From: Phycicoccus sonneratiae
GTDB taxonomy: Bacteria > Actinomycetota > Actinomycetes > Actinomycetales > Dermatophilaceae
DNA: 64,000 bases
Reading direction: 5' to 3'
Assembly: GCF_016887965.1 (NCBI RefSeq)
Contig: NZ_JAFDVD010000014.1
Coordinates: forward strand, 34,811-98,810
Below are positions 1 through 64,000 of this stretch, piece by piece. Position numbers and translations under genes: made by a program. Below the pieces are notes generated by a model that saw nothing but the letters and a program-made list of their open reading frames with translations, searched no databases and had not been told where the DNA came from. The stretch's first letter is position 1, and every line of letters starts with the position of its first letter.

Positions 1-78
1 TGCCCCAAGGACCAGCCGCTCCCCATCGCCGTGCAGACCCGCGAGTACCTCGCCTCCCTCGGCCTCGGCCTGAAGTGA
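1..78 (+). CDS. 3' end of an unidentified CDS, possibly a sugar-phosphate isomerase/epimerase
   Basis: The first base is inside a reading frame that codes 25 residues and stops at TGA 76-78. The tail ends in a short hydrophobic stretch with LASLGLGLK at the terminus. The next gene starts 18 bases after this stop and has its own ribosome binding site, so the two probably form one operon. TIM-barrel isomerases of inositol loci can have tails like this, and the neighbours are inositol genes, but 25 residues cannot identify the family. That it is a coding end is well supported; the product is a guess. Confidence 0.5.
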
Positions 79-95
79 CCCAGGAGACCGACGAC

Positions 96-1100
96 ATGAC
101 CGTCCGCATCGGGATGATCGGCCCCGGGGGCATGGGGCAGGCCCACATCGACCGCATCCACACCGTCATCGCCGGCGGTCGGGTCGTCGCCGTCAGCGAT
201 GTCAACGCCGACAACGCGCAGGCCGTCGCCGAGCGCATCGGGGCTGTCGCCCACGCCGGCTCGGCCGAGCTCATCTCCAGTCCCGAGGTCGACGCCGTGA
301 TGATCTGCAGCTTCGGCCCGGCCCACGAGGTCGACGTGCTCGCGTGCATCGCCGCGGGCAAGCCGGTGTTCTGCGAGAAGCCGCTGACGCCGACGGCCGA
401 CGCCGCGCTGCGGATCATGGACGCCGAGCAGGCTGCCGGCCGCAAGCTCGTCACCGTCGGGTTCATGCGCCGCTTCGACGCCGGCTACCGGCAGATGAAG
501 GCCCTCCTCGACTCCGGCGACCTCGGCGAGACCCTCATGGTGCACTGTGCCCACCGCAACCCCACGGTGCCGGAGATCTACACCTGGGACATGGCGATCA
601 ACGACACGGCGATCCACGAGGTCGACACCATGCGCTGGCTGCTCGGCGAGGAGTTCGTCTCCGCCCGGGTCGACACCCCGAAGAAGACCTCCCTGCGCTT
701 CCCGCACCTCCAGGACCCGCTCGTGCTCATCCTCACGAGCGAGTCGGGCGTCCGCGTCGACGACGAGATCTTCGTCAACTGCCAGTTCGGCTACGACATC
801 CGCTGCGAGGCCGTCGCCGAGAAGGGTGCCGTGAGCCTCGCCGACCAGAACGTCATCGACGTGCGCTCGGGTTTCAGGGCCTCGAACGCCATCACCCGCG
901 ACCACAACGAGCGGTTCTGGGGCGCCTTCGTCACCGAGGTCCAGGAGTGGATCTCGGCGGTGGCCCGGGGCGAGCACACGGGGTCGACCTCGTGGGACGG
1001 CTACGCCGCCGCCTGCGTCTGCGACGCCGGGGTCCAGGCCCTGACCGAGGACGGCGAGGTCGCCGTCGAGATGATCGAGAAGCCGGCGTTCTACGCCTGA
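96..1100 (+). CDS. iolG: Gfo/Idh/MocA oxidoreductase, inositol 2-dehydrogenase-like
   Basis: This is a 334-residue NAD(P)-dependent sugar dehydrogenase of the cytoplasm. The Rossmann motif GPGGMG is at residues 9-14 and the family EKP motif at 94-96. K95, D170 and H174 have the spacing of the catalytic Lys, Asp and His of Bacillus IolG (recalled as K97, D172, H176). It probably oxidises myo-inositol or a related cyclitol to the 2-keto form. The ATG at 96 is chosen because AGGAG lies 9 bases before it; a GTG at 75 in the same frame overlaps the upstream stop and lacks a site. It is one of two such dehydrogenases here (the other starts at 11473), so it may instead act on a different isomer such as scyllo- or D-chiro-inositol. 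The family call is firm and the substrate is inferred. Confidence 0.85.
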
Positions 1101-1114
1101 CCCGAGGAGACCCG

Positions 1115-1537
1115 ATGACCGTCGCCGTCGCACACCACGCCAGCGGGGCCAGCGCCTACGTCATGGAGGCCGCGGTCGACGAGGCCGCTCGCCGCGACAC
1201 CACCCTGGTGGTGATCAACGTCGTGACGACCAAGGACCTCGACACCGAGGAGGCGCTGCGCTCCGGTATCGGGGGCCTGGTCGAGCAGGCGGCGGCGGCC
1301 CGGGGAGTCGACGGTGTCGGGTGGGAGGTGGTCATCGCGACGAGCGAGGACGCCACCATCGACGACACGGCGACGGCCATCCTCGATGCCGCGGAGGCTG
1401 CAGGCGCCCAGATGCTCGTCATCGGTGCGCGCCGTCGCTCACGGGTCGGAAAAGCCTTCCTCGGCAGCGTGACCCAGGAGCTCCTGCTCGACTCCAGCGT
1501 CCCGGTCCTCGTCGTCAAGGACCCGGTCTCCGCCTGA
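1115..1537 (+). CDS. Universal stress protein, UspA family
   Basis: A 140-residue single-domain Usp protein of normal length. The C-terminal half carries the ATP-binding loop pattern, with GARRRSRVGKAFLGSV ending in the Gly-Ser pair that contacts phosphate. The start has GAGGAGA a few bases upstream and follows the dehydrogenase stop by 14 bases, so the two are probably co-transcribed. Such proteins bind ATP and help cells withstand starvation or oxidative stress; the specific partner is unknown. Why it sits with inositol genes is not evident from the sequence. Downstream is a strong hairpin that would end the transcript. Confidence 0.85.
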   Translation: MTVAVAHHASGASAYVMEAAVDEAARRDTTLVVINVVTTKDLDTEEALRSGIGGLVEQAAAARGVDGVGWEVVIATSEDATIDDTATAILDAAEAAGAQMLVIGARRRSRVGKAFLGSVTQELLLDSSVPVLVVKDPVSA

Positions 1538-1600
1538 GTCGTACCCCGGCCGCGCGGGTCGGATCCGCGTCGCGTGGGTCCGGGGCCCCCGGACGACGAA

Positions 1601-1631
1601 AGCCCCCGGCGACCCAGTTCCGCCGGGGGCT
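1601..1631. terminator. Bidirectional terminator hairpin
   Basis: A perfect 10-bp stem (AGCCCCCGGC at 1601-1610 pairing with 1622-1631) closes an 11-base loop. It lies between the convergent stress-protein gene and the ABC ATPase gene and can serve both. There is no T tract, as is usual for actinobacterial terminators. Confidence 0.75.
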
Positions 1632-1658
1632 CCCGTCGCCGAGGCGAACGGGACGAGC

Positions 1659-2564
1659 TCAGAGGCTCTCGTCCTGTTCCTCCTCGAGGAGCTCGGCCCG
1701 CGCGTCGGCCGCGAGGGTCGGCGCCACCACGTCGGCCGCACCGTCCGGCGCCGGCGGAACGACCTTGCCGGGGTCGGCCCCGGCCAGCTCGTGGGACAGC
1801 TCGGCGAGCTCCTGCCCGCCGGCCATCTCTCCCGTCAGCTGCTCGAGGGTGAGCTCGTCGCGGTGGGCGTCGAGGACCACCCTGCCGAGCTTGAGGATGA
1901 CGAAGTGGTTGCCCACGAGGTAGGCGTGGTGCGGGTTGTGGGTGATGAAGATGACCCCGAGGCCGGCGTCACGCATCTTGAGGATGTACTTGAGCACCAC
2001 GCCCGACTGCTTGACCCCGAGGGCGGCCGTCGGCTCGTCGAGGATGACGACGTTGGCACCGAAGTAGATCGCCCGGGCGATCGCGATGACCTGTCGCTGT
2101 CCTCCCGACAGGGCCGACACCGGCCGGTCCAGGTCGGGAATGACGATGCCCATCTTGGTGAGCTCCTCGCCGGCGACCTTCTTCATCTCGTCGATGTCGA
2201 GGCCTACGCCCTTGCGGATCTCGTTGCCCAGGAAGAAGTTGCGCCACACGGACATCAGCGGCGCCAGAGCGAGGTCCTGGTACACCGTGGCGATGCCCGA
2301 CGACTGGGCCACTCGTGGGGAAGCGAAGTGGGTCTCCTCCCCGTCGAGCTTCATCGAGCCCTCCGTGTAGTCGTGCAGGCCGGCGATGATCTTGATGAGG
2401 GTCGACTTGCCCGCCCCGTTGTCGCCGAGAACGCAGGTGACCTCACCCTTGCGGACCCGGATGTTCACCCCACGCAACGCGTGGACGTTGCCGTAGCGCT
2501 TGCCGATGTCGTCGAGCTCGAGGATCGGTGCCGTGGTGGTCCTGGTCTGGTCGGTGATGGTCAT
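1659..2564 (-). CDS. Sugar ABC importer ATPase (RbsA/FrcA-type, single domain)
   Basis: A 301-residue ABC ATPase that would power uptake by the permease encoded just upstream. It has Walker A GDNGAGKST near residue 42, signature LSGGQRQ and Walker B VVILDEPTA, followed by an H-loop in FITHN. Most ribose-type importers use a two-domain RbsA of about 500 residues; this one has a single cassette, like fructose/inositol-type FrcA. Its ATG overlaps the permease stop by 4 bp (ATGA), which indicates translational coupling. The gene ends a transporter operon that reads binding protein, permease, ATPase. Inositol is the likely substrate from context, but a related sugar cannot be excluded. Confidence 0.85.
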   Translation of the reverse strand: MTITDQTRTTTAPILELDDIGKRYGNVHALRGVNIRVRKGEVTCVLGDNGAGKSTLIKIIAGLHDYTEGSMKLDGEETHFASPRVAQSSGIATVYQDLALAPLMSVWRNFFLGNEIRKGVGLDIDEMKKVAGEELTKMGIVIPDLDRPVSALSGGQRQVIAIARAIYFGANVVILDEPTAALGVKQSGVVLKYILKMRDAGLGVIFITHNPHHAYLVGNHFVILKLGRVVLDAHRDELTLEQLTGEMAGGQELAELSHELAGADPGKVVPPAPDGAADVVAPTLAADARAELLEEEQDESL

Positions 2565-3598
2565 GCCTGCGCCTTCCTCTTCACGGCCTGGTTGACGAGG
2601 ACCGCCCCGATGAGCAGGACGCCCATGAAGGTCTTTAGCCAGTCGACGTCCCAGCCCGCGTAGGTGATGCCGAGGTTGGTCATGCCGTAGATCAGGGCAC
2701 CGACCGTCGCGCCGGCCACCGAGCCGTAGCCACCGGTGAGCAAGCAGCCGCCGATGACCGCCGCGATGATGTAGATGAACTCGTAGCCGACGCCGGCCCC
2801 GGACTGCACGTTGTTGTACTCGAAGAGGTTGTGCATCCCGAGGAGCCAGGCTCCGAAGCCGACGCCCATGAAGAGCACGACCTTGGTGGCGGTGACGGGC
2901 ACACCGACGGCGCGGGCCGCCGCGGAGTCTCCGCCGGCGGCGAAGATCCAGTTGCCGTACTTGGTCCGGAGCAGGACGAAGGACAGGATCCCGGTGAGGA
3001 TCAGCCAGTAGATGACGGGGATCTTCAGCTCGATCGGCCCGAGCTGCCAGGTGGAGGCGAACACCGCGTGCGCGGTGCTCCACCCGTCCATGTCACTGAT
3101 GTTGTTCGACGAGACGCCGCCCGCGATGATGCGGGTCAGCGCGAGGTTGGCTCCGGAGAGCACGAAGAACGAACCGAGCGTCACGAGGAAGCTGGGCAGC
3201 TTCGTGGCCTGCAGCAGCCAGCCGTTGAAGGCGCCGACCGCCACCGAGAAGACGAGCGCGATGGTCACGCCCATCCACACGTTGAGCCCGAAGTACCAGG
3301 TGGCGTGGGCCGCACAGAGGCTCGACGAGACCACCGCGACACCAGCGGAGAGGTCGAACTCCCCACCGATCATCAGCAGGGACACGAAGACCGCCATGAT
3401 CCCGATGGTCGACGCCTGGTACATCACGGTGCCGATGTTCCCCAGCTCGCGGAAGGCGGGAGCCATGACGAGGAACAGGGCGGCGATGGCCACGGCGCCG
3501 ATCACGGCCCCGACGGCCGGCATCCCGAGGTAGGTGGACAGAGACGACCGGGCCTGGACCCGGTCGTCTCCTGCCACCGCTGGTGTCGCGGTGCTCAT
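2561..3598 (-). CDS. Sugar ABC importer permease, RbsC family
   Basis: A 345-residue integral membrane permease of the BPD_transp_2 (RbsC-like) family with about ten hydrophobic segments. The family pattern GGEFDLS is near residue 84 and a GAxxGxxNG-like loop is near 140. It would form the membrane channel of the importer together with the ATPase and lipoprotein on either side. It starts 7 bases after the lipoprotein stop and its stop overlaps the ATPase start, so the three form one operon. Substrate specificity resides mainly in the binding protein, and the neighbouring iol genes suggest inositol. Confidence 0.87.
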   Translation of the reverse strand: MSTATPAVAGDDRVQARSSLSTYLGMPAVGAVIGAVAIAALFLVMAPAFRELGNIGTVMYQASTIGIMAVFVSLLMIGGEFDLSAGVAVVSSSLCAAHATWYFGLNVWMGVTIALVFSVAVGAFNGWLLQATKLPSFLVTLGSFFVLSGANLALTRIIAGGVSSNNISDMDGWSTAHAVFASTWQLGPIELKIPVIYWLILTGILSFVLLRTKYGNWIFAAGGDSAAARAVGVPVTATKVVLFMGVGFGAWLLGMHNLFEYNNVQSGAGVGYEFIYIIAAVIGGCLLTGGYGSVAGATVGALIYGMTNLGITYAGWDVDWLKTFMGVLLIGAVLVNQAVKRKAQA

Positions 3599-3605
3599 CG
3601 TCCGG

Positions 3606-4607
3606 TCACCGCGTCCCGTTGGCCGCGAAGCCCGCGACGGCCTCGACGTTGCTCGCGTCGATGAACGCCGGACCCGTCGCGACGTTCTGGCCGCCGCCGA
3701 GGGTGTTGCCGTTCTTCTTGTAGAGCCAGATGCTGTCGATGGCCAGGTAACCCTGGAGGTAGGGCTGCTGGTCGACCGCGAAGGTCACCGACTTGTCCTG
3801 GATCGCCTTGATGAGCTCCTCGTTCGTGTCGAACGTGCCGACCTTCGCGCTGCTGCCCGCGGACTTCACGGCCTTGCCGGCGTCGAGGGCGAACTGCGCC
3901 CCGAGGGTGACGACGTAGTCGACCGTCTTGTCCTGGGTGAGCGCGGCCTGGATCTTCGTCGTCACGTCCGCGTCGTCGCGGCCGTTGACGTAGAGCCGGG
4001 TGACCTTGGCCCCGCCGGCACCCTTGGTGACACCGTCGCAGCGGGCCTCGAGCTGGGACTGGCCCTGCTCCTGGATGACGCAGAGGATGTTCTTCGCGCC
4101 GTCACCGGCCGCCTTCTGACCGACCGCGAGACCCGCGTCGCTCTCGCCCTGGCCGAAGTAGCCGATGGCGCCGAGCCCGAGGGCGTCCGGCCCACCCGCG
4201 TTGAACATCGACACCGGGATGCCGGCGGCGACGGCCTTCTTGATGACGTCGCCGATGGCGCCCGTGTTCGGGTCGGTGACCGCGATGCCGTCCGGCTTCT
4301 TGTCGATGGCGGCCTGGATGAGCTGGGCCTGCTTGGTGGCGTCCGGGTCGTTCGTGTACTGGAAGTCGACGCCGTCCTTGGCGGCGGCCGCCTCCGCGCC
4401 CTTGCGGATGCGGTCCCAGAACGTGTCACCGGGAGCCTGGTGGGTGACCATGATGATGGTCATCGTCTTCTCGGCGGCCGCGCCGGTGTCGGCGGAGCTG
4501 TCGGTCGATGCCTTGCCGCCGCTGGAGCTGCACGCGGCCAGGGCGATGGTGGCGGATGCCGCGACGACGGAGGCCGTGAGCGCCTTCCGGAATCGACTCT
4601 GATTCAT
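3606..4607 (-). CDS. Sugar-binding lipoprotein of the ABC importer (periplasmic-binding-protein-4 family)
   Basis: A 333-residue lipoprotein. It begins with a basic n-region, a hydrophobic core and the lipobox LAAC with the lipid-attached Cys at 26, then a Ser/Gly/Ala-rich linker. The rest is the two-lobed RbsB/IbpA-like fold that recognises sugars (the DxxK... and FDTNEE segments are typical). It would capture substrate at the outer face of the membrane for the permease. An AAAGGA sequence about 10 bases before the ATG serves as ribosome binding site. The 5' leader holds a hairpin (4632-4655) and an operator-like site (4849-4858) that matches the one before iolC, so it is probably controlled by the same GntR repressor. 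Confidence 0.87.
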   Translation of the reverse strand: MNQSRFRKALTASVVAASATIALAACSSSGGKASTDSSADTGAAAEKTMTIIMVTHQAPGDTFWDRIRKGAEAAAAKDGVDFQYTNDPDATKQAQLIQAAIDKKPDGIAVTDPNTGAIGDVIKKAVAAGIPVSMFNAGGPDALGLGAIGYFGQGESDAGLAVGQKAAGDGAKNILCVIQEQGQSQLEARCDGVTKGAGGAKVTRLYVNGRDDADVTTKIQAALTQDKTVDYVVTLGAQFALDAGKAVKSAGSSAKVGTFDTNEELIKAIQDKSVTFAVDQQPYLQGYLAIDSIWLYKKNGNTLGGGQNVATGPAFIDASNVEAVAGFAANGTR

Positions 4608-4631
4608 GGGGACGGTGTCCTTTCGGGGCGT

Positions 4632-4655
4632 ACCTCCCGCAACCCTGCGGGAGGT
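4632..4655 (-). promoter_or_regulatory. Stem-loop in the leader of the sugar importer operon
   Basis: ACCTCCCGCA (4632-4641) and TGCGGGAGGT (4646-4655) form a perfect 10-bp stem with a 4-base loop, 25 bases before the lipoprotein start. One arm contains a CCTCCC element that resembles an anti-Shine-Dalgarno sequence. It could protect the mRNA end or modulate initiation; both ideas are inference. Confidence 0.5.
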
Positions 4656-4842
4656 CTGGGTGCCGCGCCGGTGGGCCCATGGAGGCCTGCCCGGGATGCG
4701 CGCTCGCGACGATGCGGCGGTGGCCGGTGGGGTCGGAGGGAGGGTGTCCCCGCCGGCGGTCCACGGACCGGTCGAGCTGTTCAGTTGGGTGGGCCGGGGT
4801 GGCCTCGGGTGTTATTGGACCGCTTGGAGGATGATGATGTCA

Positions 4843-4862
4843 AGCAATTGTCCTGACATTCG
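4843..4862 (-). promoter_or_regulatory. Putative IolR-type operator before the importer operon
   Basis: TGTCCTGACA at 4849-4858 sits within an imperfect dyad (AATTGTCCTGACATT). It matches the Corynebacterium glutamicum IolR motif as I recall it (KGWCHTRACA) at every position. Similar sites lie at 7772-7789 and 8608-8617. It stands in the 281-base gap between iolD and the importer operon, where a promoter reading into the importer is expected. Confidence 0.6.
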
Positions 4863-4888
4863 GTCATTCTGTGACCGGGTCGAGACCA

Positions 4889-6799
4889 TCAGAGGTAGGG
4901 GCGCTGGGCCCTCTTGTTCTCGAGGTGCTCCTCGAAGGCCTGCTGCGTCGACTCCAGCGCCGAGACCTCGGACACCGGCACGTCCCACCAGGCCGACCCG
5001 GGCGGGTTCGGGCCCAGGAGGTCGGTCTCGATGTAGAGGACGGTCGTGTGGTCGGAGGCCGCGGCCTTCGCGTAGTTCTCCCGGAACTCGGCCATCGACC
5101 CGCAGCGCAGCACGTCGGCGCCCCACGACTCGGCGTTGGCGGCGAGGTCGAACGGCACGTTCTCGCCGTCGAGGCGGCCGGTGGAGGCCTGCCGCATCCG
5201 GTACTTCGTCCCGAACCGCTGGGAGCCGCGTGACTCGGACAGCGCTCCGATGGAGGCGAACCCGTGGTTCTGGAGCAGCACGAGGATGACCTTGACCCCT
5301 TCGGAGACGATCGTCGCGAGCTCCATCGGCAGCATCTGGTACGTGCCGTCTCCGACGATGGCGACCACCTGCTGCGCATCCCCCACGGCCATCTTCACCC
5401 CGAGGGAGGCCGGGATCTCGTAGCCCATGCAGGAGTACGCGTACTCGACGTGGTACTGCTCGGGAGTCGAGGCGCGCCACAGGCACTGGAGGTCGCCGGG
5501 CATCGAGCCCGCCGCGTTGATGACGACGTCCTTCGGGCCCATCAGCTCGTTGAGCGCGCCGAAGACCTCGGTCTGCGCGGGGAGCGGGGTGTGGTCGCGG
5601 TGGAAGCACTCGTCGACGACCTGCTGCCACGCGGCGTCGAGGTCGACGGCCTCCTGGCGGTAGGCGTCGTCGACCCGCCAGCCGGCCAGCCCGTCCGTGA
5701 GGGCGCGCAGGGCCTCGCGGGCGTCGGCGAGGAGCATCGTCGCCCCGTGCTTGGCCGCGTCGAAGCCGAGGACGTTGACGTTGACGAAGCGCACGTCCTC
5801 GTCGGCGAAGACCGTGTGGCTGGCGGTCGTGAAGTCGGAGTAGCGGGTGCCGATACCGATGACGACGTCGGCCTCGCGGGCCAGCGCGTTCGCTGCCGAG
5901 GAGCCGGTGGACCCCACGCCGCCGACGGCGGACGGGTGGTCCCAGTTGATGGCGCCCTTGCCGGCGTGGGTGTCGGACACCGGGATCCCCGTGGCGGTGG
6001 CGAACGCCCGCAGCTCCTCGGAGGCCTCCGAGTACACGACCCCACCACCGGCGACGACGAGCGGTCGCTTCGCCGAGCGGATGACCTCGAGGGCCCGGGC
6101 CAGTGCGGCGGGCTCGGGGACGGGTCGGCCGATGTGCCACACCCGCTTGCGGAAGAAGGCCAGCGGCCAGTCGTGGGCCTCGGCCTGGACGTCCTGCGGG
6201 AGGCAGACCGTGACGGCGCCGGTGTCGGCGGGGTCGGTGAGCACGCGCATCGCGTTCATCAGCGAGGGGATGAGCTGCTCGGGCCGGTGCACCCGGTCGA
6301 AGAAGCGCGACACCGGGCGGAAGGCGTCGTTGACGCTCACCGACAGGTCGCCCGGGTCCTCGAGCTGCTGGAGCACGGGGTCGGGGACGCGGTTGGCGAA
6401 CTGGTCGGCGGGGAACAGGAGCACCGGGATGCGGTTGGTCGTCGCGAGCGCCGCCCCGGTGACCATGTTCGTCGCGCCCGGGCCGATCGAGGTCGTCACG
6501 GCCAGCACCTGGCGGCGGTTCCGGGTGCGGGAGAACGCCGTCGCCGCGTGCACGGCACCCTGCTCGTTGCGTGCGAGGTAGTACGGCAGGTCGCCGAGCA
6601 CGTCGTCGCCGCTCGCGCCCTCCTCGCCCTGCACCTGGGCCTGGAGCAGCGCCTGCCCGACCCCCGCGACGTTGCCGTGACCGAAGATGCCGAACATCCC
6701 GGTGACGAGCCGCTGCTCGACCCCGTCGCGCTCGGAGTACTGGGCGGCCAGGAACTTCACGAGCGCCTGGGCGGTGGTCAGCCGCACGGTCGCGGTCAT
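4889..6799 (-). CDS. iolD: 3D-(3,5/4)-trihydroxycyclohexane-1,2-dione hydrolase
   Basis: A 636-residue thiamine-diphosphate enzyme of the acetolactate-synthase fold, the usual IolD length. It opens the cyclohexanedione ring to 5-deoxy-glucuronate, the third step of inositol catabolism. The N-terminal PYR domain shows the SIGPGATNM loop. The C-terminal PP domain has the ThDP/Mg motif beginning GDGTYQM and ending with Asn-His in LLQNHG. The ATG is preceded by AAGGAG 7 bases upstream. It lies 45 bases behind iolH and is probably co-transcribed with it from the iolH promoter and operator. Confidence 0.95.
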   Translation of the reverse strand: MTATVRLTTAQALVKFLAAQYSERDGVEQRLVTGMFGIFGHGNVAGVGQALLQAQVQGEEGASGDDVLGDLPYYLARNEQGAVHAATAFSRTRNRRQVLAVTTSIGPGATNMVTGAALATTNRIPVLLFPADQFANRVPDPVLQQLEDPGDLSVSVNDAFRPVSRFFDRVHRPEQLIPSLMNAMRVLTDPADTGAVTVCLPQDVQAEAHDWPLAFFRKRVWHIGRPVPEPAALARALEVIRSAKRPLVVAGGGVVYSEASEELRAFATATGIPVSDTHAGKGAINWDHPSAVGGVGSTGSSAANALAREADVVIGIGTRYSDFTTASHTVFADEDVRFVNVNVLGFDAAKHGATMLLADAREALRALTDGLAGWRVDDAYRQEAVDLDAAWQQVVDECFHRDHTPLPAQTEVFGALNELMGPKDVVINAAGSMPGDLQCLWRASTPEQYHVEYAYSCMGYEIPASLGVKMAVGDAQQVVAIVGDGTYQMLPMELATIVSEGVKVILVLLQNHGFASIGALSESRGSQRFGTKYRMRQASTGRLDGENVPFDLAANAESWGADVLRCGSMAEFRENYAKAAASDHTTVLYIETDLLGPNPPGSAWWDVPVSEVSALESTQQAFEEHLENKRAQRPYL

Positions 6800-6844
6800 C
6801 GTCGACTCCTTCGTCGGGCAGGGTTCTCGGCCGGGTCCGGCCGG

Positions 6845-7726
6845 TCAGGAGGTGCTGGAGAAGCGGGCGACCTGTTCGGTCATCGTCCGCAGCTGGTAGC
6901 GGGCCATCTCGTCGGCGTTCTCGTCCTCGGCGAAGACCGAGTTGCACATCACCGTGCCGGGCCGGTCGTAGAAGCCGATCTCGGCGAGCCCGCCGAAGAA
7001 GTCGTCCCAGTCGAGGTCGCCGGCTCCGATCCGCAGGTGCTGGTGCACGCGCGCGGTGTTGCCCGGAGGGTTGGAGATGTAGCGCAGGCCGTGCGAGCGG
7101 TGGTGGTCCATCGTGTCGGCGACGTGGACGAGGCGGATGAGGTCGCCGGCGGCGCGCATGATCTCGCGCATCGGGTGCCCCATGTGGAAGGTGTGGCAGG
7201 CGACGTAGACCATCCCGACGTTGGGGGAGTTCAGGCCCCGGATCATCCGGACCGCCTCGAGCCCGTCCTCGACGAAGTCGTCGGGGTGCGGGTCGATGAG
7301 CACGTCGATGCCCTCGCGCTCGATGATCGGCAGCAGTTCCTCCATCGAGCGGTGGAAGGCGGCCTCGGACTCCTCCGCCCGCTCGGGCCGGCCGGAGAAC
7401 TCGGTGCCGATGACCCGCACGTCGAGGTCGACGGCGATCTGGATGATCCGCTGCCAGTTGCGCACGGCGGCCTCGCGGGCCCACTCGTCGGGGCTCGACC
7501 ACCGCTGCACGGGCAGGAGGGAGGCGATGCCGACCCCGGCGCCGTCGCAGGCCCTCTTGAGCGACCGGACGAGGGCGTCGTCGGCCTTGGGGTGGCGGAA
7601 GAACGGGACGAGGTCGACGTGCGGCGTCAGCTGGATGTGCTCGTAGCCCAGGTCGGCGACGACGCGCGGGAAGTCGAGCAGCGCGTGGTCGTGGTGGAAG
7701 GGCGTGGGGTCCTGGGCGATCTTCAC
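6845..7726 (-). CDS. iolH: IolH-like sugar-phosphate isomerase/epimerase (TIM barrel)
   Basis: A 293-residue AP-endonuclease-2/TIM-barrel protein. The opening MKIAQDPTPF resembles the N-terminus of Bacillus IolH, and metal-binding His and Glu/Asp residues are spread as in the family (EFSG near 131, DPHPDD near 175, HVAD near 220). IolH occurs in many inositol operons but its reaction is not well defined. An IolE role (inosose dehydratase, same fold) is the main alternative, and no other complete gene here would supply that step. The GTG start has GGGAGG 8 bases upstream. The promoter region carries a perfect palindrome (7772-7789). Confidence 0.78.
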   Translation of the reverse strand: MKIAQDPTPFHHDHALLDFPRVVADLGYEHIQLTPHVDLVPFFRHPKADDALVRSLKRACDGAGVGIASLLPVQRWSSPDEWAREAAVRNWQRIIQIAVDLDVRVIGTEFSGRPERAEESEAAFHRSMEELLPIIEREGIDVLIDPHPDDFVEDGLEAVRMIRGLNSPNVGMVYVACHTFHMGHPMREIMRAAGDLIRLVHVADTMDHHRSHGLRYISNPPGNTARVHQHLRIGAGDLDWDDFFGGLAEIGFYDRPGTVMCNSVFAEDENADEMARYQLRTMTEQVARFSSTS

Positions 7727-7771
7727 GTCGGGGTCCTCCCGGGCCCATCGGAGCGGGCGCCATCACATGGC

Positions 7772-7789
7772 CTAATGTCAGAACATTAG
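7772..7789. promoter_or_regulatory. Palindromic operator before iolH-iolD
   Basis: CTAATGT and ACATTAG form a perfect 7-bp inverted repeat separated by CAGA. It lies 46 bases upstream of the iolH start and shares AATGTCnnnACAwTwG with the sites at 4843-4862 and 8605-8621. A GntR/HutC dimer typically binds such a dyad, and its gene (iolR-like) is the next one. Confidence 0.7.
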
Positions 7790-7823
7790 CACTCTAACGT
7801 CCTGCGGACCCCTGCGGAACCCC

Positions 7824-8561
7824 TCAGCGGTCGTGGACGGTGACGTCGAAGGCGTACTGGTCGTAGCGGTAGCAGTGGTCGCCGTACTCGACCGCCTCGC
7901 CCTTGGCCGAGTAGGCGCGGCGGCTCATCGTGAGGAGCGGGTCGCCGGCGGCCAGGCCGAGCAGCTTGCGCTCACGTGCGGTGGGCCGCCGGGCACCGAT
8001 GGTCTGGTGCGCGATGACCGGGTGGGCACCCCGGGAGCGGAGGACGGCGTAGAGGCTGGCGTCGGCGAGGTCGCCCTCGGTGAGGTCGGCGAACTGCGGC
8101 GGGAGCCAGTTGTGCATGAGGGCGGCCGGCACGTCGTCGACCGACCGGAGCCGCACGAGCGACACGAGGGGGGTGTCGGCGGGCAGGCCGAGGGCCTCGG
8201 AGGCGACGGCGTCGACGACGTCGGTGTCGAGGGAGACCACGGTCGTCCGTGGCTTCTGTCCCTTGCGGACCATGTCGTCGTAGAGGCTGGTCAGCTCGTC
8301 GCGCCGGTGGATGACCTGGCTGGCCACGGTCGTCCCGACCCCGCGACGGCGGACGAGCAGCCCGCGGCCCACGAGCTCGGCGATGGCCCGCCGTACCGTG
8401 GGCCGCGAGAGCTCGAGGCGGTCGGCGAGGGCCAGCTCGTTCTCGAACGGGTCGCCGGGCTTGAGCCGGCCGCTGTCGATGGCCGCGGTGAGCTGCTCGG
8501 CGAGCTGGTGGTAGAGCGGGACCGGGCTGGCGCGGTCGATGGTGACGGCGATCTCGGGCAT
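7824..8561 (-). CDS. iolR: GntR/HutC-family repressor of inositol genes (IolR-like)
   Basis: A 245-residue regulator. Residues 1-75 form the winged helix with LELSRPTVRRAIAEL as recognition helix, and residues 90-240 are a UTRA ligand domain of the HutC subfamily. It is transcribed away from the iolC operon and lies between the two iol units, as expected for a local repressor that releases DNA when an inositol intermediate appears. The ATG at 8561 is chosen because a -10-like TACACT lies 6 bases before it, which would give a leaderless mRNA; longer versions have no support. Three related operator sites surround the gene. The IolR name rests on context and site similarity. Confidence 0.82.
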   Translation of the reverse strand: MPEIAVTIDRASPVPLYHQLAEQLTAAIDSGRLKPGDPFENELALADRLELSRPTVRRAIAELVGRGLLVRRRGVGTTVASQVIHRRDELTSLYDDMVRKGQKPRTTVVSLDTDVVDAVASEALGLPADTPLVSLVRLRSVDDVPAALMHNWLPPQFADLTEGDLADASLYAVLRSRGAHPVIAHQTIGARRPTARERKLLGLAAGDPLLTMSRRAYSAKGEAVEYGDHCYRYDQYAFDVTVHDR

Positions 8562-8604
8562 GGCGGCAGTGTACGGGCGAGGTTGACAACGAGTCCGCTC
8601 TTGC

Positions 8605-8651
8605 AAATGTCCTAACAAATGTTGACACGAGCCCGGGACGTTTGGCAGCCT
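8605..8651 (+). promoter_or_regulatory. iolC promoter with IolR-type operator
   Basis: TGTCCTAACA (8608-8617) matches the IolR motif I recall (KGWCHTRACA) exactly. Immediately downstream are a -35 TTGACA (8622-8627), an 18-base spacer and a -10-like CAGCCT (8646-8651). An operator abutting the -35 box fits repression of the iolC operon. The divergent repressor promoter lies about 40 bases away. Confidence 0.65.
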
Positions 8652-8688
8652 TGTCGCCAGACACCCCCACCGACCGCGAGGAGGAACC

Positions 8689-9645
8689 GTGCCCAACCGG
8701 TTCTTCGACGTCCTCGCGATCGGGCGGGTCGGCGTCGACCTCTACCCGATGCAGACCGGCGTCGGCCTCGAGGACGTCGAGACCTTCGGCAAGTTCCTCG
8801 GCGGCAGCGCCGGCAACGTCGCGGTCGCGGTGGCCCGGCTGGGGCACAGCGCCGCGCTCGTCAGCCGCACCGGCAACGACCCCTTCGGGTGCTTCGTCAC
8901 CCGCACCCTCGCCGAGCTCGGCGTCGACCCGGTCTACGTGACGACCGACCCGTCGCTGCCCACCCCGGTCACCTTCTGCGAGATCTTCCCGCCCGACCAC
9001 TTCCCGCTCTACTTCTACCGCTACCCCCAGGCCCCCGACCTGCGGGTGACGCCCGAGGAGATCGCCCCGGTCGCCGCCCGCGAGAGCCGGCTCTTCTGGA
9101 CGACCCTCACCGGCCTGTCCGCCGAACCGAGCCGCACCGCCCACGCCACCGCCTGGGCCCTGCGCGGCCGGCGCTCGCACACGGTCGTCGACCTCGACTT
9201 CCGCCCGCAGTTCTGGCGCGCCGAGGGCGAGGCCACCCGGGCCGCCGCCGAGGCCCTCGAGGCGAGCACCGTCGCCATCGGCAACCTCGAGGAGTGCCGC
9301 GTCGCCGTCGGCACCGACGACCCCGAGGACGCCGCGAAGGCTCTCCTCGACCGCGGGGTCGAGCTCGCCGTCGTCAAGCAGGGCCCCAAGGGCGTGCTCG
9401 CCGTCTCGGCCGCGGGCGAGCGGGTCGAGGTGCCCCCGGTCCCCGTCGAGGTGGCCAACGGCCTCGGTGCCGGGGACGCCTTCGGCGGAGCCTTCTGCCA
9501 CGGCCTGCTCGAGGGCTGGGACCTCGAGCGCACCCTCCGCTTCGCGAACAGCGCGGGCGCGATCGTCGCCTCCCGCCTCGAGTGCTCGACGGCGATGCCC
9601 GAGGAGCACGAGGTGCTGGCCCTCATGGACGGGAGCGCGACGTGA
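8689..9645 (+). CDS. iolC: 5-dehydro-2-deoxygluconokinase
   Basis: A 318-residue PfkB-family sugar kinase. It phosphorylates 2-deoxy-5-keto-gluconate in inositol breakdown. The N-terminal half has the GGSAGN sugar-binding motif near residue 38, and the C-terminal half has the GAGDAFGGAFCHG anion-hole motif with catalytic Asp near 262. The start is GTG with GAGGAGG 5-8 bases upstream. Its stop overlaps the next start (GTGA), so translation is coupled with the aldolase. This kinase is usually named IolC in actinobacteria and the match to neighbours is good. Confidence 0.93.
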   Translation: MPNRFFDVLAIGRVGVDLYPMQTGVGLEDVETFGKFLGGSAGNVAVAVARLGHSAALVSRTGNDPFGCFVTRTLAELGVDPVYVTTDPSLPTPVTFCEIFPPDHFPLYFYRYPQAPDLRVTPEEIAPVAARESRLFWTTLTGLSAEPSRTAHATAWALRGRRSHTVVDLDFRPQFWRAEGEATRAAAEALEASTVAIGNLEECRVAVGTDDPEDAAKALLDRGVELAVVKQGPKGVLAVSAAGERVEVPPVPVEVANGLGAGDAFGGAFCHGLLEGWDLERTLRFANSAGAIVASRLECSTAMPEEHEVLALMDGSAT

Positions 9646-10532
9646 GCTCCCTCGACACCGCGGCACTCACGGCCCGCCGTGTCGCCGACCCCGGGGCGGT
9701 CGCCGCCGCCTGGGCCGGCCGGCGCCGTCGGTCGGCGCTGAGCGACGACGGCCGGCTGCTGCTCGTGGCCGCCGACCACCCGGCCCGCGGCGCGCTCGCG
9801 GTCCGCTCCGACGCCACGGCGATGGCCTCGCGCCCGGCACTCCTCGAGCGGCTGGCGACCGCCCTCGAGCGGCCCGGCGTCGACGGCGTCCTCGGCACCC
9901 CCGACGTGCTCGAGGACCTCCTGCTCGCCGGCCTGCTCGACGGCAAGGTCGCCATCGGCTCGATGAACCGGGGCGGCCTCCAGGGGGCGGTCTTCGAGCT
10001 CGACGACCGGTTCACCGCCTACGACGCCGACACCCTCGCCGCGAACGGCCTCGAGGGCGGCAAGATGCTCACCCGGGTCGCCCTCGACGACCCGGGCACG
10101 GCGCCGACGCTGGAGGCGAGCGGCCGGGCCGTCACCGAGCTCGCCCGGCACGGGCTGATGGCGATGGTCGAGCCGTTCCTCACGGTGCGCCGCACGCCGA
10201 CCCGCGTCGAGAACCTCCTCGACCCCGACTCGGTCATCTCCTCGATCCACGTCGCCTCCGGGCTCGGGGCCACGAGCGCCCACACCTGGCTCAAGCTCCC
10301 GGTCGTCGAGGAGATGGACCGCGTCCTCGACGCCACGACGCTGCCCTGCCTCCTCCTCGGCGGCGACCCCACCGGCGAGCCGGCCGACACCTACGCCCTC
10401 TGGGGCAAGGCGCTGGCCCACCCGTCGGCGGCCGGTCTCGTCGTCGGCCGGGCCCTGCTCTTCCCGCCCGACGGCGACGTCGCGTCCGCCGTCGACGTCG
10501 CCGCCGACCTCGTCCACGGAGGCTCCCGATGA
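9642..10532 (+). CDS. Cgl0159-type (beta/alpha)8 aldolase of the iol operon
   Basis: A 296-residue TIM-barrel protein like Corynebacterium Cgl0159, a family nearly always found between iolC and iolB. It probably cleaves 6-phospho-5-keto-2-deoxygluconate to dihydroxyacetone phosphate and malonate semialdehyde, replacing the unrelated IolJ. Visible barrel elements include LLLVAADHPARG near residue 38, GSMNRGG near 107 and TWLKLPVVEEMD near 213; that lysine may be the Schiff-base residue. It starts at GTG inside the iolC stop and its stop overlaps the iolB start (ATGA), so three enzymes are translationally coupled. Confidence 0.82.
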   Translation: MSSLDTAALTARRVADPGAVAAAWAGRRRRSALSDDGRLLLVAADHPARGALAVRSDATAMASRPALLERLATALERPGVDGVLGTPDVLEDLLLAGLLDGKVAIGSMNRGGLQGAVFELDDRFTAYDADTLAANGLEGGKMLTRVALDDPGTAPTLEASGRAVTELARHGLMAMVEPFLTVRRTPTRVENLLDPDSVISSIHVASGLGATSAHTWLKLPVVEEMDRVLDATTLPCLLLGGDPTGEPADTYALWGKALAHPSAAGLVVGRALLFPPDGDVASAVDVAADLVHGGSR

Positions 10533-11476
10533 CCTCGCCCACCGGTGTCGGCCTCGACAACCACGACTGGGTCCGGCCCTGGGGGTCCGCACCCGAGGGG
10601 CCGTTCCAGGTCTCCGTGGCCCCGACCTCCGCCACGCCGGCGCCCGGCTGGCAGCACACGACCCTGCGGGTCGCCGCGTGCGACGCCGACGCCGTCGTCG
10701 AGCACGCGTCCGGTGAGGAGGAGACGCTCGTCGTGCCCCTCGAGGGGTCGTGGCGGGTCGAGGTCACCGACGCCGACGGCACCGTCCACACCGCCGAGCT
10801 GCCCGGCCGGGCCACGGTCTTCGACGGGCCCACCGACGTCGTCTACGCCGGGCGGGGCTCCAGCCTGCGCGTCACGAACACGACGGGCGGGGCGGGTCGC
10901 GTCGCGTTGTGCGGAGCCCCCGCGACGAAGTCCGAGGCGCCGAAACCGTTCCGGCACATCGAGGCCCGTGACGTGCCCGTCGAGCTGCGGGGCGCCGGGC
11001 GAGCGAGCCGCGAGGTCCGGAACATGGGGCTGCCCGACGTGCTCGACGCCGACTCCTTCCTCGTCTGCGAGGTGATCACCCCGGCCGGCAACTGGAGCTC
11101 CTGGCCGCCGCACAAGCACGACGAGGAGCGCCCCGGGGTCGAGACCGAGCTCGAGGAGATCTACTACGTCGAGACGCGGGCCACCGACGCGCGCAACACC
11201 GACCCGATGGGCTACCTCCGGGTCTACGGCTCCTCGGACGAGCGGCCGCTGGACGTCCTCTCCGAGGTGCGCACCGGCGACGTCGTCCTCGTGCCGCACG
11301 GCTGGCACGGCCCCGCCGTCGCCGCCCCCGACGCCGACCTCTACTACCTCAACGTCATGGCCGGCCCCGGCCCCGAGCGGGCCTGGCGGATCTGCGACGA
11401 CCCCGCGCACGCCTGGGTCCGCGACTCCTGGGCCGACGAACCGGTCGACCCCCGCCTCACGAAGGGACAGCAGTGA
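10529..11476 (+). CDS. iolB: 5-deoxy-glucuronate isomerase
   Basis: A 315-residue bicupin. IolB converts 5-deoxy-glucuronate to 2-deoxy-5-keto-gluconate between IolD and IolC. The C-terminal cupin carries the metal-binding pattern in WSSWPPHKHDEE and a later Glu in ELEEIYYVE, then the second His in VPHGWHGP. Length and motif order match the family. Its start overlaps the aldolase stop and its stop overlaps or abuts iolG, so it is an internal gene of the iolC operon. Confidence 0.95.
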   Translation: MTSPTGVGLDNHDWVRPWGSAPEGPFQVSVAPTSATPAPGWQHTTLRVAACDADAVVEHASGEEETLVVPLEGSWRVEVTDADGTVHTAELPGRATVFDGPTDVVYAGRGSSLRVTNTTGGAGRVALCGAPATKSEAPKPFRHIEARDVPVELRGAGRASREVRNMGLPDVLDADSFLVCEVITPAGNWSSWPPHKHDEERPGVETELEEIYYVETRATDARNTDPMGYLRVYGSSDERPLDVLSEVRTGDVVLVPHGWHGPAVAAPDADLYYLNVMAGPGPERAWRICDDPAHAWVRDSWADEPVDPRLTKGQQ

Positions 11477-12498
11477 CCATGCGCATCGGACTCGCGGGCA
11501 CCGGCCGGATCGGCGCCTTCCACGCGAAGACGCTCTCGACCCTGCCGGGCGTCGACGAGGTCGTCGTCGCCGACCTCGACACCACGCTCGCCGACCGGGT
11601 CGCGACCGAGCTCGGCATCGTCAGCGCGCCCTCCATCGACGCCCTGCTCGGGTCGGGCCTCGACGCCTTCGTCATCACCGCCGGCACCGCCGCCCACGCC
11701 GACCTCATCGAGGCGGCCGTCGCGCGCGACATCCCGACCTTCTGCGAGAAGCCGGTCGCCCTCGACCTCGAGCGCACCATCGCCCTCGCCGAGCTCGAGG
11801 CCCGCAGCGAGGTGCCGGTGCACATCGGCTTCCAGCGGCGCTTCGACGCCGGCTACCGGCGGGTGCAGGCGGCCGTCGCCGCCGGGGAGATCGGTTTCGT
11901 CCACACCGTGCGCGCCGCGACGATGGACCAAGCCCCGCCGCACGCGGCGTACCTGCCGACCTCGGGCGGCCTCTTCCGCGACTGCAGCGTGCACGACTTC
12001 GACATCGTCCGGTTCGTCACCGGCCGCGAGGTGAGCCGCGTCTTCGCCGTGGGCGCCAACAAGGGCGAGCCGTTCTTCACCGAGGCCGGCGACGTCGACA
12101 CCGCGGCGGCCACCCTCGTCCTCGACGACGACACGCTCGTCTCGGTCACCGCGACCCGTTACAACGGGGCCGGCCACGACGTGCGGATGGAGGTGCACGG
12201 CTCGCAGGGCACCCTCGGGGTCGGGCACGACACGACGCTGGCGATCACCTCGGCCGAGGAGGGCGTCGACTGGCCGCCCGGACCGCGGCACTGGTCGTTC
12301 ATGGAGCGGTTCCTGCCCGCGTACGTCGCCGAGCTCACCGCCTTCGCGGACGTCGCCCGGGGTGCCGCCCCCAGCCCCTGCACCGTCGCCGACGCGCTCC
12401 AGGCCTTCCGCACCGCCGAGGCGTGCGCCCGCTCGATGACCACGGGGCAGCCGGTCGACCTCGCCGACGTCCCTGGGCTGCTCGCCATCGCCCACTGA
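11473..12498 (+). CDS. iolG: Inositol 2-dehydrogenase, Gfo/Idh/MocA family
   Basis: A 341-residue NAD-dependent dehydrogenase. The Rossmann motif GTGRIG is at residues 9-14, CEKP at 91-94 and the catalytic D170/H174 pair in RDCSVHDFD. It performs the first step, myo-inositol to scyllo-inosose. GAAGGG lies 6 bases before GTG 11473, which overlaps the iolB stop, the same arrangement as the other joints of this operon; ATG 11479 is the alternative. It is the last gene of the coupled iolC operon. About one third of its positions appear shared with the dehydrogenase at 96-1100, so the two are paralogues and may divide inositol isomers. Confidence 0.9.
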   Translation: MTMRIGLAGTGRIGAFHAKTLSTLPGVDEVVVADLDTTLADRVATELGIVSAPSIDALLGSGLDAFVITAGTAAHADLIEAAVARDIPTFCEKPVALDLERTIALAELEARSEVPVHIGFQRRFDAGYRRVQAAVAAGEIGFVHTVRAATMDQAPPHAAYLPTSGGLFRDCSVHDFDIVRFVTGREVSRVFAVGANKGEPFFTEAGDVDTAAATLVLDDDTLVSVTATRYNGAGHDVRMEVHGSQGTLGVGHDTTLAITSAEEGVDWPPGPRHWSFMERFLPAYVAELTAFADVARGAAPSPCTVADALQAFRTAEACARSMTTGQPVDLADVPGLLAIAH

Positions 12499-12546
12499 TC
12501 GAGACGGCGCGATGCCGTCGAACCTGCTGCATCCGTCGGTCACCGT

Positions 12547-12556
12547 CGACCTGACA
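12547..12556 (+). promoter_or_regulatory. Weak IolR-like half site before mmsA
   Basis: CGACCTGACA differs from the IolR motif I recall only in its first base. It lies about 40 bases before the mmsA start in the 97-base gap behind iolG. With one mismatch and no clear dyad this is a weak candidate. Confidence 0.3.
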
Positions 12557-12595
12557 CACTGAATCCACCACCTCCACGGACAAGGACCGATACCC

Positions 12596-14101
12596 GTGAG
12601 CACGACCCCCACCCGCATCACCCACCTCCTCGCCGGCGTCCCGTGGGAGGGCACCGCCGAGCGCACGAGCCCCGTCCACAACCCGGCGACGGGCGAGCAG
12701 ACCGGCGTGCTCGACCTGGCCTCGGCGGACCTCGTCGGCGAGGTCGTCGCCACGGCCAAGCAGGCCTGGACCGAGGAGTGGGGCAACGTCTCGCTCACCA
12801 AGCGCACCCAGGTCCTCTTCAAGTTCCGCCAGCTGCTCGACGAGCGCAAGGAGGACATCGCCGCGCTCATCACCGCCGAGCACGGCAAGGTCCTCTCCGA
12901 CGCCGTCGGCGAGGTGACCCGCGGCCTCGAGGTCGCCGAGTTCGCCTGCGGCATCCCACACCTCATGAAGGGCGGCTTCACCGAGAACGCCTCGACCAAG
13001 GTCGACGTGTACTCCATCCGGCAGAGCCTCGGCGTCGTCGCGGTCATCAGCCCGTTCAACTTCCCGGCCATGGTGCCGCTGTGGTTCGTTCCGGTCGCCA
13101 TCGCCTGCGGCAACGCGGTCGTCATCAAGCCGTCCGAGAAGGACCCGTCGGCCGTCAACGCGGTCGCCGCCCTGTGGAAGGAGGCCGGCCTGCCCGACGG
13201 CGTGCTCAACGTCGTCCACGGCGACAAGGAGGCGGTCGACGCCCTCCTCACCCACCCGGACGTCAAGGCCGTCTCGTTCGTCGGCTCGACGCCCATCGCG
13301 AAGTACGTCTACGAGACCGGTACCGCGCACGGCAAGCGGGTCCAGGCCCTCGGCGGCGCGAAGAACCACATGCTCGTGCTGCCCGACGCCGACCTCGACC
13401 TCGCCGCCGACGCCGCCGTCAACGCCGGGTTCGGCTCGGCCGGCGAGCGCTGCATGGCGATATCGGCCCTGCTCGCCGTCGACACCATCGCCGACGAGCT
13501 CGTGCAGAAGATCCAGGACCGGGTCGGCAAGCTCGTCACCGGCGACGGCACCCGCGGCTGCGACATGGGCCCGCTCGTCACCGCACAGCACCGCGACAAG
13601 GTCACCTCGTACCTCGACGCCGGCACCGAGGCGGGCGCGACGCTCGTCATCGACGGCCGTGAGGGCGACGTCGACGCCGACGGCGAGGGCTACTTCCTCA
13701 AGCCGACGCTCTTCGACAACGTCACCCCGGAGATGTCGGTGTACCAGGACGAGATCTTCGGCCCGGTGCTCTCGGTCGTCCGGGTCAAGACCTACGACGA
13801 GGGCCTCAAGCTCATCAACGACAACCCGTACGGCAACGGCACGGCGATCTTCACCAACGACGGCGGTGCCGCCCGGCGCTTCCAGAACGAGGTCGAGGTC
13901 GGGATGGTCGGGGTCAACGTGCCGATCCCCGTGCCGATGGCGTACTACTCGTTCGGCGGCTGGAAGAACAGCCTCTTCGGCGACACCCACGCCCACGGCA
14001 TGGAGGGCGTGCACTTCTTCACCCGCGGCAAGGTCGTCACCTCGCGCTGGCTCGACCCGAGCCACGGCGGCATCGAGCTCGGCTTCCCGCAGAACGCCTG
14101 A
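12596..14101 (+). CDS. mmsA: Methylmalonate-semialdehyde dehydrogenase (CoA-acylating)
   Basis: A 501-residue aldehyde dehydrogenase of the MmsA/IolA class. It converts malonate semialdehyde from inositol, or methylmalonate semialdehyde from valine, to acetyl- or propionyl-CoA. The catalytic Cys is C286 in GSAGERCM, the NAD loop shows GSTPIAKYV near 228, and the ISPFNFPAM segment typical of MmsA is near 158. The GTG start has AAGGAC 9 bases upstream. The 97-base gap behind iolG suggests a separate promoter. A repeated hairpin and then a G/C homopolymer block follow directly (see 14138-14290). Confidence 0.93.
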   Translation: MSTTPTRITHLLAGVPWEGTAERTSPVHNPATGEQTGVLDLASADLVGEVVATAKQAWTEEWGNVSLTKRTQVLFKFRQLLDERKEDIAALITAEHGKVLSDAVGEVTRGLEVAEFACGIPHLMKGGFTENASTKVDVYSIRQSLGVVAVISPFNFPAMVPLWFVPVAIACGNAVVIKPSEKDPSAVNAVAALWKEAGLPDGVLNVVHGDKEAVDALLTHPDVKAVSFVGSTPIAKYVYETGTAHGKRVQALGGAKNHMLVLPDADLDLAADAAVNAGFGSAGERCMAISALLAVDTIADELVQKIQDRVGKLVTGDGTRGCDMGPLVTAQHRDKVTSYLDAGTEAGATLVIDGREGDVDADGEGYFLKPTLFDNVTPEMSVYQDEIFGPVLSVVRVKTYDEGLKLINDNPYGNGTAIFTNDGGAARRFQNEVEVGMVGVNVPIPVPMAYYSFGGWKNSLFGDTHAHGMEGVHFFTRGKVVTSRWLDPSHGGIELGFPQNA

Positions 14102-14112
14102 CCCCGCGCCTC

Positions 14113-14128
14113 TCCCCGACTTCGTGGG
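14113..14128 (+). terminator. Short hairpin CCCCGACTTCGTGGGG after mmsA
   Basis: Four C and four G bases pair around GACTTCGT. The same 16 bases recur at 63776-63791 directly after another gene end. It may be a short intrinsic terminator. Both copies are followed within about 10 bases by a G/C homopolymer block, which makes the flanking sequence suspect. Confidence 0.4.
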
Positions 14129-14137
14129 GCAGCGTCC

Positions 14138-14290
14138 GGGCCCCCCCCCCCCCCCGGCGGGGGGGGGGGGGGGGGCGCCCCCCCCCCCCCGGGGCCGGGG
14201 CGGGGGGGGGGGGGGGGGGGGGGGGCCGACCCCCCCGGGGGGGGGGGGGGGGGGGGGCGGGGCCCCCGGGGGGCCCCCCCCCCCCCGCGG
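14138..14290. other. G/C homopolymer block, probable assembly artefact
   Basis: About 150 bases consist almost only of runs of C and runs of G, with single runs up to roughly 30. No gene, repeat unit or regulatory signal is visible. Real actinobacterial DNA does not normally contain such runs. Poly-G read tails from two-colour sequencing, or scaffolding through unreadable sequence, can create them. The join of the inositol region to the sequence after 14290 is therefore not secure. Confidence 0.85.
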
Positions 14291-14293
14291 CCG

Positions 14294-15103
14294 TCAGGCG
14301 ATCTCCTTCGTGAGCACCCGCCAGGTCCCGACACCGAGCGGCACCCCGATCCACACGAGGGCCGCGGTCGCGAGGTGGGCCCAGTCCTGCCCGGCCATCG
14401 TGCCCTCGGTGAGGGGCTCGGTGACGAGCGACAGGTCGAGCCACGCCGCCACCTTCTCGAAGCCGTCGACGAGCGAGGTGACGATGCTGAACACCGTCGG
14501 CAGCAGGAGCGAGGCGACGATGGCCACCGGCGTGTTGAGGAACACGAGGCCGAAGGCGACGCCCTGGACGAGGTAGATCGTCAGGGCGAGCACGAGCCCG
14601 AGCGCGGTCGCCGCGGGCACCTCCCACGCGGTCGGCAGGTCCCGGGCCCCGGACCCGACGAGGTGCGCGAGGGCTACGGCGAGCGCCGCCGCCGCGACGA
14701 CCCCGAGCCCGAGCACCACGGCGGCGACGAGCTTGGCGAGCACCACCCGGCCGCGGTGCGGCTCGAGGGCGAAGGTGACCAGGCCGGTGCGCTGGCTCCA
14801 CTCGGCCGTCGCGGTCATGATGCCGAGGATGGGCAGGAGCATGACGAGCGGCAGCGTCGCGATGCCGAGCAGCCCGGCGTACGTCGCGTCGGCGGCCTCG
14901 CCCCAGACGAGGAAGGCCACGACCGCGACGACGGCGATGCCCGCCGTGACGATGCCGAGCCAGCGGCCCGCCCGGGTGTCGAGGAGCTTGCGCAGCTCGA
15001 CCCGGAGGAGGCGGCCGAACGGGACGCCGGGGCGGCCGTCGGTGCGGGGCGCGGCAGGTGCGGGGTTCTCCGCGCGGGACGGGGTGCGGGTCGCGGTGCT
15101 CAC
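14294..15103 (-). CDS. ABC transporter permease (ABC-2 type)
   Basis: A 269-residue membrane protein with about six hydrophobic segments after a Pro/Ala-rich cytoplasmic N-terminus. It pairs with the ATPase encoded just upstream, whose stop overlaps this GTG start (GTGA). The pattern of VELRKLLDTRAGRWL before the first helix is typical of ABC-2 exporter permeases with one ATPase of the CcmA/DrrA class. The substrate is unknown; exports of drugs, lipids or bacteriocins are possible. The stop codon lies only three bases from the homopolymer block at 14138-14290. Confidence 0.82.
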   Translation of the reverse strand: MSTATRTPSRAENPAPAAPRTDGRPGVPFGRLLRVELRKLLDTRAGRWLGIVTAGIAVVAVVAFLVWGEAADATYAGLLGIATLPLVMLLPILGIMTATAEWSQRTGLVTFALEPHRGRVVLAKLVAAVVLGLGVVAAAALAVALAHLVGSGARDLPTAWEVPAATALGLVLALTIYLVQGVAFGLVFLNTPVAIVASLLLPTVFSIVTSLVDGFEKVAAWLDLSLVTEPLTEGTMAGQDWAHLATAALVWIGVPLGVGTWRVLTKEIA

Positions 15104-15993
15104 GCCGCCACCTCCCGGGAGTCGTCGGCGGTCAGCCGGAGGAAGAGCTCCTCGAGGCCCTGCGACCCGTGCGGGCGCAGGTCGGTGACGACGATGCCGG
15201 CCGCGAGCGCGACCCGGCCGAGGTCGGCGGGCTCGACGTCGACGACCACCCCGTCGGGGGTGAGCGTCGCGGTGTGGCCGGCGGCCTCGAGCGCGACGGC
15301 GAGCGCGCCGTCGTCCTCGGAGCGGGCCCGGCTGCCGGAGCCCGCGACGAGCTCGGCCATCGAGCCCTGCGCGACGATCCGCCCGCGCCCGATGACGACG
15401 ATGTCGTCGGCGACGGCCTGCACCTCGTGGAGCAGGTGCGAGGAGAGCAGGACCGCTCCCCCGCGGTCGGCGAAGTCGCGCAGGAGGGTCCGCATCCAGT
15501 GGATGCCCTGGGGGTCGAGGCCGTTGGCCGGCTCGTCGAGGACGAGGACCTCGGGCTCGCCGAGGAAGGCGCCGGCCAGGCCGAGCCGCTGGCGCATCCC
15601 GAGGGAGTACGTGCGGACGCGGCGGCCGGCCTCGTCGTCGGTGAGGCCGACGAGCCGGAGCACGTCGTCGACCCGGGTGCGCGGCACGCCGACGGTGAGG
15701 GCGGCGAGGGTCAGGGCCTCGCGGCCGGTGCGCCCCGGGTGCTGCGCCGACGCGTCGAGCATGACGCCGACCCGGCTGCCCGGGTTGACGAGGTCGCGGT
15801 AGTCCTTCCCGAGCACGGTGGCCCGTCCGCTGGTCGGCGGCGTGAGGCCGGTGAGCATCCGCATGACGGTCGACTTGCCGGCGCCGTTCGGCCCGAGGAA
15901 GCCGGTGACCGACCCCGCGGGGACGGAGAAGGTGACGCCGTCCACGGCGGCGACGCGGCCGTAGCGTTTCGTGAGGTTCTCGATCTGGATCAT
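15100..15993 (-). CDS. ABC exporter ATPase (CcmA/DrrA type)
   Basis: A 297-residue ATPase with Walker A GPNGAGKST near residue 36, signature YSLGMRQRLG near 131 and Walker B VLVLDEPANGLD near 152. The C-terminal 80 residues form the regulatory extension common to DrrA-like proteins. It energises the permease encoded by the overlapping downstream gene. The two-component pair at 16135-17996 is transcribed divergently from the same intergenic region; such HK/RR pairs often control the neighbouring exporter. Confidence 0.85.
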   Translation of the reverse strand: MIQIENLTKRYGRVAAVDGVTFSVPAGSVTGFLGPNGAGKSTVMRMLTGLTPPTSGRATVLGKDYRDLVNPGSRVGVMLDASAQHPGRTGREALTLAALTVGVPRTRVDDVLRLVGLTDDEAGRRVRTYSLGMRQRLGLAGAFLGEPEVLVLDEPANGLDPQGIHWMRTLLRDFADRGGAVLLSSHLLHEVQAVADDIVVIGRGRIVAQGSMAELVAGSGSRARSEDDGALAVALEAAGHTATLTPDGVVVDVEPADLGRVALAAGIVVTDLRPHGSQGLEELFLRLTADDSREVAA

Positions 15994-16122
15994 GGGGACG
16001 AGCCTGCCGGGGCCGGCGGGGCCGCCACATCGGCCGCGGGTCTCGCGCGGCACCGACCTCGGTCGGTCGTCGGGGCGCCCGGGGTAGACCAAAGACGGAC
16101 GCGGCCTGGTCCGGAGGGCTCG

Positions 16123-16134
16123 TAGGGTGACGAG
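16123..16134 (+). promoter_or_regulatory. -10 element for a leaderless histidine kinase mRNA
   Basis: TAGGGT at 16123-16128 stands 6 bases before the GTG start at 16135. This TAnnnT-plus-6-to-8 spacing before a start codon recurs at many genes in this window and marks leaderless transcripts in actinobacteria. Confidence 0.45.
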
Positions 16135-17316
16135 GTGCCCGCTCCCCCGCCCGCCCCGCGCCTCACCTGGTGGGGCCACACGTGGCGCTTCGGCCTCGCC
16201 GGGCTCGTGGGTCTGGTCCTCTGGTCGGCGTCGGTGCTCGCGGCGGACGACCCGTCGACGCGCTTCAGCGAGCTGCAGACGGCGTGGGCCGCGGTCGTCG
16301 ACCCGGTGCTCGGGCTCGTCGCGTTCGGGCTGACGGCGTTCCGGCGCCGGTGGCCGGTGCCGGTCGCCGTCGCCGTCACGCTGCTCTCCGGTGTCTCGGC
16401 GGTGGCCGGCGGCGCGTGGGCGCTGGCCCTGTGCACGCTCGCGACCCGTCGGCAGGTCCGCGAGATCGCCCCGCTGGCGCTCCTGTCGCTCCTCGCCTCG
16501 CTGGCCTTCGAGGGGATCTACCCCTCGAACCAGTCCCTCCCGTTGTGGGTCGCGGCGCTCGTGGCCGCGCTCGTCGTGGCCGTCGTCGTGGCCATGGGCT
16601 CCTCGATCGGCGCCGACCGCGCGCGGGTCCAGTCGCTGCGCGACCGCGCCGAGACGAGCGAGCGCGAGCAGCAGGCCCGGGTGGCCGCCGCCCGCTCCGC
16701 CGAGCGCACGCGCATCGCCCGCGAGATGCACGACGTGCTCGCCCACCGCATCTCGCTCGTCGCGATGCACGCCGGAGCCCTGTCCTTCCGCGACGACCTC
16801 CCGCGCGAGCAGCAGGCCCAGGTGGCGCGGACCATCGAGGAGAACGCCCACCTCGCGCTGCGCGACCTGCGCGACGTCCTCGGGGTGCTCCGGGCCGAGC
16901 TGCCCGACGGCTCGCTCGACCCCGAGCGCCCGCAGCCCGGGCTCGCCGACCTGCCCGACCTCGTCGCCCAGACCCGGGCCGCCGGTACCCGGGTGACCCT
17001 CGAGGACCGGTGCCCGCCGGACGTGCCGCCGACCGTCGGCCGCACGGTCTACCGGGTCGCCCAGGAGGCGCTGACCAACGCCCGCAAGCACGCCGCCGGC
17101 TGCCCCGTCACCGTGTCGGTCGAGGGCACCGACGGCGACGCCGTCGTCGTCGAGGTCGCGAACCCGGTGCCGGTGTCGGCGCGGTCGGCGGTGCCCGGCT
17201 CGGGGCTCGGGCTGCTCGGCCTCGAGGAACGGGTCGACCTCCTCGGCGGCCGCCTGACGCACGGCACCGAGCGCGGGCGCTTCGTCCTCCGGGCCTCGAT
17301 ACCGTGGACGGCATGA
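16135..17316 (+). CDS. NarL-type sensor histidine kinase
   Basis: A 393-residue kinase. Residues 1-160 contain four to five hydrophobic segments without a large extracellular domain. A HisKA_3 dimerisation domain follows with the phospho-acceptor H199 in REMHDVLAHRIS, and a HATPase_c domain (ALTNARKHA near 310, GLGLLGLEERV near 360). It would phosphorylate the LuxR-type regulator whose ATG overlaps its stop. The ligand is unknown; kinases with this membrane part often sense membrane stress or exporter substrates. It faces an ABC-2 exporter operon, which is the likely target. Confidence 0.88.
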   Translation: MPAPPPAPRLTWWGHTWRFGLAGLVGLVLWSASVLAADDPSTRFSELQTAWAAVVDPVLGLVAFGLTAFRRRWPVPVAVAVTLLSGVSAVAGGAWALALCTLATRRQVREIAPLALLSLLASLAFEGIYPSNQSLPLWVAALVAALVVAVVVAMGSSIGADRARVQSLRDRAETSEREQQARVAAARSAERTRIAREMHDVLAHRISLVAMHAGALSFRDDLPREQQAQVARTIEENAHLALRDLRDVLGVLRAELPDGSLDPERPQPGLADLPDLVAQTRAAGTRVTLEDRCPPDVPPTVGRTVYRVAQEALTNARKHAAGCPVTVSVEGTDGDAVVVEVANPVPVSARSAVPGSGLGLLGLEERVDLLGGRLTHGTERGRFVLRASIPWTA

Positions 17317-17996
17317 GCAGCACGCCGGTCCGGGTCGCCCTCGTCGACGACGACCCGCTCGTGCGGGCCGGGCTGTCGATGATCCTCGGCGGGGACCCGC
17401 GCCTCGAGGTCGTCGGGGAGGCCGGCGACGGGTCCGAGGCCGTCGGGCTCGTGCGCTCGAGCCGCCCCGACGTCGTCCTCATGGACATCCGGATGCCCCG
17501 GCGCGACGGCATCGCCGCCACCGGTGACGTCCTCGCCCTGCCGGACGCCCCGCGCGTGCTCGTCCTCACGACCTTCGACGCCGACGAGATGGTCCTGCGG
17601 GCGCTGCGGGTCGGGGCGCACGGCTTCCTCCTCAAGGACACGCCGCCGGCCCGGCTCGTCGAGGCCGTGCACGCCGTCGCCGCCGGGGAGCCGATCCTCT
17701 CGCCGAGCGCGACCTCGGCCCTCATCGCCGCCATCGGCGGTCAGGGCGAGGAGGGGTCGCCCGCGCGGCAGCGGCGCGACGAGGCCCGCCGGGCGCTGCG
17801 CGGGCTCACCGAGCGCGAGCTCGAGGTGGCGGTCGACGTCGGTCGGGGCCGCACCAACCAGGAGATCGGGGCGGCGCTGCACCTCAGCGTCGCGACGGTC
17901 AAGGCGCACGTCGGGCGCATCCTCACCAAGCTCGGGCTCGAGAACCGCACCCAGGTGGCGATCCTCGTGCACGACGCGGGGGCCGACGCGGACTGA
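17313..17996 (+). CDS. NarL/LuxR-family response regulator
   Basis: A 227-residue regulator. Residues 1-120 form a receiver domain with phospho-acceptor D58 in VVLMDIRMP and the switch lysine in LLKD. Residues 160-222 form a LuxR helix-turn-helix (LTERELEVAVDVGRGRTNQEI, then ATVKAHVGRIL). It is coupled to the kinase by an ATGA overlap. It probably controls the divergent ABC exporter at 14294-15993. Confidence 0.9.
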   Translation: MSSTPVRVALVDDDPLVRAGLSMILGGDPRLEVVGEAGDGSEAVGLVRSSRPDVVLMDIRMPRRDGIAATGDVLALPDAPRVLVLTTFDADEMVLRALRVGAHGFLLKDTPPARLVEAVHAVAAGEPILSPSATSALIAAIGGQGEEGSPARQRRDEARRALRGLTERELEVAVDVGRGRTNQEIGAALHLSVATVKAHVGRILTKLGLENRTQVAILVHDAGADAD

Positions 17997-18020
17997 GGAA
18001 CACCCGGGCGGCGGATCTGG

Positions 18021-18032
18021 TTGAATGTTCAA
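18021..18032. promoter_or_regulatory. Possible operator TTGAATGTTCAA before the dioxygenase gene
   Basis: A 5-bp inverted repeat (TTGAA/TTCAA) with a 2-base spacer lies 24 bases before the ATG at 18056. MarR- or TetR-type regulators bind such short dyads, and LigB-like genes are often under MarR control. No regulator gene is adjacent, so this is tentative. Confidence 0.35.
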
Positions 18033-18055
18033 CGACACACGCCGAGGAGCCCCGC

Positions 18056-18871
18056 ATGACCGCCACCGACACCCCGAGCCGCGGCACCGCCCGTCCGCCG
18101 GTCCTCTACCTCAGCCACGGCGCCCCGCCGCTGGCCGACGACGCGACGTGGACCCGCGAGCTCGCCGACTGGGCGCGCGACCTGCCGCGACCCGACGCGG
18201 TCCTCATGGTGTCGGCGCACTGGGAGCAGGCGCCGATCTCGGTGTCCGCCACCTCGGGCGACGTGCCGCTCACCTACGACTTCTGGGGCTTCCCGCAGCG
18301 CTACTACGAGGTCACCTACGACGCGCCCGGTGCGCCCGAGGTCGCCCGCTCAGTCGCCTCACTGCTCGCCGGGGCCGGCGAGACGCTGCACCAGGACCCC
18401 ACCCGCGGACTCGACCACGGCGCCTACGTCCCGCTCAAGGAGATGTACCCGGACGCCGACGTGCCGGTCGTCCAGCTCTCGATGCCGACGCTCGACCCGC
18501 ACCGGCTCTTCGAGCTCGGGCGGCGGCTGGCCCCGCTGCGCGACGAGAACGTGCTCGTCGTCGGCTCGGGCTTCACGACGCACAACCTCGGCTGGTTCGA
18601 CCCGCGCGCCGGGGCCGACGCCGCCCCGCCGACCCCGTCCTCGGAGTTCGACCACTGGGCCGCCGAGACGGTCGCCGCGGGTGACGTCGACGCCGTGCTC
18701 GACTTCCTCGCGAAGGCGCCCGCCGCCCGCGAGGCCCACCCGCGCACCGAGCACTGGGCGCCGCTCTACGTCGCGCTCGGGGCCGCGTCGGTCGGCGGCG
18801 ACGCCGCCGGCGACAGCGTCATCGACGGCTTCTGGTACGGGTTGAGCAAGCGCTCCTGGCAGTTCGCCTGA
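18056..18871 (+). CDS. DODA-type extradiol aromatic-ring-opening dioxygenase family (YgiD-like)
   Basis: A 271-residue LigB-superfamily protein. Conserved His residues appear in YLSHGAPPL (residue 20), VSAHWEQ (57) and GLDHGAYVPL (about 122), the metal ligands or acid/base residues of E. coli YgiD. Bacterial members act weakly on DOPA and are thought to be zinc or iron dioxygenases or detoxifying enzymes; the natural substrate is not known. The start has GAGGAG 8 bases upstream. Its neighbours (mycothiol-dependent enzyme, dienelactone hydrolase) also suggest breakdown of aromatic or electrophilic compounds. Confidence 0.85.
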   Translation: MTATDTPSRGTARPPVLYLSHGAPPLADDATWTRELADWARDLPRPDAVLMVSAHWEQAPISVSATSGDVPLTYDFWGFPQRYYEVTYDAPGAPEVARSVASLLAGAGETLHQDPTRGLDHGAYVPLKEMYPDADVPVVQLSMPTLDPHRLFELGRRLAPLRDENVLVVGSGFTTHNLGWFDPRAGADAAPPTPSSEFDHWAAETVAAGDVDAVLDFLAKAPAAREAHPRTEHWAPLYVALGAASVGGDAAGDSVIDGFWYGLSKRSWQFA

Positions 18872-19008
18872 CCGGCGGCCGGACCGGTTGATCGACCGCA
18901 CCTGCCGACCAACGACACCGAGCGGCTGCCCGCGGGTGTCGTGAGCACGGCCCGTCACGCCCCGCGGCCTCCGTGTCGTCCGCCGGTCGGGGCGGCAGAC
19001 TGGCCGGC

Positions 19009-19782
19009 ATGAGCGACGTGCACCTGTCGACCCCGCAGCACCTCGGCGGCCTCGAGCTCGCCGTCGACCGGCTCGGCGCCTGGGCCGAGGCGGCCGGTCC
19101 CGACGCCCCCGTGCCGACCTGTCCCGGGTGGACCGTCCGCGAGCTCGTCGTGCACCAGGGCGCGGTGCACCGCTGGGCGACGGCGATGCTGCGTGGCGGC
19201 GACCCGCGCGCCGTCGACATCGGCGACTTCGAGGGCGAGGGGGCCGCGGCCGACGACCTCGGCGGGTGGCTGCGGGCCGGCGCGGCCGACCTGCTCGACA
19301 CCCTCCGGGACGCACCCGACGACCTCGAGGCGTTCACCTTCCTCAAGGATGCCCCTCCGGCGCGGCTGTTCTGGGCCCGCCGCCAGCACCACGAGACGAC
19401 CGTCCACGCGCTCGACGCCCTCGCCGCCCTCGAGCGCCGCGCCCCCGAGCCCGCCGACGCGTGGTTCGACGACGCCACCGCCCTCGACGGCATCGACGAG
19501 CTGCTCGTCGGCTTCTGGCCCCGCCGCACCAAGGGCCCTCGCGCGGAGGGCGACCCGTACCGCGCCGTCGTCTCGGCCGCGGACCGGCGCTGGCTGCTCG
19601 ACATCGGGTCCGAGGCACCCGTCGTCCGCGAGCTCCCGCCCGAGGAGGCCGCCCCGGTCGAGGCGCTCGTCCTCGAAGGCTCCCCGGTCGAGGTGTACCT
19701 CGCGCTGTGGAACCGCGGGGGCGCACCCGACGACCCCGCCGGCCTCCTCGGCCGCTGGAGCCACCACGGGCGGATCACCTAG
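19009..19782 (+). CDS. Maleylpyruvate isomerase-family mycothiol-dependent enzyme (DinB fold)
   Basis: A 257-residue protein of the MDMPI/TIGR03083 class. The N-terminal four-helix domain has the family signature PGWTVRELVVHQGAVHRW near residue 38 with metal-binding His, another His in RRQHHETTVHALDA near 125, and a C-terminal MDMPI_C region. Members transfer or use mycothiol, the actinobacterial thiol, in isomerisation or detoxification. ATG 19009 is preceded by a -10-like CAGACT at 7 bases, indicating a leaderless mRNA. It converges on the dienelactone hydrolase; their stop codons share bases in CTAG. Confidence 0.82.
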   Translation: MSDVHLSTPQHLGGLELAVDRLGAWAEAAGPDAPVPTCPGWTVRELVVHQGAVHRWATAMLRGGDPRAVDIGDFEGEGAAADDLGGWLRAGAADLLDTLRDAPDDLEAFTFLKDAPPARLFWARRQHHETTVHALDALAALERRAPEPADAWFDDATALDGIDELLVGFWPRRTKGPRAEGDPYRAVVSAADRRWLLDIGSEAPVVRELPPEEAAPVEALVLEGSPVEVYLALWNRGGAPDDPAGLLGRWSHHGRIT

Positions 19783-20483
19783 CCCGCGAGGTGCTCCGCG
19801 AGGAAGGCGTCGATGCGTCGCCAGGCGTCCGCGGCCGCCTCGGGCTCCGGCCCGGCGTGCAGGACGAGGCGCGTCACCGGGGCCAGCCACCACGGCGCGG
19901 TGGCCACCGGGTTGAGGAACGAGTGCCCGGCGTGCGGGTACTCGCGGACGTCGTGCGGCACCCCGCGGGCCTCGAGCGCGACCTCCAGGCGCTCGGCCGC
20001 CCCGGTGAGGCTGCGGTCGCGACCGCCGTAGCTCGCGACGACGGGACAGGCGGCGTCGAGGGCGTCCGGCGAGGACGGCAGCATCCCGTAGTTGACGGCC
20101 GACGCCGCCCATCCCGGCCGGCCCGCGAGGGCCAGCGCGAACGAGCCGCCCATGCAGAACCCGATGACCCCGACCCGCCCCGAGCAGCGCGGGTCGGCGA
20201 GCAGCCGGGCCCGGGCCGCCTCGACGTCGTCGAACGCCGGGCCGCTCCCCCGCCGCAGCGCCGCGAAGGTCGCCCGCAGGCAGGCCGCCCGGCGACCGCG
20301 CGAGAACAGGTCGGGCGCGAGCGTGAGGTACCCGGCGCCCGCCATCCGGTCGGCGTGGCCGCGCATCGTGTCGTCGAGCCCGAACGCCTCGTGGACGAGG
20401 ACGAGCCCCGGCCACGGCCCGTCCCCCGGCGGAACCGCGAGGTGGGCGTCGAGGTCGCCCACCCGCGTCGGCCCGGCGGCCAC
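19779..20483 (-). CDS. Dienelactone hydrolase-family protein
   Basis: A 234-residue alpha/beta hydrolase of the DLH family. The nucleophile is Cys in IGFCMGGSFA near residue 110, with Asp in YGGRDRS near 155 and His in AGHSFLN near 190. DLH proteins open dienelactones from chlorocatechols or hydrolyse other esters and lactones. GTG 20483 is chosen because it begins 2 bases after the upstream stop and the family N-terminus aligns there. It lies behind the small membrane protein and the SSS symporter and may be co-transcribed with them. Confidence 0.8.
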   Translation of the reverse strand: MAAGPTRVGDLDAHLAVPPGDGPWPGLVLVHEAFGLDDTMRGHADRMAGAGYLTLAPDLFSRGRRAACLRATFAALRRGSGPAFDDVEAARARLLADPRCSGRVGVIGFCMGGSFALALAGRPGWAASAVNYGMLPSSPDALDAACPVVASYGGRDRSLTGAAERLEVALEARGVPHDVREYPHAGHSFLNPVATAPWWLAPVTRLVLHAGPEPEAAADAWRRIDAFLAEHLAG

Positions 20484-20485
20484 GG

Positions 20486-20776
20486 TCAGTGCCCGGAGCG
20501 GGGCTTCTTGCGGGGCGCCGGCCGGGTGGGGTCGTCGGACACCGGCTCGACGTGCTCGGGCACGACGATCGGCCGGATCCGCGCCCACGCCATGAAGCCG
20601 ACGCCGACGACGAGGAGGGCGAGCCCGGCCCAGAGGTTGGCGTTGACCCCGTCGGTCTTCTCCGCCTCGATGTCGGCGAACAACCCCATGAGGGTGAGGA
20701 TCACGCCGTAGATGGCGAGCAGCCCGCCGATGACGTTGCGGATGTCGAAGGCGCCTGCCTTGTGCGTCTCTGCCAT
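20486..20776 (-). CDS. Small two-helix membrane protein next to the SSS symporter
   Basis: A 96-residue protein with hydrophobic segments at about 15-34 and 47-66, and a basic Pro-rich tail. I do not recognise a named family. It starts 13 bases after the symporter stop and so belongs to the same operon. The two other SSS symporters in the window also have a small two-helix partner (DUF485 type), so this may be an unrelated protein with the same role, as a subunit or stabiliser of the transporter. Confidence 0.7.
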   Translation of the reverse strand: MAETHKAGAFDIRNVIGGLLAIYGVILTLMGLFADIEAEKTDGVNANLWAGLALLVVGVGFMAWARIRPIVVPEHVEPVSDDPTRPAPRKKPRSGH

Positions 20777-20789
20777 GACTGCTCCTTCG

Positions 20790-22550
20790 TCAGAAGAGGA
20801 TGTTGAGGACGACGACCATGGCGAGCGCCACCCCGGCCAGCGGGACGGTGCGGCGGTACCAGGGGTAGGTCGCCTCGTTGGGGTCGGCGCGCTGCTCGAC
20901 CGGGGTCTCCGAGTACACGAGACCGACGAGCTCGGACGCCGGCTTGGGCTGGGTCACCATCGTCACCGCCACCGAGACGGCGATGTCGACGACGAAGGCC
21001 GTGGAGGCCGCCACGAACGCCGCGCCCTGCCCGGAGAGCGGGATGACGCCGAGGCTCAGCCCGCCGAGCGTGCCGTCGCTGAGCACCGCGACGACGATCG
21101 CCGACAGGGTGCCGGACACCAGCCCCGCCCACCCGGCGGTCGGGGTCATCCGTTTCCAGAACATGCCGAGGATGAAGGTGGCGAACAACGGGGCGTTGAA
21201 GAACCCGAACAACGTCTGGAGGTAGTCCATGACGTTGCCGAACGAGCTCGCGACGAGGGCGGTGAAGATCGCGATGAAGGTCGCGCCCACCGTCGCGAGC
21301 CGGCCGATCCGCAGGTAGTAGTCGTCGGTGCGGTCCTTGCGGATGTACCGCTCCCACAGGTCGTAGCTGAAGACCGTGTTGAACGCCGAGATGTTCGCCG
21401 CCATGCCGGCCATGAACGCGGCGAGCAGACCGGTGATCGCGAGCCCCAGCAGGCCGTTGGGGAGCAGGTCGCGCATGAGGTAGAGCAGCGAGTCGTTGTA
21501 CTTGACGCCCTCGCCGGACGCGCCGCCGGCCGGGCTGCCGCCCTGCTTGAGCTCGACGATCTCCTTGACGAGCACCGCGGCGAGCATGCCCGGGAAGATC
21601 GTGAGGAAGGGGACGAACATCTTCGGGAAGGCCCCGATGACCGGCGTCTTGCGCGCCGCCGAGATCGACTCCGAGGCCATCGCCCGCTGCACCTCGACGA
21701 AGTTCGTCGTCCAGTACCCGAAGGAGAGGACGAAGCCGAGGCCGAAGACGATGCCGACGACCGACAGGAAGCCGCTGTCGAAGCCGGTGAGCGCCTGACC
21801 GGGCCACGACTCCAGCTGCTGGCTCGCCGGCGGCACACCGGCGCTCGCCGGGGCGGTCTCGGCGACCTGGGTGAGCTTCTCCTTCAGGCCGTCGTAGCCG
21901 CCGACCTTGTGCAGCCCGAGGAGCACGAGCGGCAGCAGGCTCGCGACGATGACGAAGAACTGCAGCACCTCGTTGTAGATCGCCGCCGACAGGCCGCCGA
22001 GGGTGATGTACGAGAGGACGATGATCGCCGCGACGATGAGCGCGATCCACAGCGGCCAGCCGAGCAGCGCGTGGACGATCGAGCCGAGCAGGTAGAGGTT
22101 GACGCCCGCGATGAGCAGCTGGGCGACGGCGAAGGAGATCGCGTTGACGAGGTGGGCCCCGGTGCCGAAGCGCCGGAACATGAACTCGGGGACCGAGCGC
22201 ACCTTCGAGCCGTAGTAGAAGGGCATCATCACGACGCCGAGGAAGAGCATCGCGGGGATGGCGCCGACCCAGAAGTAGTGGACCGTCGGGATGCCGAACT
22301 GCGCCCCGTTGGCGCTCATGCCCATGATCTCGACGGCGCCGAGGTTGGCCGAGATGAAGGCCAGCCCGGTGACCCACGCCGGGAGCGAGCGCCCGGAGAG
22401 GAAGAAGTCGACCGAGTCGGAGACCGAGCGCCGCGCGAGCAGGCCGATGCCGAGGACGAAGGCGAAGTAGACGACGAGGATGAGGTAGTCGACCGGGTTC
22501 GCCTGGATGAGGGTGTCCGCCGCGGGCAGGACCGCCGGCATCCCCTCCAC
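20790..22550 (-). CDS. Sodium/solute symporter (SSS family, SGLT-like)
   Basis: A transporter of about 586 residues with 13-14 hydrophobic segments. The family signature region reads FFLSGRSLPAWVTGLAFIS followed by ANLGAVEIMGM, similar to vSGLT. It would use the sodium gradient to import a sugar or other organic solute. The start is uncertain: AGGAG stands 8-11 bases before TTG 22553 and GTG 22550, ATG 22541 has a GGAGG only 2 bases away, and an in-frame GTG at 22622 has no site. A small membrane protein and a dienelactone hydrolase gene follow on the same strand. The substrate cannot be read from the sequence. Confidence 0.85.
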   Translation of the reverse strand: MEGMPAVLPAADTLIQANPVDYLILVVYFAFVLGIGLLARRSVSDSVDFFLSGRSLPAWVTGLAFISANLGAVEIMGMSANGAQFGIPTVHYFWVGAIPAMLFLGVVMMPFYYGSKVRSVPEFMFRRFGTGAHLVNAISFAVAQLLIAGVNLYLLGSIVHALLGWPLWIALIVAAIIVLSYITLGGLSAAIYNEVLQFFVIVASLLPLVLLGLHKVGGYDGLKEKLTQVAETAPASAGVPPASQQLESWPGQALTGFDSGFLSVVGIVFGLGFVLSFGYWTTNFVEVQRAMASESISAARKTPVIGAFPKMFVPFLTIFPGMLAAVLVKEIVELKQGGSPAGGASGEGVKYNDSLLYLMRDLLPNGLLGLAITGLLAAFMAGMAANISAFNTVFSYDLWERYIRKDRTDDYYLRIGRLATVGATFIAIFTALVASSFGNVMDYLQTLFGFFNAPLFATFILGMFWKRMTPTAGWAGLVSGTLSAIVVAVLSDGTLGGLSLGVIPLSGQGAAFVAASTAFVVDIAVSVAVTMVTQPKPASELVGLVYSETPVEQRADPNEATYPWYRRTVPLAGVALAMVVVLNILF

Positions 22551-22637
22551 CAACGACTGTGCTCCTGCAGCGACCACACCCACCACCCGCTCCACGTCGA
22601 GGGACGGTGCCGGACCCGGCACCGTCCGTCACGCTAG

Positions 22638-22696
22638 CCCTTCGCACCCGGCCGGTCGGGCCCGCGGGACAGCCGAGTTCGGCCGGGCGCGAAGGG
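22638..22696 (-). terminator. Long hairpin after the ABC exporter operon
   Basis: Arms 22638-22654 and 22680-22696 pair over 16 of 17 positions (CCCTTCGC, one mismatch, CCCGGCCG). The 25-base loop contains further GC-rich self-complementary sequence. It begins 3 bases after the stop of the exporter subunit at 22699 and probably terminates that operon. It also lies upstream of the symporter gene. Confidence 0.65.
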
Positions 22697-22698
22697 GG

Positions 22699-24756
22699 TC
22701 AGCCGCGCGGGCCGGCCAGCGCGGGCGCACCGGGCGCGCCCGGTGCGCCGGGACCGGCCGCCGTCTCGTCGTCGGGGTCGGCCACCGCGCCAGCGAACTG
22801 CGCGGCGTGCAGCCGCGCGAACGCTCCTCCGGCGGCGAGCAGCTCGGCGTGCGAGCCGCGCTCGACGATGCGCCCGTCCTCCATGACGAGGATGAGGTCG
22901 GCGTCGCGGATGGTCGAGAGCCGGTGCGCGATGACGAAGCTCGTGCGGTCGCTGCGCAGCGCGGCCATCGCGTGCTGGACGAGGAGCTCGGTGCGGGTGT
23001 CGACCGAGCTCGTCGCCTCGTCGAGGATGAGCAGCGAGGGGTCGGCGAGGAAGGCCCGCGCGATGGTGATGAGCTGGCGCTCGCCCGCGCTGATGTTGTC
23101 GGCCTCGGCGTTGAGCAGCGTGTCGTAGCCGTCGGGCAGCGAGTGCACGAACCGGTCGACGTAGGTGGCCCGGGCCGCCTCGAGGATCTCCTCCTCGGTC
23201 GCCCCCGGCCGGCCGTAGGCGATGTTGTCGTGGATCGTGCCGGCGAAGAGCCAGGTGTCCTGGAGCACCATGCCCGTGCGCGAGCGCAGGTCGTGGCGGG
23301 TCAGCTCGCGGATGTCCCTGCCGTCCAACGTGATCCGGCCGCCGTCGAGCTCGTAGAAGCGCATGACGAGGTTGACGAGCGTCGTCTTGCCGGCGCCGGT
23401 CGGGCCGACGATGGCGACGGTCTGGCCGGGCTCGACGACGAGGTCGAGGTGCTCGATGAGCGGCTTCTCGGGGGTGTAGGAGAACGAGACGTCCTCGAAG
23501 GCGACCCGCCCGCGGGGGTCGTCGATGCGGGCCGGTGTGCCGGAGTCGGGCTCCTGCTCGGGTGCGTCGAGGACCTCGAACACCCGCTCGGCGGAGGCGA
23601 CCCCGCTCTGCATGAGGTTGGCCATCGAGGCCACCTGGGTGAGCGGCTGGGTGAACTGGCGCGAGTACTGGATGAACGCCTGCACGTCACCGAGGCTCAT
23701 CGACCCGGACGCCACCCGCAGCCCGCCGACGACGGCGATGGCGACGTAGTTGAGGTTCCCGATGAACATCAGCGTCGGCATGATGACGCCGCTGATGAAC
23801 TGCGCCTTGAAGCTCGCGTCGTAGAGGGCGTCGTTGCGCTCGGCGAACTCGCGGTCGGCCTCGGCCCGGCGCCCGAAGACCTTGACGAGCTCGTGCCCGG
23901 TGAAGGTCTCCTCGACGACGGCGTTGACCTGGCCCGTGCTCTTCCACTGCTGGACGAAGTGGCCCTGCGAGCGCTTGCCGATGGCCGCCGTGACGACCAT
24001 CGTCACCGGGATCGTCACGAGGGCGATGACCGCGAGCAGCGGCGAGATGTAGAGCATCATCGCGATCATCGCGACGACCGTGAGCAGCGAGGTGACGAGC
24101 TGGCTCAGGGTCTGCTGGAGGCTCTGCGCGACGTTGTCGATGTCGTTGGTGACCCGGCTGAGCAGCTCGCCGCGCGGCTGGGCGTCGAAGTACGGGAGCG
24201 GCAGCCGGTTGAGCTTGTCCTCGACGTCGCGCCGCAGCCGGAAGACGGTGCGATTCACCGCGGTCGTCAGCAGCCGCCCCTGGACGAGCTGGAGCCCGGC
24301 GGCCACGACGTAGATCGCGAGCACGACGAGCAGCACGCGCCCGACGGCCCCGAAGTCGATGCCCTGCCCGGGCACGACGTGGTCCATCGCGGCGAGGACG
24401 TCGGCGACGGTGCCCCGCCCCTGGGCCCGCAGCCCCTCCACGGCCTGCTCCTGGGTGACGCCGGCCGGGATCTGTCGGCTGAAGACGCCGGCGAAGACGA
24501 GGTCGGTGGCGCGGCCGAGGATCTTCGGGCCGATCGCGTTGAGCACCACCGAGACGAGCGCGAGCACGAGCGAGCCCGCGACGACCGCGCGATCCGGGCG
24601 CAGCAGGCCGAGGACGCGCTTCGCGGACGGCACGAAGTCCTGGGACTTCTCGGTGGGCATGCCGAGCTGGGCGTGCGGCGGGCCGCCGCGGCGCGCACCG
24701 GCCGGTCCGCGCCGCTCCTCGGCGGCCTTCTCCTCGGCGGACTTCAGCTCGCTCAT
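22699..24756 (-). CDS. Heterodimeric ABC exporter subunit with catalytic NBD (type IV fold)
   Basis: A 685-residue exporter half: a 60-residue Ala/Arg/Gly-rich N-terminus, six membrane helices, then an ATPase domain. Walker A is GPTGAGKTT, Walker B ends in the catalytic Glu (LLILDEATSSVD), and the H-loop His is present in IAHRLST. The signature is the atypical SAGERQ. With the partner subunit it forms one functional and one degenerate ATP site, as in BmrCD or TM287/288. Such exporters remove lipophilic drugs. The C-terminal tail is Gly/Ala/Pro repeat-like. It is coupled to the partner by an ATGA overlap and repressed, presumably, by the TetR gene upstream. A 90-bp piece (22745-22834) recurs at the window end. 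Confidence 0.9.
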   Translation of the reverse strand: MSELKSAEEKAAEERRGPAGARRGGPPHAQLGMPTEKSQDFVPSAKRVLGLLRPDRAVVAGSLVLALVSVVLNAIGPKILGRATDLVFAGVFSRQIPAGVTQEQAVEGLRAQGRGTVADVLAAMDHVVPGQGIDFGAVGRVLLVVLAIYVVAAGLQLVQGRLLTTAVNRTVFRLRRDVEDKLNRLPLPYFDAQPRGELLSRVTNDIDNVAQSLQQTLSQLVTSLLTVVAMIAMMLYISPLLAVIALVTIPVTMVVTAAIGKRSQGHFVQQWKSTGQVNAVVEETFTGHELVKVFGRRAEADREFAERNDALYDASFKAQFISGVIMPTLMFIGNLNYVAIAVVGGLRVASGSMSLGDVQAFIQYSRQFTQPLTQVASMANLMQSGVASAERVFEVLDAPEQEPDSGTPARIDDPRGRVAFEDVSFSYTPEKPLIEHLDLVVEPGQTVAIVGPTGAGKTTLVNLVMRFYELDGGRITLDGRDIRELTRHDLRSRTGMVLQDTWLFAGTIHDNIAYGRPGATEEEILEAARATYVDRFVHSLPDGYDTLLNAEADNISAGERQLITIARAFLADPSLLILDEATSSVDTRTELLVQHAMAALRSDRTSFVIAHRLSTIRDADLILVMEDGRIVERGSHAELLAAGGAFARLHAAQFAGAVADPDDETAAGPGAPGAPGAPALAGPRG

Positions 24757-26486
24757 GCGACCTCCTCCATCGCCTGCTGGCTCTCGACGATCTCGACGTA
24801 CGTGGGGCAGGAGCCGAGCAGCTCCTCGTGGGTGCCGACGCCGACGACCGCGCCGTCCTCGAGGACGACGACCTGGTCGGCGTGGACGATGCTCGAGACG
24901 CGCTGGGCGACGACGACGACCGTGGCCTCCCGGGTGACCGGCCGCAGGGCGGCCCGCAGCCGGGCGTCGGTGGCGACGTCGAGCGCCGAGAAGGCGTCGT
25001 CGAAGAGGTAGACGGCCGGTCGCCGGACGAGGGCCCGGGCGATGGCCAGCCGCTGGCGCTGCCCGCCGCTGACGTTGGTGCCGCCCTGGGAGATCGGGGC
25101 GTCGAGGCCCCCGGGCATCTCGCGGACGAAGTCCTCGGCCTGGGCGATGCGCAGCGCCGCCCAGAGGTCGTCGTCGGTGGCGTCGGCGTCGCCGTGGCGC
25201 AGGTTGCTCGCGACCGTGCCGCTGAAGAGGTAGGGGCGCTGGGGCACGAGCCCGATGTGCCGCCAGAGGTCCTCGAGCTCGGCGTCCCGGACGTCGACGC
25301 CGCCGAGCAGCACGGCCCCGCCGGTGACGTCGTGCAGCCGGGGGACGAGGCCGACAAGGGTGGTCTTGCCGGCGCCGGTCGACCCGATGACGGCGGTCGT
25401 CGTGCCGGGCCGGGCGGTGAACGAGACCTCGCGGAGGACCGGCTCGTCGGCGCCGGGGTAGGCGAAGGTCGCGGCCCGCAGCTCGAGCTCGACCGGGCCG
25501 GCAGGGATCGCGACGGGGTCGGTGGCCGGCCGCACCGACGAGGAGGTGTCGAGCACCTCGACGATGCGCCCGGCCGAGACGGTGGCGCGCGGGATCATCA
25601 TCGACATGAAGGTCGCCATCATCACGGACATGAGGATCTGGATGAGGTAGGACATGAACGCCGTCAGCGCCCCGACCTGCATGGCGCCGGAGTCGACGCG
25701 GTGCGCACCGAACCAGATGACGGCGACGGTCGAGAGGTTGAAGACGACCATGACGATCGGGAAGGCGAGCGCCATGAGCCGGCCGACGGCCAGCGCGGTG
25801 CCGGTGTAGGTGCGGTTCGCCTCGCCGAAGCGCTCGCGCTCGACGTCCTCGCGGACGAAGGCCCGCACGACCCGGATGCCGGTGATCTGTTCGCGCAGGA
25901 TGCGGTTGACGGTGTCGACGGCCTTCTGCATCGCCCGGAAGTGCGGCACCATCCGGCTGATGACGAGGCCGACCGACAGGCCGAGCAGGGGCACGGCGAC
26001 CGCGACGAGCCACGAGAGGCCGATGTCCTCGCGCAGGGCCATGAAGACGCCGCCGACCATCATGATCGGCGCCGAGACCATGATCGCGAGCCCCATGTAA
26101 ACGACCTGCTGGACCTGGGTGACGTCGTTCGTCGAGCGGCTGATGAGCGTCGGGGCGCCGAACGAGGAGACCTCGCGGGCCGAGAACGAGCCGACCCGGG
26201 AGAAGACGGCCGCGCGCACGTCGCGCCCGAGGGAGGCCGAGGTGAGGGCGGCGATGCGCGTGGCGGCGATCGTCGCGACGACCTGGAGCAGCGAGACGCC
26301 GAGCATCCACGTCCCGGCGGTGACGATGAAGCCGGTGTCCCCGACCGCGACCCCCTCGTCGATGATCCGGCCGTTGAGGCTCGGCAGGTAGAGCGAGGCC
26401 AGGGTGCCGGCGAGCTGGAGGACGAGCAGCAGCGTCAGCGGGCCGGCGTAGGGCCGCAGGTGGGTGCGGACGAGGCGGAGCAGCAT
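24753..26486 (-). CDS. Heterodimeric ABC exporter subunit with degenerate NBD
   Basis: A 577-residue exporter half with six helices and an ATPase domain. Walker A (GSTGAGKTT) and signature (NVSGGQRQ) are normal, but Walker B reads LFDDAFSALD, with Asp replacing the catalytic Glu, and the H-loop reads VAQRVSS, with Gln replacing His. This is the hallmark of the non-catalytic half of heterodimeric drug exporters. Its canonical signature would complete the active site of the partner at 22699-24756. The ATG overlaps the TetR stop by one base and its stop overlaps the partner start, so all three are one operon. Confidence 0.9.
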   Translation of the reverse strand: MLLRLVRTHLRPYAGPLTLLLVLQLAGTLASLYLPSLNGRIIDEGVAVGDTGFIVTAGTWMLGVSLLQVVATIAATRIAALTSASLGRDVRAAVFSRVGSFSAREVSSFGAPTLISRSTNDVTQVQQVVYMGLAIMVSAPIMMVGGVFMALREDIGLSWLVAVAVPLLGLSVGLVISRMVPHFRAMQKAVDTVNRILREQITGIRVVRAFVREDVERERFGEANRTYTGTALAVGRLMALAFPIVMVVFNLSTVAVIWFGAHRVDSGAMQVGALTAFMSYLIQILMSVMMATFMSMMIPRATVSAGRIVEVLDTSSSVRPATDPVAIPAGPVELELRAATFAYPGADEPVLREVSFTARPGTTTAVIGSTGAGKTTLVGLVPRLHDVTGGAVLLGGVDVRDAELEDLWRHIGLVPQRPYLFSGTVASNLRHGDADATDDDLWAALRIAQAEDFVREMPGGLDAPISQGGTNVSGGQRQRLAIARALVRRPAVYLFDDAFSALDVATDARLRAALRPVTREATVVVVAQRVSSIVHADQVVVLEDGAVVGVGTHEELLGSCPTYVEIVESQQAMEEVA

Positions 26487-27079
26487 CAGGTGCCCTTCCG
26501 GTCGGTGTGGTGACGGGTGCCGTCGAGGACGACGGAGACGATCTCGGCGGCGTCGAGCCGGCCGGTGGACATCAGCGGGTGGACGCTCGAGAGGGTGAGC
26601 AGCTGGAGGAGGCTGACGACCTCGTCCACGGGGCGCCGCAGGGACGAGGCGTCGGACCCGACGAGGTCGGTGAAGGCGGAGTCGACGGCGGGGTCGGTGC
26701 GGCCGCGGCGGCGCTTGGCGTCGACCGGGGCCGGGGCGCCCGCGTGGTGGAGTACCGAGATGAGCCCGACGACGCGCTCGACGTGGCGCTGCATCACGGC
26801 CACGCCGGCGACGAGCCGCTCGTCGAGGCTGAGGGTGGTGTCGATGCCGCGCAGCTCGGCGACGGCGGGAGTGGAATCGAACACGGCTGCGACACAGGCC
26901 TGCACGAGCTCGTCCTTGGTGCCGAAGGCGCGGAACAGGGTGCCCTCCGCGATGCCGGCGGCCTCGGCGACCTGCTTGGTCGTCAGGGTCGTGCCGTGCT
27001 CGCGGAGGAGCGGGATGGCCACCTCGACGAGCGCCGTGCGGCGGTCCTCGGGGCTCATGGCGGGGGCTCGGGGGGTCAC
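26486..27079 (-). CDS. TetR-family repressor of the ABC exporter
   Basis: A 197-residue regulator. The N-terminal TetR helix-turn-helix is complete (TKQVAEAAGIAEGTLFRAFGTKDEL), and the C-terminal ligand domain is variable. Co-transcription with the exporter genes indicates that it senses an exporter substrate. GTG 27079 is favoured because a TATGAT -10 element stands 8 bases before it, giving a leaderless mRNA; ATG 27058 is the alternative and has no ribosome binding site. A perfect palindrome at 27096-27113 overlaps the promoter and is the likely operator, so the gene is probably autoregulated. Confidence 0.87.
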   Translation of the reverse strand: MTPRAPAMSPEDRRTALVEVAIPLLREHGTTLTTKQVAEAAGIAEGTLFRAFGTKDELVQACVAAVFDSTPAVAELRGIDTTLSLDERLVAGVAVMQRHVERVVGLISVLHHAGAPAPVDAKRRRGRTDPAVDSAFTDLVGSDASSLRRPVDEVVSLLQLLTLSSVHPLMSTGRLDAAEIVSVVLDGTRHHTDRKGT

Positions 27080-27087
27080 GAGCGTCG

Positions 27088-27113
27088 ATCATAAATGAGT
27101 GAGCACTCACTCA
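27088..27113 (-). promoter_or_regulatory. TetR promoter and palindromic operator
   Basis: TGAGTGAG and CTCACTCA (27096-27113) form a perfect 8-bp inverted repeat with a 2-base centre. Directly downstream on the minus strand is TATGAT (27093-27088), a good -10 hexamer 8 bases before the TetR GTG. Bound repressor would block the spacer and -35 region of its own operon promoter. Confidence 0.75.
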
Positions 27114-27135
27114 CAAGCGGTTTCCGGACACGCGG

Positions 27136-27175
27136 CGGCCCCGCCCTCGGTGGCAGGGAGGTGAGGGCGGGGCCG
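27136..27175. terminator. 13-bp hairpin in the divergent region before the acidic-protein operon
   Basis: CGGCCCCGCCCTC (27136-27148) pairs perfectly with 27163-27175 around the 14-base loop GGTGGCAGGGAGGT. It lies between divergent genes, so it does not terminate an obvious transcript. It could insulate the two promoters or end a transcript from an unseen upstream start. Confidence 0.4.
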
Positions 27176-27287
27176 TCCGGCCGCAGGGCGGACGGGGAAG
27201 GTTCCCCGACAGGGATTTTCCGATCCGCGGCAGGGCTCATCCTGTCGGCGCGTCATGCCCCGTGGGGCATCGGCGCGCCGCCACCCG

Positions 27288-27305
27288 ATGTGACGCGCGT
27301 CACAT
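27288..27305. promoter_or_regulatory. Perfect CRP/GlxR-type site
   Basis: ATGTGACGCGCGTCACAT is a perfect 18-bp palindrome containing TGTGA-N6-TCACA, the consensus of actinobacterial CRP/GlxR regulators. It ends 63 bases before the acidic-protein start at 27369. It suggests cAMP-dependent control of this two-component operon. Confidence 0.6.
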
Positions 27306-27329
27306 GGAGCGCGCCGGCACCGGCCGTCT

Positions 27330-27347
27330 TCTCATCCCTGTCTCATC
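27330..27347 (+). promoter_or_regulatory. Direct repeat boxes for the OmpR-type regulator
   Basis: TCTCATCCCTGTCTCATC holds two identical 7-base boxes repeating every 11 bases, the geometry bound by PhoB/OmpR-family regulators. It stands 21 bases before the GTG of the first gene of the operon encoding such a regulator. The same boxes occur before the secreted protein at 31638. Confidence 0.6.
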
Positions 27348-27368
27348 ACCGGCTGGGAGGATGCACGG

Positions 27369-27803
27369 GTGTCCCGTCGAGCCCTCGCCGTCGCGCTGCT
27401 CGCGCTCGTCGCGGCGGTCACCCTCGGCGGTGTCGCCCTGGCCTCGACGCTGGCCCCACCGTCGGACGCCCCGCTCGGCGACCCGGTCCTCGTCGAGCCC
27501 ACCCCGGGCGGCAGCCCGGCCCCCACGACGCAGCCCACCGCGGGCTCCGGCGACACCCCGTCGCCGGGTCCGAGCCCCTCGGCCGGCGCGCCGACGGCCA
27601 CCCCTCGCCCGTCGGGCGAGGCCACCCGACCCGCCTCCCCCGTCCCCGTCGACCCTCCGCCGCCCCGCTCCAGCGACGACGACGACGACGACGGTGACGG
27701 TGACGACGACGGGGAGGAGCGCGACGACCGGGACGACCACGGCGACGAGGACGACGGCGACCACCGCGGTCCCGGCGGTGGGGACGACGATGACGACGAC
27801 TGA
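27369..27803 (+). CDS. Small secreted hydrophilic protein with acidic tail
   Basis: A 144-residue exported protein. Residues 1-27 are a signal sequence or single membrane anchor, residues 28-100 are rich in Pro, Thr, Ser and Gly, and residues 100-144 are almost all Asp, Glu, Gly and His. It has no known fold. Proteins like this precede OmpR-type two-component pairs in several actinobacteria, where the acidic tail may bind cations. The GTG start has GGGAGG 8 bases upstream. It overlaps the kinase start by 14 bases, so the three genes are one operon. A role as metal-binding accessory of the sensor is inference. Confidence 0.75.
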   Translation: MSRRALAVALLALVAAVTLGGVALASTLAPPSDAPLGDPVLVEPTPGGSPAPTTQPTAGSGDTPSPGPSPSAGAPTATPRPSGEATRPASPVPVDPPPPRSSDDDDDDGDGDDDGEERDDRDDHGDEDDGDHRGPGGGDDDDDD

Positions 27804-29253
27804 CCCGGCACCCCGGGTGCGGCGCACCCCGAGCGTGCGGACCAAGGTGGTCGCGACCGTCGTCGCGCTCGTGCTCCTGGCCCTGGCGGCCGGGGGCGTC
27901 GCGACCTGGGCCATCCAGCGCCGCCAGGCCGACGAGCGCATCGACCGCAACCTCACCCGCTCGGTCGCGCAGCTGCGCCAGACCGCCTCGAGCACCACCG
28001 AGGGAGGGGTGCCGGAGGCGCTGCGCCGGGCGCTCCAGCAGACGGTGCCGTTGCCGGCCGAGGGGATGATGGGCCTCGTCGACGGTCGCCCCACCTGGTA
28101 CGCCCCGCGAACCGTGCCGCTGCGGCTCGAGGACGACCCCCGGCTCGTCGCGGCCCTCGCCGGCGTGCCGACCGACCGGTCCCGCCTGACGACGGTCACG
28201 ACGAGCCGCACCACGTACCGGGTGGCGACCGTCCCGGTCCGGGTCGACGGTGACGCGCGCCTCGGCCTCTACGTCCTCGCCGCGGACCGCGACGCCGAGC
28301 TCGACGCCCTCGCGGCGACGTGGCGCACCTACGCCCTCGTCGCGCTCGGGGCCCTCGCGGTCGTGGCGGTCGCCGGCTCGATGGTGCTGCGGCGACTGCT
28401 GCGCCCCCTCGACGACCTGCGCGAAACGGCCCAGCGCATCACCGACACCGACCTCTCAGAGCGGATCCCGGTGCGCGGCACCGACGACGTCGCCGAGCTG
28501 ACCCGGACGGTCAACGCGATGCTCGACCGCCTCGAGACCTCCATCGACGGACAGCGCCGGCTCCTCGACGACGTCGGGCACGAGCTGCGCACCCCGCTGA
28601 CCGTCATCGGCGGGCACCTCGAGGTGATGGACCGCAGAGACCCCACGGACGTCGCCGCGACTCGCGAGCTGACCCTCGACGAGGTGCAGCGGATGCGGCT
28701 GCTCGTCGACGACCTGCTCGTGCTCGCCCGGACCGAGCGCCCCGACTTCGTCCGCCGCGCACCGACGCGCATCGGGGTGCTCACCGACGACGTCCTCGAC
28801 AAGGCCCGGATGCTGGGGCCGCGGGTGTGGGTCGTCGGCGAGCGCGTCGACGTCGAGTGCGACGTCGACCCGGTGCGCCTCACCCAGGCCTGGCTCCAGC
28901 TCGCCGAGAACGCCGTCAGCTACTCGGAGCCGGGGTCGCGGGTGACCATCGGTTCCTCCCTCGCGGGAAACCGGTTGCGGCTGAGGGTGACCGACGAGGG
29001 ACGCGGCATCGACCCGGAGGACGTCGACCGCGTCTTCGAACGCTTCGTGCGGGGCCGGAGCGTCGTGGACGCGGGCATCCCCGGGTCCGGGCTCGGGCTC
29101 GCGATCGTCGCCGCGATCGCCGCGGGGCACGGGGGCACCGTCGACCTGTCGTCGACGCCGGGCCGGGGCACGACGGTCGTCCTCGACCTGCCGGTGACCC
29201 CGGCGGCCGCGGCGACGCGCCCGCTCGAGCTGCACCCCGAGGAGGTCCCGTGA
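27790..29253 (+). CDS. HAMP-containing sensor histidine kinase
   Basis: A 487-residue membrane kinase. A helix near residues 17-38 and one near 178-200 flank an extracellular sensor domain of about 140 residues. A HAMP domain follows (RPLDDLRETAQRITDTDL), then HisKA with phospho-acceptor H264 in DDVGHELRTPLT and a HATPase_c domain with N, G1 (DEGRGID) and G2 (GSGLGLAIV) boxes. It would phosphorylate the regulator at 29250. The start is ATG inside the acidic-protein gene, preceded by GGTGGGG. The signal is unknown; the acidic neighbour hints at cation or envelope sensing. Confidence 0.9.
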   Translation: MTTTDPAPRVRRTPSVRTKVVATVVALVLLALAAGGVATWAIQRRQADERIDRNLTRSVAQLRQTASSTTEGGVPEALRRALQQTVPLPAEGMMGLVDGRPTWYAPRTVPLRLEDDPRLVAALAGVPTDRSRLTTVTTSRTTYRVATVPVRVDGDARLGLYVLAADRDAELDALAATWRTYALVALGALAVVAVAGSMVLRRLLRPLDDLRETAQRITDTDLSERIPVRGTDDVAELTRTVNAMLDRLETSIDGQRRLLDDVGHELRTPLTVIGGHLEVMDRRDPTDVAATRELTLDEVQRMRLLVDDLLVLARTERPDFVRRAPTRIGVLTDDVLDKARMLGPRVWVVGERVDVECDVDPVRLTQAWLQLAENAVSYSEPGSRVTIGSSLAGNRLRLRVTDEGRGIDPEDVDRVFERFVRGRSVVDAGIPGSGLGLAIVAAIAAGHGGTVDLSSTPGRGTTVVLDLPVTPAAAATRPLELHPEEVP

Positions 29254-29912
29254 GCCGCATCCTCGTCGTCGAGGACGAGGAGCGGATCGCCGCCTTCGTC
29301 GCCAAGGGACTGCGCGCCGCCGGCATGCAGCCCACCACCGTGCGCACCGGCCGGGACGCGCTCGCGCACGTGGCCGCCGGCGAGGTCGACCTCGTCGTCC
29401 TCGACCTCGGGCTGCCCGACCAGGACGGCTTCAGCGTGCTGCAGCGGCTGCGCGAGACCGGGTCGAGCATCCCCGTCATCATCCTCACGGCGCGGACCTC
29501 GGTGGCGGACACCGTCGCCGGGCTCGAGGGCGGCGCGGACGACTACATGCCGAAGCCGTTCCGGTTCGAGGAGCTGCTCGCCCGCATCCGCCGTCGGCTC
29601 AGCGGGCCGGCCGGCGCGGGAGGCGCGACGACCCTCACCCACGGGTCGGTCTCGCTCGACCTGCGCACCCGCCGCGCGAGCGTGGGCTCGACGGAGGTCG
29701 AGCTGTCGGCACGCGAGTTCGCCCTCGCCGAGGCGTTCCTGCGCAGCCCCGGGCAGGTGCTTTCGCGCGAACAGCTGCTGTCGCGGGTCTGGGGCTACGA
29801 CTTCGACCCGGGCTCCAACGTCGTCGACGTCTACGTGAGGTACCTGCGCAACAAGCTCGGGCCCCAGGTCGTGGCCACCGTGCGCGGGATGGGCTACCGG
29901 CTCGACGGCTGA
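29250..29912 (+). CDS. OmpR-family response regulator
   Basis: A 220-residue regulator with receiver domain (D52 in VVLDLGLPD; switch Lys in MPKPF) and a C-terminal winged helix (LSAREFALAEAFLRSPGQVLS, then VVDVYVRYLRNKLG). The GTG start overlaps the kinase stop and GGAGG precedes it. Probable binding sites are the 11-bp-phased TCTCATC boxes before this operon (27330-27347) and before the secreted-protein gene (31701-31729). Its last codons overlap the convergent kinase-fold gene by 19 bp. Confidence 0.9.
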   Translation: MSRILVVEDEERIAAFVAKGLRAAGMQPTTVRTGRDALAHVAAGEVDLVVLDLGLPDQDGFSVLQRLRETGSSIPVIILTARTSVADTVAGLEGGADDYMPKPFRFEELLARIRRRLSGPAGAGGATTLTHGSVSLDLRTRRASVGSTEVELSAREFALAEAFLRSPGQVLSREQLLSRVWGYDFDPGSNVVDVYVRYLRNKLGPQVVATVRGMGYRLDG

Positions 29913-31165
29913 GCGACCGCCCCGGCGAGCGCGGCCTCGGCGAGGTCGAGCAGCCCGGCGGCGTCGACCGTCTGCGGGGCACCCACCCGGGCGCGGTCGT
30001 GGGCTCCGACCGCGAGCGAGAGGAGGACGCCGGCGGTGCGCACGTCGAGCGCCTCGGCGCCGACGAGCGTGCCGGCCCGGGTGCGCCAGCGGTCGGCCAC
30101 CGCGGACCCGGCCGGGCCCAGGGCCAGGGCGTGGGCCACGAGGCAGGCGAGGTCGTCGACGCGGTGCCCCGGTCCGACGGTGTCGACGTCGAGCAGGCCG
30201 CGCAGCCGCCACCGGTGCCCGGGGCGGTCACCCTCCCGGTCCGCGGTCAGCTGGCCCTCGTGGAGGTCGCCGTGGGCGGGGACGACGGGCCCGAGGTCGA
30301 CCTCCGTGGAGCGGCGCCGGACGGCCTCGGCGACCTCGTGGGCCCGCTCGCCGCAGGACGTGCCGGCGAGCGACGCGGCGTACTGCCGGGCCCGGTCCGA
30401 CCACGCGGGGCGCGCCGGCAGGTCGCGGACCCCGGGGGGCAGGGCCTCGAGGAGGGCGACGAGGTCGTCCACCTCGACCCCGTGCGCGTCGTCGGCGACG
30501 ACGGCGTCGAGGAGCGGGATCCCGGGCAGCGGGTCGAGGACGAGCACGCCGAGCGCCTCGTGCTCGGCGGCGACGGCCGGCACCGGGACGCCGGCATCGG
30601 CGAGCAGGTGCAGCCGGCGGCGGACGTCGGACCATCCCCCGCGGGCGCCGGGAGCGGTGCGCAGGACCTTGGCCCACGACGTCGAGCCCTCGTGGTCGAT
30701 CCGGACGACCGCCCGCCGCAGGGGCCGGTAGCCGACGAGCGCCACCCCGACAGGGGCGACCCCGGCGGGTGCGGGCCCGCCGGGGTCGGCCCCCGCGAGC
30801 GGTCCGCGCGGCAGCAGGGTCGCCGCGCGGACCGGGTCGCAGGCCGGCGCGAGCCCGGGCAGGGCCGGGTCGTCCGGGAACCGCCAGGCGAGCACGCGCC
30901 CGGTCGCCGACCCGAGGGTGACCAGTCCGGGAGCGGACGGGTCGACACCCGCGGCCGAGGACGTCGTGAGGACGACGTACTCCTCGGCGCTCGAGCCGTC
31001 GGGGCGCTGCACCCTGACGCGGTGCCCCGCCGTGACGCCGTCACCGGGCCGGACGTCGACGGCGTGCAGGGCGTGGTCGAGCACGCGGGCACCGGTCGTC
31101 GACACCGCGAGGGCGAGAAGCTCGCCCGCCCCCGCGCCGAGGACGTCCGGGCCCGGGTGCCCCAC
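29894..31165 (-). CDS. Aminoglycoside-phosphotransferase/choline-kinase fold protein
   Basis: A 423-residue protein. The C-terminal 270 residues have the APH fold: an ATP lobe (WAKVLRT near 170) and the catalytic loop PAHGDLHEGQL near 318, then the metal site LLDVDTVGPGHRVDDLA. The catalytic-loop Asn common to the family is Gln here. The first 150 residues carry a kinase-lobe-like region with GSATGRVLAWRF. It may phosphorylate a small alcohol, amino sugar or cell-envelope intermediate; the substrate is unknown. GTG 31165 begins 2 bases behind the secreted-protein stop, so the two form one operon. Confidence 0.72.
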   Translation of the reverse strand: MGHPGPDVLGAGAGELLALAVSTTGARVLDHALHAVDVRPGDGVTAGHRVRVQRPDGSSAEEYVVLTTSSAAGVDPSAPGLVTLGSATGRVLAWRFPDDPALPGLAPACDPVRAATLLPRGPLAGADPGGPAPAGVAPVGVALVGYRPLRRAVVRIDHEGSTSWAKVLRTAPGARGGWSDVRRRLHLLADAGVPVPAVAAEHEALGVLVLDPLPGIPLLDAVVADDAHGVEVDDLVALLEALPPGVRDLPARPAWSDRARQYAASLAGTSCGERAHEVAEAVRRRSTEVDLGPVVPAHGDLHEGQLTADREGDRPGHRWRLRGLLDVDTVGPGHRVDDLACLVAHALALGPAGSAVADRWRTRAGTLVGAEALDVRTAGVLLSLAVGAHDRARVGAPQTVDAAGLLDLAEAALAGAVAQPSSR

Positions 31166-31167
31166 CG

Positions 31168-31638
31168 TCAGTCCGCGCTGGGGGCCGTGGCGGGGGTGGC
31201 CGGCGTCGCGGGGCTCTCGGCCGTGGGCGCCGTGGCCGGGCTGTCCGGGGTCGGCGGCGTCTGGGTCGAGGCCGGCGTCGCCGGGCTGTCCGGGGTGGGA
31301 GGGGTCTGGGCCGTCGGGGCCGAGACCGGCGAGGCCGGCGTCACGGGCGTGGCCGCCGACGCCGGGGTCACGGGCGTCACGGCCGAGGCCGGGGTGGCCG
31401 GGGTCGCCGCGGTCTCCGAGGCCTCGGGCGCGGGCACGGTCGGCACGTCGGTGGGGCTCGGCTCGGCCGTCGGGGTCGCGTCGTCGGACGCGGTCGGCGC
31501 GGCCGAGGAGCTGCTGCTCGCGGGCCGGGCCGTCGAGGCGTCGTCGGCGCTCGCGCCGGCGGCCACCGTCGTGCCGACGATCGCCGCGGCGCCGAGGGCG
31601 CCGCTCACGACCCAGGCGGTGCGGGGGATGGTGCGCAT
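31168..31638 (-). CDS. Secreted Thr/Pro/Ala/Ser-rich protein with imperfect repeats
   Basis: A 156-residue exported protein. Residues 1-32 are a signal sequence or anchor, and the rest is low-complexity Thr-Pro-Ala-Ser-Val. Two copies of QTPPTPDSPAT and several VTPVTPASAA-like units are visible, so it is probably extended and may be mannosylated or wall-associated. No catalytic domain is present. AGGAGG stands 6 bases before the ATG. Upstream are three boxes of the neighbouring OmpR-type regulator. It is co-transcribed with the APH-fold gene. Confidence 0.78.
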   Translation of the reverse strand: MRTIPRTAWVVSGALGAAAIVGTTVAAGASADDASTARPASSSSSAAPTASDDATPTAEPSPTDVPTVPAPEASETAATPATPASAVTPVTPASAATPVTPASPVSAPTAQTPPTPDSPATPASTQTPPTPDSPATAPTAESPATPATPATAPSAD

Positions 31639-31700
31639 GAGGGACCTCCTGGTACGGGGACGGCCGGTGCCGCCCCGGGGGAGCCAGCCTCACGGCCCCG

Positions 31701-31740
31701 GATGAGACCCGGGGGAGACGGGGATGAGAGGCCTCTCATC
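31701..31740 (-). promoter_or_regulatory. Three phased boxes and an 18-bp palindrome before the secreted-protein gene
   Basis: Read on the minus strand, TCTCATC (31729-31723), TCTCCCC (31718-31712) and TCTCATC (31707-31701) repeat every 11 bases. GATGAGAGGCCTCTCATC (31723-31740) is also a perfect palindrome because a fourth, inverted box joins the array. The array lies 63 bases before the ATG at 31638. It matches the pair at 27330-27347 in sequence, spacing and orientation. Confidence 0.65.
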
Positions 31741-31755
31741 CGGACACGGCCGACG

Positions 31756-33258
31756 TCAGCGCACGATCAGGCCGTCGCGCGCGGCGTCGCGCAGGAAGGC
31801 CGTGGCCTCGGTGCGCACCGCCTCGTCGTCGAGGTCGAGCAGGCCGGCGATGGCCGCCGTGGCGGCGCGCGCCGTGAGCTCGCCGTCGCACACCGAGACG
31901 AGCGCCGCCGTCAGCGTGGTGAGCGGCAGGTGGCGACGCAGGCCGCCGCCCTGACGGAGCAGGATGACGCGCGGGTCGGCCTCTCCCGGAACGGAGTGCC
32001 GCTCCTCGGTGACGTCGTCGGCCACGCGCCAGGCGGTGTCGAGGACGGCGTCGTCGTCGTGCTCGGCCAGCCAGGTCCGGGCGCGCAGACCGGCGAGGAC
32101 GGAGGGTCCCATCGGCTGCTCGACGGGGCCGGGGACGTCGACGAGGTCGCGGAACGGCTCGCGGCCGGTGGTCGGCCGCTGGAGGGTGACGACCCCGAAG
32201 CCGATGGCCTCGACGTCGCGTGCCGCGAAGTCGTCGAGCCACGCGGTGTACATCGCGTTGAAGTCGGCGGTGCCGGGGTGGTGCCCGCCGTCGCGGGCCC
32301 AGGTCTCGGCGTACTCGGCGGGGTCCTGCACCTCGCGCTGGACGACCCACGCGTCGAGGCCGGTGCCGTCGAGCCACTCCCCCACCCGCTCGGTCCACGT
32401 CGTGCCCCGCGGCACCTCCCAGTTGCCGAGCAGCTGGGCGACCCCGCCCGGCTCGAGGTGGGAGCCGACGGTGCGGACGAGGTCGCGCACGACGGCGTCG
32501 CCGGCGGCCCCGCCGTCGCGGTACTCGAAGAGCGGCACCGCGCCCGAGCGCGGCGTGATGACGAACGGCGGGTTGGAGACGACGAGGTCGAAGCGCTCGC
32601 CGGCGACCGGGTCGAGCATCGAGCCGGAACGCACCTCCCAGCTCAGGCCGTTCAGCGCGGCGTTGAAGCGGGCGTACGCGAGGGCACGCTCGGAGAGGTC
32701 GGTGACGGTGACCCGCTCGGCGTGCGCCCCGAGGTGCAGGGCCTGGACGCCGCACCCGGTGCCGAGGTCGAGGGCGCGGGTGGCCGGGAGGCGCGGCGTC
32801 CACGACGCGAGCGTCGCCGAGGCGCCGCCGACCCCGAGCACGTGGTCGGGCGTCAGCGGGCGGCCGGTGGCCAGCTCGCCGAGGTCGGAGGCGACCCACC
32901 AGTCCGCGCCGTCGGCGGCGTAGGGCCGCAGGTCGCAGAGCGCGACGACCGCGTCGCCCTCGGGGGCGAGCAGGCCGAGCTCGACGCCGCCGGACACCCC
33001 GAGGCCCGGCAGCGCGGCGGCCACCTCGGGCGCGTCGACCGGGTCGCCGAGGGTGAAGAGGCGCACGAGGGCCGCGCGCGGGTCGTCGGAGGCGTCGGTG
33101 GCGCGCTGCGCCGGCAGGGCCTGGTCACGGTCCAGGGCGGCGGCGGCCATCGGGCCGAGCAGGTCGGTGACCCCGGCGACGGTGAAGCCGGAGGCGGTGA
33201 GGTCGGCGCGCAGGCGGGCGACGAGGGCGGCGTCGGCACGGGGCGGGTTGGCGGTCAT
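31756..33258 (-). CDS. SAM-dependent methyltransferase with N-terminal accessory domain
   Basis: A 500-residue protein. Residues 150-290 form a small-methyltransferase (MTS) domain with motif I LDLGTGCGVQAL and the substrate motif VSNPPFV found in N5-glutamine and N6-adenine methyltransferases. About 110 residues precede it and the C-terminal 200 residues are a separate domain with winged-helix-like regions. The target may be a protein, nucleic acid or rRNA. A TAGGCT -10 lies 8 bases before ATG 33258, so the mRNA is probably leaderless. Confidence 0.83.
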   Translation of the reverse strand: MTANPPRADAALVARLRADLTASGFTVAGVTDLLGPMAAAALDRDQALPAQRATDASDDPRAALVRLFTLGDPVDAPEVAAALPGLGVSGGVELGLLAPEGDAVVALCDLRPYAADGADWWVASDLGELATGRPLTPDHVLGVGGASATLASWTPRLPATRALDLGTGCGVQALHLGAHAERVTVTDLSERALAYARFNAALNGLSWEVRSGSMLDPVAGERFDLVVSNPPFVITPRSGAVPLFEYRDGGAAGDAVVRDLVRTVGSHLEPGGVAQLLGNWEVPRGTTWTERVGEWLDGTGLDAWVVQREVQDPAEYAETWARDGGHHPGTADFNAMYTAWLDDFAARDVEAIGFGVVTLQRPTTGREPFRDLVDVPGPVEQPMGPSVLAGLRARTWLAEHDDDAVLDTAWRVADDVTEERHSVPGEADPRVILLRQGGGLRRHLPLTTLTAALVSVCDGELTARAATAAIAGLLDLDDEAVRTEATAFLRDAARDGLIVR

Positions 33259-33290
33259 CGAGGACGAGCCTAGGGCGTGCGCGGGCGCCC

Positions 33291-36041
33291 TCACCTCCCC
33301 CGCCCGTCCCGCACGAGGGAGGCCAGCTCCGCTCGGGAGGTGATGCCGAGCCGGGCGTAGACGTTGCGGAGGTGGTACTCGACGGTCTTCGGGCTGAGGA
33401 AGAGCCGCAGGGCCGTCTCGCGCGTCGTCAGGCCGTCGGTGACGAGCACGACGATCTGCCGCTCCCGGGGCGTCAGGGCGTCGAGGACGTTCGTCCCGCG
33501 CCGGGCGGTGGGCTCCCCGGTGGCCTCGAGCTCGGCCGCCGCGCGGTCCGCCCAGGGCCGAGCGCCCAGGCGCTCGAAGACCTCGAGGGCCGCGCGCAGT
33601 GGGGCGCGGGCGTCGGCCCGGCGCCGCAGCCGGCGCAGGCGCTGGCCGTGGAGGAGGGCCGAGCGCGCGGACTCGAAGGCGTCACCCGTCCGGGCGTGCA
33701 GCCCGGCGGCCACGGCGAACTGCTCGTCGACTCCGTCCGGGTCGGCGAGCAGGCCCTCGGCGCGCGCGGCTCGCGCGAGGGCCCACGGACGGGCCTTGAC
33801 CCGGGCCCGGGCGGCGTACCGGTCGACGACGGTGACGGCCTCCTCGCGCCGGCCGAGGAGCACGAGGCACTCGGCGAGCTCGGGGCCGGGATGCAGGTCG
33901 ACGTCCTCGAGGCCCAGCGACTCGAGCCGTTCCGCCACCGCGGAGTACCGGCGCGCGGCGTCCTCCGCGTCACCGGCGGCCAGCGCGGCGTCGCCGCGGG
34001 CGAGGCGAGCCCACAGGTCCGCCATCCGGTTCGCACGCGGGGCCGCGAGCGCCACGGCGGCGTCGGCGTGCGCGGCGCACTCCGCGCGGTCCCCGGTGCG
34101 CGCCTCGACCCAGGCGAGACCGGCGAGGGCGATCGCCTCGTCGGTCACGTGGCCGAGCTCATGGGCCAGCTCGATGGCCTCGGCGTACGCCGACCGGGCC
34201 TCGGGCCAGCGGTCGCGCGTGGCGGCGTCGCGGCCGAGGTGGAACAGCAGCCGCGGGAGCGAGCCGAGCGCCCACGCGCTGCGCCGGGCGTCGATCGCCC
34301 GGGCGAGGTCGTCGGCCGCGTCGTCGCCCCGTAGCCACATCGAGGTGACGAGCGCCCACGCCGCGTCGTCGTCGGACCGCGGGTCGTGCCCACCGGTCGG
34401 GGTGCATCGGGGGTCGAGCGCGCCGAGGTCGTTCAGGGCTCCGGCGAGGGCGGACTCCCCGGGGCGCCCGGCGAGCACCTCGGCCATGCCCACGACCATG
34501 AGGCACCGCCCACGGGCCGGGCCGTCGACCCCCCGGGCGAGCAGGGCCGCCGCGTGCTCTCCCGCGGCGGCGGCCAGCGACGGGTCGGCCCGGTAGAAGG
34601 CGGCGTTGACCAGCTCGCAGAGGGCCCGGCTCACGGCGTCGACCTCCGCGGACGGCGCGGTCGTGACCGCCGCGAGCAGCGCCGGGCCCGCGACGTCGAG
34701 CGAGCCGGTGCGGGCGGCGACCGTCCCCGTCAGCGCCTCGGCCCGCCAACGGTCGACGGGGAAGTCGTGGGCCGCCCTGTCGCACAGCTCGATCGCCCAC
34801 TGGCTGTCACCGGCCACCCATGCGTGGGCGGCCGCGCGCAGCCGGCGGTCGGCCGCGCGCGCAGGGTCCGGGCTGATCGCCGCCGCGCGCTCCAGCCCGG
34901 CGGCGGCGGCGCTGGGGGCTGCACGGCCCGCCGCGACGGCCGCGACGTCCTCGAGGGCGGCGGCGAGGGCCTCGTCCGGACCGGCGGCCGCGGCGGCGAG
35001 GTGGTGGGCGCGCTCGTCGGTGCGCCCCGGTGGAAGGGCGTCGGCCACCGCGGCGTGCAGCCGGCGCCGGACCGCCGCGTCGAGGCCGGAGTACACGGCG
35101 GACCCGACGAGCGGGTGCGAGGGGGCGACCGTGCCGCCGTCGAGCGTGACGAGGCCGGCCCGCTCGGCGCGGTCGACGGCGTCGTCCGCCAGACCGACCG
35201 CCGCGGCGGCGGCCGAGACCACGGCCGCCGAGCGACCGGCGAGCGCCGTGAGGGCGACGACCAGCCGCACGTCCTGCCCGGCCGCGCGGGCCCGTTCGGA
35301 GAAGACCTCGACGAGGTCGCGGGGCAGCGGCAGCGGGCCGCCCGCCTCGAGCAGGGCGCGCGCGTCGTGGCGGCGCACGAGCTCGGAGACCGCGAGCGGG
35401 TTGCCGCCGGTGGCCTCGCGGGCCCGAGCAGCGACCTCGCGGCTGCTCGCGTGGCCGAGCTCGCCGAGCAGGGCGCCCACCGCGTCCTCGCCCAGCCCGT
35501 CGAGGACCAGCTCAGGGAAGCCGGAGGTGGTCCACGGTCCCGGCTCGTCCGGGCGGACCGCGGCGAGCACGATCACCGGGTCCGCGGCCAGTCGGCGGGC
35601 CGCGAAGGCCAGGGCCCGCGCGGACGCGGCGTCGAGGAGGTGGGCGTCGTCGAGGAGCAGCACGAGCGGCCGGGCCTCGGCCCGCCGCGCGAGCACGCCG
35701 AGCGTCGCGGCGCCGACCGCGAAGGGCGGCGGGCCGTCGCCGTCGACGAGGGCCAGCGCGGCCCCGAGGGCGTGCGCCTGCGGAGCCGGCAGGGCAGCGA
35801 GCTCCGCGGCGGCGTCGCCGACCACGAGGCCGAGGGCGGCGTAGGGGACCTCGCGCTCGGCGACGGTTCCGACGACGCGCACGACGCCCGCCCCGCCGGC
35901 GAGTGCCGCCGCCTCCTCGAGGAGCGTCGACTTGCCGACCCCGGCCTCCCCGACGACCACGAGCGTCCCGCCGTGCCCGAGCCGCGCAGCGGCGAGCAGC
36001 CCGCCCACCCGCCGCAGCTCGGCCTCGCGCCCGACGACCAT
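33291..36041 (-). CDS. LAL-family ATP-binding transcriptional regulator (LuxR C-terminal)
   Basis: A 916-residue regulator. An AAA/STAND ATPase occupies the first 300 residues (Walker A GEAGVGKST at 31-39, Walker B LVLLLDDAHLLD), TPR-like Ala-rich helices fill the middle, and a LuxR helix-turn-helix is at the C-terminus (LTPRERQIVVLVTDGLTTRET, then SPKTVEYHLRNVY). LAL proteins switch on adjacent pathways when a ligand or protein partner binds. It is divergent to the methyltransferase and hydrolase-glycosyltransferase genes, which are the likely targets. ATG 36041 is preceded by TACACT at 6 bases, so the mRNA is probably leaderless. Confidence 0.88.
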   Translation of the reverse strand: MVVGREAELRRVGGLLAAARLGHGGTLVVVGEAGVGKSTLLEEAAALAGGAGVVRVVGTVAEREVPYAALGLVVGDAAAELAALPAPQAHALGAALALVDGDGPPPFAVGAATLGVLARRAEARPLVLLLDDAHLLDAASARALAFAARRLAADPVIVLAAVRPDEPGPWTTSGFPELVLDGLGEDAVGALLGELGHASSREVAARAREATGGNPLAVSELVRRHDARALLEAGGPLPLPRDLVEVFSERARAAGQDVRLVVALTALAGRSAAVVSAAAAAVGLADDAVDRAERAGLVTLDGGTVAPSHPLVGSAVYSGLDAAVRRRLHAAVADALPPGRTDERAHHLAAAAAGPDEALAAALEDVAAVAAGRAAPSAAAAGLERAAAISPDPARAADRRLRAAAHAWVAGDSQWAIELCDRAAHDFPVDRWRAEALTGTVAARTGSLDVAGPALLAAVTTAPSAEVDAVSRALCELVNAAFYRADPSLAAAAGEHAAALLARGVDGPARGRCLMVVGMAEVLAGRPGESALAGALNDLGALDPRCTPTGGHDPRSDDDAAWALVTSMWLRGDDAADDLARAIDARRSAWALGSLPRLLFHLGRDAATRDRWPEARSAYAEAIELAHELGHVTDEAIALAGLAWVEARTGDRAECAAHADAAVALAAPRANRMADLWARLARGDAALAAGDAEDAARRYSAVAERLESLGLEDVDLHPGPELAECLVLLGRREEAVTVVDRYAARARVKARPWALARAARAEGLLADPDGVDEQFAVAAGLHARTGDAFESARSALLHGQRLRRLRRRADARAPLRAALEVFERLGARPWADRAAAELEATGEPTARRGTNVLDALTPRERQIVVLVTDGLTTRETALRLFLSPKTVEYHLRNVYARLGITSRAELASLVRDGRGR

Positions 36042-36168
36042 CGGCTCAGTGTAGGAACCCGCCGCAGGACCAGGGTGCCTCCCTGATGCGGGCCCCCGGC
36101 GACGGGGCCGATCGTCGAGGCATCGACCCCGGCGGCCAGCGCCGGGATCATGGACGGGAGGACATCCC

Positions 36169-37245
36169 ATGGCACACAGCCAGACCACGACGGTGGACAC
36201 CGACACGCTCATGTCGTTCGTCTTCCGGGCCGTCGACGAGGTGGGAGCGGCGCTCAACTGTGCGCTCGTCGTCATGGGCGACCGCCTCGGCTACTACCGG
36301 GCGATGGCCGACGCCGGCCCGCTGACGCCGGCCGAGCTCGCCCGGCGCACCGGGACCGCCGAGCCGTACGCCCGCGAGTGGCTCAACGCCCAGGCCGCGG
36401 GGGCGTTCGTCACCTACGAGCCGGCCGACGGCACCTACGGCCTTCCGCCGGAGCACGTCGTCGCCCTGACCGACGAGACGAGCCCCGCGTTCCTGCCGGG
36501 CTTCTTCCAGATCGCCCACGGCACGGTGCGGGACGCCGACCGCGTCCTCGCGGTCGCGCCGGACGGTGACGGCGTCGGCTGGCACGACCACAACACCGAC
36601 GTCCACGACGGCTGCGAGCGCTTCTTCCGGCCCGGGTACAACGCGCACCTCGTCGCCGAGTGGCTGCCGGCGGTCGACGGGCTCGTCGAGCGGCTGACCT
36701 CGGGCGCGAGCGTGGCGGACATCGGCTGCGGGCACGGCGCGTCGACCGTGCTCATGGCGCAGGCCTTCCCCGCTTCACGCTTCGTCGGCTCCGACTACCA
36801 CCGGGCGTCGATCGAGACGGCGACCAAGCGCGCGGCGGATGCCGGTGTGGCCGAACGCGTCTCGTTCGAGGTGGCGGCGGCGACGGAGTTCGGCGGTTCG
36901 GGCTACGACCTCGTGACGACCTTCGACGCGCTCCACGACATGGGCGACCCGGTCGGGGCGGCCACCCGCGTCCGCGAGGCACTGCGCGACGACGGCGTCT
37001 GGCTGCTCGTCGAGCCGGCCGCGGGCGACCGGGTCGAGGACAACCTCAACCCCGTCGGACGGGCCTACTACGGCTTCTCGACGCTGCTGTGCACGCCGGC
37101 GTCGCTGTCGCAGCCGGTCGGGGCGGCCCTCGGCACACAGGCCGGGCCGGCTCGCATCCGCGACGTCACGCTCGCCGCGGGCTTCACCGGGTTCCGGCTG
37201 GCCGCCTCGACGCCGTTCAACAACGTCTTCGAGGTCCGTCCGTGA
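36169..37245 (+). CDS. Class I SAM-dependent methyltransferase with N-terminal winged helix (Rv2258c-like)
   Basis: A 358-residue enzyme. Residues 20-85 look like the dimerising winged helix seen in O-methyltransferases and Rv2258c (GPLTPAELARRTGTAEPYARE), and residues 175-300 form the SAM fold with motif I VADIGCGHGAS. Such enzymes methylate small molecules, often natural products. It begins an operon with a hydrolase-glycosyltransferase fusion, whose GTG overlaps its stop. The divergent LAL gene probably controls it. The substrate is unknown; a tailoring role is inferred. Confidence 0.82.
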   Translation: MAHSQTTTVDTDTLMSFVFRAVDEVGAALNCALVVMGDRLGYYRAMADAGPLTPAELARRTGTAEPYAREWLNAQAAGAFVTYEPADGTYGLPPEHVVALTDETSPAFLPGFFQIAHGTVRDADRVLAVAPDGDGVGWHDHNTDVHDGCERFFRPGYNAHLVAEWLPAVDGLVERLTSGASVADIGCGHGASTVLMAQAFPASRFVGSDYHRASIETATKRAADAGVAERVSFEVAAATEFGGSGYDLVTTFDALHDMGDPVGAATRVREALRDDGVWLLVEPAAGDRVEDNLNPVGRAYYGFSTLLCTPASLSQPVGAALGTQAGPARIRDVTLAAGFTGFRLAASTPFNNVFEVRP

Positions 37246-39371
37246 CCTGGCCGGCCTGGACCCGTCCGGTCGCCGAGGGCGACGTCGTCCGTGACGGCGT
37301 GCGCCTGCGGTGGACCGTGCACGGGTCCGGGCCGGCGACGGTCGTCCTGCTGCCCACCTGGTCCATCGTCCGGTCGCGGATGTGGAAGGCCCAGGTCCCC
37401 CACCTCGCGCGGCACCACCGGGTGGTCACCTTCGACGGGCGCGGCAGCGGCGAGTCCGACCGACCCGAGGGGGCCGCCGCCTACGCGAACGACGAGTACG
37501 CCGCCGACACCCTCGCCGTGATGGACGCCGTGGGCGTCGGCGCGGCGGTGCTCGTCGGGCTCTCGAGCGGCGCGGCGTGGGCCGCCCAGGTGGCGGCGGC
37601 CCGTCCGGACCGGGTCACCGGGCTCGTCGCCTTCGGACCGCCCGGTGGCAGCTGGAGCCCGCAGGCCCACCACGAGGTCGGCACCTTCGCCGACCCGCCG
37701 CAGTCGACGGAGGGCTGGTCGGCGTACAACCGGCACCACTGGCTCGGCGGCGGTTACGACGACTTCGTCGAGTTCTTCTTCGCGCAGATGTACAGCGAGC
37801 CCCACTCGACCCGCCAGCGCGAGGAGTCGGCCGAGTGGGCCCACGAGGTGGGGCCGCGGGTGCTCGCCGACGCCACCTCGGGACGGCTCGGCCTCGACGG
37901 CGCCGCGCTCACGGACCTCGCGGCCGTCCTCGACGAGGTGCGCTGCCCGGTGCTCGTCGTCCACGGCACCGACGACCGGGTCCGCGCCCCGGCCGACGGG
38001 GAGGCCTTCGCGCAGCGCACGGGGGGCTCGCTGCTGCTCGTCGAGGGCGCGGGGCACGGCGTCCCCGCCCGCGACCCGGTGCTCGCCACCCGGGAGATCG
38101 ACCGGTTCGCCCGGCAGGTGGCGAGGTCGGGGGAACCCGGGCGCCGCTGGACCCGGGCCCTGTCGCGGTCTCGGGAGGTCCTCGTGCTCTCCTCCCCCAT
38201 CGGCCTGGGCCACGCCCGGCGCGACCTCGCCGTCGTCCGGGCCCTGCGCGAGCAGCGTCCCGACGTGCGGGTCCGCTGGCTCGCCCAGGACCCCGTGACG
38301 CGGGCGCTGGAGCGGGCCGGCGAGGAGGTGCACCCGGCGTCGGCGTGGCTGGCGTCGGAGTCGGCCCACGTCGAGGCGGCGTGCGGGGAGCACGACCTCG
38401 ACGCCTTCGACGCGATCCGCCGGATGGACGACCTCCTCGTCACCAACTTCCTCGTGCTCGACGAGGTGCTCGAGCGCGAGGACGTCGACCTCGTCGTCGG
38501 CGACGAGGCGTGGGAGACCGACCACTTCCTCCACGAGAACCCCGAGCGCAAACGGGGTGCGTTCGCCTGGCTGACCGACTTCGTCGGGTGGCTGCCGATG
38601 CCGGCCGGGGGCGAGCAGCAGGCGGCGCTCACGGCCGACTACAACGCCGAGATGCTCGAGCACCGGGCCCGCTTCCCGTGGGTGCGTGACCGGTCGGTCT
38701 TCGTCGGGTCGCCGGACGACGTCGTCGAGGGCACGTTCGGGCCCGGGCTGCCCGGCATCCGCGCGTGGACCGAGCGCGAGTTCGACTTCGCCGGGTACGT
38801 CACGGGGTTCACGCCGCCGGGCGAGGAGGAGCGGGTGCGCTGGCGCGCCGAGCTCGGCTTCGGGGCCGAGGAGACCGTGTGCGTCGTGGCCGTCGGCGGG
38901 ACGTCGGTCGGGGCGGGGCTGCTCCGGAGGGTGCTGGCCGCGGTGCCCGCCTGCCGCCGGGCCCGGCCGGACCTGCGGTTCGTCGTCGTCGCCGGCCCGC
39001 GCATCGAGCCGTCGTCGCTGCCGGCCACGCCGGGGGCGGAGGTGCTCGGGTGGGTCCCGGACCTCTGGCGCCACCTCGCCGCGTGCGACGTGGCCGTCGT
39101 CCAGGGCGGCCTGACGACGTGCATGGAGCTCACCGCGTCCCGGACGCCGTTCCTCTTCGTCCCGCTGCGGAACCACTTCGAGCAGAACATCCACGTGCGC
39201 CACCGGTTGGAGCGCTACCGGGCCGGGACGCACCTGCCGTACGAGGAGCTGCTCGAGCCCGACGCGTTCGCCGCGGCCCTCCTCGCGACGCTCGCCGCCC
39301 CGGTCACGGCCCGTCCGGTCGAGACCGACGGCGCCCGGCGGGCGGCATCCCTGCTCCTCGACCTGCTCTGA
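37242..39371 (+). CDS. Fusion of alpha/beta-hydrolase and MGT-type glycosyltransferase
   Basis: A single 709-residue frame with two enzyme parts. Residues 1-295 are an alpha/beta hydrolase: nucleophile S108 in GLSSG, acid D245 in HGTDDR, base H272 in GAGHG. Residues 311-709 are a GT-B glycosyltransferase of the MGT/GT28-like kind: SSPIGLGHARRDLA near 317 and the nucleotide-sugar motif VVQGGLTTCMELTA near 622, followed by PLRNHFEQ. The joint is a short Arg-rich linker, with no stop or start signal. It is translationally coupled to the methyltransferase. The two halves could act in turn on one substrate, for example hydrolysis then glycosylation. The pairing in one chain is uncommon to me. Confidence 0.83.
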   Translation: MTWPAWTRPVAEGDVVRDGVRLRWTVHGSGPATVVLLPTWSIVRSRMWKAQVPHLARHHRVVTFDGRGSGESDRPEGAAAYANDEYAADTLAVMDAVGVGAAVLVGLSSGAAWAAQVAAARPDRVTGLVAFGPPGGSWSPQAHHEVGTFADPPQSTEGWSAYNRHHWLGGGYDDFVEFFFAQMYSEPHSTRQREESAEWAHEVGPRVLADATSGRLGLDGAALTDLAAVLDEVRCPVLVVHGTDDRVRAPADGEAFAQRTGGSLLLVEGAGHGVPARDPVLATREIDRFARQVARSGEPGRRWTRALSRSREVLVLSSPIGLGHARRDLAVVRALREQRPDVRVRWLAQDPVTRALERAGEEVHPASAWLASESAHVEAACGEHDLDAFDAIRRMDDLLVTNFLVLDEVLEREDVDLVVGDEAWETDHFLHENPERKRGAFAWLTDFVGWLPMPAGGEQQAALTADYNAEMLEHRARFPWVRDRSVFVGSPDDVVEGTFGPGLPGIRAWTEREFDFAGYVTGFTPPGEEERVRWRAELGFGAEETVCVVAVGGTSVGAGLLRRVLAAVPACRRARPDLRFVVVAGPRIEPSSLPATPGAEVLGWVPDLWRHLAACDVAVVQGGLTTCMELTASRTPFLFVPLRNHFEQNIHVRHRLERYRAGTHLPYEELLEPDAFAAALLATLAAPVTARPVETDGARRAASLLLDLL

Positions 39372-39394
39372 GGGAGCCGAGGCCCCTGATCACA

Positions 39395-39462
39395 CCGGTC
39401 GAACGTACAGAACACGCCGCGGGCCAGGAGCGGCACGCGGCGTGTTCTGTACGTTCGACGGG
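39395..39462. terminator. Very long perfect hairpin after the glycosyltransferase fusion gene
   Basis: Arms 39398-39421 and 39436-39459 pair over 24 uninterrupted bases, plus two outer pairs beyond one mismatch. The 14-base loop is GGCCAGGAGCGGCA. It lies between the convergent fusion gene and hppA and has no T tract. A hairpin of the same build and a related loop lies at 57453-57519. It is at least a strong terminator and may be a recurrent element. Confidence 0.7.
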
Positions 39463-39491
39463 GTTCTCGGCCCGCCGGGCGGCGGTGCGGG

Positions 39492-41840
39492 TCAGGCCTG
39501 GACGGGCTCCGGCTCCGCGGAGGGGACGTCGGGGTCGACGTCGTCGCCCCCGATGGCGATGTCCTTGCTCTTGGACACCGCGACCGCCCCGACGACGACG
39601 GCGAAGGCGACGCCGGCGATGCCGTAGCGGATCGGGGCCGAGGCACCCGAGCCCACCGAGAGCGTGACGATGGCCGGGGCGATGAGCACCGAGACGAGGT
39701 TCATCACCTTGATGAGCGGGTTGATCGCCGGGCCCGCGGTGTCCTTGAACGGGTCGCCGACGGTGTCGCCGATGACCGTGGCCGCGTGGGCGTCGGTGCC
39801 CTTGCCGCCGTGGTGGCCGTCCTCGACGATCTTCTTCGCGTTGTCCCACGCGCCACCGGAGTTCGCGAGGAACACCGCCATGAGCGCGCCGGAGCCGATG
39901 GCGCCGGCGAGGAACCCGGCGAGGGCCCCGATGCCGAGGCCGAAGCCGACGGCGACCGGCATGAGCGCGGCGAGCAGACCGGGTGTCGCGAGCTCGCGGA
40001 GCGAGTCCTTGGTGCAGATGTCGACGACGCGGCCGTACTCCGGCTTCTCGGTGCCGTCCATGATCCCCGGGTGCTCGCGGAACTGGCGGCGCACCTCGAA
40101 GACGATGGCGCCGGCGGCGCGGGTGACCGCGTTGATGGCCAGCCCGGAGAAGAGGAACACGACGGCGGCACCGATGATCAGGCCGACGAGGGTGTTCGGC
40201 GAGGTGACGAAGGCGTTGGCCTCCGCCACGAAGGTCTCGACCTCGGCCTGGGTGAGGCCCTCGACCTGCGTGCTGCGCCAGGCGTCGGTGTACGAGCCGA
40301 AGAGCGCGGTCGCCGCGAGCACGGCGGTCGCGATGGCGATGCCCTTGGTGATCGCCTTCGTCGTGTTGCCGACCGCGTCGAGCTCGGTGAGGATCTGCGC
40401 GCCCTCGCCGTCGACGTCGCCGGACATCTCGGCGATGCCCTGGGCGTTGTCGGAGACCGGGCCGAAGGTGTCCATCGCGACGATGACGCCGACGGTGGTC
40501 AGCAGGCCGCAGCCGGCGAGCGCGATGAGGAACAGCGAGAGGGCGACCGCGCCACCACCGAGGAGGTAGGCGAGGTAGACCGCACCGCCGATGATCGCCG
40601 CGGTGTAGACCGCCGACTCGAGGCCGACGCCGATGCCCGAGAGCACGACGGTGGCCGGGCCGGTGAGGGAGGTGCGCGCGACGTCCTGGGTCGGGCGCTT
40701 GTCGGTGCCGGTGAAGTGGCCGGTGAGCCACAGGATGATGCCGGCGAGGACGATGCCGATGACGACGGCGAGGACGGCCGCAAGGCGCGGGTCGCCGCTC
40801 AGCGTGGCGATCTGCTCGTTGGAGCTGCCGAGCTCGGCGTACGTCGACGGCAGGTAGGTGTAGGCGAGCACCGCGGAGAGCACGGCCGAGACGGCGGCGG
40901 CGATGTAGAAGCCGCGGTTGATGGCGCTCAGCGCGTTCTCGCCCGGGCGGGCCTTGGTGATGTAGACGCCGAGGAGGGCGGTGAGCGCGCCGATGGCGGG
41001 GACGAGGAGCGGGAAGACGAGGCCGTAGGCGCCGAACGCGACCGACCCGAGGATGAGGGCGGCGACGAGGGTGACGGCGTAGGACTCGAAGAGGTCGGCG
41101 GCCATGCCCGCGCAGTCACCGACGTTGTCGCCGACGTTGTCCGCGATGGTCGCCGCGTTGCGCGGGTCGTCCTCGGGGATTCCCGCCTCGACCTTGCCGA
41201 CGAGGTCGGCGCCGACGTCGGCGGCCTTGGTGAAGATGCCGCCGCCGACGCGCATGAACATCGCGAGGAGCGCGGCGCCGAAGCCGAAGCCCTCGAGGAC
41301 CTTCGGGGCGTCGCCCTTGTAGACGAGGACGACGATCGAGGCGCCGAGCAGGCCGAGACCGACGGTCGCCATGCCGACGACGCCGCCGGTGCGGAAGGCG
41401 ATCTTCATGCCGGCGTCGCGCCCGCCCTCGTGCCGGGCGGCCGAGGCGACGCGGACGTTGGCCTTGACGGCCAAGCTCATGCCGAGGTAGCCGATGGCCG
41501 CCGAGAACAGCGCGCCGAGGATGAAGAAGCCGGAGCGGCCCCAGCGGACGCCGGCGGTGTCGGCGGGCAGGAGCAGCAGGAGACCGAAGACGAGCACGAC
41601 GAAGATGCCGAGGGTCTTGAACTGGCGCGCGAGGTAGGCCTGGGCCCCCTCCTCGACGGCCGAGCCGATCTCCTGCATCTTCTCGGTGCCCGGGTCGGCC
41701 GCGAGCACCTGGCCACGGAACACGAAGCCCATGACGAGCGCCACGAGCGCGATGGCCGCGACCGTGATGACCAGCGTCTGGTTCGTCCCGGTCAGGTCCA
41801 GGGCTCCCGACTCGGCGGTCGCGAGTGCGAGGGGTGCCAT
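39492..41840 (-). CDS. hppA: Membrane proton-translocating pyrophosphatase
   Basis: A 782-residue integral membrane enzyme with about 16 helices. The pyrophosphate site DVGADLVGKVEAGIPEDDPRN is present near residue 220, with NVGDNVGDCAGMAADLFE after it. The segment GNTTKA carries Lys where potassium-dependent enzymes have Ala, so it should be the potassium-independent type. It splits PPi to pump protons. AAGGAGG precedes the ATG. It lies next to bldG and the helicase gene, as in Streptomyces. Confidence 0.95.
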   Translation of the reverse strand: MAPLALATAESGALDLTGTNQTLVITVAAIALVALVMGFVFRGQVLAADPGTEKMQEIGSAVEEGAQAYLARQFKTLGIFVVLVFGLLLLLPADTAGVRWGRSGFFILGALFSAAIGYLGMSLAVKANVRVASAARHEGGRDAGMKIAFRTGGVVGMATVGLGLLGASIVVLVYKGDAPKVLEGFGFGAALLAMFMRVGGGIFTKAADVGADLVGKVEAGIPEDDPRNAATIADNVGDNVGDCAGMAADLFESYAVTLVAALILGSVAFGAYGLVFPLLVPAIGALTALLGVYITKARPGENALSAINRGFYIAAAVSAVLSAVLAYTYLPSTYAELGSSNEQIATLSGDPRLAAVLAVVIGIVLAGIILWLTGHFTGTDKRPTQDVARTSLTGPATVVLSGIGVGLESAVYTAAIIGGAVYLAYLLGGGAVALSLFLIALAGCGLLTTVGVIVAMDTFGPVSDNAQGIAEMSGDVDGEGAQILTELDAVGNTTKAITKGIAIATAVLAATALFGSYTDAWRSTQVEGLTQAEVETFVAEANAFVTSPNTLVGLIIGAAVVFLFSGLAINAVTRAAGAIVFEVRRQFREHPGIMDGTEKPEYGRVVDICTKDSLRELATPGLLAALMPVAVGFGLGIGALAGFLAGAIGSGALMAVFLANSGGAWDNAKKIVEDGHHGGKGTDAHAATVIGDTVGDPFKDTAGPAINPLIKVMNLVSVLIAPAIVTLSVGSGASAPIRYGIAGVAFAVVVGAVAVSKSKDIAIGGDDVDPDVPSAEPEPVQA

Positions 41841-41952
41841 TCCATCCTCCTTGACGGCGTCGTTCGTCCCCGGGCGCGCAGTCGCGCCGACAGGAGGGAC
41901 GGTCCGGTCGGACTGTACCGGTCCGCATGCGGGGGCCGCCCGCCCGGGTCGG

Positions 41953-41968
41953 GGTGACGCGGTTCACA
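41953..41968. promoter_or_regulatory. CRP/GlxR-like site before hppA
   Basis: GGTGACGCGGTTCACA differs from TGTGA-N6-TCACA at one base. It lies 113 bases upstream of the hppA start, in the gap behind the BldG-like gene. Tentative. Confidence 0.35.
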
Positions 41969-42036
41969 CCGGCGTGGTGTTCGGGCCGGTCAGGGCGCCG
42001 CGCCGACGTGGCGGTCCGGTGGAGGGGGTGCGGCGC

Positions 42037-42372
42037 TCAGGCCGCGAGCGCGTCCTCGAGGGTGTCGTGGATGCCGAAGACCTTGTCGAGCCCGGTGATG
42101 CGGAAGACCCGCAGGATGCGCTCGCTCGAGCAGACGATGCGCAGCCAGCCGCCGTCGTTGCGGACGAGCTTGAGCCGGCCGACGAGGACACCCAGGCCCG
42201 TGGAGTCGAGGAAGGTCACGGCGTCGAGGTCGACGACGAGCCGGACGTGGCCGTCGGCGACCTCCTGGTCGAGGGTCTGGCGCAGCTGCGCAGCGGTGTA
42301 GACGTCGACCTCGCCCTCGACGGTGACGACGCCGACGTCGTCGTGGTGGGACGTCGTGACGGAGAGCTCCAC
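42037..42372 (-). CDS. bldG: Anti-sigma-factor antagonist, STAS domain (BldG-like)
   Basis: A 111-residue single STAS domain. It closely resembles Streptomyces BldG: VDLDAVTFLDSTGLGVLVG with the phosphorylatable Ser at 57, and FRITGLDKVFGIH near the end. Unphosphorylated protein would bind an anti-sigma kinase and free its sigma factor. The GTG start is supported by the family N-terminus (MELSV...). In Streptomyces an anti-sigma gene follows; here the next gene is hppA, so the partner must be elsewhere. It is divergent to the helicase, the same order as in Streptomyces. Confidence 0.85.
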   Translation of the reverse strand: MELSVTTSHHDDVGVVTVEGEVDVYTAAQLRQTLDQEVADGHVRLVVDLDAVTFLDSTGLGVLVGRLKLVRNDGGWLRIVCSSERILRVFRITGLDKVFGIHDTLEDALAA

Positions 42373-42459
42373 GCCTCAGGCTCCTCGGGGTGCAGCGGAA
42401 TCTGGCTCGTTCCGGCCACGACGCGGGCGGCGTCGGGACCAAGGATTACCGTAACGGCC

Positions 42460-44742
42460 GTGTCCAGCCCGGCCCAACACCTCGCCCGCGTCGCGCGCGG
42501 GTCGCGGTCCGAGCGGCTGCTCCACGTCGAGCACGTCCCGGCCCGTCCGGCCCGGCTCGCCGAGTGGCCGGCGGACCTCGCACCACCGGTGCTCGCCGCG
42601 CTCCTCGGCGCCGGGATGGAGCGGCCCTGGAGCCACCAGCGCGAGGCCATCGACCTCGTCCGCGCCGGCCAGCACGTCGTGCTCTCGACGGGGACGGCCT
42701 CGGGCAAGAGCCTGGGCTACCTCGTGCCCGTCCTCGGCAGCATCGTCGACGGCGCCGCGCGCGGGGGGCTGCGGCGGCCGACCACCCTCTACCTGTCCCC
42801 CACCAAGGCGCTGGCCGCCGACCAGCTGGCCCGCATCGAGTCCCTCGCGGTGCCCGGCGTGCGCGCCGCGACCTACGACGGCGACACCCCGCCCGACGAG
42901 CGGCGCTGGGTGCGCGAGCACGCCGACGTCGTCCTGACCAACCCCGACCTGCTCCACCACTCGCTGCTGCCCGGGCACGAGCGCTGGTCGGGGTTCCTCC
43001 GCGGGCTGCGCTACGTGGTCGTCGACGAGTGCCACGTGTACCGCGGCGTCTTCGGCGCCCACGTCGCGGCCGTGCTGCGGCGGCTGCGCCGTGTCGCGGG
43101 GCGGTACGGCGCGACGCCCACCGTCGTCCTCGCCTCCGCGACCGTCAGCGACCCGGCCGGTCACGCCTCACGGCTCACCGGCCTGCCGGTGCGCGCCGTG
43201 ACGCACGACGGCTCCCCCCGGGGCGCGATGACGTTCGCCCTCTGGGAGCCCGAGACCGGCGAGGACGGCGAGCGGCGGTCCGCGACCACCGAGGCCGCCG
43301 AGCTGCTCGCCGGGCTCGTGGAACAGGGCGTCCAGACCGTGGCCTTCGCCCGGAGCCGGGCCGGTGCCGAGGCCCTGGCCACCGGTGCCCGCCGCCGGCT
43401 CGAGGGCATCGACCCGGAGGCCGCCGGCGCGGTGGCGGCCTACCGCGGGGGCTACCTGCCGCAGGACCGGCGCGAGCTGGAGCGCGGGCTGCGCGCCGGG
43501 ACGCTGCGCGGGCTCGCGGCGACGACCGCGCTCGAGCTGGGGATCGACGTGAGCGGGCTCGACGCCGTCGTCATGGCCGGCTGGCCCGGGCGGCGGGCCA
43601 GCCTCTGGCAGCAGGCCGGCCGCGCGGGGCGCTCGGGGGCCGAGTCGCTCGCCGTGCTCGTCGCCGCCGACGACCCGCTCGACGCCTACCTCGTGCGACA
43701 CCCCGAGGCGATCTTCGGCGCCCCGCTGGAGAGCACGGTCGTGGACCCGGAGAACCCCCACGTCCTCGCTCCGCACCTCGCGGCGGCGGCCGCCGAACTG
43801 CCGATCGGCGAGGCCGACCTCGAGCTGTTCGGGCCCGGGGCCCGCACGCTGCTCGACGTGCTCGTCGCGAACGGCATCCTCCGGCGCCGCCCGACCGGCT
43901 GGTTCTGGGCCCGTGAGGACCGACCGGCCGAGCACATCTCGCTGCGCGGGGCGAGCGACGTCGTCGCGGTCGTCGAGACCCGCACCGGCCGGGTCGTCGG
44001 CACGGTCGACGAGGCCGCCGCCCACGCCCAGGTGCACACCGGGGCGGTGCACCTGCACCAGGGCGAGACGTGGGTGGTGACCGAGCTCGACCTCGACGCG
44101 CGGACCGCCCACGCCGTGCGCGGCGACCCCGGCTGGTCGACGACCGCGCAGTCGGTGAGCCGCTTCGACATCCTCACGACCGACCGGGTGCACGAGCGGG
44201 CGCGCGTCACGACCTGCTTCGGGGCGGTGCGCGTGACCGGGCAGGTGACCGGGTTCGTGCGGCGGCTGCCGAGCGGCGAGGTGATCGGCCGCCACCCCCT
44301 CGAGCTCCCCGAGCGAGCGCTGACCACGAAGGCCGTGTGGTGGACCGTGGACCCCGACGTGCTCGCGGCGTCGGGGGTCGCGGAGGCCGACGTGCCCGGT
44401 TCCCTGCACGCGGCGGAGCACGCGGCCATCGGGATGCTCCCGCTCGTCGCGACCTCCGACCGCTGGGACGTCGGCGGGGTCTCGACCGCCCTCCACCCCG
44501 ACACCGGCCTGCCGACCGTCATGGTCTTCGACGGGTACCCGGGGGGCGCCGGGTTCGCCGAGCGGGCCTTCGACGCCTTCGGGGAGTGGGTCGGCGCGAC
44601 CCGGGACGCGGTGCTGGGCTGCGCCTGCCGCACGGGGTGCCCGGCCTGCGTGCAGTCGCCCAAGTGCGGCAACGGCAACGAGCCGCTCGACAAGGCCGGG
44701 GCGGTCGTGGTGCTCGAGCTGGCGCTCGCCTCGGCGGGCTGA
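42460..44742 (+). CDS. DEAD/DEAH-box helicase with C-terminal zinc domain (MrfA/YprA-like)
   Basis: A 760-residue superfamily 2 helicase. Motif I is STGTASGKS near residue 75, motif II VVDECH near 191, motif III SATVS, and motif VI QQAGRAGRSG near 385. The C-terminus has the four-Cys cluster CACRTGCPACVQSPKC of the MZB/DUF1998 domain. Bacillus MrfA acts in repair of mitomycin C damage, so DNA repair is the likely job. GTG 42460 has a -10-like TACCGT 7 bases before it, suggesting a leaderless mRNA. It is the 'helicase' of the conserved helicase/secretion neighbourhood with the Tad genes downstream. Confidence 0.92.
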   Translation: MSSPAQHLARVARGSRSERLLHVEHVPARPARLAEWPADLAPPVLAALLGAGMERPWSHQREAIDLVRAGQHVVLSTGTASGKSLGYLVPVLGSIVDGAARGGLRRPTTLYLSPTKALAADQLARIESLAVPGVRAATYDGDTPPDERRWVREHADVVLTNPDLLHHSLLPGHERWSGFLRGLRYVVVDECHVYRGVFGAHVAAVLRRLRRVAGRYGATPTVVLASATVSDPAGHASRLTGLPVRAVTHDGSPRGAMTFALWEPETGEDGERRSATTEAAELLAGLVEQGVQTVAFARSRAGAEALATGARRRLEGIDPEAAGAVAAYRGGYLPQDRRELERGLRAGTLRGLAATTALELGIDVSGLDAVVMAGWPGRRASLWQQAGRAGRSGAESLAVLVAADDPLDAYLVRHPEAIFGAPLESTVVDPENPHVLAPHLAAAAAELPIGEADLELFGPGARTLLDVLVANGILRRRPTGWFWAREDRPAEHISLRGASDVVAVVETRTGRVVGTVDEAAAHAQVHTGAVHLHQGETWVVTELDLDARTAHAVRGDPGWSTTAQSVSRFDILTTDRVHERARVTTCFGAVRVTGQVTGFVRRLPSGEVIGRHPLELPERALTTKAVWWTVDPDVLAASGVAEADVPGSLHAAEHAAIGMLPLVATSDRWDVGGVSTALHPDTGLPTVMVFDGYPGGAGFAERAFDAFGEWVGATRDAVLGCACRTGCPACVQSPKCGNGNEPLDKAGAVVVLELALASAG

Positions 44743-44847
44743 CCCGGACCGCTCCCCGGCGTTGTCGTGATGGCACCGCACGACCAGGTACCAGCCCGTC
44801 GGCACCTGGGCGGTCGCGCCCCCCGCACGGGCGGTAGCCTGCCCGGC

Positions 44848-45327
44848 ATGGTGCTCCTCGGCGTGGTCCTCGTCCTCCTGGCCCTCGGTGCCGGCGCCGC
44901 GATGGTGCTCGGCTCGGTGCGCCTCGAGGACCCGGTGTCGATGAACATCCTCGGCGGCACCGTGGACCTGCCGCCGGTCGTCTTCCTCGTCGGCGGCATG
45001 GTCGTCATCACCGTGTTCTGGCTCGGCTGGGCCGTGCTGCGCGCGGGCCTGCGCCGTGGCCACCGCCGCCGGGTCGAGACCCGCGAGGCCGAGAAGGCCG
45101 CGGAGCAGGAGCGGATCGCCGAGCAGCAGCGGATGAAGGAGGAGGTGGCGACCCGCGAGCGCCTCCTCGAGGAGGAGCGTCGGCGCCACGAGGACGAGAC
45201 CGCGGCCCTGCGCCGGCAGGCCGACGACCGGGTCGCCGAGCAGCACGCCTCGACCGAGACCGCCCGCCGCCGCGCCGAGGTCGCCGAGGCCAACGCCGAC
45301 CGACCGGACGCCGGCCCCACCGCCTGA
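44848..45327 (+). CDS. Membrane-anchored coiled-coil protein (LapA-like)
   Basis: A 159-residue protein. Two hydrophobic segments (about 2-24 and 44-66) are followed by a long charged helix of Glu, Arg, Ala and Gln from 70 to 145, strongly coiled-coil. It resembles lipopolysaccharide-assembly LapA-type anchors, but that fits poorly with a monoderm. ATG 44848 follows a TAGCCT -10 by 7 bases (leaderless). It runs convergent to the TadE-like gene, which has no stop before this gene (see 45328-45720). Function unknown. Confidence 0.72.
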   Translation: MVLLGVVLVLLALGAGAAMVLGSVRLEDPVSMNILGGTVDLPPVVFLVGGMVVITVFWLGWAVLRAGLRRGHRRRVETREAEKAAEQERIAEQQRMKEEVATRERLLEEERRRHEDETAALRRQADDRVAEQHASTETARRRAEVAEANADRPDAGPTA

Positions 45328-45720
45328 CCCGGCCCGACCACCCGACCGGGCGCCCACCGCCGCGAGGCCCGCGCGAGCCCGCCCCTCGACCGTCGCCGGG
45401 AGGCCCGGCCACCACGACGGGACCCGTCGACGCACCCGCACGCGCACGTCGACGCCGCCCCCCGGGGCCGGCTCGCACGCGACGAGCTCAGCGGCGTTGG
45501 CCCGCGCGACCGCTCCTGCAGCCACGCAGTCCACGGGTGCGCCGGAGGCCAGCGGCGCCGCGGCCGCCAGCGCCGCGAGGTCGGCGGCGCCACGCGCCGA
45601 GCGGGCGTCGCGCACCGCCGCCGCGACGAGCAGCCCGCCGCCGAGGACGACCGTGAGGGCCGCCACCGCCCCGACGACGAGCACCGTGGCGCTCCCGCGC
45701 TCGGGCCGACCCCGGCTCAC
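45328..45720 (-). CDS. Rv3655c-like TadE-family protein, 3' end undefined
   Basis: The first 130 codons form a short exported pseudopilin-like protein: RGSATVLVVGAVAALTVVL as membrane segment, then DARSARGAADLAALAAA, as in the TadE-like protein of helicase/secretion loci. Its GTG overlaps the preceding TadE stop (GTGA). No stop follows in this frame until 43168, so the frame runs antisense through two other genes for 850 codons; the other two frames also stay open to 45008 or beyond. The end given here is where the conserved domain fades, not a stop codon. A lost stop, sequence error or a true long overlap are all possible. Confidence 0.6.
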
Positions 45721-46067
45721 GGGGCGCTCTCGAGCCGCGCCTCGGCCACACCCTCCGGGGCCCCGACGGCACCGACCCGGGCGAGGACGGGCACCGGGCG
45801 CGAGCGCACGGTGACGCGGACCGTGCGCGACCCGACGACGAGGTCGGCGGTGGCCCCCGCCGGGGCACGGGCCAGCGCCAACGCACGGGCGCGCTCGACG
45901 GGTTCGCCCCGGGCCAGCAGCCGCGCGCCGACCTGGGCGGCGTCGAGGCAGCGCACGCGGTCGATCCCGAGCCGCAGGGCCCCGAGGGCGACGGCCAGGA
46001 CGAGGAGCAGGGCGGGGAGGGCCACCGCCAGCTCGGCGGTGGCCGCCCCCCGCTCGACCCGGGTCAC
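45717..46067 (-). CDS. TadE-like pilus assembly protein
   Basis: A 116-residue protein with the TadE opening RGAATAELAVALPALLLVLAV, a short pseudopilin-like processing region (Glu five after the cleavage site) and a small beta-rich exported domain. Pseudopilins of this kind work with the TadA motor and Flp pilin. GTG 46067 overlaps the stop of the DUF4244 gene, and its stop overlaps the next start, so four small genes are translated in series. Confidence 0.82.
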   Translation of the reverse strand: MTRVERGAATAELAVALPALLLVLAVALGALRLGIDRVRCLDAAQVGARLLARGEPVERARALALARAPAGATADLVVGSRTVRVTVRSRPVPVLARVGAVGAPEGVAEARLESAP

Positions 46068-46282
46068 GTGCCGAGCGCGCCGACGATGATCGAGGTCAGC
46101 GCGCTCTTGACCGGCCCCGACCTGACGACGACGAGCAGCAGCGCGGCGAAGGCCACGGCGGCCACCGTGCCGACCGCGTACTCGGCGGTGGTCATGCCCT
46201 CCTCCCCGTGCCGGCGCAGCCTGGCCAGCGCCTCCCGGGTGTGGTGTGCCGCGATCCTCGCGGTCCGGACGCGTGCGGTCAT
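46064..46282 (-). CDS. DUF4244 Flp-like pilin
   Basis: A 72-residue protein. EEGMTTAEYAVGTVAAVAFAALLLVV near residue 27 is the Flp-type processing site and helix: Gly before the cut, Glu at plus five, then about 20 hydrophobic residues. It probably forms the pilus filament of the Tad machine. GAGGAGG stands 5 bases before the ATG. A 161-base gap separates it from the TadC-like gene, so pilin genes may have their own promoter, which fits the need for more pilin than motor. Confidence 0.85.
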   Translation of the reverse strand: MTARVRTARIAAHHTREALARLRRHGEEGMTTAEYAVGTVAAVAFAALLLVVVRSGPVKSALTSIIVGALGT

Positions 46283-46374
46283 GGGTCCTCCTCGGTGTGG
46301 TGGACGCGCCGGTCGCGCCCTCGGGTCGACCCTCGGCGAGCGAGGGGCTCCGGCGGAAGGGACGGGCTCCGGCC

Positions 46375-46413
46375 TGTGGACGACGGCTCCGGACCGTCCA
46401 CCTGTGGACGACG
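46375..46413. repeat. TGTGGACGACG direct repeats in the Tad intergenic gap
   Basis: TGTGGACGACG occurs at 46375-46385 and 46403-46413. The second copy forms a perfect 7-bp dyad with CGTCCAC (46395-46401). Two more copies lie before the first Tad gene (49646-49656 and, one base shorter, 49674-49683), with a reverse copy of the core near 49718-49725. The core differs in one base from the DnaA box TTGTCCACA read on the other strand. Confidence 0.5.
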
Positions 46414-46443
46414 CACCAACCGGCCGGGGCCGCGGCAGCCGCC

Positions 46444-46977
46444 TCACGCGACCGACCCGAGGAGCAGCAGCACGACGGGGACGACCGTGGTGGCGACGAA
46501 GCCGGGGAGGAAGCAGGCGCCGAGGGGCAGCACGAGCAGCACCCCGGCGCGGTGCACCGCGGCCTCGACGCGTCGGGCCTCCGAGGCGCGCATCCGGGCG
46601 GCGGCGTCCTCGAGCAGCCCCGCCGGTGCCGCCCCGGCCGCGAGCGCGGCGTGCCACGCGGCCGCCGCCGGGGCCCAGCCCGGGCCCACGCGCGCCCAGG
46701 CGCCGTCGGGGGACTCGCCCCAGCGGTGGGCGGCGGCCACGACGGCGAGCTCGCGCCCCGCGGACCCCTCGTCGACGGCCGCGACGGCCTCGAGGCACTC
46801 GACGGCGCCACTGCCCCCGCGCAGCACCGCGGCGAGCATCGTCAGGGCGGAGGCGGCGTCGTCGAGGGTGGCGGGACCGCCCGACCGGACCGGCGACGCC
46901 ACGCGACAGGGACGGCCCGCGCGGCGCGGTGGGGACAGCACGACCGCGAGGAGGACGAGGGCGAGGACCGCGGTCAC
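46444..46977 (-). CDS. TadC-like secretion F-domain protein
   Basis: A 177-residue membrane protein, shorter than classical TadC (about 300), as in other actinobacterial Tad loci. A T2SSF/GspF region covers residues 40-165 with LDDAASALTMLAAVLRGGSG at its start and a hydrophobic C-terminus. It forms the inner-membrane platform together with the TadB-like protein, whose stop overlaps its GTG start. The gene is the last of the motor part of the operon. Confidence 0.82.
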   Translation of the reverse strand: MTAVLALVLLAVVLSPPRRAGRPCRVASPVRSGGPATLDDAASALTMLAAVLRGGSGAVECLEAVAAVDEGSAGRELAVVAAAHRWGESPDGAWARVGPGWAPAAAAWHAALAAGAAPAGLLEDAAARMRASEARRVEAAVHRAGVLLVLPLGACFLPGFVATTVVPVVLLLLGSVA

Positions 46978-47681
46978 GGCCTGCCGTCCGTGCGACCGGG
47001 GCGGACCGCACGCGCCACGAGCCCGCGCGACCACCACCACCCGACCACGGTGAGGGCGAGCCCGGTGCCGACGGACACGCGCGCGACCGCGGACCCGTAG
47101 AGCGCACCCGGTGACAGGCCGAGGAGCACCCCCACGAGGGGACCGGCCAGCGGCAGCAGGGTGAGCAGTCGCATGGAGGCCCGCGGCCCGGCGACCGCGG
47201 CGGCGACCCGTTCGCGCGCCGCCACGCGCTCGCGGACGGCGGCGGCCGCACCTGCGGTGGTGCGTGACGCGGCGGCGCCGGTGTGCTCGGAGAGGCGCCA
47301 GGCCCGGGCGAGGACGACGAGGTCGCCCGAGACGTCCGGTCCGGTGCGGCGAGGTGGGTCCACGAGGCACGCGGAGACCTCGAGACCGCGGGCGGCCGCC
47401 TGCGCCACCCGCGGTCCGAGCCACGGGGCGCCGGACCGGACAGCGGGGCTGCGCGCGGCGACCTCGACGGCGGAGCGCAGGTCGAGGCCGGCCCGCAGGC
47501 CCACCGCCGTGACCTCGGCGAGCTCGGCCACCCAGTCACCGTCCGGCTCTCGCCGCCGCCGGCGGGTACCCGCCAGGTGCCGCACGGCCGAGAGCCGACC
47601 GAGGAGCTCGGCCGGGGCCCCGGACGAGGCCGCCGGCCAGAGGAGCACGGCCGCCACGAGCAGCAGCAGGGGGGTGGTCAT
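46974..47681 (-). CDS. TadB-like secretion F-domain protein
   Basis: A 235-residue membrane protein with an N-terminal helix, a soluble GspF region (ELAEVTAVGLRAGLDLRSAVEVAA near 52) and two C-terminal helices. It is the second platform subunit of the Tad machine. ATG 47681 overlaps the TadA stop, and its own stop overlaps the TadC start. Order and coupling match the helicase/secretion neighbourhood of actinobacteria. Confidence 0.85.
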   Translation of the reverse strand: MTTPLLLLVAAVLLWPAASSGAPAELLGRLSAVRHLAGTRRRRREPDGDWVAELAEVTAVGLRAGLDLRSAVEVAARSPAVRSGAPWLGPRVAQAAARGLEVSACLVDPPRRTGPDVSGDLVVLARAWRLSEHTGAAASRTTAGAAAAVRERVAARERVAAAVAGPRASMRLLTLLPLAGPLVGVLLGLSPGALYGSAVARVSVGTGLALTVVGWWWSRGLVARAVRPGRTDGRP

Positions 47682-48850
47682 GCCACACCCTCGGCGAACC
47701 CCTGCGGGAGGAGGTCGGCCAGCGCCGGCCACGCCGGGGCGCGGCGGGGGCCCGACGGCGTGTCGACGAGGGCGGTGTGGACCGCCACGAGCCCGTCGGG
47801 ACCGGCGCGGGGCACGCCGAGCCGATGCACCCGGCGCCCCGAGCCGTCGCGCACGACGTGGACCACCACGTCGAGGGCGCCGCGCAGCTGGGCGTGGACG
47901 GCCTCCCGGGGCAACCCGGCGAGGGTGCCGAGCGCCTCGAGCCGCGCGGGCACCTCCTCGGGGCCGTTGGCGTGCAACGTGCCGGCGCCGCCCTCGTGGC
48001 CGGTGTTCAGGGCGGCGAGGAGCTCGCGGACCTCGGGGCCGCGGACCTCGCCGACGACGAGGCGGTCGGGGCGCATGCGCAGCGCCTGGCGCACGAGCGC
48101 GGACATCGCGACCTCGCCGGCCCCCTCGACGTTGGCCGCTCGACCCTGGAGACGGACGACGTGGGGGTGGGCCGGGTCGAGCTCGCGGACGTCCTCGACG
48201 ACGACGAGCCGTTCGGCGGGGTCGCACTCGGCGAGCAGCGCACCGAGCACCGTCGTCTTGCCGGCCCCGGTGCCCCCGGTGACGAGGAGGCTGCGCCGGC
48301 CGCGGACCAGCGCCCGGAGCAGCACCCCGGTGGCCGCGCTGGCGCCACCGGCCGCGACGAGGTCGTCGACGCCGACCATCCGCCGCCGGGGCACCCGGAG
48401 GCTGACGTGCGGCCCCTGCTCGACGAGCGGCGGCAGCACCGCGTGCAGGCGGACCCCACCGGGCAGCAGGCCGTCGACCCACGGCTGGGCGTCGTCGAGG
48501 CGGCGTCCCGCCAGCCCGGCCAGCCGCACCGCGAGCGACCGGAGCTCGCCGGGCGGGACCTCGACGGCCGACCGCTCGACCCCGTCGCCGCGGTCGACCC
48601 ACACCGACCCGTCGCCGTTGACGAGGACGTCGGTCACCCGCTGGTCGGCGACGAGCGGCGCGAGCGGGCCGACCCCGGTGAGCCGCTCGGCGAGGGCGGC
48701 CGCGGCCGGCTCCGGTCCGTGCGCCCGCGCGTGCGGGCCGGTCCCGACCGACGGACCCGCACCGCCGGCGGGTCCGAGCCCGGCACGGATGGAGCGCTCG
48801 ACGCCCTCACGGACGAGGTCGGCGCCGGACGCGACCCCGACGCCGTTCAC
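47678..48850 (-). CDS. tadA: TadA/CpaF-family secretion ATPase
   Basis: A 390-residue motor ATPase. Walker A reads VTGGTGAGKTT near residue 193, the Asp and Walker B boxes follow (VVVEDVRELDPAHPHVV, RLVVGEVRGPE), and the conserved His box is in NTGHEGGAGTLHANGPEE. It powers pilin assembly or secretion. GTG 48850 overlaps the stop of the CpaE-like gene. The start is 31 codons downstream of a longer open frame that has no family similarity. Confidence 0.92.
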   Translation of the reverse strand: MNGVGVASGADLVREGVERSIRAGLGPAGGAGPSVGTGPHARAHGPEPAAAALAERLTGVGPLAPLVADQRVTDVLVNGDGSVWVDRGDGVERSAVEVPPGELRSLAVRLAGLAGRRLDDAQPWVDGLLPGGVRLHAVLPPLVEQGPHVSLRVPRRRMVGVDDLVAAGGASAATGVLLRALVRGRRSLLVTGGTGAGKTTVLGALLAECDPAERLVVVEDVRELDPAHPHVVRLQGRAANVEGAGEVAMSALVRQALRMRPDRLVVGEVRGPEVRELLAALNTGHEGGAGTLHANGPEEVPARLEALGTLAGLPREAVHAQLRGALDVVVHVVRDGSGRRVHRLGVPRAGPDGLVAVHTALVDTPSGPRRAPAWPALADLLPQGFAEGVA

Positions 48851-49593
48851 GAGGCCCGCCCGAGAGCGGGTGCCGGCCCGACGGCGACCTCGACGACCCG
48901 GTCGGCGCACCGGCGCACGGCGTCGCCGGACCCGGCGGGCCACGCGCCCCGCTCGGCGTCACGGGCGACGCGTGGGTCGTCCGGGAGGTGCTGGAGGTGG
49001 GTGGCGCCGAGGTGCGCGACGACGTCGTCGAGCACCCCGGCGCTCGGGCGGGGGCCGCGGGTGACGAGCCGGAGGTCGGGGGGTGACGGCCCGGCGTGCG
49101 GGCCACCGCCGAGCCGGTCGACGAGGGCGTCGGCGTCGGCGAGGGACCGGGTGCGCAGACCCGTGAGCACGACGACGAGGGGCGCGTGGCGGAGCACGAG
49201 GGGCAGGTGCGGGGACGACGCCGGCAGGTCGACGACGACGGGTCCGCCCGCGACGGCGGAGTCGAGGACGTCGGCGACCGCGCTCGGCGGGACCTCGACG
49301 CCCGGCTCACCCCCGGCCGAGAGGAGGCGACACCCGGCCTCGGTGGGGAGCGAGCCGAGGACGAGGTCGGGGGGCAGGGCGCCATGGACCGAGGCGAGCG
49401 CGGACCACCGGCGGCCGGCGAGGTGCTCGACGCCGGCGGTGACGTCGAGGCCGCCACCGGTGAGGTCGAGGTCGACGACGGTGACCGGCGGGCCGGCACC
49501 GGCCAGCCGTCTGCCCACGGCGAGGGCCAGCGTGCTCGCGCCGAGCCCGCCCGAGGCGCCGACGACGGCGAGCACGGAGGGTGTGGTGGTCAT
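48847..49593 (-). CDS. CpaE-like/Ssd (septum-site-determining-like) MinD-superfamily protein
   Basis: A 248-residue P-loop protein of the MinD/ParA superfamily. The N-terminal deviant Walker region reads VVGASGGLGASTLAL, with Gly/Ala in place of the usual Lys of KGGxGKT, and VVDLDLTGGGLD is the switch I region. In the helicase/secretion neighbourhood this protein positions the Tad machine; the actinobacterial Ssd relatives also affect septation. Loss of the signature Lys suggests weak or no ATP hydrolysis. It is the first gene of the Tad operon and its upstream gap is 762 bases long. Confidence 0.85.
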   Translation of the reverse strand: MTTTPSVLAVVGASGGLGASTLALAVGRRLAGAGPPVTVVDLDLTGGGLDVTAGVEHLAGRRWSALASVHGALPPDLVLGSLPTEAGCRLLSAGGEPGVEVPPSAVADVLDSAVAGGPVVVDLPASSPHLPLVLRHAPLVVVLTGLRTRSLADADALVDRLGGGPHAGPSPPDLRLVTRGPRPSAGVLDDVVAHLGATHLQHLPDDPRVARDAERGAWPAGSGDAVRRCADRVVEVAVGPAPALGRAS

Positions 49594-49753
49594 GCCCCGA
49601 GCCTGCGGCTCCGGACCGCACCGGAGCCAGGGGAGGTTCCGCACCTGTGGACGACGCGGCCGACGGGCGCTCCTGTGGACGACCGGGGTCCGCGGGTGTC
49701 CGCCTTCGGCCAACGCCACGTCCACAAGCGGCCATCGCACGACGACGCGACGC

Positions 49754-49804
49754 CGGGTCGAGGTGAAACCCGACCCGGATCCGGTCGCGTTTCACCTCGA
49801 CCCG
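49754..49804. terminator. 16-bp perfect hairpin with a 19-base loop
   Basis: CGGGTCGAGGTGAAAC (49754-49769) pairs perfectly with 49789-49804. The loop contains CCGGATCCGG, itself a palindrome, so a branched fold is possible. No gene ends nearby, which is odd for a terminator. Confidence 0.5.
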
Positions 49805-49840
49805 CCACGGCCTGGATGGGCGACCGCGGTCCGGACATGG

Positions 49841-49874
49841 GACGGCCCCGGTCGGGGGGACAACCGGGGCCGTC
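49841..49874. terminator. 12-bp hairpin
   Basis: GACGGCCCCGGT (49841-49852) pairs with 49863-49874 around a 10-base G-rich loop. Together with 49754-49804 and 50086-50120 it bounds the intergenic region before the Tad operon. Confidence 0.5.
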
Positions 49875-50085
49875 GGCGAGCCGAGCTCCGGGGGGGAGAA
49901 GCCGGTTCGCCGGTCGCTCTACCCCGAGGGGGAGCGAGTGGGTCAATCGTGGCTCATGAACAGGCCTCCGCGCAAGCCCGACGAGAACAGTGTCGAAAAC
50001 CTCCTGAGAGGCGGCACAGAACGACGGATTCCGTCGCATCGGAGGGGAAGTTGAACCCTTGACGACCGCCGCGGGCCCGGACGGC

Positions 50086-50120
50086 GACGACGCCCCCGCC
50101 GCGCCGGCGGGGGCGTCGTC
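50086..50120. terminator. 15-bp GC hairpin
   Basis: GACGACGCCCCCGCC (50086-50100) pairs perfectly with 50106-50120 around a 5-base loop. It lies about 235 bases downstream of the Fic-like gene stop and would stop minus-strand transcripts before the Tad region, or plus-strand ones. Confidence 0.6.
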
Positions 50121-50355
50121 CTGCCGCGATGCTCCGGGCGACCAGGCGTGCTCCATGCCGTCGTCGTCCTGGGTCCAGCCCATCACGATCGGTCCATCAG
50201 TGGACTGCCCGCGCGTGGGTACCCGTCGTCTCGCGGTAGGTCGTGCGGTGAGGGGACCCGAGGCGGACCTGAGGTGACCCTCACCTCTCGTTGTACTCCT
50301 GCCGGGCACCCCCGACAACCGGAGGGACCGACGGATCGCCGGACGGTCGGCAAAC

Positions 50356-51210
50356 CTAGGAGAGCCGGCCCGCCAGCACCGCGTCGGCGACGGCCTCACC
50401 CTCGGCGGCAGCGGCCCGGACGGCGGTGCAGCAGTGCGAGATCCAGAGCCCGACCCCGGCCACGTCACCCCGCCCGTAGGCGGCGAGCGCCCCGACGTAC
50501 GGGGCACTGCCCCCCGCCCCGTGGCCGGCCTCGGTGACGGCGACGCCCGTGGGGTCGAGCCCGCCGGCCTGGACCACCGCGCGGTCGAGCGCGCGGGCGA
50601 CGACCGCGTTGCCCCGCACGAAGGGCCGCACCCTCGCGAGCTCGGCGTGCACGAGCGCCGCCGCGACGACGACCGGGAGCCCCGGCAGCGCGAGCAGCAC
50701 CGCGCCCACCTCCCGCAGCCGCTCGGACACCGACCCCGCCGACGGCGCGGGCCCGAGGTCGGCGAGCTCGGCGCACCCCTCCCCCTCCAGCCGCGGCCGC
50801 CCCAGCGCGTCGTCCGGCACGAGACCGGCCGCCGCCACCGTGTGCAACCGGGCGAGCGCCTGCAGCGGCGCCGACACGACGAGACCCCGCACGTGCTCGG
50901 ACTCCGCCGTCGCCCCGACGACCCCGCGCACCACCCGCTCGACCGGGTCCGGGGACTCCGACCAGGTCGCCGCGCCGCGCATCACGTCGCGCACCGCGTC
51001 GAGCGGCATCGTGGCCCCCTCGAGCTCGGCACTGGCGAGCGCCCCACGCACGCGCGACTCGGCCGCGGCCTCGGGGATCCGCCGGCGCAGCGCCTGGTGC
51101 CACCGCAGCCGGGTGCAGGCCTCGCGGGCCGCCTCGACCTGCTCCGGCACCCCGGGCAGCTCGGCGAGGCGGGCGACCGCCGCCACGGCGGGGGAGGGTG
51201 CGGCGGGCAT
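50356..51210 (-). CDS. Fic-family-like protein with degenerate active site
   Basis: A 284-residue protein with the Fic layout. An inhibitory-like SAELEGATMP segment near residue 75 is followed by VVVAAALVHAELARVRPFVRGNAVVARAL near 190. Canonical Fic enzymes have HPFxDGNGRxxR; here the helix reads VRPFVRGNAVVAR, so the catalytic His is not before PF, the Asp/Glu is Arg, and the second Gly and first Arg are lost. It probably does not AMPylate. Homologues lie beside the Tad locus in other actinobacteria. The leaderless start follows TAGGCT by 6 bases, and this -10 overlaps the stop of the thioesterase gene. Confidence 0.7.
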   Translation of the reverse strand: MPAAPSPAVAAVARLAELPGVPEQVEAAREACTRLRWHQALRRRIPEAAAESRVRGALASAELEGATMPLDAVRDVMRGAATWSESPDPVERVVRGVVGATAESEHVRGLVVSAPLQALARLHTVAAAGLVPDDALGRPRLEGEGCAELADLGPAPSAGSVSERLREVGAVLLALPGLPVVVAAALVHAELARVRPFVRGNAVVARALDRAVVQAGGLDPTGVAVTEAGHGAGGSAPYVGALAAYGRGDVAGVGLWISHCCTAVRAAAAEGEAVADAVLAGRLS

Positions 51211-51219
51211 CCGCGCAGC

Positions 51220-52158
51220 CTAGCCAGCAGGCCGGTCGGCGGGTCGGTCGGCAGGTCCGTCGACCGGCGCGACGAGCCCCTCCGCGGGCACCCGGATGCC
51301 CGCCAGCTGGCGCGACCGGGCGACGAGCCGGCCGGTGGAGTCCCACACGTCGGCGTCCTCGACGTAGAACGAGCCGGCGACGACGTCGGCGTGCATCGCG
51401 ACCCGCAGCCACCCCGAGGCCGGACGCCCGAGCACCTGCCCGGAGAGCTCGAGCGTGGGGGCCCACCCGGCGACCCCGAGGTCGAAGGCGACCGGCATGA
51501 GGCAGTCGACGGCGAACGGCAGCATCGCGACGTCGGGCTCGCGCCCGTCGGCCATCCGGACCCACGCGCGCAGCACCCCGCGCCCGGTCGGACGCCCCAT
51601 CGCGAAGCCGGCCGTCGCGGGGTCGACCCGGATGTCGAGCCGGTCGAGGAGCGCGATGGCCGAGGCGAGCGGGCTGCCGTCGCGTCGGGCCGGCACGCAC
51701 TCCTCCGGCGGCGGCATGCTCGGCGGTCCCGGGGCCCGGTGCGCGGGCTCGAGCGCCACCGGCGCGTCGCCGAGCACCGCCGTGAGCCGCGCCCGCTCGA
51801 CCGGCCCGTCCGGCCCCTCCTGCACCAGGCGGACCTGCCCGGTGGACACCGAGCGGCCCTCGCGCAGCAGCTCGGCGTGCACCGACACCGGCCCGGCCTG
51901 GGCCGCGGAGAGGAACACGGTGCTCCACGTGAGGACGTCGGGATGCCCCGCCGCGCCGGCCGCCTCGGACAGCGCCCGCGCGCCGAGGGCCATGAGCACC
52001 CCGCCGTTCACCGCGTCGCCGATGACCCACCCCTCGCCGAGCACGCCCCGGCCGACCGACTCGCCGCCCCCGACCACCGCCGGGCCGTCGGCCCACGTCA
52101 GCCCCAGCGCCTCGTCGAGCTCGCCCACGTCTCCGACCACCTTCCACGCCTGCCGCAC
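51220..52158 (-). CDS. Acyl-CoA thioesterase, double hotdog family
   Basis: A 312-residue TesB-like/4HBT_3 protein with two hotdog repeats (residues 30-140 and 165-300). The segment GDAVNGGVLMALGARAL matches the hotdog helix. Such enzymes hydrolyse acyl-CoA. The start is GTG 52158; a TAGGCT -10 lies 12 bases upstream and overlaps the divergent promoter of the LytS kinase. Substrate chain length is unknown. Confidence 0.82.
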   Translation of the reverse strand: MRQAWKVVGDVGELDEALGLTWADGPAVVGGGESVGRGVLGEGWVIGDAVNGGVLMALGARALSEAAGAAGHPDVLTWSTVFLSAAQAGPVSVHAELLREGRSVSTGQVRLVQEGPDGPVERARLTAVLGDAPVALEPAHRAPGPPSMPPPEECVPARRDGSPLASAIALLDRLDIRVDPATAGFAMGRPTGRGVLRAWVRMADGREPDVAMLPFAVDCLMPVAFDLGVAGWAPTLELSGQVLGRPASGWLRVAMHADVVAGSFYVEDADVWDSTGRLVARSRQLAGIRVPAEGLVAPVDGPADRPADRPAG

Positions 52159-52170
52159 CTGACCCCGGTG

Positions 52171-52180
52171 AGCCTAGGGT
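52171..52180. promoter_or_regulatory. Overlapping divergent -10 elements
   Basis: In AGCCTAGGGT the plus strand reads TAGGGT (52175-52180), 7 bases before the LytS-like ATG. The minus strand reads TAGGCT (52176-52171), 12 bases before the thioesterase GTG. The two hexamers share bases, so only one polymerase can open this site at a time. Confidence 0.5.
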
Positions 52181-52187
52181 GTGCCCC

Positions 52188-53384
52188 ATGACGGGCAGCA
52201 TCCACTGGCCCACGGCGGTGCTCGTCGCGGTGACGATGCTGCTGCTCTGGCTGGCGGTCTGGCTGCTGCGGCGCAGCCGCCGGCGCGGCTTCATCTCCGA
52301 GACCGACCGCGCCACCTACGCGACCCTCCACACCGCCTCGCTCGCCTCCCGCCATCTCGGCGAGGGCCTGACCCCCGAGGCCGCCGAGCGCGCCGGCCGG
52401 CACCTGCTCGCCATCCTCGGCGCGCACGCGGTGTCCATCGCGACCCCGGGAAGCGTCCTGTCGTGGACCGGCACCGGCGAGCACCACCGCTCGCTCGCCG
52501 TGCCGTTCGGCGAGCGCACCCTCGAGACCGGCCGCACCGTCGCCCACGGCGGCGAGGACGTCGCGTGCTCCGACCCCGACTGCCCCGTGCGGATGGCCGT
52601 CACGGCGCCGCTCGTCTCCGACGACCTCGTCATCGGCACGCTCACCGCCTGGACCGAGCACTCCTCCCCCGGCCTGACCCGGGCCACCGAGGAGGTCGCG
52701 GCCTGGGTGTCCAGCCAGCTCGCCCTCGCCGAGCTGGCCCGCACCCGCAACCAGGTCGTCGAGGCCGAGCTGCGGGCCCTGCGCGCGCAGATCAGCCCAC
52801 ACTTCATCTACAACTCCCTCGCCGCCATCGCCTCCTTCGTGCGCACCGACCCCGACCGGGCCCGCGAGCTGCTCCTCGACTTCGCCGACTTCACCCGGTA
52901 CGCGCTGCGCACCGGCGGCACCTTCACGACCCTCGCCGAGGAGCTGCGCAACGTCGAGCGCTACCTCGTCCTCGAGCAGGCGCGGTTCGGCGACCGGCTG
53001 AGCGTCTCCCTGCTCGTCGCGCCCGAGGTGCTCCCGGTCTCGCTGCCCTACCTCGCCGTCCAGCCGCTCGTCGAGAACGCCGTCCGGCACGGCCTCGCGA
53101 CGAAGGAGGGCACCGGGCACGTGACGATCACCGCGACCGACCTCGGCGCCGAGGCCGAGATCGCCGTCGAGGACGACGGCGTCGGCACCGACCCCGAGCG
53201 CGTGCGCACCATCCTCGACGGCGCCCGGGCCACCGACTCGGTCGGCCTCGGCAACGTCGACGCCCGGCTCCGGCAGGTCTACGGCGACGAGTTCGGGCTG
53301 GTCGTCGAGACCGCCCCGGGCGCGGGCACCAAGGTGTCCTTCCGTGTGCCGAAGTTCGCACCCGGCGTCCACGCACAAGCCTGA
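52188..53384 (+). CDS. LytS/YehU-like sensor histidine kinase
   Basis: A 398-residue kinase. One membrane helix near residues 8-28 is followed by a GAF-like region (45-190), then His_kinase with phospho-acceptor H205 in RAQISPHFIYNSLAAIASF and a HATPase_c domain (QPLVENAVRHGL). It pairs with the LytTR regulator encoded 24 bases downstream. E. coli relatives BtsS and YpdA sense pyruvate and control transporters; here a symporter pair follows, so monocarboxylate sensing is a fair guess. The mRNA appears leaderless. Confidence 0.88.
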   Translation: MTGSIHWPTAVLVAVTMLLLWLAVWLLRRSRRRGFISETDRATYATLHTASLASRHLGEGLTPEAAERAGRHLLAILGAHAVSIATPGSVLSWTGTGEHHRSLAVPFGERTLETGRTVAHGGEDVACSDPDCPVRMAVTAPLVSDDLVIGTLTAWTEHSSPGLTRATEEVAAWVSSQLALAELARTRNQVVEAELRALRAQISPHFIYNSLAAIASFVRTDPDRARELLLDFADFTRYALRTGGTFTTLAEELRNVERYLVLEQARFGDRLSVSLLVAPEVLPVSLPYLAVQPLVENAVRHGLATKEGTGHVTITATDLGAEAEIAVEDDGVGTDPERVRTILDGARATDSVGLGNVDARLRQVYGDEFGLVVETAPGAGTKVSFRVPKFAPGVHAQA

Positions 53385-53395
53385 CGCCGGGGTCG

Positions 53396-53408
53396 TAGGC
53401 TGCCCGGC
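53396..53408 (+). promoter_or_regulatory. -10 element for a leaderless regulator mRNA
   Basis: TAGGCT (53396-53401) lies 7 bases before ATG 53409. The 16 bases to the end of the ATG differ at one position from those before 44848 (TAGGCTGCCCGGCATG versus TAGCCTGCCCGGCATG). Confidence 0.5.
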
Positions 53409-54185
53409 ATGTCCACCGACCAGGGGATGGTCGTGCTCGTCGTCGACGACGAGCTCCCCGCCCTGTCCGAGCTGGGCTACCTCCTCGGCCGCGACCCGCG
53501 CGTCGCCGAGGTCCTCACCGCCTCGAGCGGCACCGACGCCCTGCGCCTGCTCGACGCCCGCGACGTCGATGTCGTCTTCAGCGACATCTCGATGCCCGGC
53601 CTCGACGGGATGGCCCTCGCGCGGGTCATCTCGCGGTTCGCGGTCCGGCCGCAGGTCGTCTTCGTCACCGCCCACGAGCGGCACGCCGTCGACGCCTTCG
53701 CCCTCGACGTCACCGACTACGTCATGAAGCCGGTGCGCGAGGACCGCATCGCCGAGGCGGTGCGCCGGGTCGTCGAGCAGCGCGAGCGCGGCGGCGCGCG
53801 CCCACCCTCCGAGCCGGCCGCGCCGCCGGTCGAGGACGAGACGATCCCCGTCGAGCTCGGCGGCGTCACGCGCTTCATCACCCGCAGCCAGATCCGGTAC
53901 GCCCAGGCGCACGGCGACTACGCACGGCTGCACACCGACGCCGGCAGCCACCTCGTCCGGGTGCCGCTCAGCGTCCTCGAGGAGCGGTGGGCCGAACACG
54001 GGTTCGTCCGCATCCACCGCAGCACCCTCGTCGCGCTCCCCCACGTCAGCGAGGTCCGGATGGACCACGGCCGCTGCTCGGTGCTCGTCGGCGCCGTCGA
54101 GCTCCAGGTGAGCCGCCGGCACACCAAGGAGCTGCGCGACACCCTCCTGCGCCGGCCGCTCGGCGACCGCCGGCCGGCCGGCTGA
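53409..54185 (+). CDS. LytTR-family response regulator
   Basis: A 258-residue regulator with a receiver domain (D59 in VVFSDISMPGLDG, switch Lys in VMKPV) and a C-terminal LytTR domain (YAQAHGDYARLHT near 172, FVRIHRSTLVAL near 211). LytTR proteins bind direct repeats and are often wired to transport or virulence genes. The downstream SSS operon starts 20 bases behind its stop and is the probable target. The partner kinase is the gene just upstream. Confidence 0.9.
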   Translation: MSTDQGMVVLVVDDELPALSELGYLLGRDPRVAEVLTASSGTDALRLLDARDVDVVFSDISMPGLDGMALARVISRFAVRPQVVFVTAHERHAVDAFALDVTDYVMKPVREDRIAEAVRRVVEQRERGGARPPSEPAAPPVEDETIPVELGGVTRFITRSQIRYAQAHGDYARLHTDAGSHLVRVPLSVLEERWAEHGFVRIHRSTLVALPHVSEVRMDHGRCSVLVGAVELQVSRRHTKELRDTLLRRPLGDRRPAG

Positions 54186-54204
54186 GGCCCGCGGGCACCC
54201 GGTC

Positions 54205-54585
54205 GTGAGCACCTCCCCGTCGCCGCCCGAGCGGGTCCGCGTCACGAGCTCGCGCCGCGGCGCCGTGCCCCACCGCGCCCGGCCGGCCGCGCGCGAGATC
54301 GACGAGCAGACCGAGCTCGGCGACGTCTACCTCGACGGCCTGATGCGCGCCCAGCTGCGGCTCTCGGTCGCCATCCTCGCCCTCATGGTCGTCGGGCTCG
54401 CGGCCCTGCCGGTCGTCCTCGCGCTCGTCCCGGCGACGCGCTCGACGACGCTCTTCGGCATCCCCTTCCCGTGGGTCGTCCTCGGGGTGGCCGTCTACCC
54501 GGCCGCCTGGGTGCTCGCCCGCTGGTACACCCGGCAGAGCGAGCGCATCGAGTCCGACTTCGCCGAGGTGGTCGACGAGCCGTGA
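54205..54585 (+). CDS. DUF485-like small membrane partner of the symporter
   Basis: A 126-residue protein with a 45-residue basic N-terminus and two hydrophobic segments (about 52-75 and 87-106) ending in YTRQSERIESDFAEVV. It resembles DUF485/YjcH proteins, usually found directly before acetate/pyruvate symporters, but with a longer N-terminus. Its stop overlaps the symporter start. Role probably as a small subunit. Confidence 0.72.
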   Translation: MSTSPSPPERVRVTSSRRGAVPHRARPAAREIDEQTELGDVYLDGLMRAQLRLSVAILALMVVGLAALPVVLALVPATRSTTLFGIPFPWVVLGVAVYPAAWVLARWYTRQSERIESDFAEVVDEP

Positions 54586-56114
54586 ACCATCCCCTGTCCC
54601 TCGCCGCCGTCGTGCTCGTCTGCCTGACGACGCTCGCCGTCGGCGGCCTCGGGCTGCGCCTCTCGCGCCGCACGAGCGACTTCTACGTCGCGGGCCGCAC
54701 CGTCTCACCGCGGCTCAACGCCTCGGCCATCGGGGGCGAGTACCTCTCGGCGGCGAGCTTCCTCGGCGTCGCGGGGCTCGTCTACGGCGCCGGGGTCGAC
54801 ATGCTCTGGCTGCCCGTGGGCTACACCCTCGGCTACCTCGTGCTCCTCGTCATGGTGGCCGCCCCGATGCGCCGCTCGGGCGCCTACACGCTCCCCGACT
54901 TCGCGGAGGCCCGGCTGGGGTCGCGGGCCATCCGGCTCGTCTCGTCGGTGCTCGTCGTCGCCATCGGCTGGCTCTACCTCGTCCCGCAGTTCCAGGGCGC
55001 GAGCCTCACCCTGACCCTCGTCACCGGCGCGCCCTCGTGGGTCGGCGGGTTCGTCGTCATGGTCGTCATCGCCGCCGCCGTCGGCGCGGGCGGGATGCGC
55101 TCGATCACCTTCGTCCAGGCCGTGCAGTACTGGGTCAAGCTCACCGCGCTCGCGGTGCCGGCGTTCGTCCTCCTCCTCCTGTGGTTCCGCGACGGCCACC
55201 CCGCCCCGGTCGTCCCGCCGGACTGGAACGTGCCGCTCACGCCGACCGGGCCGGGCGACCACCCGACGTACCGCACGGCGTCGACCGTGCTGGCCCTCTG
55301 CCTCGGCACGATGGGCCTGCCGCACGTGCTCGTCCGCTACTACACGAACCCCGACGGCGTCGGGGCCCGGCGCACGACGGTCACGGTCATCGCCCTGCTC
55401 GGCACCTTCTACCTGCTGCCGCCGGTGTACGGGATGCTCGGCCGGGTCGCCTTCCCGGTGCTGCCGGAGGGTGTGCGCTCCGACTCGGTCGTGCTCCGGC
55501 TGCCGGGCGACCTCGTCGGCGGCCTCGGGGGCGACCTGCTCACGGCGATGCTCGCCGGCGGCGCGTTCGCCGCGTTCCTCTCGACCGCGTCGGGCCTGGC
55601 GATGTCGGTCACCGGCGTCCTCGACCAGGAGGTGCTCCGGCCCCGGCTCGCCCGCTTCACCGGCGGCGACGCGCCCGGCGTGCGGGGCTTCCGGTACGCG
55701 GCGGTGGCGGCGGTCGTCATCCCCTACGTGCTGAGCCGGGTCACCGAGCCGCTCGGCGTCGCGACGACCGTCGGCCTCGCCTTCGCCGTGGCCGCCGCGA
55801 CCTTCGCCCCGCTCATCATCCTCGGCGTCTGGTGGCGGCGGCTCTCGACGACCGGTGCGATGGCCGGGCTGCTCGTCGGGGGCGTGGCGACCACGGCCTC
55901 GCTCGGCACGACGATGGCCCGCGACGACCTCGGGGGCTGGCCTGCCGCCCTGCTGGCCAACCCCGCCCTCTGGGCCGTGCCGCTGGCCTTCGCGGTGGCG
56001 GTCGTCGTCTCGCTCGCGACGCCAGGGCGCATCCCGGCGTCGACCACGCGCACGCTCGTGCGGCTGCACACGCCGGAACGGGTCCGGTTGGCGCGCAGCC
56101 GCATCCGCGACTGA
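54582..56114 (+). CDS. SSS-family cation/monocarboxylate symporter (ActP/MctC-like)
   Basis: A 510-residue symporter with 12-13 helices. The ActP-type signature is visible: DFYVAGRTVSP, then ASAIGGEYLSAASFLGVAG, and a GLPHVLVRYYTNPD segment. It would import acetate, pyruvate or propionate with sodium or protons. GTG 54582 overlaps the stop of the small partner. The kinase-regulator pair before it is the likely inducer. Related to the symporter at 59148 but not near-identical. Confidence 0.85.
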   Translation: MNHPLSLAAVVLVCLTTLAVGGLGLRLSRRTSDFYVAGRTVSPRLNASAIGGEYLSAASFLGVAGLVYGAGVDMLWLPVGYTLGYLVLLVMVAAPMRRSGAYTLPDFAEARLGSRAIRLVSSVLVVAIGWLYLVPQFQGASLTLTLVTGAPSWVGGFVVMVVIAAAVGAGGMRSITFVQAVQYWVKLTALAVPAFVLLLLWFRDGHPAPVVPPDWNVPLTPTGPGDHPTYRTASTVLALCLGTMGLPHVLVRYYTNPDGVGARRTTVTVIALLGTFYLLPPVYGMLGRVAFPVLPEGVRSDSVVLRLPGDLVGGLGGDLLTAMLAGGAFAAFLSTASGLAMSVTGVLDQEVLRPRLARFTGGDAPGVRGFRYAAVAAVVIPYVLSRVTEPLGVATTVGLAFAVAAATFAPLIILGVWWRRLSTTGAMAGLLVGGVATTASLGTTMARDDLGGWPAALLANPALWAVPLAFAVAVVVSLATPGRIPASTTRTLVRLHTPERVRLARSRIRD

Positions 56115-56143
56115 CCGCCTGGGTCGACCCTCCGGCCGACGCC

Positions 56144-57337
<1,194 letters not shown>

Positions 57338-57452
57338 GGGTCCTCCTCGGGTCGGGTGGGCGTCGGGGTCGCCGACCGAGCCAGCCTAGGCCCGCGGTCG
57401 GTGGCAGGGCTCCTCGGTGCACCGGGCGGGCGGCATCCCCGACCCGCGACCA

Positions 57453-57519
57453 CCCCGCACGTGCGCGGTTATCGCTGTCGCGCTCCCGGTCGGACAGCGA
57501 TAACCCCGCACGTGCGGGG
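57453..57519 (-). terminator. Very long hairpin between tdh and kbl
   Basis: Arms 57453-57479 and 57493-57519 pair at 26 of 27 positions; the only mismatch is 57466 with 57506. On the minus strand, the sense of tdh-kbl, the 13-base loop is CGACCGGGAGCGC. Its CCxGGAGCG core matches the loop at 39422-39435. It could terminate or attenuate between the two threonine genes. Confidence 0.7.
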
Positions 57520-57551
57520 TTGCGGGAGCCCGCGGCGCGCCCGCCGGGCCC

Positions 57552-58604
57552 TCAGCTCCAGTCGAGGACGACCTTGCCGCCGTGCCCGGACCGGGTCTCG
57601 GCGAACGCGGCCTCCCACTGCTCGGCGGGGTACCGGCCGGTGATGACCGACGACACCGCCGCCCGCAGCTCGGCGGACGTCGCGAGCATCGAGCCCATGA
57701 GGTACCAGGTCTCGAACATCTCGCGGCCGTAGATGCCGCGCAGCGTGATCATGTGCGTGATGACCCGGCCCCAGTCGATGGCGTAGCGGTCGGTCGGCAG
57801 CCCGAGCAGCGCCACCCGTCCGCCGTGGTTCATGTTGGCCAGCAGGTCCTCGACGGCCGGCGGCGCCCCGGACATCTCCAGCCCGATGTCGAAGCCCTCG
57901 GCCATGCCCAGGGCGCGCTGGGCGTCGCGCAGCGTCTCCCCGCGCGAGACGTCGACGACGTGGTCGGCCCCGGCCGCCCGGGCCAGGGCCAGCCGCTCCG
58001 CCGACAGGTCGGTGACGGCGATGCGGCGGGCTCCGGCGTGCCGGACGATCGCCGTCGCCATGACCCCGATCGGGCCGGCGCCGGTGACGACGACGTCCTC
58101 GCCGACCACCGGCCACTGCAGCGCCGTGTGCGTCGCGTTGCCGAGCGGGTCGAAGACCGCGCCGAGGTCGGGGTCGAGGTCGGCCGGCTGCACCCACGCG
58201 TTGGTCGCCGGGATGACGACGAAGTCCGCGAACGCCCCGTCGCGGTTCACCCCGACGCCCACGGTGTTGATGCACAGGTGCCTCCGCCCGGCGCGGCAGT
58301 TGCGGCAGGTGCCGCAGACGATGTGCCCCTCCCCCGAGACCCGGTCGCCGACGGCGACGTGGTCGACGTCGTCGCCCACCTCGACGACCTCGCCGAAGAA
58401 CTCGTGGCCGAGGGTCAGCGGCGCCTGCACGGTCGCGGCCGCCCACTCGTCCCACTGCTCGAGGTGCAGGTCGGTGCCGCACAGGCCGGCCCGCAGCACC
58501 CGCACCTTGACGTCCTTGGGCCCGCACTCCGGCTCCGGCACCTCGACGAGCGACAGACCCGGACCGGCGGAGACCTTCCTCAGCGCACGCACGGCGCCCA
58601 TCAT
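57552..58604 (-). CDS. tdh: L-threonine 3-dehydrogenase
   Basis: A 350-residue zinc medium-chain dehydrogenase. Catalytic zinc ligands are C42 and H67 with E68 (GHEF); structural zinc ligands are C97, C100, C103 and C111. The Rossmann motif GAGPIGVMA is near 173. It oxidises threonine to 2-amino-3-ketobutyrate for Kbl. ATG 58604 and the adjacent ATG 58601 are both possible starts; neither has a strong ribosome binding site. It is divergent to the DUF485-symporter operon across a 199-base gap containing a CRP-like site. Confidence 0.92.
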   Translation of the reverse strand: MMGAVRALRKVSAGPGLSLVEVPEPECGPKDVKVRVLRAGLCGTDLHLEQWDEWAAATVQAPLTLGHEFFGEVVEVGDDVDHVAVGDRVSGEGHIVCGTCRNCRAGRRHLCINTVGVGVNRDGAFADFVVIPATNAWVQPADLDPDLGAVFDPLGNATHTALQWPVVGEDVVVTGAGPIGVMATAIVRHAGARRIAVTDLSAERLALARAAGADHVVDVSRGETLRDAQRALGMAEGFDIGLEMSGAPPAVEDLLANMNHGGRVALLGLPTDRYAIDWGRVITHMITLRGIYGREMFETWYLMGSMLATSAELRAAVSSVITGRYPAEQWEAAFAETRSGHGGKVVLDWS

Positions 58605-58648
58605 GCCGGGCCCGCCGTTCGTCGCACCACGGGGCCCGTTCGGCGCAC

Positions 58649-58664
58649 TGTGACCCACCGCACA
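58649..58664. promoter_or_regulatory. CRP/GlxR-like site between tdh and the symporter operon
   Basis: TGTGACCCACCGCACA differs from TGTGA-N6-TCACA in one base. It lies 45 bases before tdh and about 140 bases before the DUF485 gene, in the only gap for both promoters. GlxR controls acetate uptake in Corynebacterium, so it is plausible here. Confidence 0.4.
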
Positions 58665-58803
58665 CCGTGGCCGCGACCCCGCCCGCCGACGGACGACACC
58701 GCCCGGCGCGGGGCCCGGCGCGGGGTCTCGCCACAGGTCAGGGGCCCGCAGGACCCTTGGGGCGACCCGGGCGCACCGCCCGGTCCCGACCCTGGAGGTG
58801 ACC

Positions 58804-59145
58804 GTGAGCAACGACGCTCGCACGCAGCAGGAGGACGCCTACCTCGCGCTGCAGTCCACCGACGAGTTCCAGGCGCTGCGCAAGAAGTTCCGCGGGTACG
58901 TCTTCCCGATGACCGGCTTCTTCCTCGTCTGGTACTTCGTCTACGTCCTGCTGTCGATCTTCGCCACGGACTTCATGGGCACGAAGATCGCCGGCAGCAA
59001 CATCACCGTCGGCCTGATCTTCGGGCTCGGCCAGTTCGTCACGACGTTCGCCATCACCTTCATGTACTCCCGGTGGGCCACGCGTGAGTTCGACCCGGCG
59101 GCCGATGCCCTCGGCGCCAAGCTCGACGGCGTGAAGGAGCACTGA
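58804..59145 (+). CDS. DUF485 membrane protein
   Basis: A 113-residue protein of the DUF485/YjcH family. The FRGYVFPMTGFFLVWYFVYV helix is near residue 29 and a second helix near 68-88 ends in YSRWATREFDP, both highly typical. GTG 58804 is preceded by GGAGGTGACC, the standard ribosome site; GTG 58798 is too close to it. The stop is 2 bases before the symporter ATG. It is the usual partner of ActP/MctC symporters. Confidence 0.92.
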   Translation: MSNDARTQQEDAYLALQSTDEFQALRKKFRGYVFPMTGFFLVWYFVYVLLSIFATDFMGTKIAGSNITVGLIFGLGQFVTTFAITFMYSRWATREFDPAADALGAKLDGVKEH

Positions 59146-59147
59146 CC

Positions 59148-60800
59148 ATGGCCCTGACCCTCCTCCCCGCGGCCGACGCCGCGACGAGCGTCGGCACCCC
59201 GGCCCTCAACATCGGCATCTTCGCGGCGTTCGTCGTCGTCACCCTCGTCATCGTCATCCGGGTGGCCTCGGGCAAGAAGACGGCCGAGCAGTACTACACG
59301 GCCGCCGGCGCCTTCAACGGTCGCCAGAACGGCATCGCGATCGCCGGTGACTACCTGTCGGCGGCCTCGTTCCTCGGCATCGCCGGCGCCATCGCCCTCC
59401 AGGGCTACGACGGCTTCCTCTACTCGATCGGGTTCCTCGTCGCGTGGCTCGTGGCGCTGCTCCTCGTCGCCGAGCTGCTGCGCAACACCGGCCGGTTCAC
59501 GATGGCCGACGTCCTCAGCTACCGCCTCAAGCAGCGCCCGGTGCGCATCGCGACCGCCATCTCGGTCATCGCCGTGTCGTTCTTCTACCTGCTCGCCCAG
59601 ATGGCCGGCGCCGGGGGCCTGGTCTCCCTGCTGCTCGGCGTGAGCGGCGAGGCGGCGCAGAACCTCGTCATCGCGATCGTCGGCATCATCATGATCGCCT
59701 ACGTCCTCATCGGCGGGATGAAGGGCACGACCTGGGTGCAGATCATCAAGGCCGTGCTGCTCATCACGGGCACCTTCGTCATGACGGTCTGGGTGCTCGG
59801 CAAGTACGGCTTCAACCTCTCCGGGCTCTTCCAGGCCGCGGCCGACAACTCGCCGAAGGCCGGTGAGAAGCTGTTCGAGCCGGGCCTGAAGTACGGCAAG
59901 AACATGACGACGAAGATCGACTTCATCTCGCTGTCGATGGCCCTCGTCCTCGGCACCGCCGGTCTGCCGCACGTGCTCCAGCGCTTCTACACGGTCCCGA
60001 CGAGCAAGCAGGCCCGCAAGTCGGTCGAGTGGGCCATCTGGCTCATCGGCGGCTTCTACCTGCTCACCCTCGTCGTCGGCTACGGCGCCGCGGCCCTCGT
60101 CGGCCCGACCGCCATCAACGCGGCCCCGGGCAAGGCGAACTCGGCGGCCCCGCTGCTCGCCTACGAGCTCGGCGGGTCGGTGCTGCTCGGCCTCATCTCG
60201 GGCGTCGCCTTCGCGACGATCCTCGCGGTCGTGGCCGGCCTGACCATCACGACGTCGGCGACCTTCGCCCACGACCTCTACAAGGAGGTCTTCAAGCGCG
60301 GGCAGACGACGCAGGAGCAGGAGGTGCGGGTCGCCCGCATTGCCGCGGTCGTCATCGGCGCGGTCGCGATCCTCGGCGGCATCTTCGCGAAGAACCAGAA
60401 CATCGCGTTCCTCGTGGCCCTCGCCTTCGCCGTCGCGGCGAGCGCGAACCTGCCGACGATCCTGTACTCGCTGTTCTGGAAGGGCTTCAACACCCGCGGT
60501 GCGCTCTTCTCGATCTACGGCGGGCTCGTCAGCTCGATCGTGCTCATCGTGTTCAGCCCCGTCGTCTCGGGCAAGGCACCGGTCGCGCCGGCCACGGTCA
60601 GCGCGTCGATGATCACCGACCCCACGGTCGACTTCCACTGGTTCCCGCTCGACAACCCGGGACTGGTCTCCATCCCGCTCGCGTTCTTCCTCGGCTGGCT
60701 CGGCTCGGTGACGAGCAAGGAGCACAACGCCGCGAAGTACGCCGAGATGGAGGTCCGGGCCCTCACCGGCCACGGCGTCGCGGAGGCGATCGACCACTGA
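59148..60800 (+). CDS. actP: Cation/acetate symporter (ActP/MctC-like)
   Basis: A 550-residue SSS symporter. It has the typical NGIAIAGDYLSAASFLGIAG motif near residue 62, then GLPHVLQRFYTVPTSKQARK near 270 and a 14-helix pattern. It probably takes up acetate, pyruvate or propionate with protons or sodium. The DUF485 gene two bases before it is its standard partner. Two hairpins follow at 60805 and 60843. It has the same relatives as the symporter at 54582, but is longer and more canonical. Confidence 0.9.
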   Translation: MALTLLPAADAATSVGTPALNIGIFAAFVVVTLVIVIRVASGKKTAEQYYTAAGAFNGRQNGIAIAGDYLSAASFLGIAGAIALQGYDGFLYSIGFLVAWLVALLLVAELLRNTGRFTMADVLSYRLKQRPVRIATAISVIAVSFFYLLAQMAGAGGLVSLLLGVSGEAAQNLVIAIVGIIMIAYVLIGGMKGTTWVQIIKAVLLITGTFVMTVWVLGKYGFNLSGLFQAAADNSPKAGEKLFEPGLKYGKNMTTKIDFISLSMALVLGTAGLPHVLQRFYTVPTSKQARKSVEWAIWLIGGFYLLTLVVGYGAAALVGPTAINAAPGKANSAAPLLAYELGGSVLLGLISGVAFATILAVVAGLTITTSATFAHDLYKEVFKRGQTTQEQEVRVARIAAVVIGAVAILGGIFAKNQNIAFLVALAFAVAASANLPTILYSLFWKGFNTRGALFSIYGGLVSSIVLIVFSPVVSGKAPVAPATVSASMITDPTVDFHWFPLDNPGLVSIPLAFFLGWLGSVTSKEHNAAKYAEMEVRALTGHGVAEAIDH

Positions 60801-60804
60801 CCGG

Positions 60805-60833
60805 GTGCCGGCCGGGGACGACCCGGCCGGCAC
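60805..60833. terminator. Terminator hairpin after the acetate symporter
   Basis: GTGCCGGCCGGG (60805-60816) pairs perfectly with 60822-60833 around a 5-base loop, starting 4 bases behind the symporter stop. Confidence 0.7.
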
Positions 60834-60842
60834 ACCCCGACG

Positions 60843-60883
60843 GCACCGGCCGCGGAGCGGGAGCACCCCTCCGCGGCCGGTGC
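60843..60883. terminator. Second terminator hairpin, facing the MFS gene
   Basis: Arms 60843-60857 and 60869-60883 pair over 15 bases around the loop CGGGAGCACCC. It lies between the convergent symporter and MFS genes and begins 10 bases from the MFS stop. Confidence 0.7.
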
Positions 60884-60893
60884 GTGTCCGGGC

Positions 60894-62432
60894 TCAGGTC
60901 CGCTCGCGACCCGGGGCGAGCAGGAGGACGAGCAGCGCCCCGACGGCCACGACGACCGCCCCGATCGTCAGCGCCTGACCGACCCCGGTGACGAAGGCGT
61001 CGCGGGCGCCCGCCACGACATCGGCGGCGCGCGGCCCGAGGGCGGACAGCCGCGGCGAGCGGGTCGCGGCCACGGAGGCCGTGAGCGCCTCCCGGGCCGG
61101 CGCCGGGAGGCCCTGGACGACCGGCGCGACCGCGTCACGGTAGGCGGCGGTGAGCGCGGCCCCGAGCACGGCGATGCCGAGGGCCGACCCGAGCTCGCGG
61201 GCGGTATCGTTGACGGCGGAGGCCACGCCCTGCTTGCTCGCCGGCAGCGCCTCGGTGATGGCGGTCGTCGCCGGCGTCCCCGCCAGGCCGGCGCCCGCGG
61301 CGAAGAGGACCAGCCCGGCGACGAACGGGGCGTAGGAGAAGTCGGTGCCGAGCCGGCCCATCGTGAACAACCCGAGGGCGAGCAGCCCGAGGCCGACCGC
61401 CCCGACCCGGCGGAACCCGAGCCGGGCGGCGACGTGGGGCGCTCGGCGGGCCGTCGGGATGAGGACCAAGGGCAGCGGGAGGAGCCGCAGGGCCGCCTCG
61501 AGGGGCGAGTAGCCCGCGACGAACTGCAGGTACTGGAGCATCGCGAAGAAGAAGCCGAACATCGCGAAGAACTGCAGCGTGATCGACAGCGACCCGGTCG
61601 CGAAGCCCCGCTCCCGGAACAGGCGCGGGTCGAGGAGGGGGTCGCTCGTGCGCAGCTCCCAGCCGACGAAGGCGACGAGGGCGAGGACGCCGACCGCGAG
61701 GGCCGTGACGGTCAGCGCGTCGCCCCAGCCGCGCTCGGCGCTCTCGATGATGCCGAGGACGACGCCGGAGACGGCGACGAGGGAGAGCAGGCCGCCGACG
61801 ACGTCGAGCCGCCCGCGCGCGGCCTCGCGCGACTCCGGCACGACCGCGAGCACCCCGACGAGGGCGACGGCGGCGAGCCCGACGTTGAGCGCGAAGAACG
61901 AGTTCCAGGCGAACCACTCGAGGAGCAGGCCGGTGCCGAAGAGCCCGAGCACCGCGCCGCCACCGGCGATCCCGACCCAGACCCCGATGGCCCGCGGCCG
62001 CTCCTCCTCCGGGAACGAGGTGGTGATGACCGAGAGCGTCGTCGGCATGATGCCCGCCGCCCCGAGACCCATGAGGGCCCGCAGCCCGATGAGCGTGGAG
62101 GGGTCCTCGGTGGCGAGCGCCCCCGCCGCGGCCAGGCCGAAGACGACGAGCCCGGCGACGAGCACCCCGCGCCGGCCGAACCGGTCGCCGAGCGCGCCGG
62201 CGAGGAGGAGGAGCCCGGCGAAGACGACGGTGTAGGAGTCGACGACCCAGGTGAGCTGGGTCTGGGTGGCGCCGGTCGCCGTCGCGAGCTCGGGGAGGGC
62301 GACGTTGAGGCCGCTGACCGCCGACACCACCGTCATGAGGGACAACCCGACCGTCGCGAGGACGACCCGGCGGCGGCGCGGGTCCGCGATGACCGTCACC
62401 GCCTCTTTCTCAACACGCGTTGAACTCAACAT
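60894..62432 (-). CDS. MFS drug efflux transporter, DHA2 (14-helix) family
   Basis: A 512-residue transporter with 14 hydrophobic segments. Motif A GDRFGRRG is near residue 82, motif C-like GAAGIMPTTLSVI near 124, and the QLTWVVDSYTVVFAGLLL segment is typical of QacA/EmrB proteins. It would export lipophilic cations or drugs with protons. ATG 62432 lies inside an operator palindrome, so GTG 62399 is a possible start instead. Its promoter region is shared with the divergent TetR gene, which very probably represses it. Confidence 0.87.
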   Translation of the reverse strand: MLSSTRVEKEAVTVIADPRRRRVVLATVGLSLMTVVSAVSGLNVALPELATATGATQTQLTWVVDSYTVVFAGLLLLAGALGDRFGRRGVLVAGLVVFGLAAAGALATEDPSTLIGLRALMGLGAAGIMPTTLSVITTSFPEEERPRAIGVWVGIAGGGAVLGLFGTGLLLEWFAWNSFFALNVGLAAVALVGVLAVVPESREAARGRLDVVGGLLSLVAVSGVVLGIIESAERGWGDALTVTALAVGVLALVAFVGWELRTSDPLLDPRLFRERGFATGSLSITLQFFAMFGFFFAMLQYLQFVAGYSPLEAALRLLPLPLVLIPTARRAPHVAARLGFRRVGAVGLGLLALGLFTMGRLGTDFSYAPFVAGLVLFAAGAGLAGTPATTAITEALPASKQGVASAVNDTARELGSALGIAVLGAALTAAYRDAVAPVVQGLPAPAREALTASVAATRSPRLSALGPRAADVVAGARDAFVTGVGQALTIGAVVVAVGALLVLLLAPGRERT

Positions 62433-62440
62433 GCGTTGAG
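62409..62440. promoter_or_regulatory. Tandem TetR operators
   Basis: CTCAACACGCGTTGAA (62409-62424) and CTCAACATGCGTTGAG (62425-62440) are adjacent dyads 16 bases apart, with CTCAAC/GTTGAG arms. The pair covers the region between MFS and TetR starts. Two dimers of the adjacent TetR could bind side by side. Confidence 0.75.
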
Positions 62441-62458
62441 TTATGCCATGCTGGAGCC

Positions 62459-63112
62459 ATGGCTGTCAAGGGCGGGGGGCGGGGGCGTCCCGCGACGGGG
62501 GGCTCGGGGCGACGACCGGGGCGCCGGGCCGGCGAGCCCGACACCCGCGGCGCCATCGCCGATGCGGCCCGGAAGCACTTCGCGGACAAGGGTTTCGCCG
62601 GCGCCACGCTGCGAGCCATCGCCGCGGAGGCCGGCGTCGACGCCGCCCTCATCGTCCACTTCTACGGGTCGAAGCGCGAGCTGTTCCTCGCCGTGCTCGA
62701 GCTCCCCGCACCGGCGGTCTCGCGGGTGGGCCAGGCCCTCGACGGCCCCCTCGAGTCGCTCCCCGAACGGTTCGGTGCCGCCGTCGCCTCGGTCCTGTCC
62801 GACCCGGACCTCAGCCGGCGGATGGAGGCGATGCTCCGGACGGCCGCTTCCGAGCCGGACGCCGCAGCCACCATCCGGGCGGCCCTGGAGGAGGCGGTGC
62901 TGCGGCCGATGACGGCCCGCCTGCGCGAGCTGCCCGGGGTCGACGACACGGAAGCAGCCCTGCGCGCGACGATGATCGGCAGCGGGGTCGCAGGCCTGCT
63001 CTTCGGCCGGCGGGTCATCGGCATCGAGCCCCTGGCCTCGGCCGACCCCGAGCGCATCGCGCGGCTGCTCGCCCGGGCCGTGCGCGCCTACCTCACTCCG
63101 CCCCCCGCCTGA
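62459..63112 (+). CDS. TetR-family repressor of the MFS exporter
   Basis: A 217-residue regulator. A basic Gly/Arg-rich N-terminus (1-30) is followed by the helix-turn-helix (ATLRAIAAEAGVDAALIVHFYGSKREL) and a TetR_C-type ligand domain. It is divergent from the MFS gene with two operators between them, the standard efflux-control layout. ATG 62459 is favoured because the longer frame from 62420 would start inside the operators. Confidence 0.88.
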   Translation: MAVKGGGRGRPATGGSGRRPGRRAGEPDTRGAIADAARKHFADKGFAGATLRAIAAEAGVDAALIVHFYGSKRELFLAVLELPAPAVSRVGQALDGPLESLPERFGAAVASVLSDPDLSRRMEAMLRTAASEPDAAATIRAALEEAVLRPMTARLRELPGVDDTEAALRATMIGSGVAGLLFGRRVIGIEPLASADPERIARLLARAVRAYLTPPPA

Positions 63113-63212
63113 CGCCGGCGCACCCCGGCCGGAGGAGCACCCGACGGTCCGGGCCCTGCGCCTCTGGTCACCAGGTCCCGGTCGGCGTATACCGGGGGTG
63201 AAGGAGGTCGCC

Positions 63213-63773
63213 ATGACCAGGACCAGACCCACGACGCACGACACCGCCCACCGCCACACCCGCCGCCGGGTCGCCGCCCTCGGGGCCGCCGTCGCCGTGG
63301 CGGCCCTCCCGGGCCTGGCCGTCGCCCCCTCGGCGCAGGCCGCCTCGTGCGCGGTCACGTGGGGCTCGCTCGCGAAGACCTCCGCCCCGCTGGCCACCGG
63401 CCGCGTCGCGGGCGTGCGGGCGGGCCACCACGCCTGCTACGACCGGCTCGTCGTCGACATGACCGGTCGAGCACCGGGCTACGACGTGCGCTACGTCGGC
63501 ACCGTGCGGGCCGAGGGCTCGGGGAAGCCCGTCCCGGTCGCCGGTGGCGCCCGGCTGGCCGTCGGCATCCACAAGGGCGCGACGAGCGTGCCGGCGATGC
63601 CGTCGGTCGCCGGCGACCCGACGTTCCGGCAGGTCCGCTGGGCCGGCTCGTTCGAGGGCTACACGACCCTCGCGCTCGGCGTGCGGGCCCGGCTGCCGTT
63701 CCGGGTCTTCACCCTCCCGGGGACGACGGCCGGCACGAGCCGGCTCGTCGTCGACGTCGCGCACCACTGGTGA
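63213..63773 (+). CDS. Secreted AMIN-like-domain protein
   Basis: A 186-residue exported protein. A basic stretch (HRHTRRR), a hydrophobic core and an AQA cleavage site near residue 44 make a signal peptide. The rest is the beta-rich AMIN-like domain with two Cys: CYDRLVVDMTGRAPGYDVRYV and a C-terminal SRLVVDVAHHW. AMIN-related domains bind cell-wall components, but this variant has no known activity. AAGGAGG lies 5 bases before ATG 63213. A 16-base hairpin repeat follows its stop. Confidence 0.82.
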   Translation: MTRTRPTTHDTAHRHTRRRVAALGAAVAVAALPGLAVAPSAQAASCAVTWGSLAKTSAPLATGRVAGVRAGHHACYDRLVVDMTGRAPGYDVRYVGTVRAEGSGKPVPVAGGARLAVGIHKGATSVPAMPSVAGDPTFRQVRWAGSFEGYTTLALGVRARLPFRVFTLPGTTAGTSRLVVDVAHHW

Positions 63774-63775
63774 CC

Positions 63776-63791
63776 CCCGACTTCGTGGGGG
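63776..63791 (+). terminator. Second copy of CCCCGACTTCGTGGGG hairpin
   Basis: This 16-base hairpin starts 3 bases behind the stop at 63773, extended by one pair on each side. It is identical to 14113-14128 and is likewise followed by a G/C homopolymer block. Confidence 0.4.
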
Positions 63792-63798
63792 GCCGTGC

Positions 63799-63910
63799 GC
63801 CCCCCCCCCCCGCCGGAAGGGGTGTGGGGGGGGGGCGGCCCCCCCCAGGGGGGGGGGGGGGGGGGCCGGGGGGGGGGGCGCCCGGCGGGGGCGCCCGGGG
63901 CGCGCCGGGG
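63799..63910. other. Second G/C homopolymer block, probable assembly artefact
   Basis: About 110 bases are made mostly of C runs then G runs, broken by one short mixed segment near 63811-63826. No gene or signal is visible. It has the same look as 14138-14290 and is followed by a misplaced copy of ABC-exporter sequence. Confidence 0.85.
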
Positions 63911-64000
63911 GCGCCGGGACCGGCCGCCGTCTCGTCGTCGGGGTCGGCCACCGCGCCAGCGAACTGCGCGGCGTGCAGCCGCGCGAACGCTCCTCCGGCG
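63911..64000 (-). pseudogene. Partial copy of the ABC exporter C-terminus (truncated by window end)
   Basis: These 90 bases are identical to 22745-22834 within the exporter gene at 22699-24756. They code residues ending ADPDDETAAGPGAPGAP and then run into the homopolymer block instead of the normal end. Exact identity at the nucleotide level argues for a duplicated or mis-joined read rather than an old gene copy. A true recent duplication or a repeat at a replicon junction cannot be excluded from this window. Confidence 0.75.

Follow-up and report, generated by a model that had tools for sequence, protein, structure and literature searches.

Two operons and the boxes that precede them

The locus described here spans 4.4 kb within a window (the whole stretch of DNA that was analysed) of 64,000 nucleotides from Phycicoccus sonneratiae. 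It comprises two gene groups on opposite strands, each preceded by an array of TCTCATC boxes, referred to as site 1 and site 2:

27330..27336, + strand: direct box 1 of site 1, TCTCATC
27341..27347, + strand: site 1, second direct box, TCTCATC, 11 bp on from the first
27357..27362, + strand: predicted -10 hexamer GAGGAT, starting 9 nt past the last site-1 box
27369..27803, + strand: acidic protein, 144 aa, with a hydrophobic N-terminus, a Pro/Thr linker and a poly-Asp tail; GTG start
27790..29253, + strand: sensor histidine kinase with HAMP, HisKA and HATPase_c domains
29250..29912, + strand: OmpR/PhoB-type response regulator with recognition-helix Tyr198; predicted box binder
29894..31165, - strand: APH-like protein of 423 aa, its GTG start 2 nt past the stop of the Thr/Pro gene
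31168..31638, - strand: Thr/Pro/Ala-rich protein, 156 aa, with a hydrophobic N-terminus
31686..31691, - strand: predicted -10 hexamer GAGGCT, 9 nt past the last site-2 box
31701..31707, - strand: direct box 3 of site 2, TCTCATC (exact)
31712..31718, - strand: direct box 2 of site 2, TCTCCCC (degenerate, 2 mismatches)
31723..31729, - strand: direct box 1 of site 2, TCTCATC (exact)
31734..31740, - strand: inverted box of site 2, GATGAGA (31740-31734 as read)

The descriptions of these five genes in an earlier, sequence-only reading of the locus, namely, an acidic protein, a histidine kinase, an OmpR-type regulator, a Thr/Pro-rich protein and an APH-like protein, all held. The histidine kinase gene starts within the 3' end of the acidic gene. 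The regulator matches PF00072 (receiver) and PF00486 (winged-helix Trans_reg_C), its residues D9, D52, T80 and K102, which we take to be the conserved phosphorylation-site residues, are invariant across nine aligned relatives, and it is the single regulator of this kind in its genome at E <=1e-55. The acidic protein gave zero domain matches in a Pfam search, as did the acidic-tail and Ser/Thr/Pro-repeat proteins here; both the acidic and the Thr/Pro-rich protein are predicted to be located at the cell surface. A homologue search with the latter yielded zero matches at E 0.001 among 7989 candidates scored; similar box-preceded ORFs are found at 17 of 80 loci. The APH-like gene is likely co-transcribed with the Thr/Pro gene, given the 2-nt distance between them. 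Its product has zero Pfam matches, PF01636 is matched by four of the six relatives tested, and homologues are present at 36 of 96 loci, with K166, H298-G299-D300, D326 and D328, presumably the catalytic lysine, HGD and DxD residues, invariant in 22 rows.

At site 1, which consists of direct boxes only, with no inverted half-site, the coordinates bear out the previously described TCTCATC pair spaced by 11 bases at 27330-27347, and the spacer is CCTG (+ strand). For site 2, three boxes had been reported at 31729-31701; their phase and orientation stand and two are exact, but the middle one carries two mismatches. The spacers are CCCG between boxes 1 and 2 and CGGG between boxes 2 and 3 (- strand), with the 11-bp phase kept throughout. 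The direct boxes were thus rightly recognized, whereas the inverted box was overlooked; together with the first direct box, it forms the 18-bp palindrome GATGAGAGGCCTCTCATC. The boxes cover the -35 region of the promoters, and 21 of 23 direct-type promoters, including the window's, have a -10-like hexamer (NANNNT) that begins exactly 9 nt past their final box; the start codon is at +21 in 18 and at +22 in two. Because the GTG of the acidic gene is 6 nt past the GAGGAT hexamer, its mRNA is likely leaderless.

As regards chance, the window contains three matches at <=2 mismatches (0.23 expected), a number reached in 0 of 100 shuffles. A genome scan for TCTCATC-N4-TCTCATC, proposed in the sequence-only reading, returned one exact match in the 4.1-Mb genome, at this locus, with 0 for the reversed control, and the exact palindrome is likewise present in a single copy. 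At <=2 mismatches, the genome holds six sites, three of them inside the locus; the near-matches outside may be candidates for further regulon members.

Conservation of the array beside relatives of the regulator

Lack of the boxes in related genomes would have spoken against the sequence-only reading; the comparison made here did not refute it. Within -3000..+4000 of the regulator and at <=2 mismatches, direct or inverted boxes spaced by 11 bp are found at 68 of 80 named loci. Boxes of this kind turn up next to related sensor-regulator genes in many actinobacteria. The reversed box was found at 0 of the 80 loci, other spacings reached a maximum of six, leaving 11 as the only peak, and the 120 permuted boxes run, out of 139, averaged 1.9 loci. 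The inverted pair at 11 bp is present at 61 of the 80 loci, compared with one locus for the opposite (outward) order, and 15 paralogue loci yielded 0 direct pairs and one inverted pair.

Among 186 family genomes, 26 contain an exact palindrome. The regulator is encoded in 24 of these versus 42 of the 160 that have no such palindrome, so that 42 of the 66 regulator-bearing genomes lack the exact palindrome; two genomes, G121 and G150, carry it without the regulator. Of 31 palindromes in these genomes, 24 are within 10 kb of the regulator and seven are not. At the level of the genus, all three regulator-bearing genomes contain an exact direct repeat or palindrome, and the other nine have neither. 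The two promoters were also compared with those of relatives, as had been suggested, and boxes occupy both equivalent positions in the two other regulator-bearing genomes of the genus. Furthermore, arrays in relatives precede other operons, including DUF4956-VTC and glycosyltransferase clusters.

The remaining 12 of the 80 loci have zero sites at <=2 mismatches within the search range. Three Streptomyces loci and one from Longimycelium carry a variant box, the array of L079 lies outside the range, at -4670, and L136 has a weaker palindrome (judged by eye). No box was seen at <=2 mismatches in -3000..+4000 at L112, L132 and four Cellulomonas loci (L088, where the sequence ends 1.5 kb upstream, L107, L119 and L125); all four Cellulomonas loci retain Tyr198.

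The regulator as the probable reader of the boxes

The identity of recognition-helix residue 198 goes along with that of base 2 in the inverted half-site (28/28 versus 8/8 rows). This pairing reflects only two changes on the tree, the pair test is without power, and 60 of the 96 rows compared yielded no readable array. Of the eight non-Tyr198 rows, just five have T as base 2 of their first direct box. In PhoP, Tyr220, which matches residue 198, hydrogen-bonds base 2 of the 7-bp motif (PMC4832192). Two features point to the neighbouring regulator as the reader of the boxes: promoter geometry and the match between residue 198 and base 2. Together with conservation, they support the proposal of the sequence-only reading that one OmpR-type two-component system stands behind both gene groups. 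We therefore consider it probable that the boxes are binding sites of this regulator, arranged as a PhoB/PhoP-type tandem array, and that both operons are switched on through them. The best reading is that of a PhoB/PhoP-like two-component system that apparently regulates itself and is accompanied by an acidic-tail protein; one sensor-regulator pair would likely control the acidic protein, the Thr/Pro-rich protein and the kinase-like enzyme.

Other explanations have to be weighed against this one. Chance similarity within GC-rich DNA can practically be dismissed as the source of the repeats. In its favour, single short words are common and site 2 has a degenerate middle box; the shuffles, reversed boxes and permuted boxes all counter chance, and conservation at 68/80 loci refutes it. 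A sigma-factor element was rejected by reasoning, since an inverted-plus-direct 11-bp array does not suit one. It is very improbable that the boxes are read by a different regulator, be it an OmpR-type paralogue or the divergent TetR-type repressor (26486-27079). The genome does encode paralogous regulators, and G121 and G150 keep the palindrome without this one; nevertheless, the boxes track the regulator family (68/80 loci; 24/26 palindrome genomes), are virtually missing from the paralogue loci, contain a base whose identity goes with residue 198 and recur in the same arrangement at loci where no such TetR gene is among the listed neighbours, an untallied observation.

A closer competitor, although still unlikely, is repression: bound to the boxes, this regulator would block the -35 region, a position that a repressor could equally use, and so shut off either or both of the promoters. 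However, the fixed 9-nt spacing of the hexamer in 21/23 promoters suits activation of the PhoB/PmrA type (PMC3973317), as do E174, D184 and D186, positions at which 73, 72 and 74, respectively, of the 74 box-bearing rows keep an acidic residue. In the activation reading, which we favour, protomers of the phosphorylated regulator would bind the direct boxes head to tail and replace the -35 element, with the acidic patch (E174, D184 and D186) touching sigma region 4; at the second promoter, an oppositely oriented protomer would occupy the inverted box. Activation of the first operon by its own regulator would amount to positive feedback. Least certain of all, the acidic protein might be membrane-anchored with its poly-Asp tail outside, bind cations or cationic compounds and feed back on the kinase.

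The recurring targets suggest surface-polymer management. More tentatively, the locus could represent an actinobacteria-wide envelope system for the control of extracellular polyanions, in which the regulator reads an inverted-plus-direct array. Its targets would be a tethered poly-Asp protein, acting both as a cation buffer and as a signal to the kinase, and Ser/Thr/Pro-repeat proteins partnered by a kinase-like enzyme; relatives would add genes with a VTC domain (polyphosphate-polymerase-like) and clusters of glycosyltransferases. For an anonymous two-component system, an operator, a regulon and a recognition residue can now be predicted, testable in many culturable actinobacteria, and the box ties Pfam-less acidic-tail and Ser/Thr/Pro-repeat proteins to one regulator family.

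Comparison with known systems

Among the open-access papers listed, covered as titles, abstracts and passages, none was recognized as describing the TCTCATC box. MprA was also weighed as a candidate parallel; no paper was listed that joins it to a direct repeat with CTCA. Palindromic CusR/HprR boxes are a putative further parallel; the passages covered contained none on them.

CutRS of Streptomyces is likewise a two-component system of the actinobacterial envelope, and its DNA targets are defined; unlike here, the CutR site is TAWATAAA and, in the part of the source covered, none was found at its own operon (PMC12802291). A CutR-type site was rejected on the mismatch between this consensus and the TCTCATC boxes. 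As in DbfQRS of Vibrio cholerae, where DbfQ binds the sensor domain of the kinase, a gene for a small secreted protein adjoins the two-component system, although DbfQ is a PepSY-domain protein (PMC12714742), whereas the acidic protein has no Pfam domain. Similarly, UipRS of Microbacterium is encoded next to UipA, a protein that spans the membrane once and has a negatively charged, metal-binding face and which, unlike the acidic protein by Pfam, has tandem PepSY domains (review PMC8963506). No UipA-like genes were seen by eye in the gene listings of four Microbacterium loci.

Close parallels are Mycobacterium tuberculosis PhoP, Escherichia coli PhoB and Streptomyces coelicolor PhoP, which share with the present system 7-bp direct repeats, a 4-bp spacer and an 11-bp pitch, as well as recognition-helix residues N, V, Y, Y and R at identical spacing (PMC4832192). 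Dimers occupy OmpR/PhoB-type operators cooperatively and in tandem, and the assembly can be extended to trimers and tetramers (PMC4832192). Pho-type boxes proper were rejected: the motifs are CTGTCAT for PhoB and GTTCACC for S. coelicolor PhoP, as well as TCACAGC for M. tuberculosis PhoP (PMC4832192), as opposed to TCTCATC here, and the target genes differ. Finally, unlike PhoP/PhoB operators, most arrays described here are led by an inverted half-site, the conservation of which is unusual for a regulator family in which, according to a passage of PMC4832192, all known sites are direct repeats.

Two operons and their box arrays

The sequence-only reading had proposed that two gene groups share boxes phased by 11 bp, the predicted reader being the OmpR/PhoB-type response regulator at 29250-29912 (the regulator). 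The box is TCTCATC, the direct pair TCTCATC-N4-TCTCATC and the inverted pair, or palindrome, GATGAGA-N4-TCTCATC; a reversed box served as control. The elements concerned are the following.

27330-27336 and 27341-27347, plus strand: direct boxes TCTCATC with a 4-bp spacer (site 1)
27357-27362, plus strand: hexamer GAGGAT
27369-27803, plus strand: acidic protein, 144 aa; hydrophobic stretch at the N-terminus, Pro/Thr linker, poly-Asp tail
27790-29253, plus strand: histidine kinase, its start overlapped by the end of the acidic gene
29250-29912, plus strand: response regulator, overlapped by the end of the histidine kinase gene
31740 to 31701, minus strand: array GATGAGA GGCC TCTCATC CCCG TCTCCCC CGGG TCTCATC (site 2)
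31691-31686, minus strand: hexamer GAGGCT
31638-31168, minus strand: Thr/Pro/Ala-rich protein, 156 aa, on the strand opposite to the acidic operon
31165-29894, minus strand: APH-like protein, 2 nt after the Thr/Pro/Ala-rich gene

The three direct boxes reported earlier at site 2 are present, whereas the inverted box GATGAGA of the same array had been overlooked. With up to 2 mismatches, the direct pattern occurs three times in the window, against 0.23 expected, and six times in the genome (4,111,833 bases), three of the six lying inside this 4.4-kb stretch. The exact direct pattern and the exact palindrome each occur once genome-wide, the latter at site 2.

The window's APH-like protein has no Pfam match; PF01636 is matched by four of six relatives tested, and K166, HGD and D326/D328 are invariant across 22 aligned rows. 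This gene and the regulator gene converge on opposite strands, their 3′ ends sharing 19 bp (29894-29912). Upstream of the acidic operon, and divergent from it, lie a TetR-type gene (PF00440) and, judged by eye, an ABC-exporter-like gene (24753-27079); genes of equal sizes are found at the corresponding place in the genus genome G001. A methyltransferase with DUF7059 and DUF7782 domains (31756-33258) is located directly upstream of site 2 on the same strand.

Conservation of the arrays among relatives

The regulator is present in three of 12 genus genomes, namely, the window's own (G000), G001 and G008. G000 and G001 contain exact direct repeats, G000 and G008 exact palindromes, and the remaining nine genomes neither. 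Both G001 and G008 have arrays at the two equivalent places, those of G008 with 2 and 3 mismatches.

Of 186 family genomes, 26 contain exact palindromes, and none contains the reversed pattern. Sixty-six encode the regulator (E up to 1e-55), among them 24 of the 26 palindrome-bearing genomes (Fisher p 1e-10, uncorrected for kinship) and 42 that have no exact palindrome; of 31 palindromes, 24 are no more than 10 kb away from the regulator gene. Sixteen of the 186 genomes carry exact direct repeats, at 17 sites versus one for the control, and several of these sites fall inside open frames or ahead of unrelated-looking genes. At L042 and L043 (genomes G133 and G134), direct boxes precede Asp-rich lipoprotein-like ORFs, and the 18-kb stretches of these loci yielded no homologue of the regulator or the kinase.

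Named genomes were scanned for relatives of the regulator, and boxes were counted from -3000 to +4000 of the regulator at the best 80 loci among the matches listed. A direct pair is present at 48 of these, an inverted pair at 61 and either at 68, whereas the outward-facing pair occurs at one and the reversed box at none. The counts for both orientations peak solely at the 11-bp spacing, other spacings from 8 to 18 giving at most 6. The far flanks (130 pieces of 3.5 kb) yielded one direct and one inverted match, and 15 paralogous regulator loci none and one, respectively; when entire loci (up to 20 kb) were scanned, 52 of the 80 had the direct pair and one had the control. Permutations of the box (120 of 139 tried) matched a mean of 1.9 loci, and the top one, at 45 loci, reads the same array in a register shifted by one base. 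When the box was not assumed, the 6-mer recurring most frequently at 11 bp was TCTCAT (21 of the 80 loci, versus 10 for the best unrelated 6-mer); codon-periodic words outscore it at the spacings of 9 and 12, up to 45, as coding DNA is expected to show them. Within the searched range, twelve of the 80 lack a site at 2 mismatches: three Streptomyces loci and one from Longimycelium carry a GATGAA...TTCAT-type variant, one has an array farther out than that range, and at four Cellulomonas loci none was seen.

Genes preceded by boxes

Using heuristic filters to assign ORF classes, we found box-preceded ORFs with acidic tails at 44 of the best 80 loci and box-preceded W..G Ser/Thr/Pro-repeat ORFs at 17, with either class at 59. 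APH-like homologues occur at 36 of 96 loci, several with their own box (e.g. L074, L076 and genome G043). In other family genomes, the palindrome lies ahead of DUF4956-VTC pairs (L188-L192, L059) and of operons that combine glycosyltransferase genes with those for an ABC exporter and APH protein (L193, L194, L199), variants of which are found near palindromes at L154 and L155; Pfam was run on one example per domain (L190, L193, L199), the other assignments being made by eye. The recurrence of these gene classes suggests that the predicted regulon may govern surface polymers, many of them anionic.

The DUF4956-VTC pairs are often divergent from the acidic operon, and some of the glycosyltransferase operons and their variants end in another protein whose W/D-rich tail is acidic. 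Eight loci (L110, L115, L120, L129, L133, L138, L150 and L152) have, close to the regulator, a gene resembling Ser/Thr protein kinases, with PF00069 confirmed for that of L115 only. At L055 (G043), a single array at +2729/+2734 from the regulator is common to two divergent genes, encoding an APH-like protein and a lipoprotein that, by eye, resembles an L,D-transpeptidase with a peptidoglycan-binding domain. At L061 (G056), a PepSY-like protein (by eye) replaces the acidic protein at -2260 to -1691 from the regulator.

Promoter geometry and the predicted reader of the boxes

The best 80 named loci yielded 54 operon promoters, 37 with an inverted box and 17 direct-only. A direct-only filter retained 23 promoters, from the window, G001, G008, G043 and 19 named loci, the last including L104 and L114, whose inverted-type arrays passed the filter in a shifted register. 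In 21 of the 23, a NANNNT hexamer begins exactly 9 nt past the last box, and ATG/GTG follows at +21 in 18 and at +22 in two. At site 1, GAGGAT and the GTG at 27369 fit this geometry, so the mRNA of the acidic operon is likely leaderless; GAGGCT likewise lies 9 nt past the last box of site 2. The boxes thus occupy the place of a -35 element, as do those of PhoB.

In a quickly built tree of 111 regulators, in which long branches were flagged, all 15 paralogues are found on the same side of one branch (SH-aLRT 76); the label 'box' requires 11 changes versus 29.6 in shuffles. An inverted-direct-direct array was readable, from TCAT/ATGA cores alone, in 36 of 96 rows; the 60 rows lacking one, which were left out, have Tyr (58), Gln (one) or His (one) at residue 198. 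All 28 rows with the inverted half-site ATGAG (box base 2 = C) have Tyr at this residue, and all eight with ATGAA (base 2 = T) have Ala, Ser or Thr there. Base 2 of the first direct box is C in 28/28 Tyr rows and T in just 5/8 others; the eight non-Tyr rows form two clades, so that the pairing comes down to two changes and the pair test is without power.

According to excerpts of PMC4832192, Tyr220 in the PhoP-DNA structure forms a hydrogen bond with C, base 2 of the 7-bp motif. The PhoP contacts given there (N212, V213, Y217, Y220 and R222) correspond, at a constant offset of 22, to N190, V191, Y195, Y198 and R200 of the regulator. PhoB activates through an acidic patch, and PmrA is thought to do so (PMC3973317, in excerpt). 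PmrA residues E172, D182 and E184 from this source would match, by an inferred offset of 2, E174, D184 and D186 of the regulator, positions at which 73, 72 and 74, respectively, of 74 box-bearing rows have an acidic residue.
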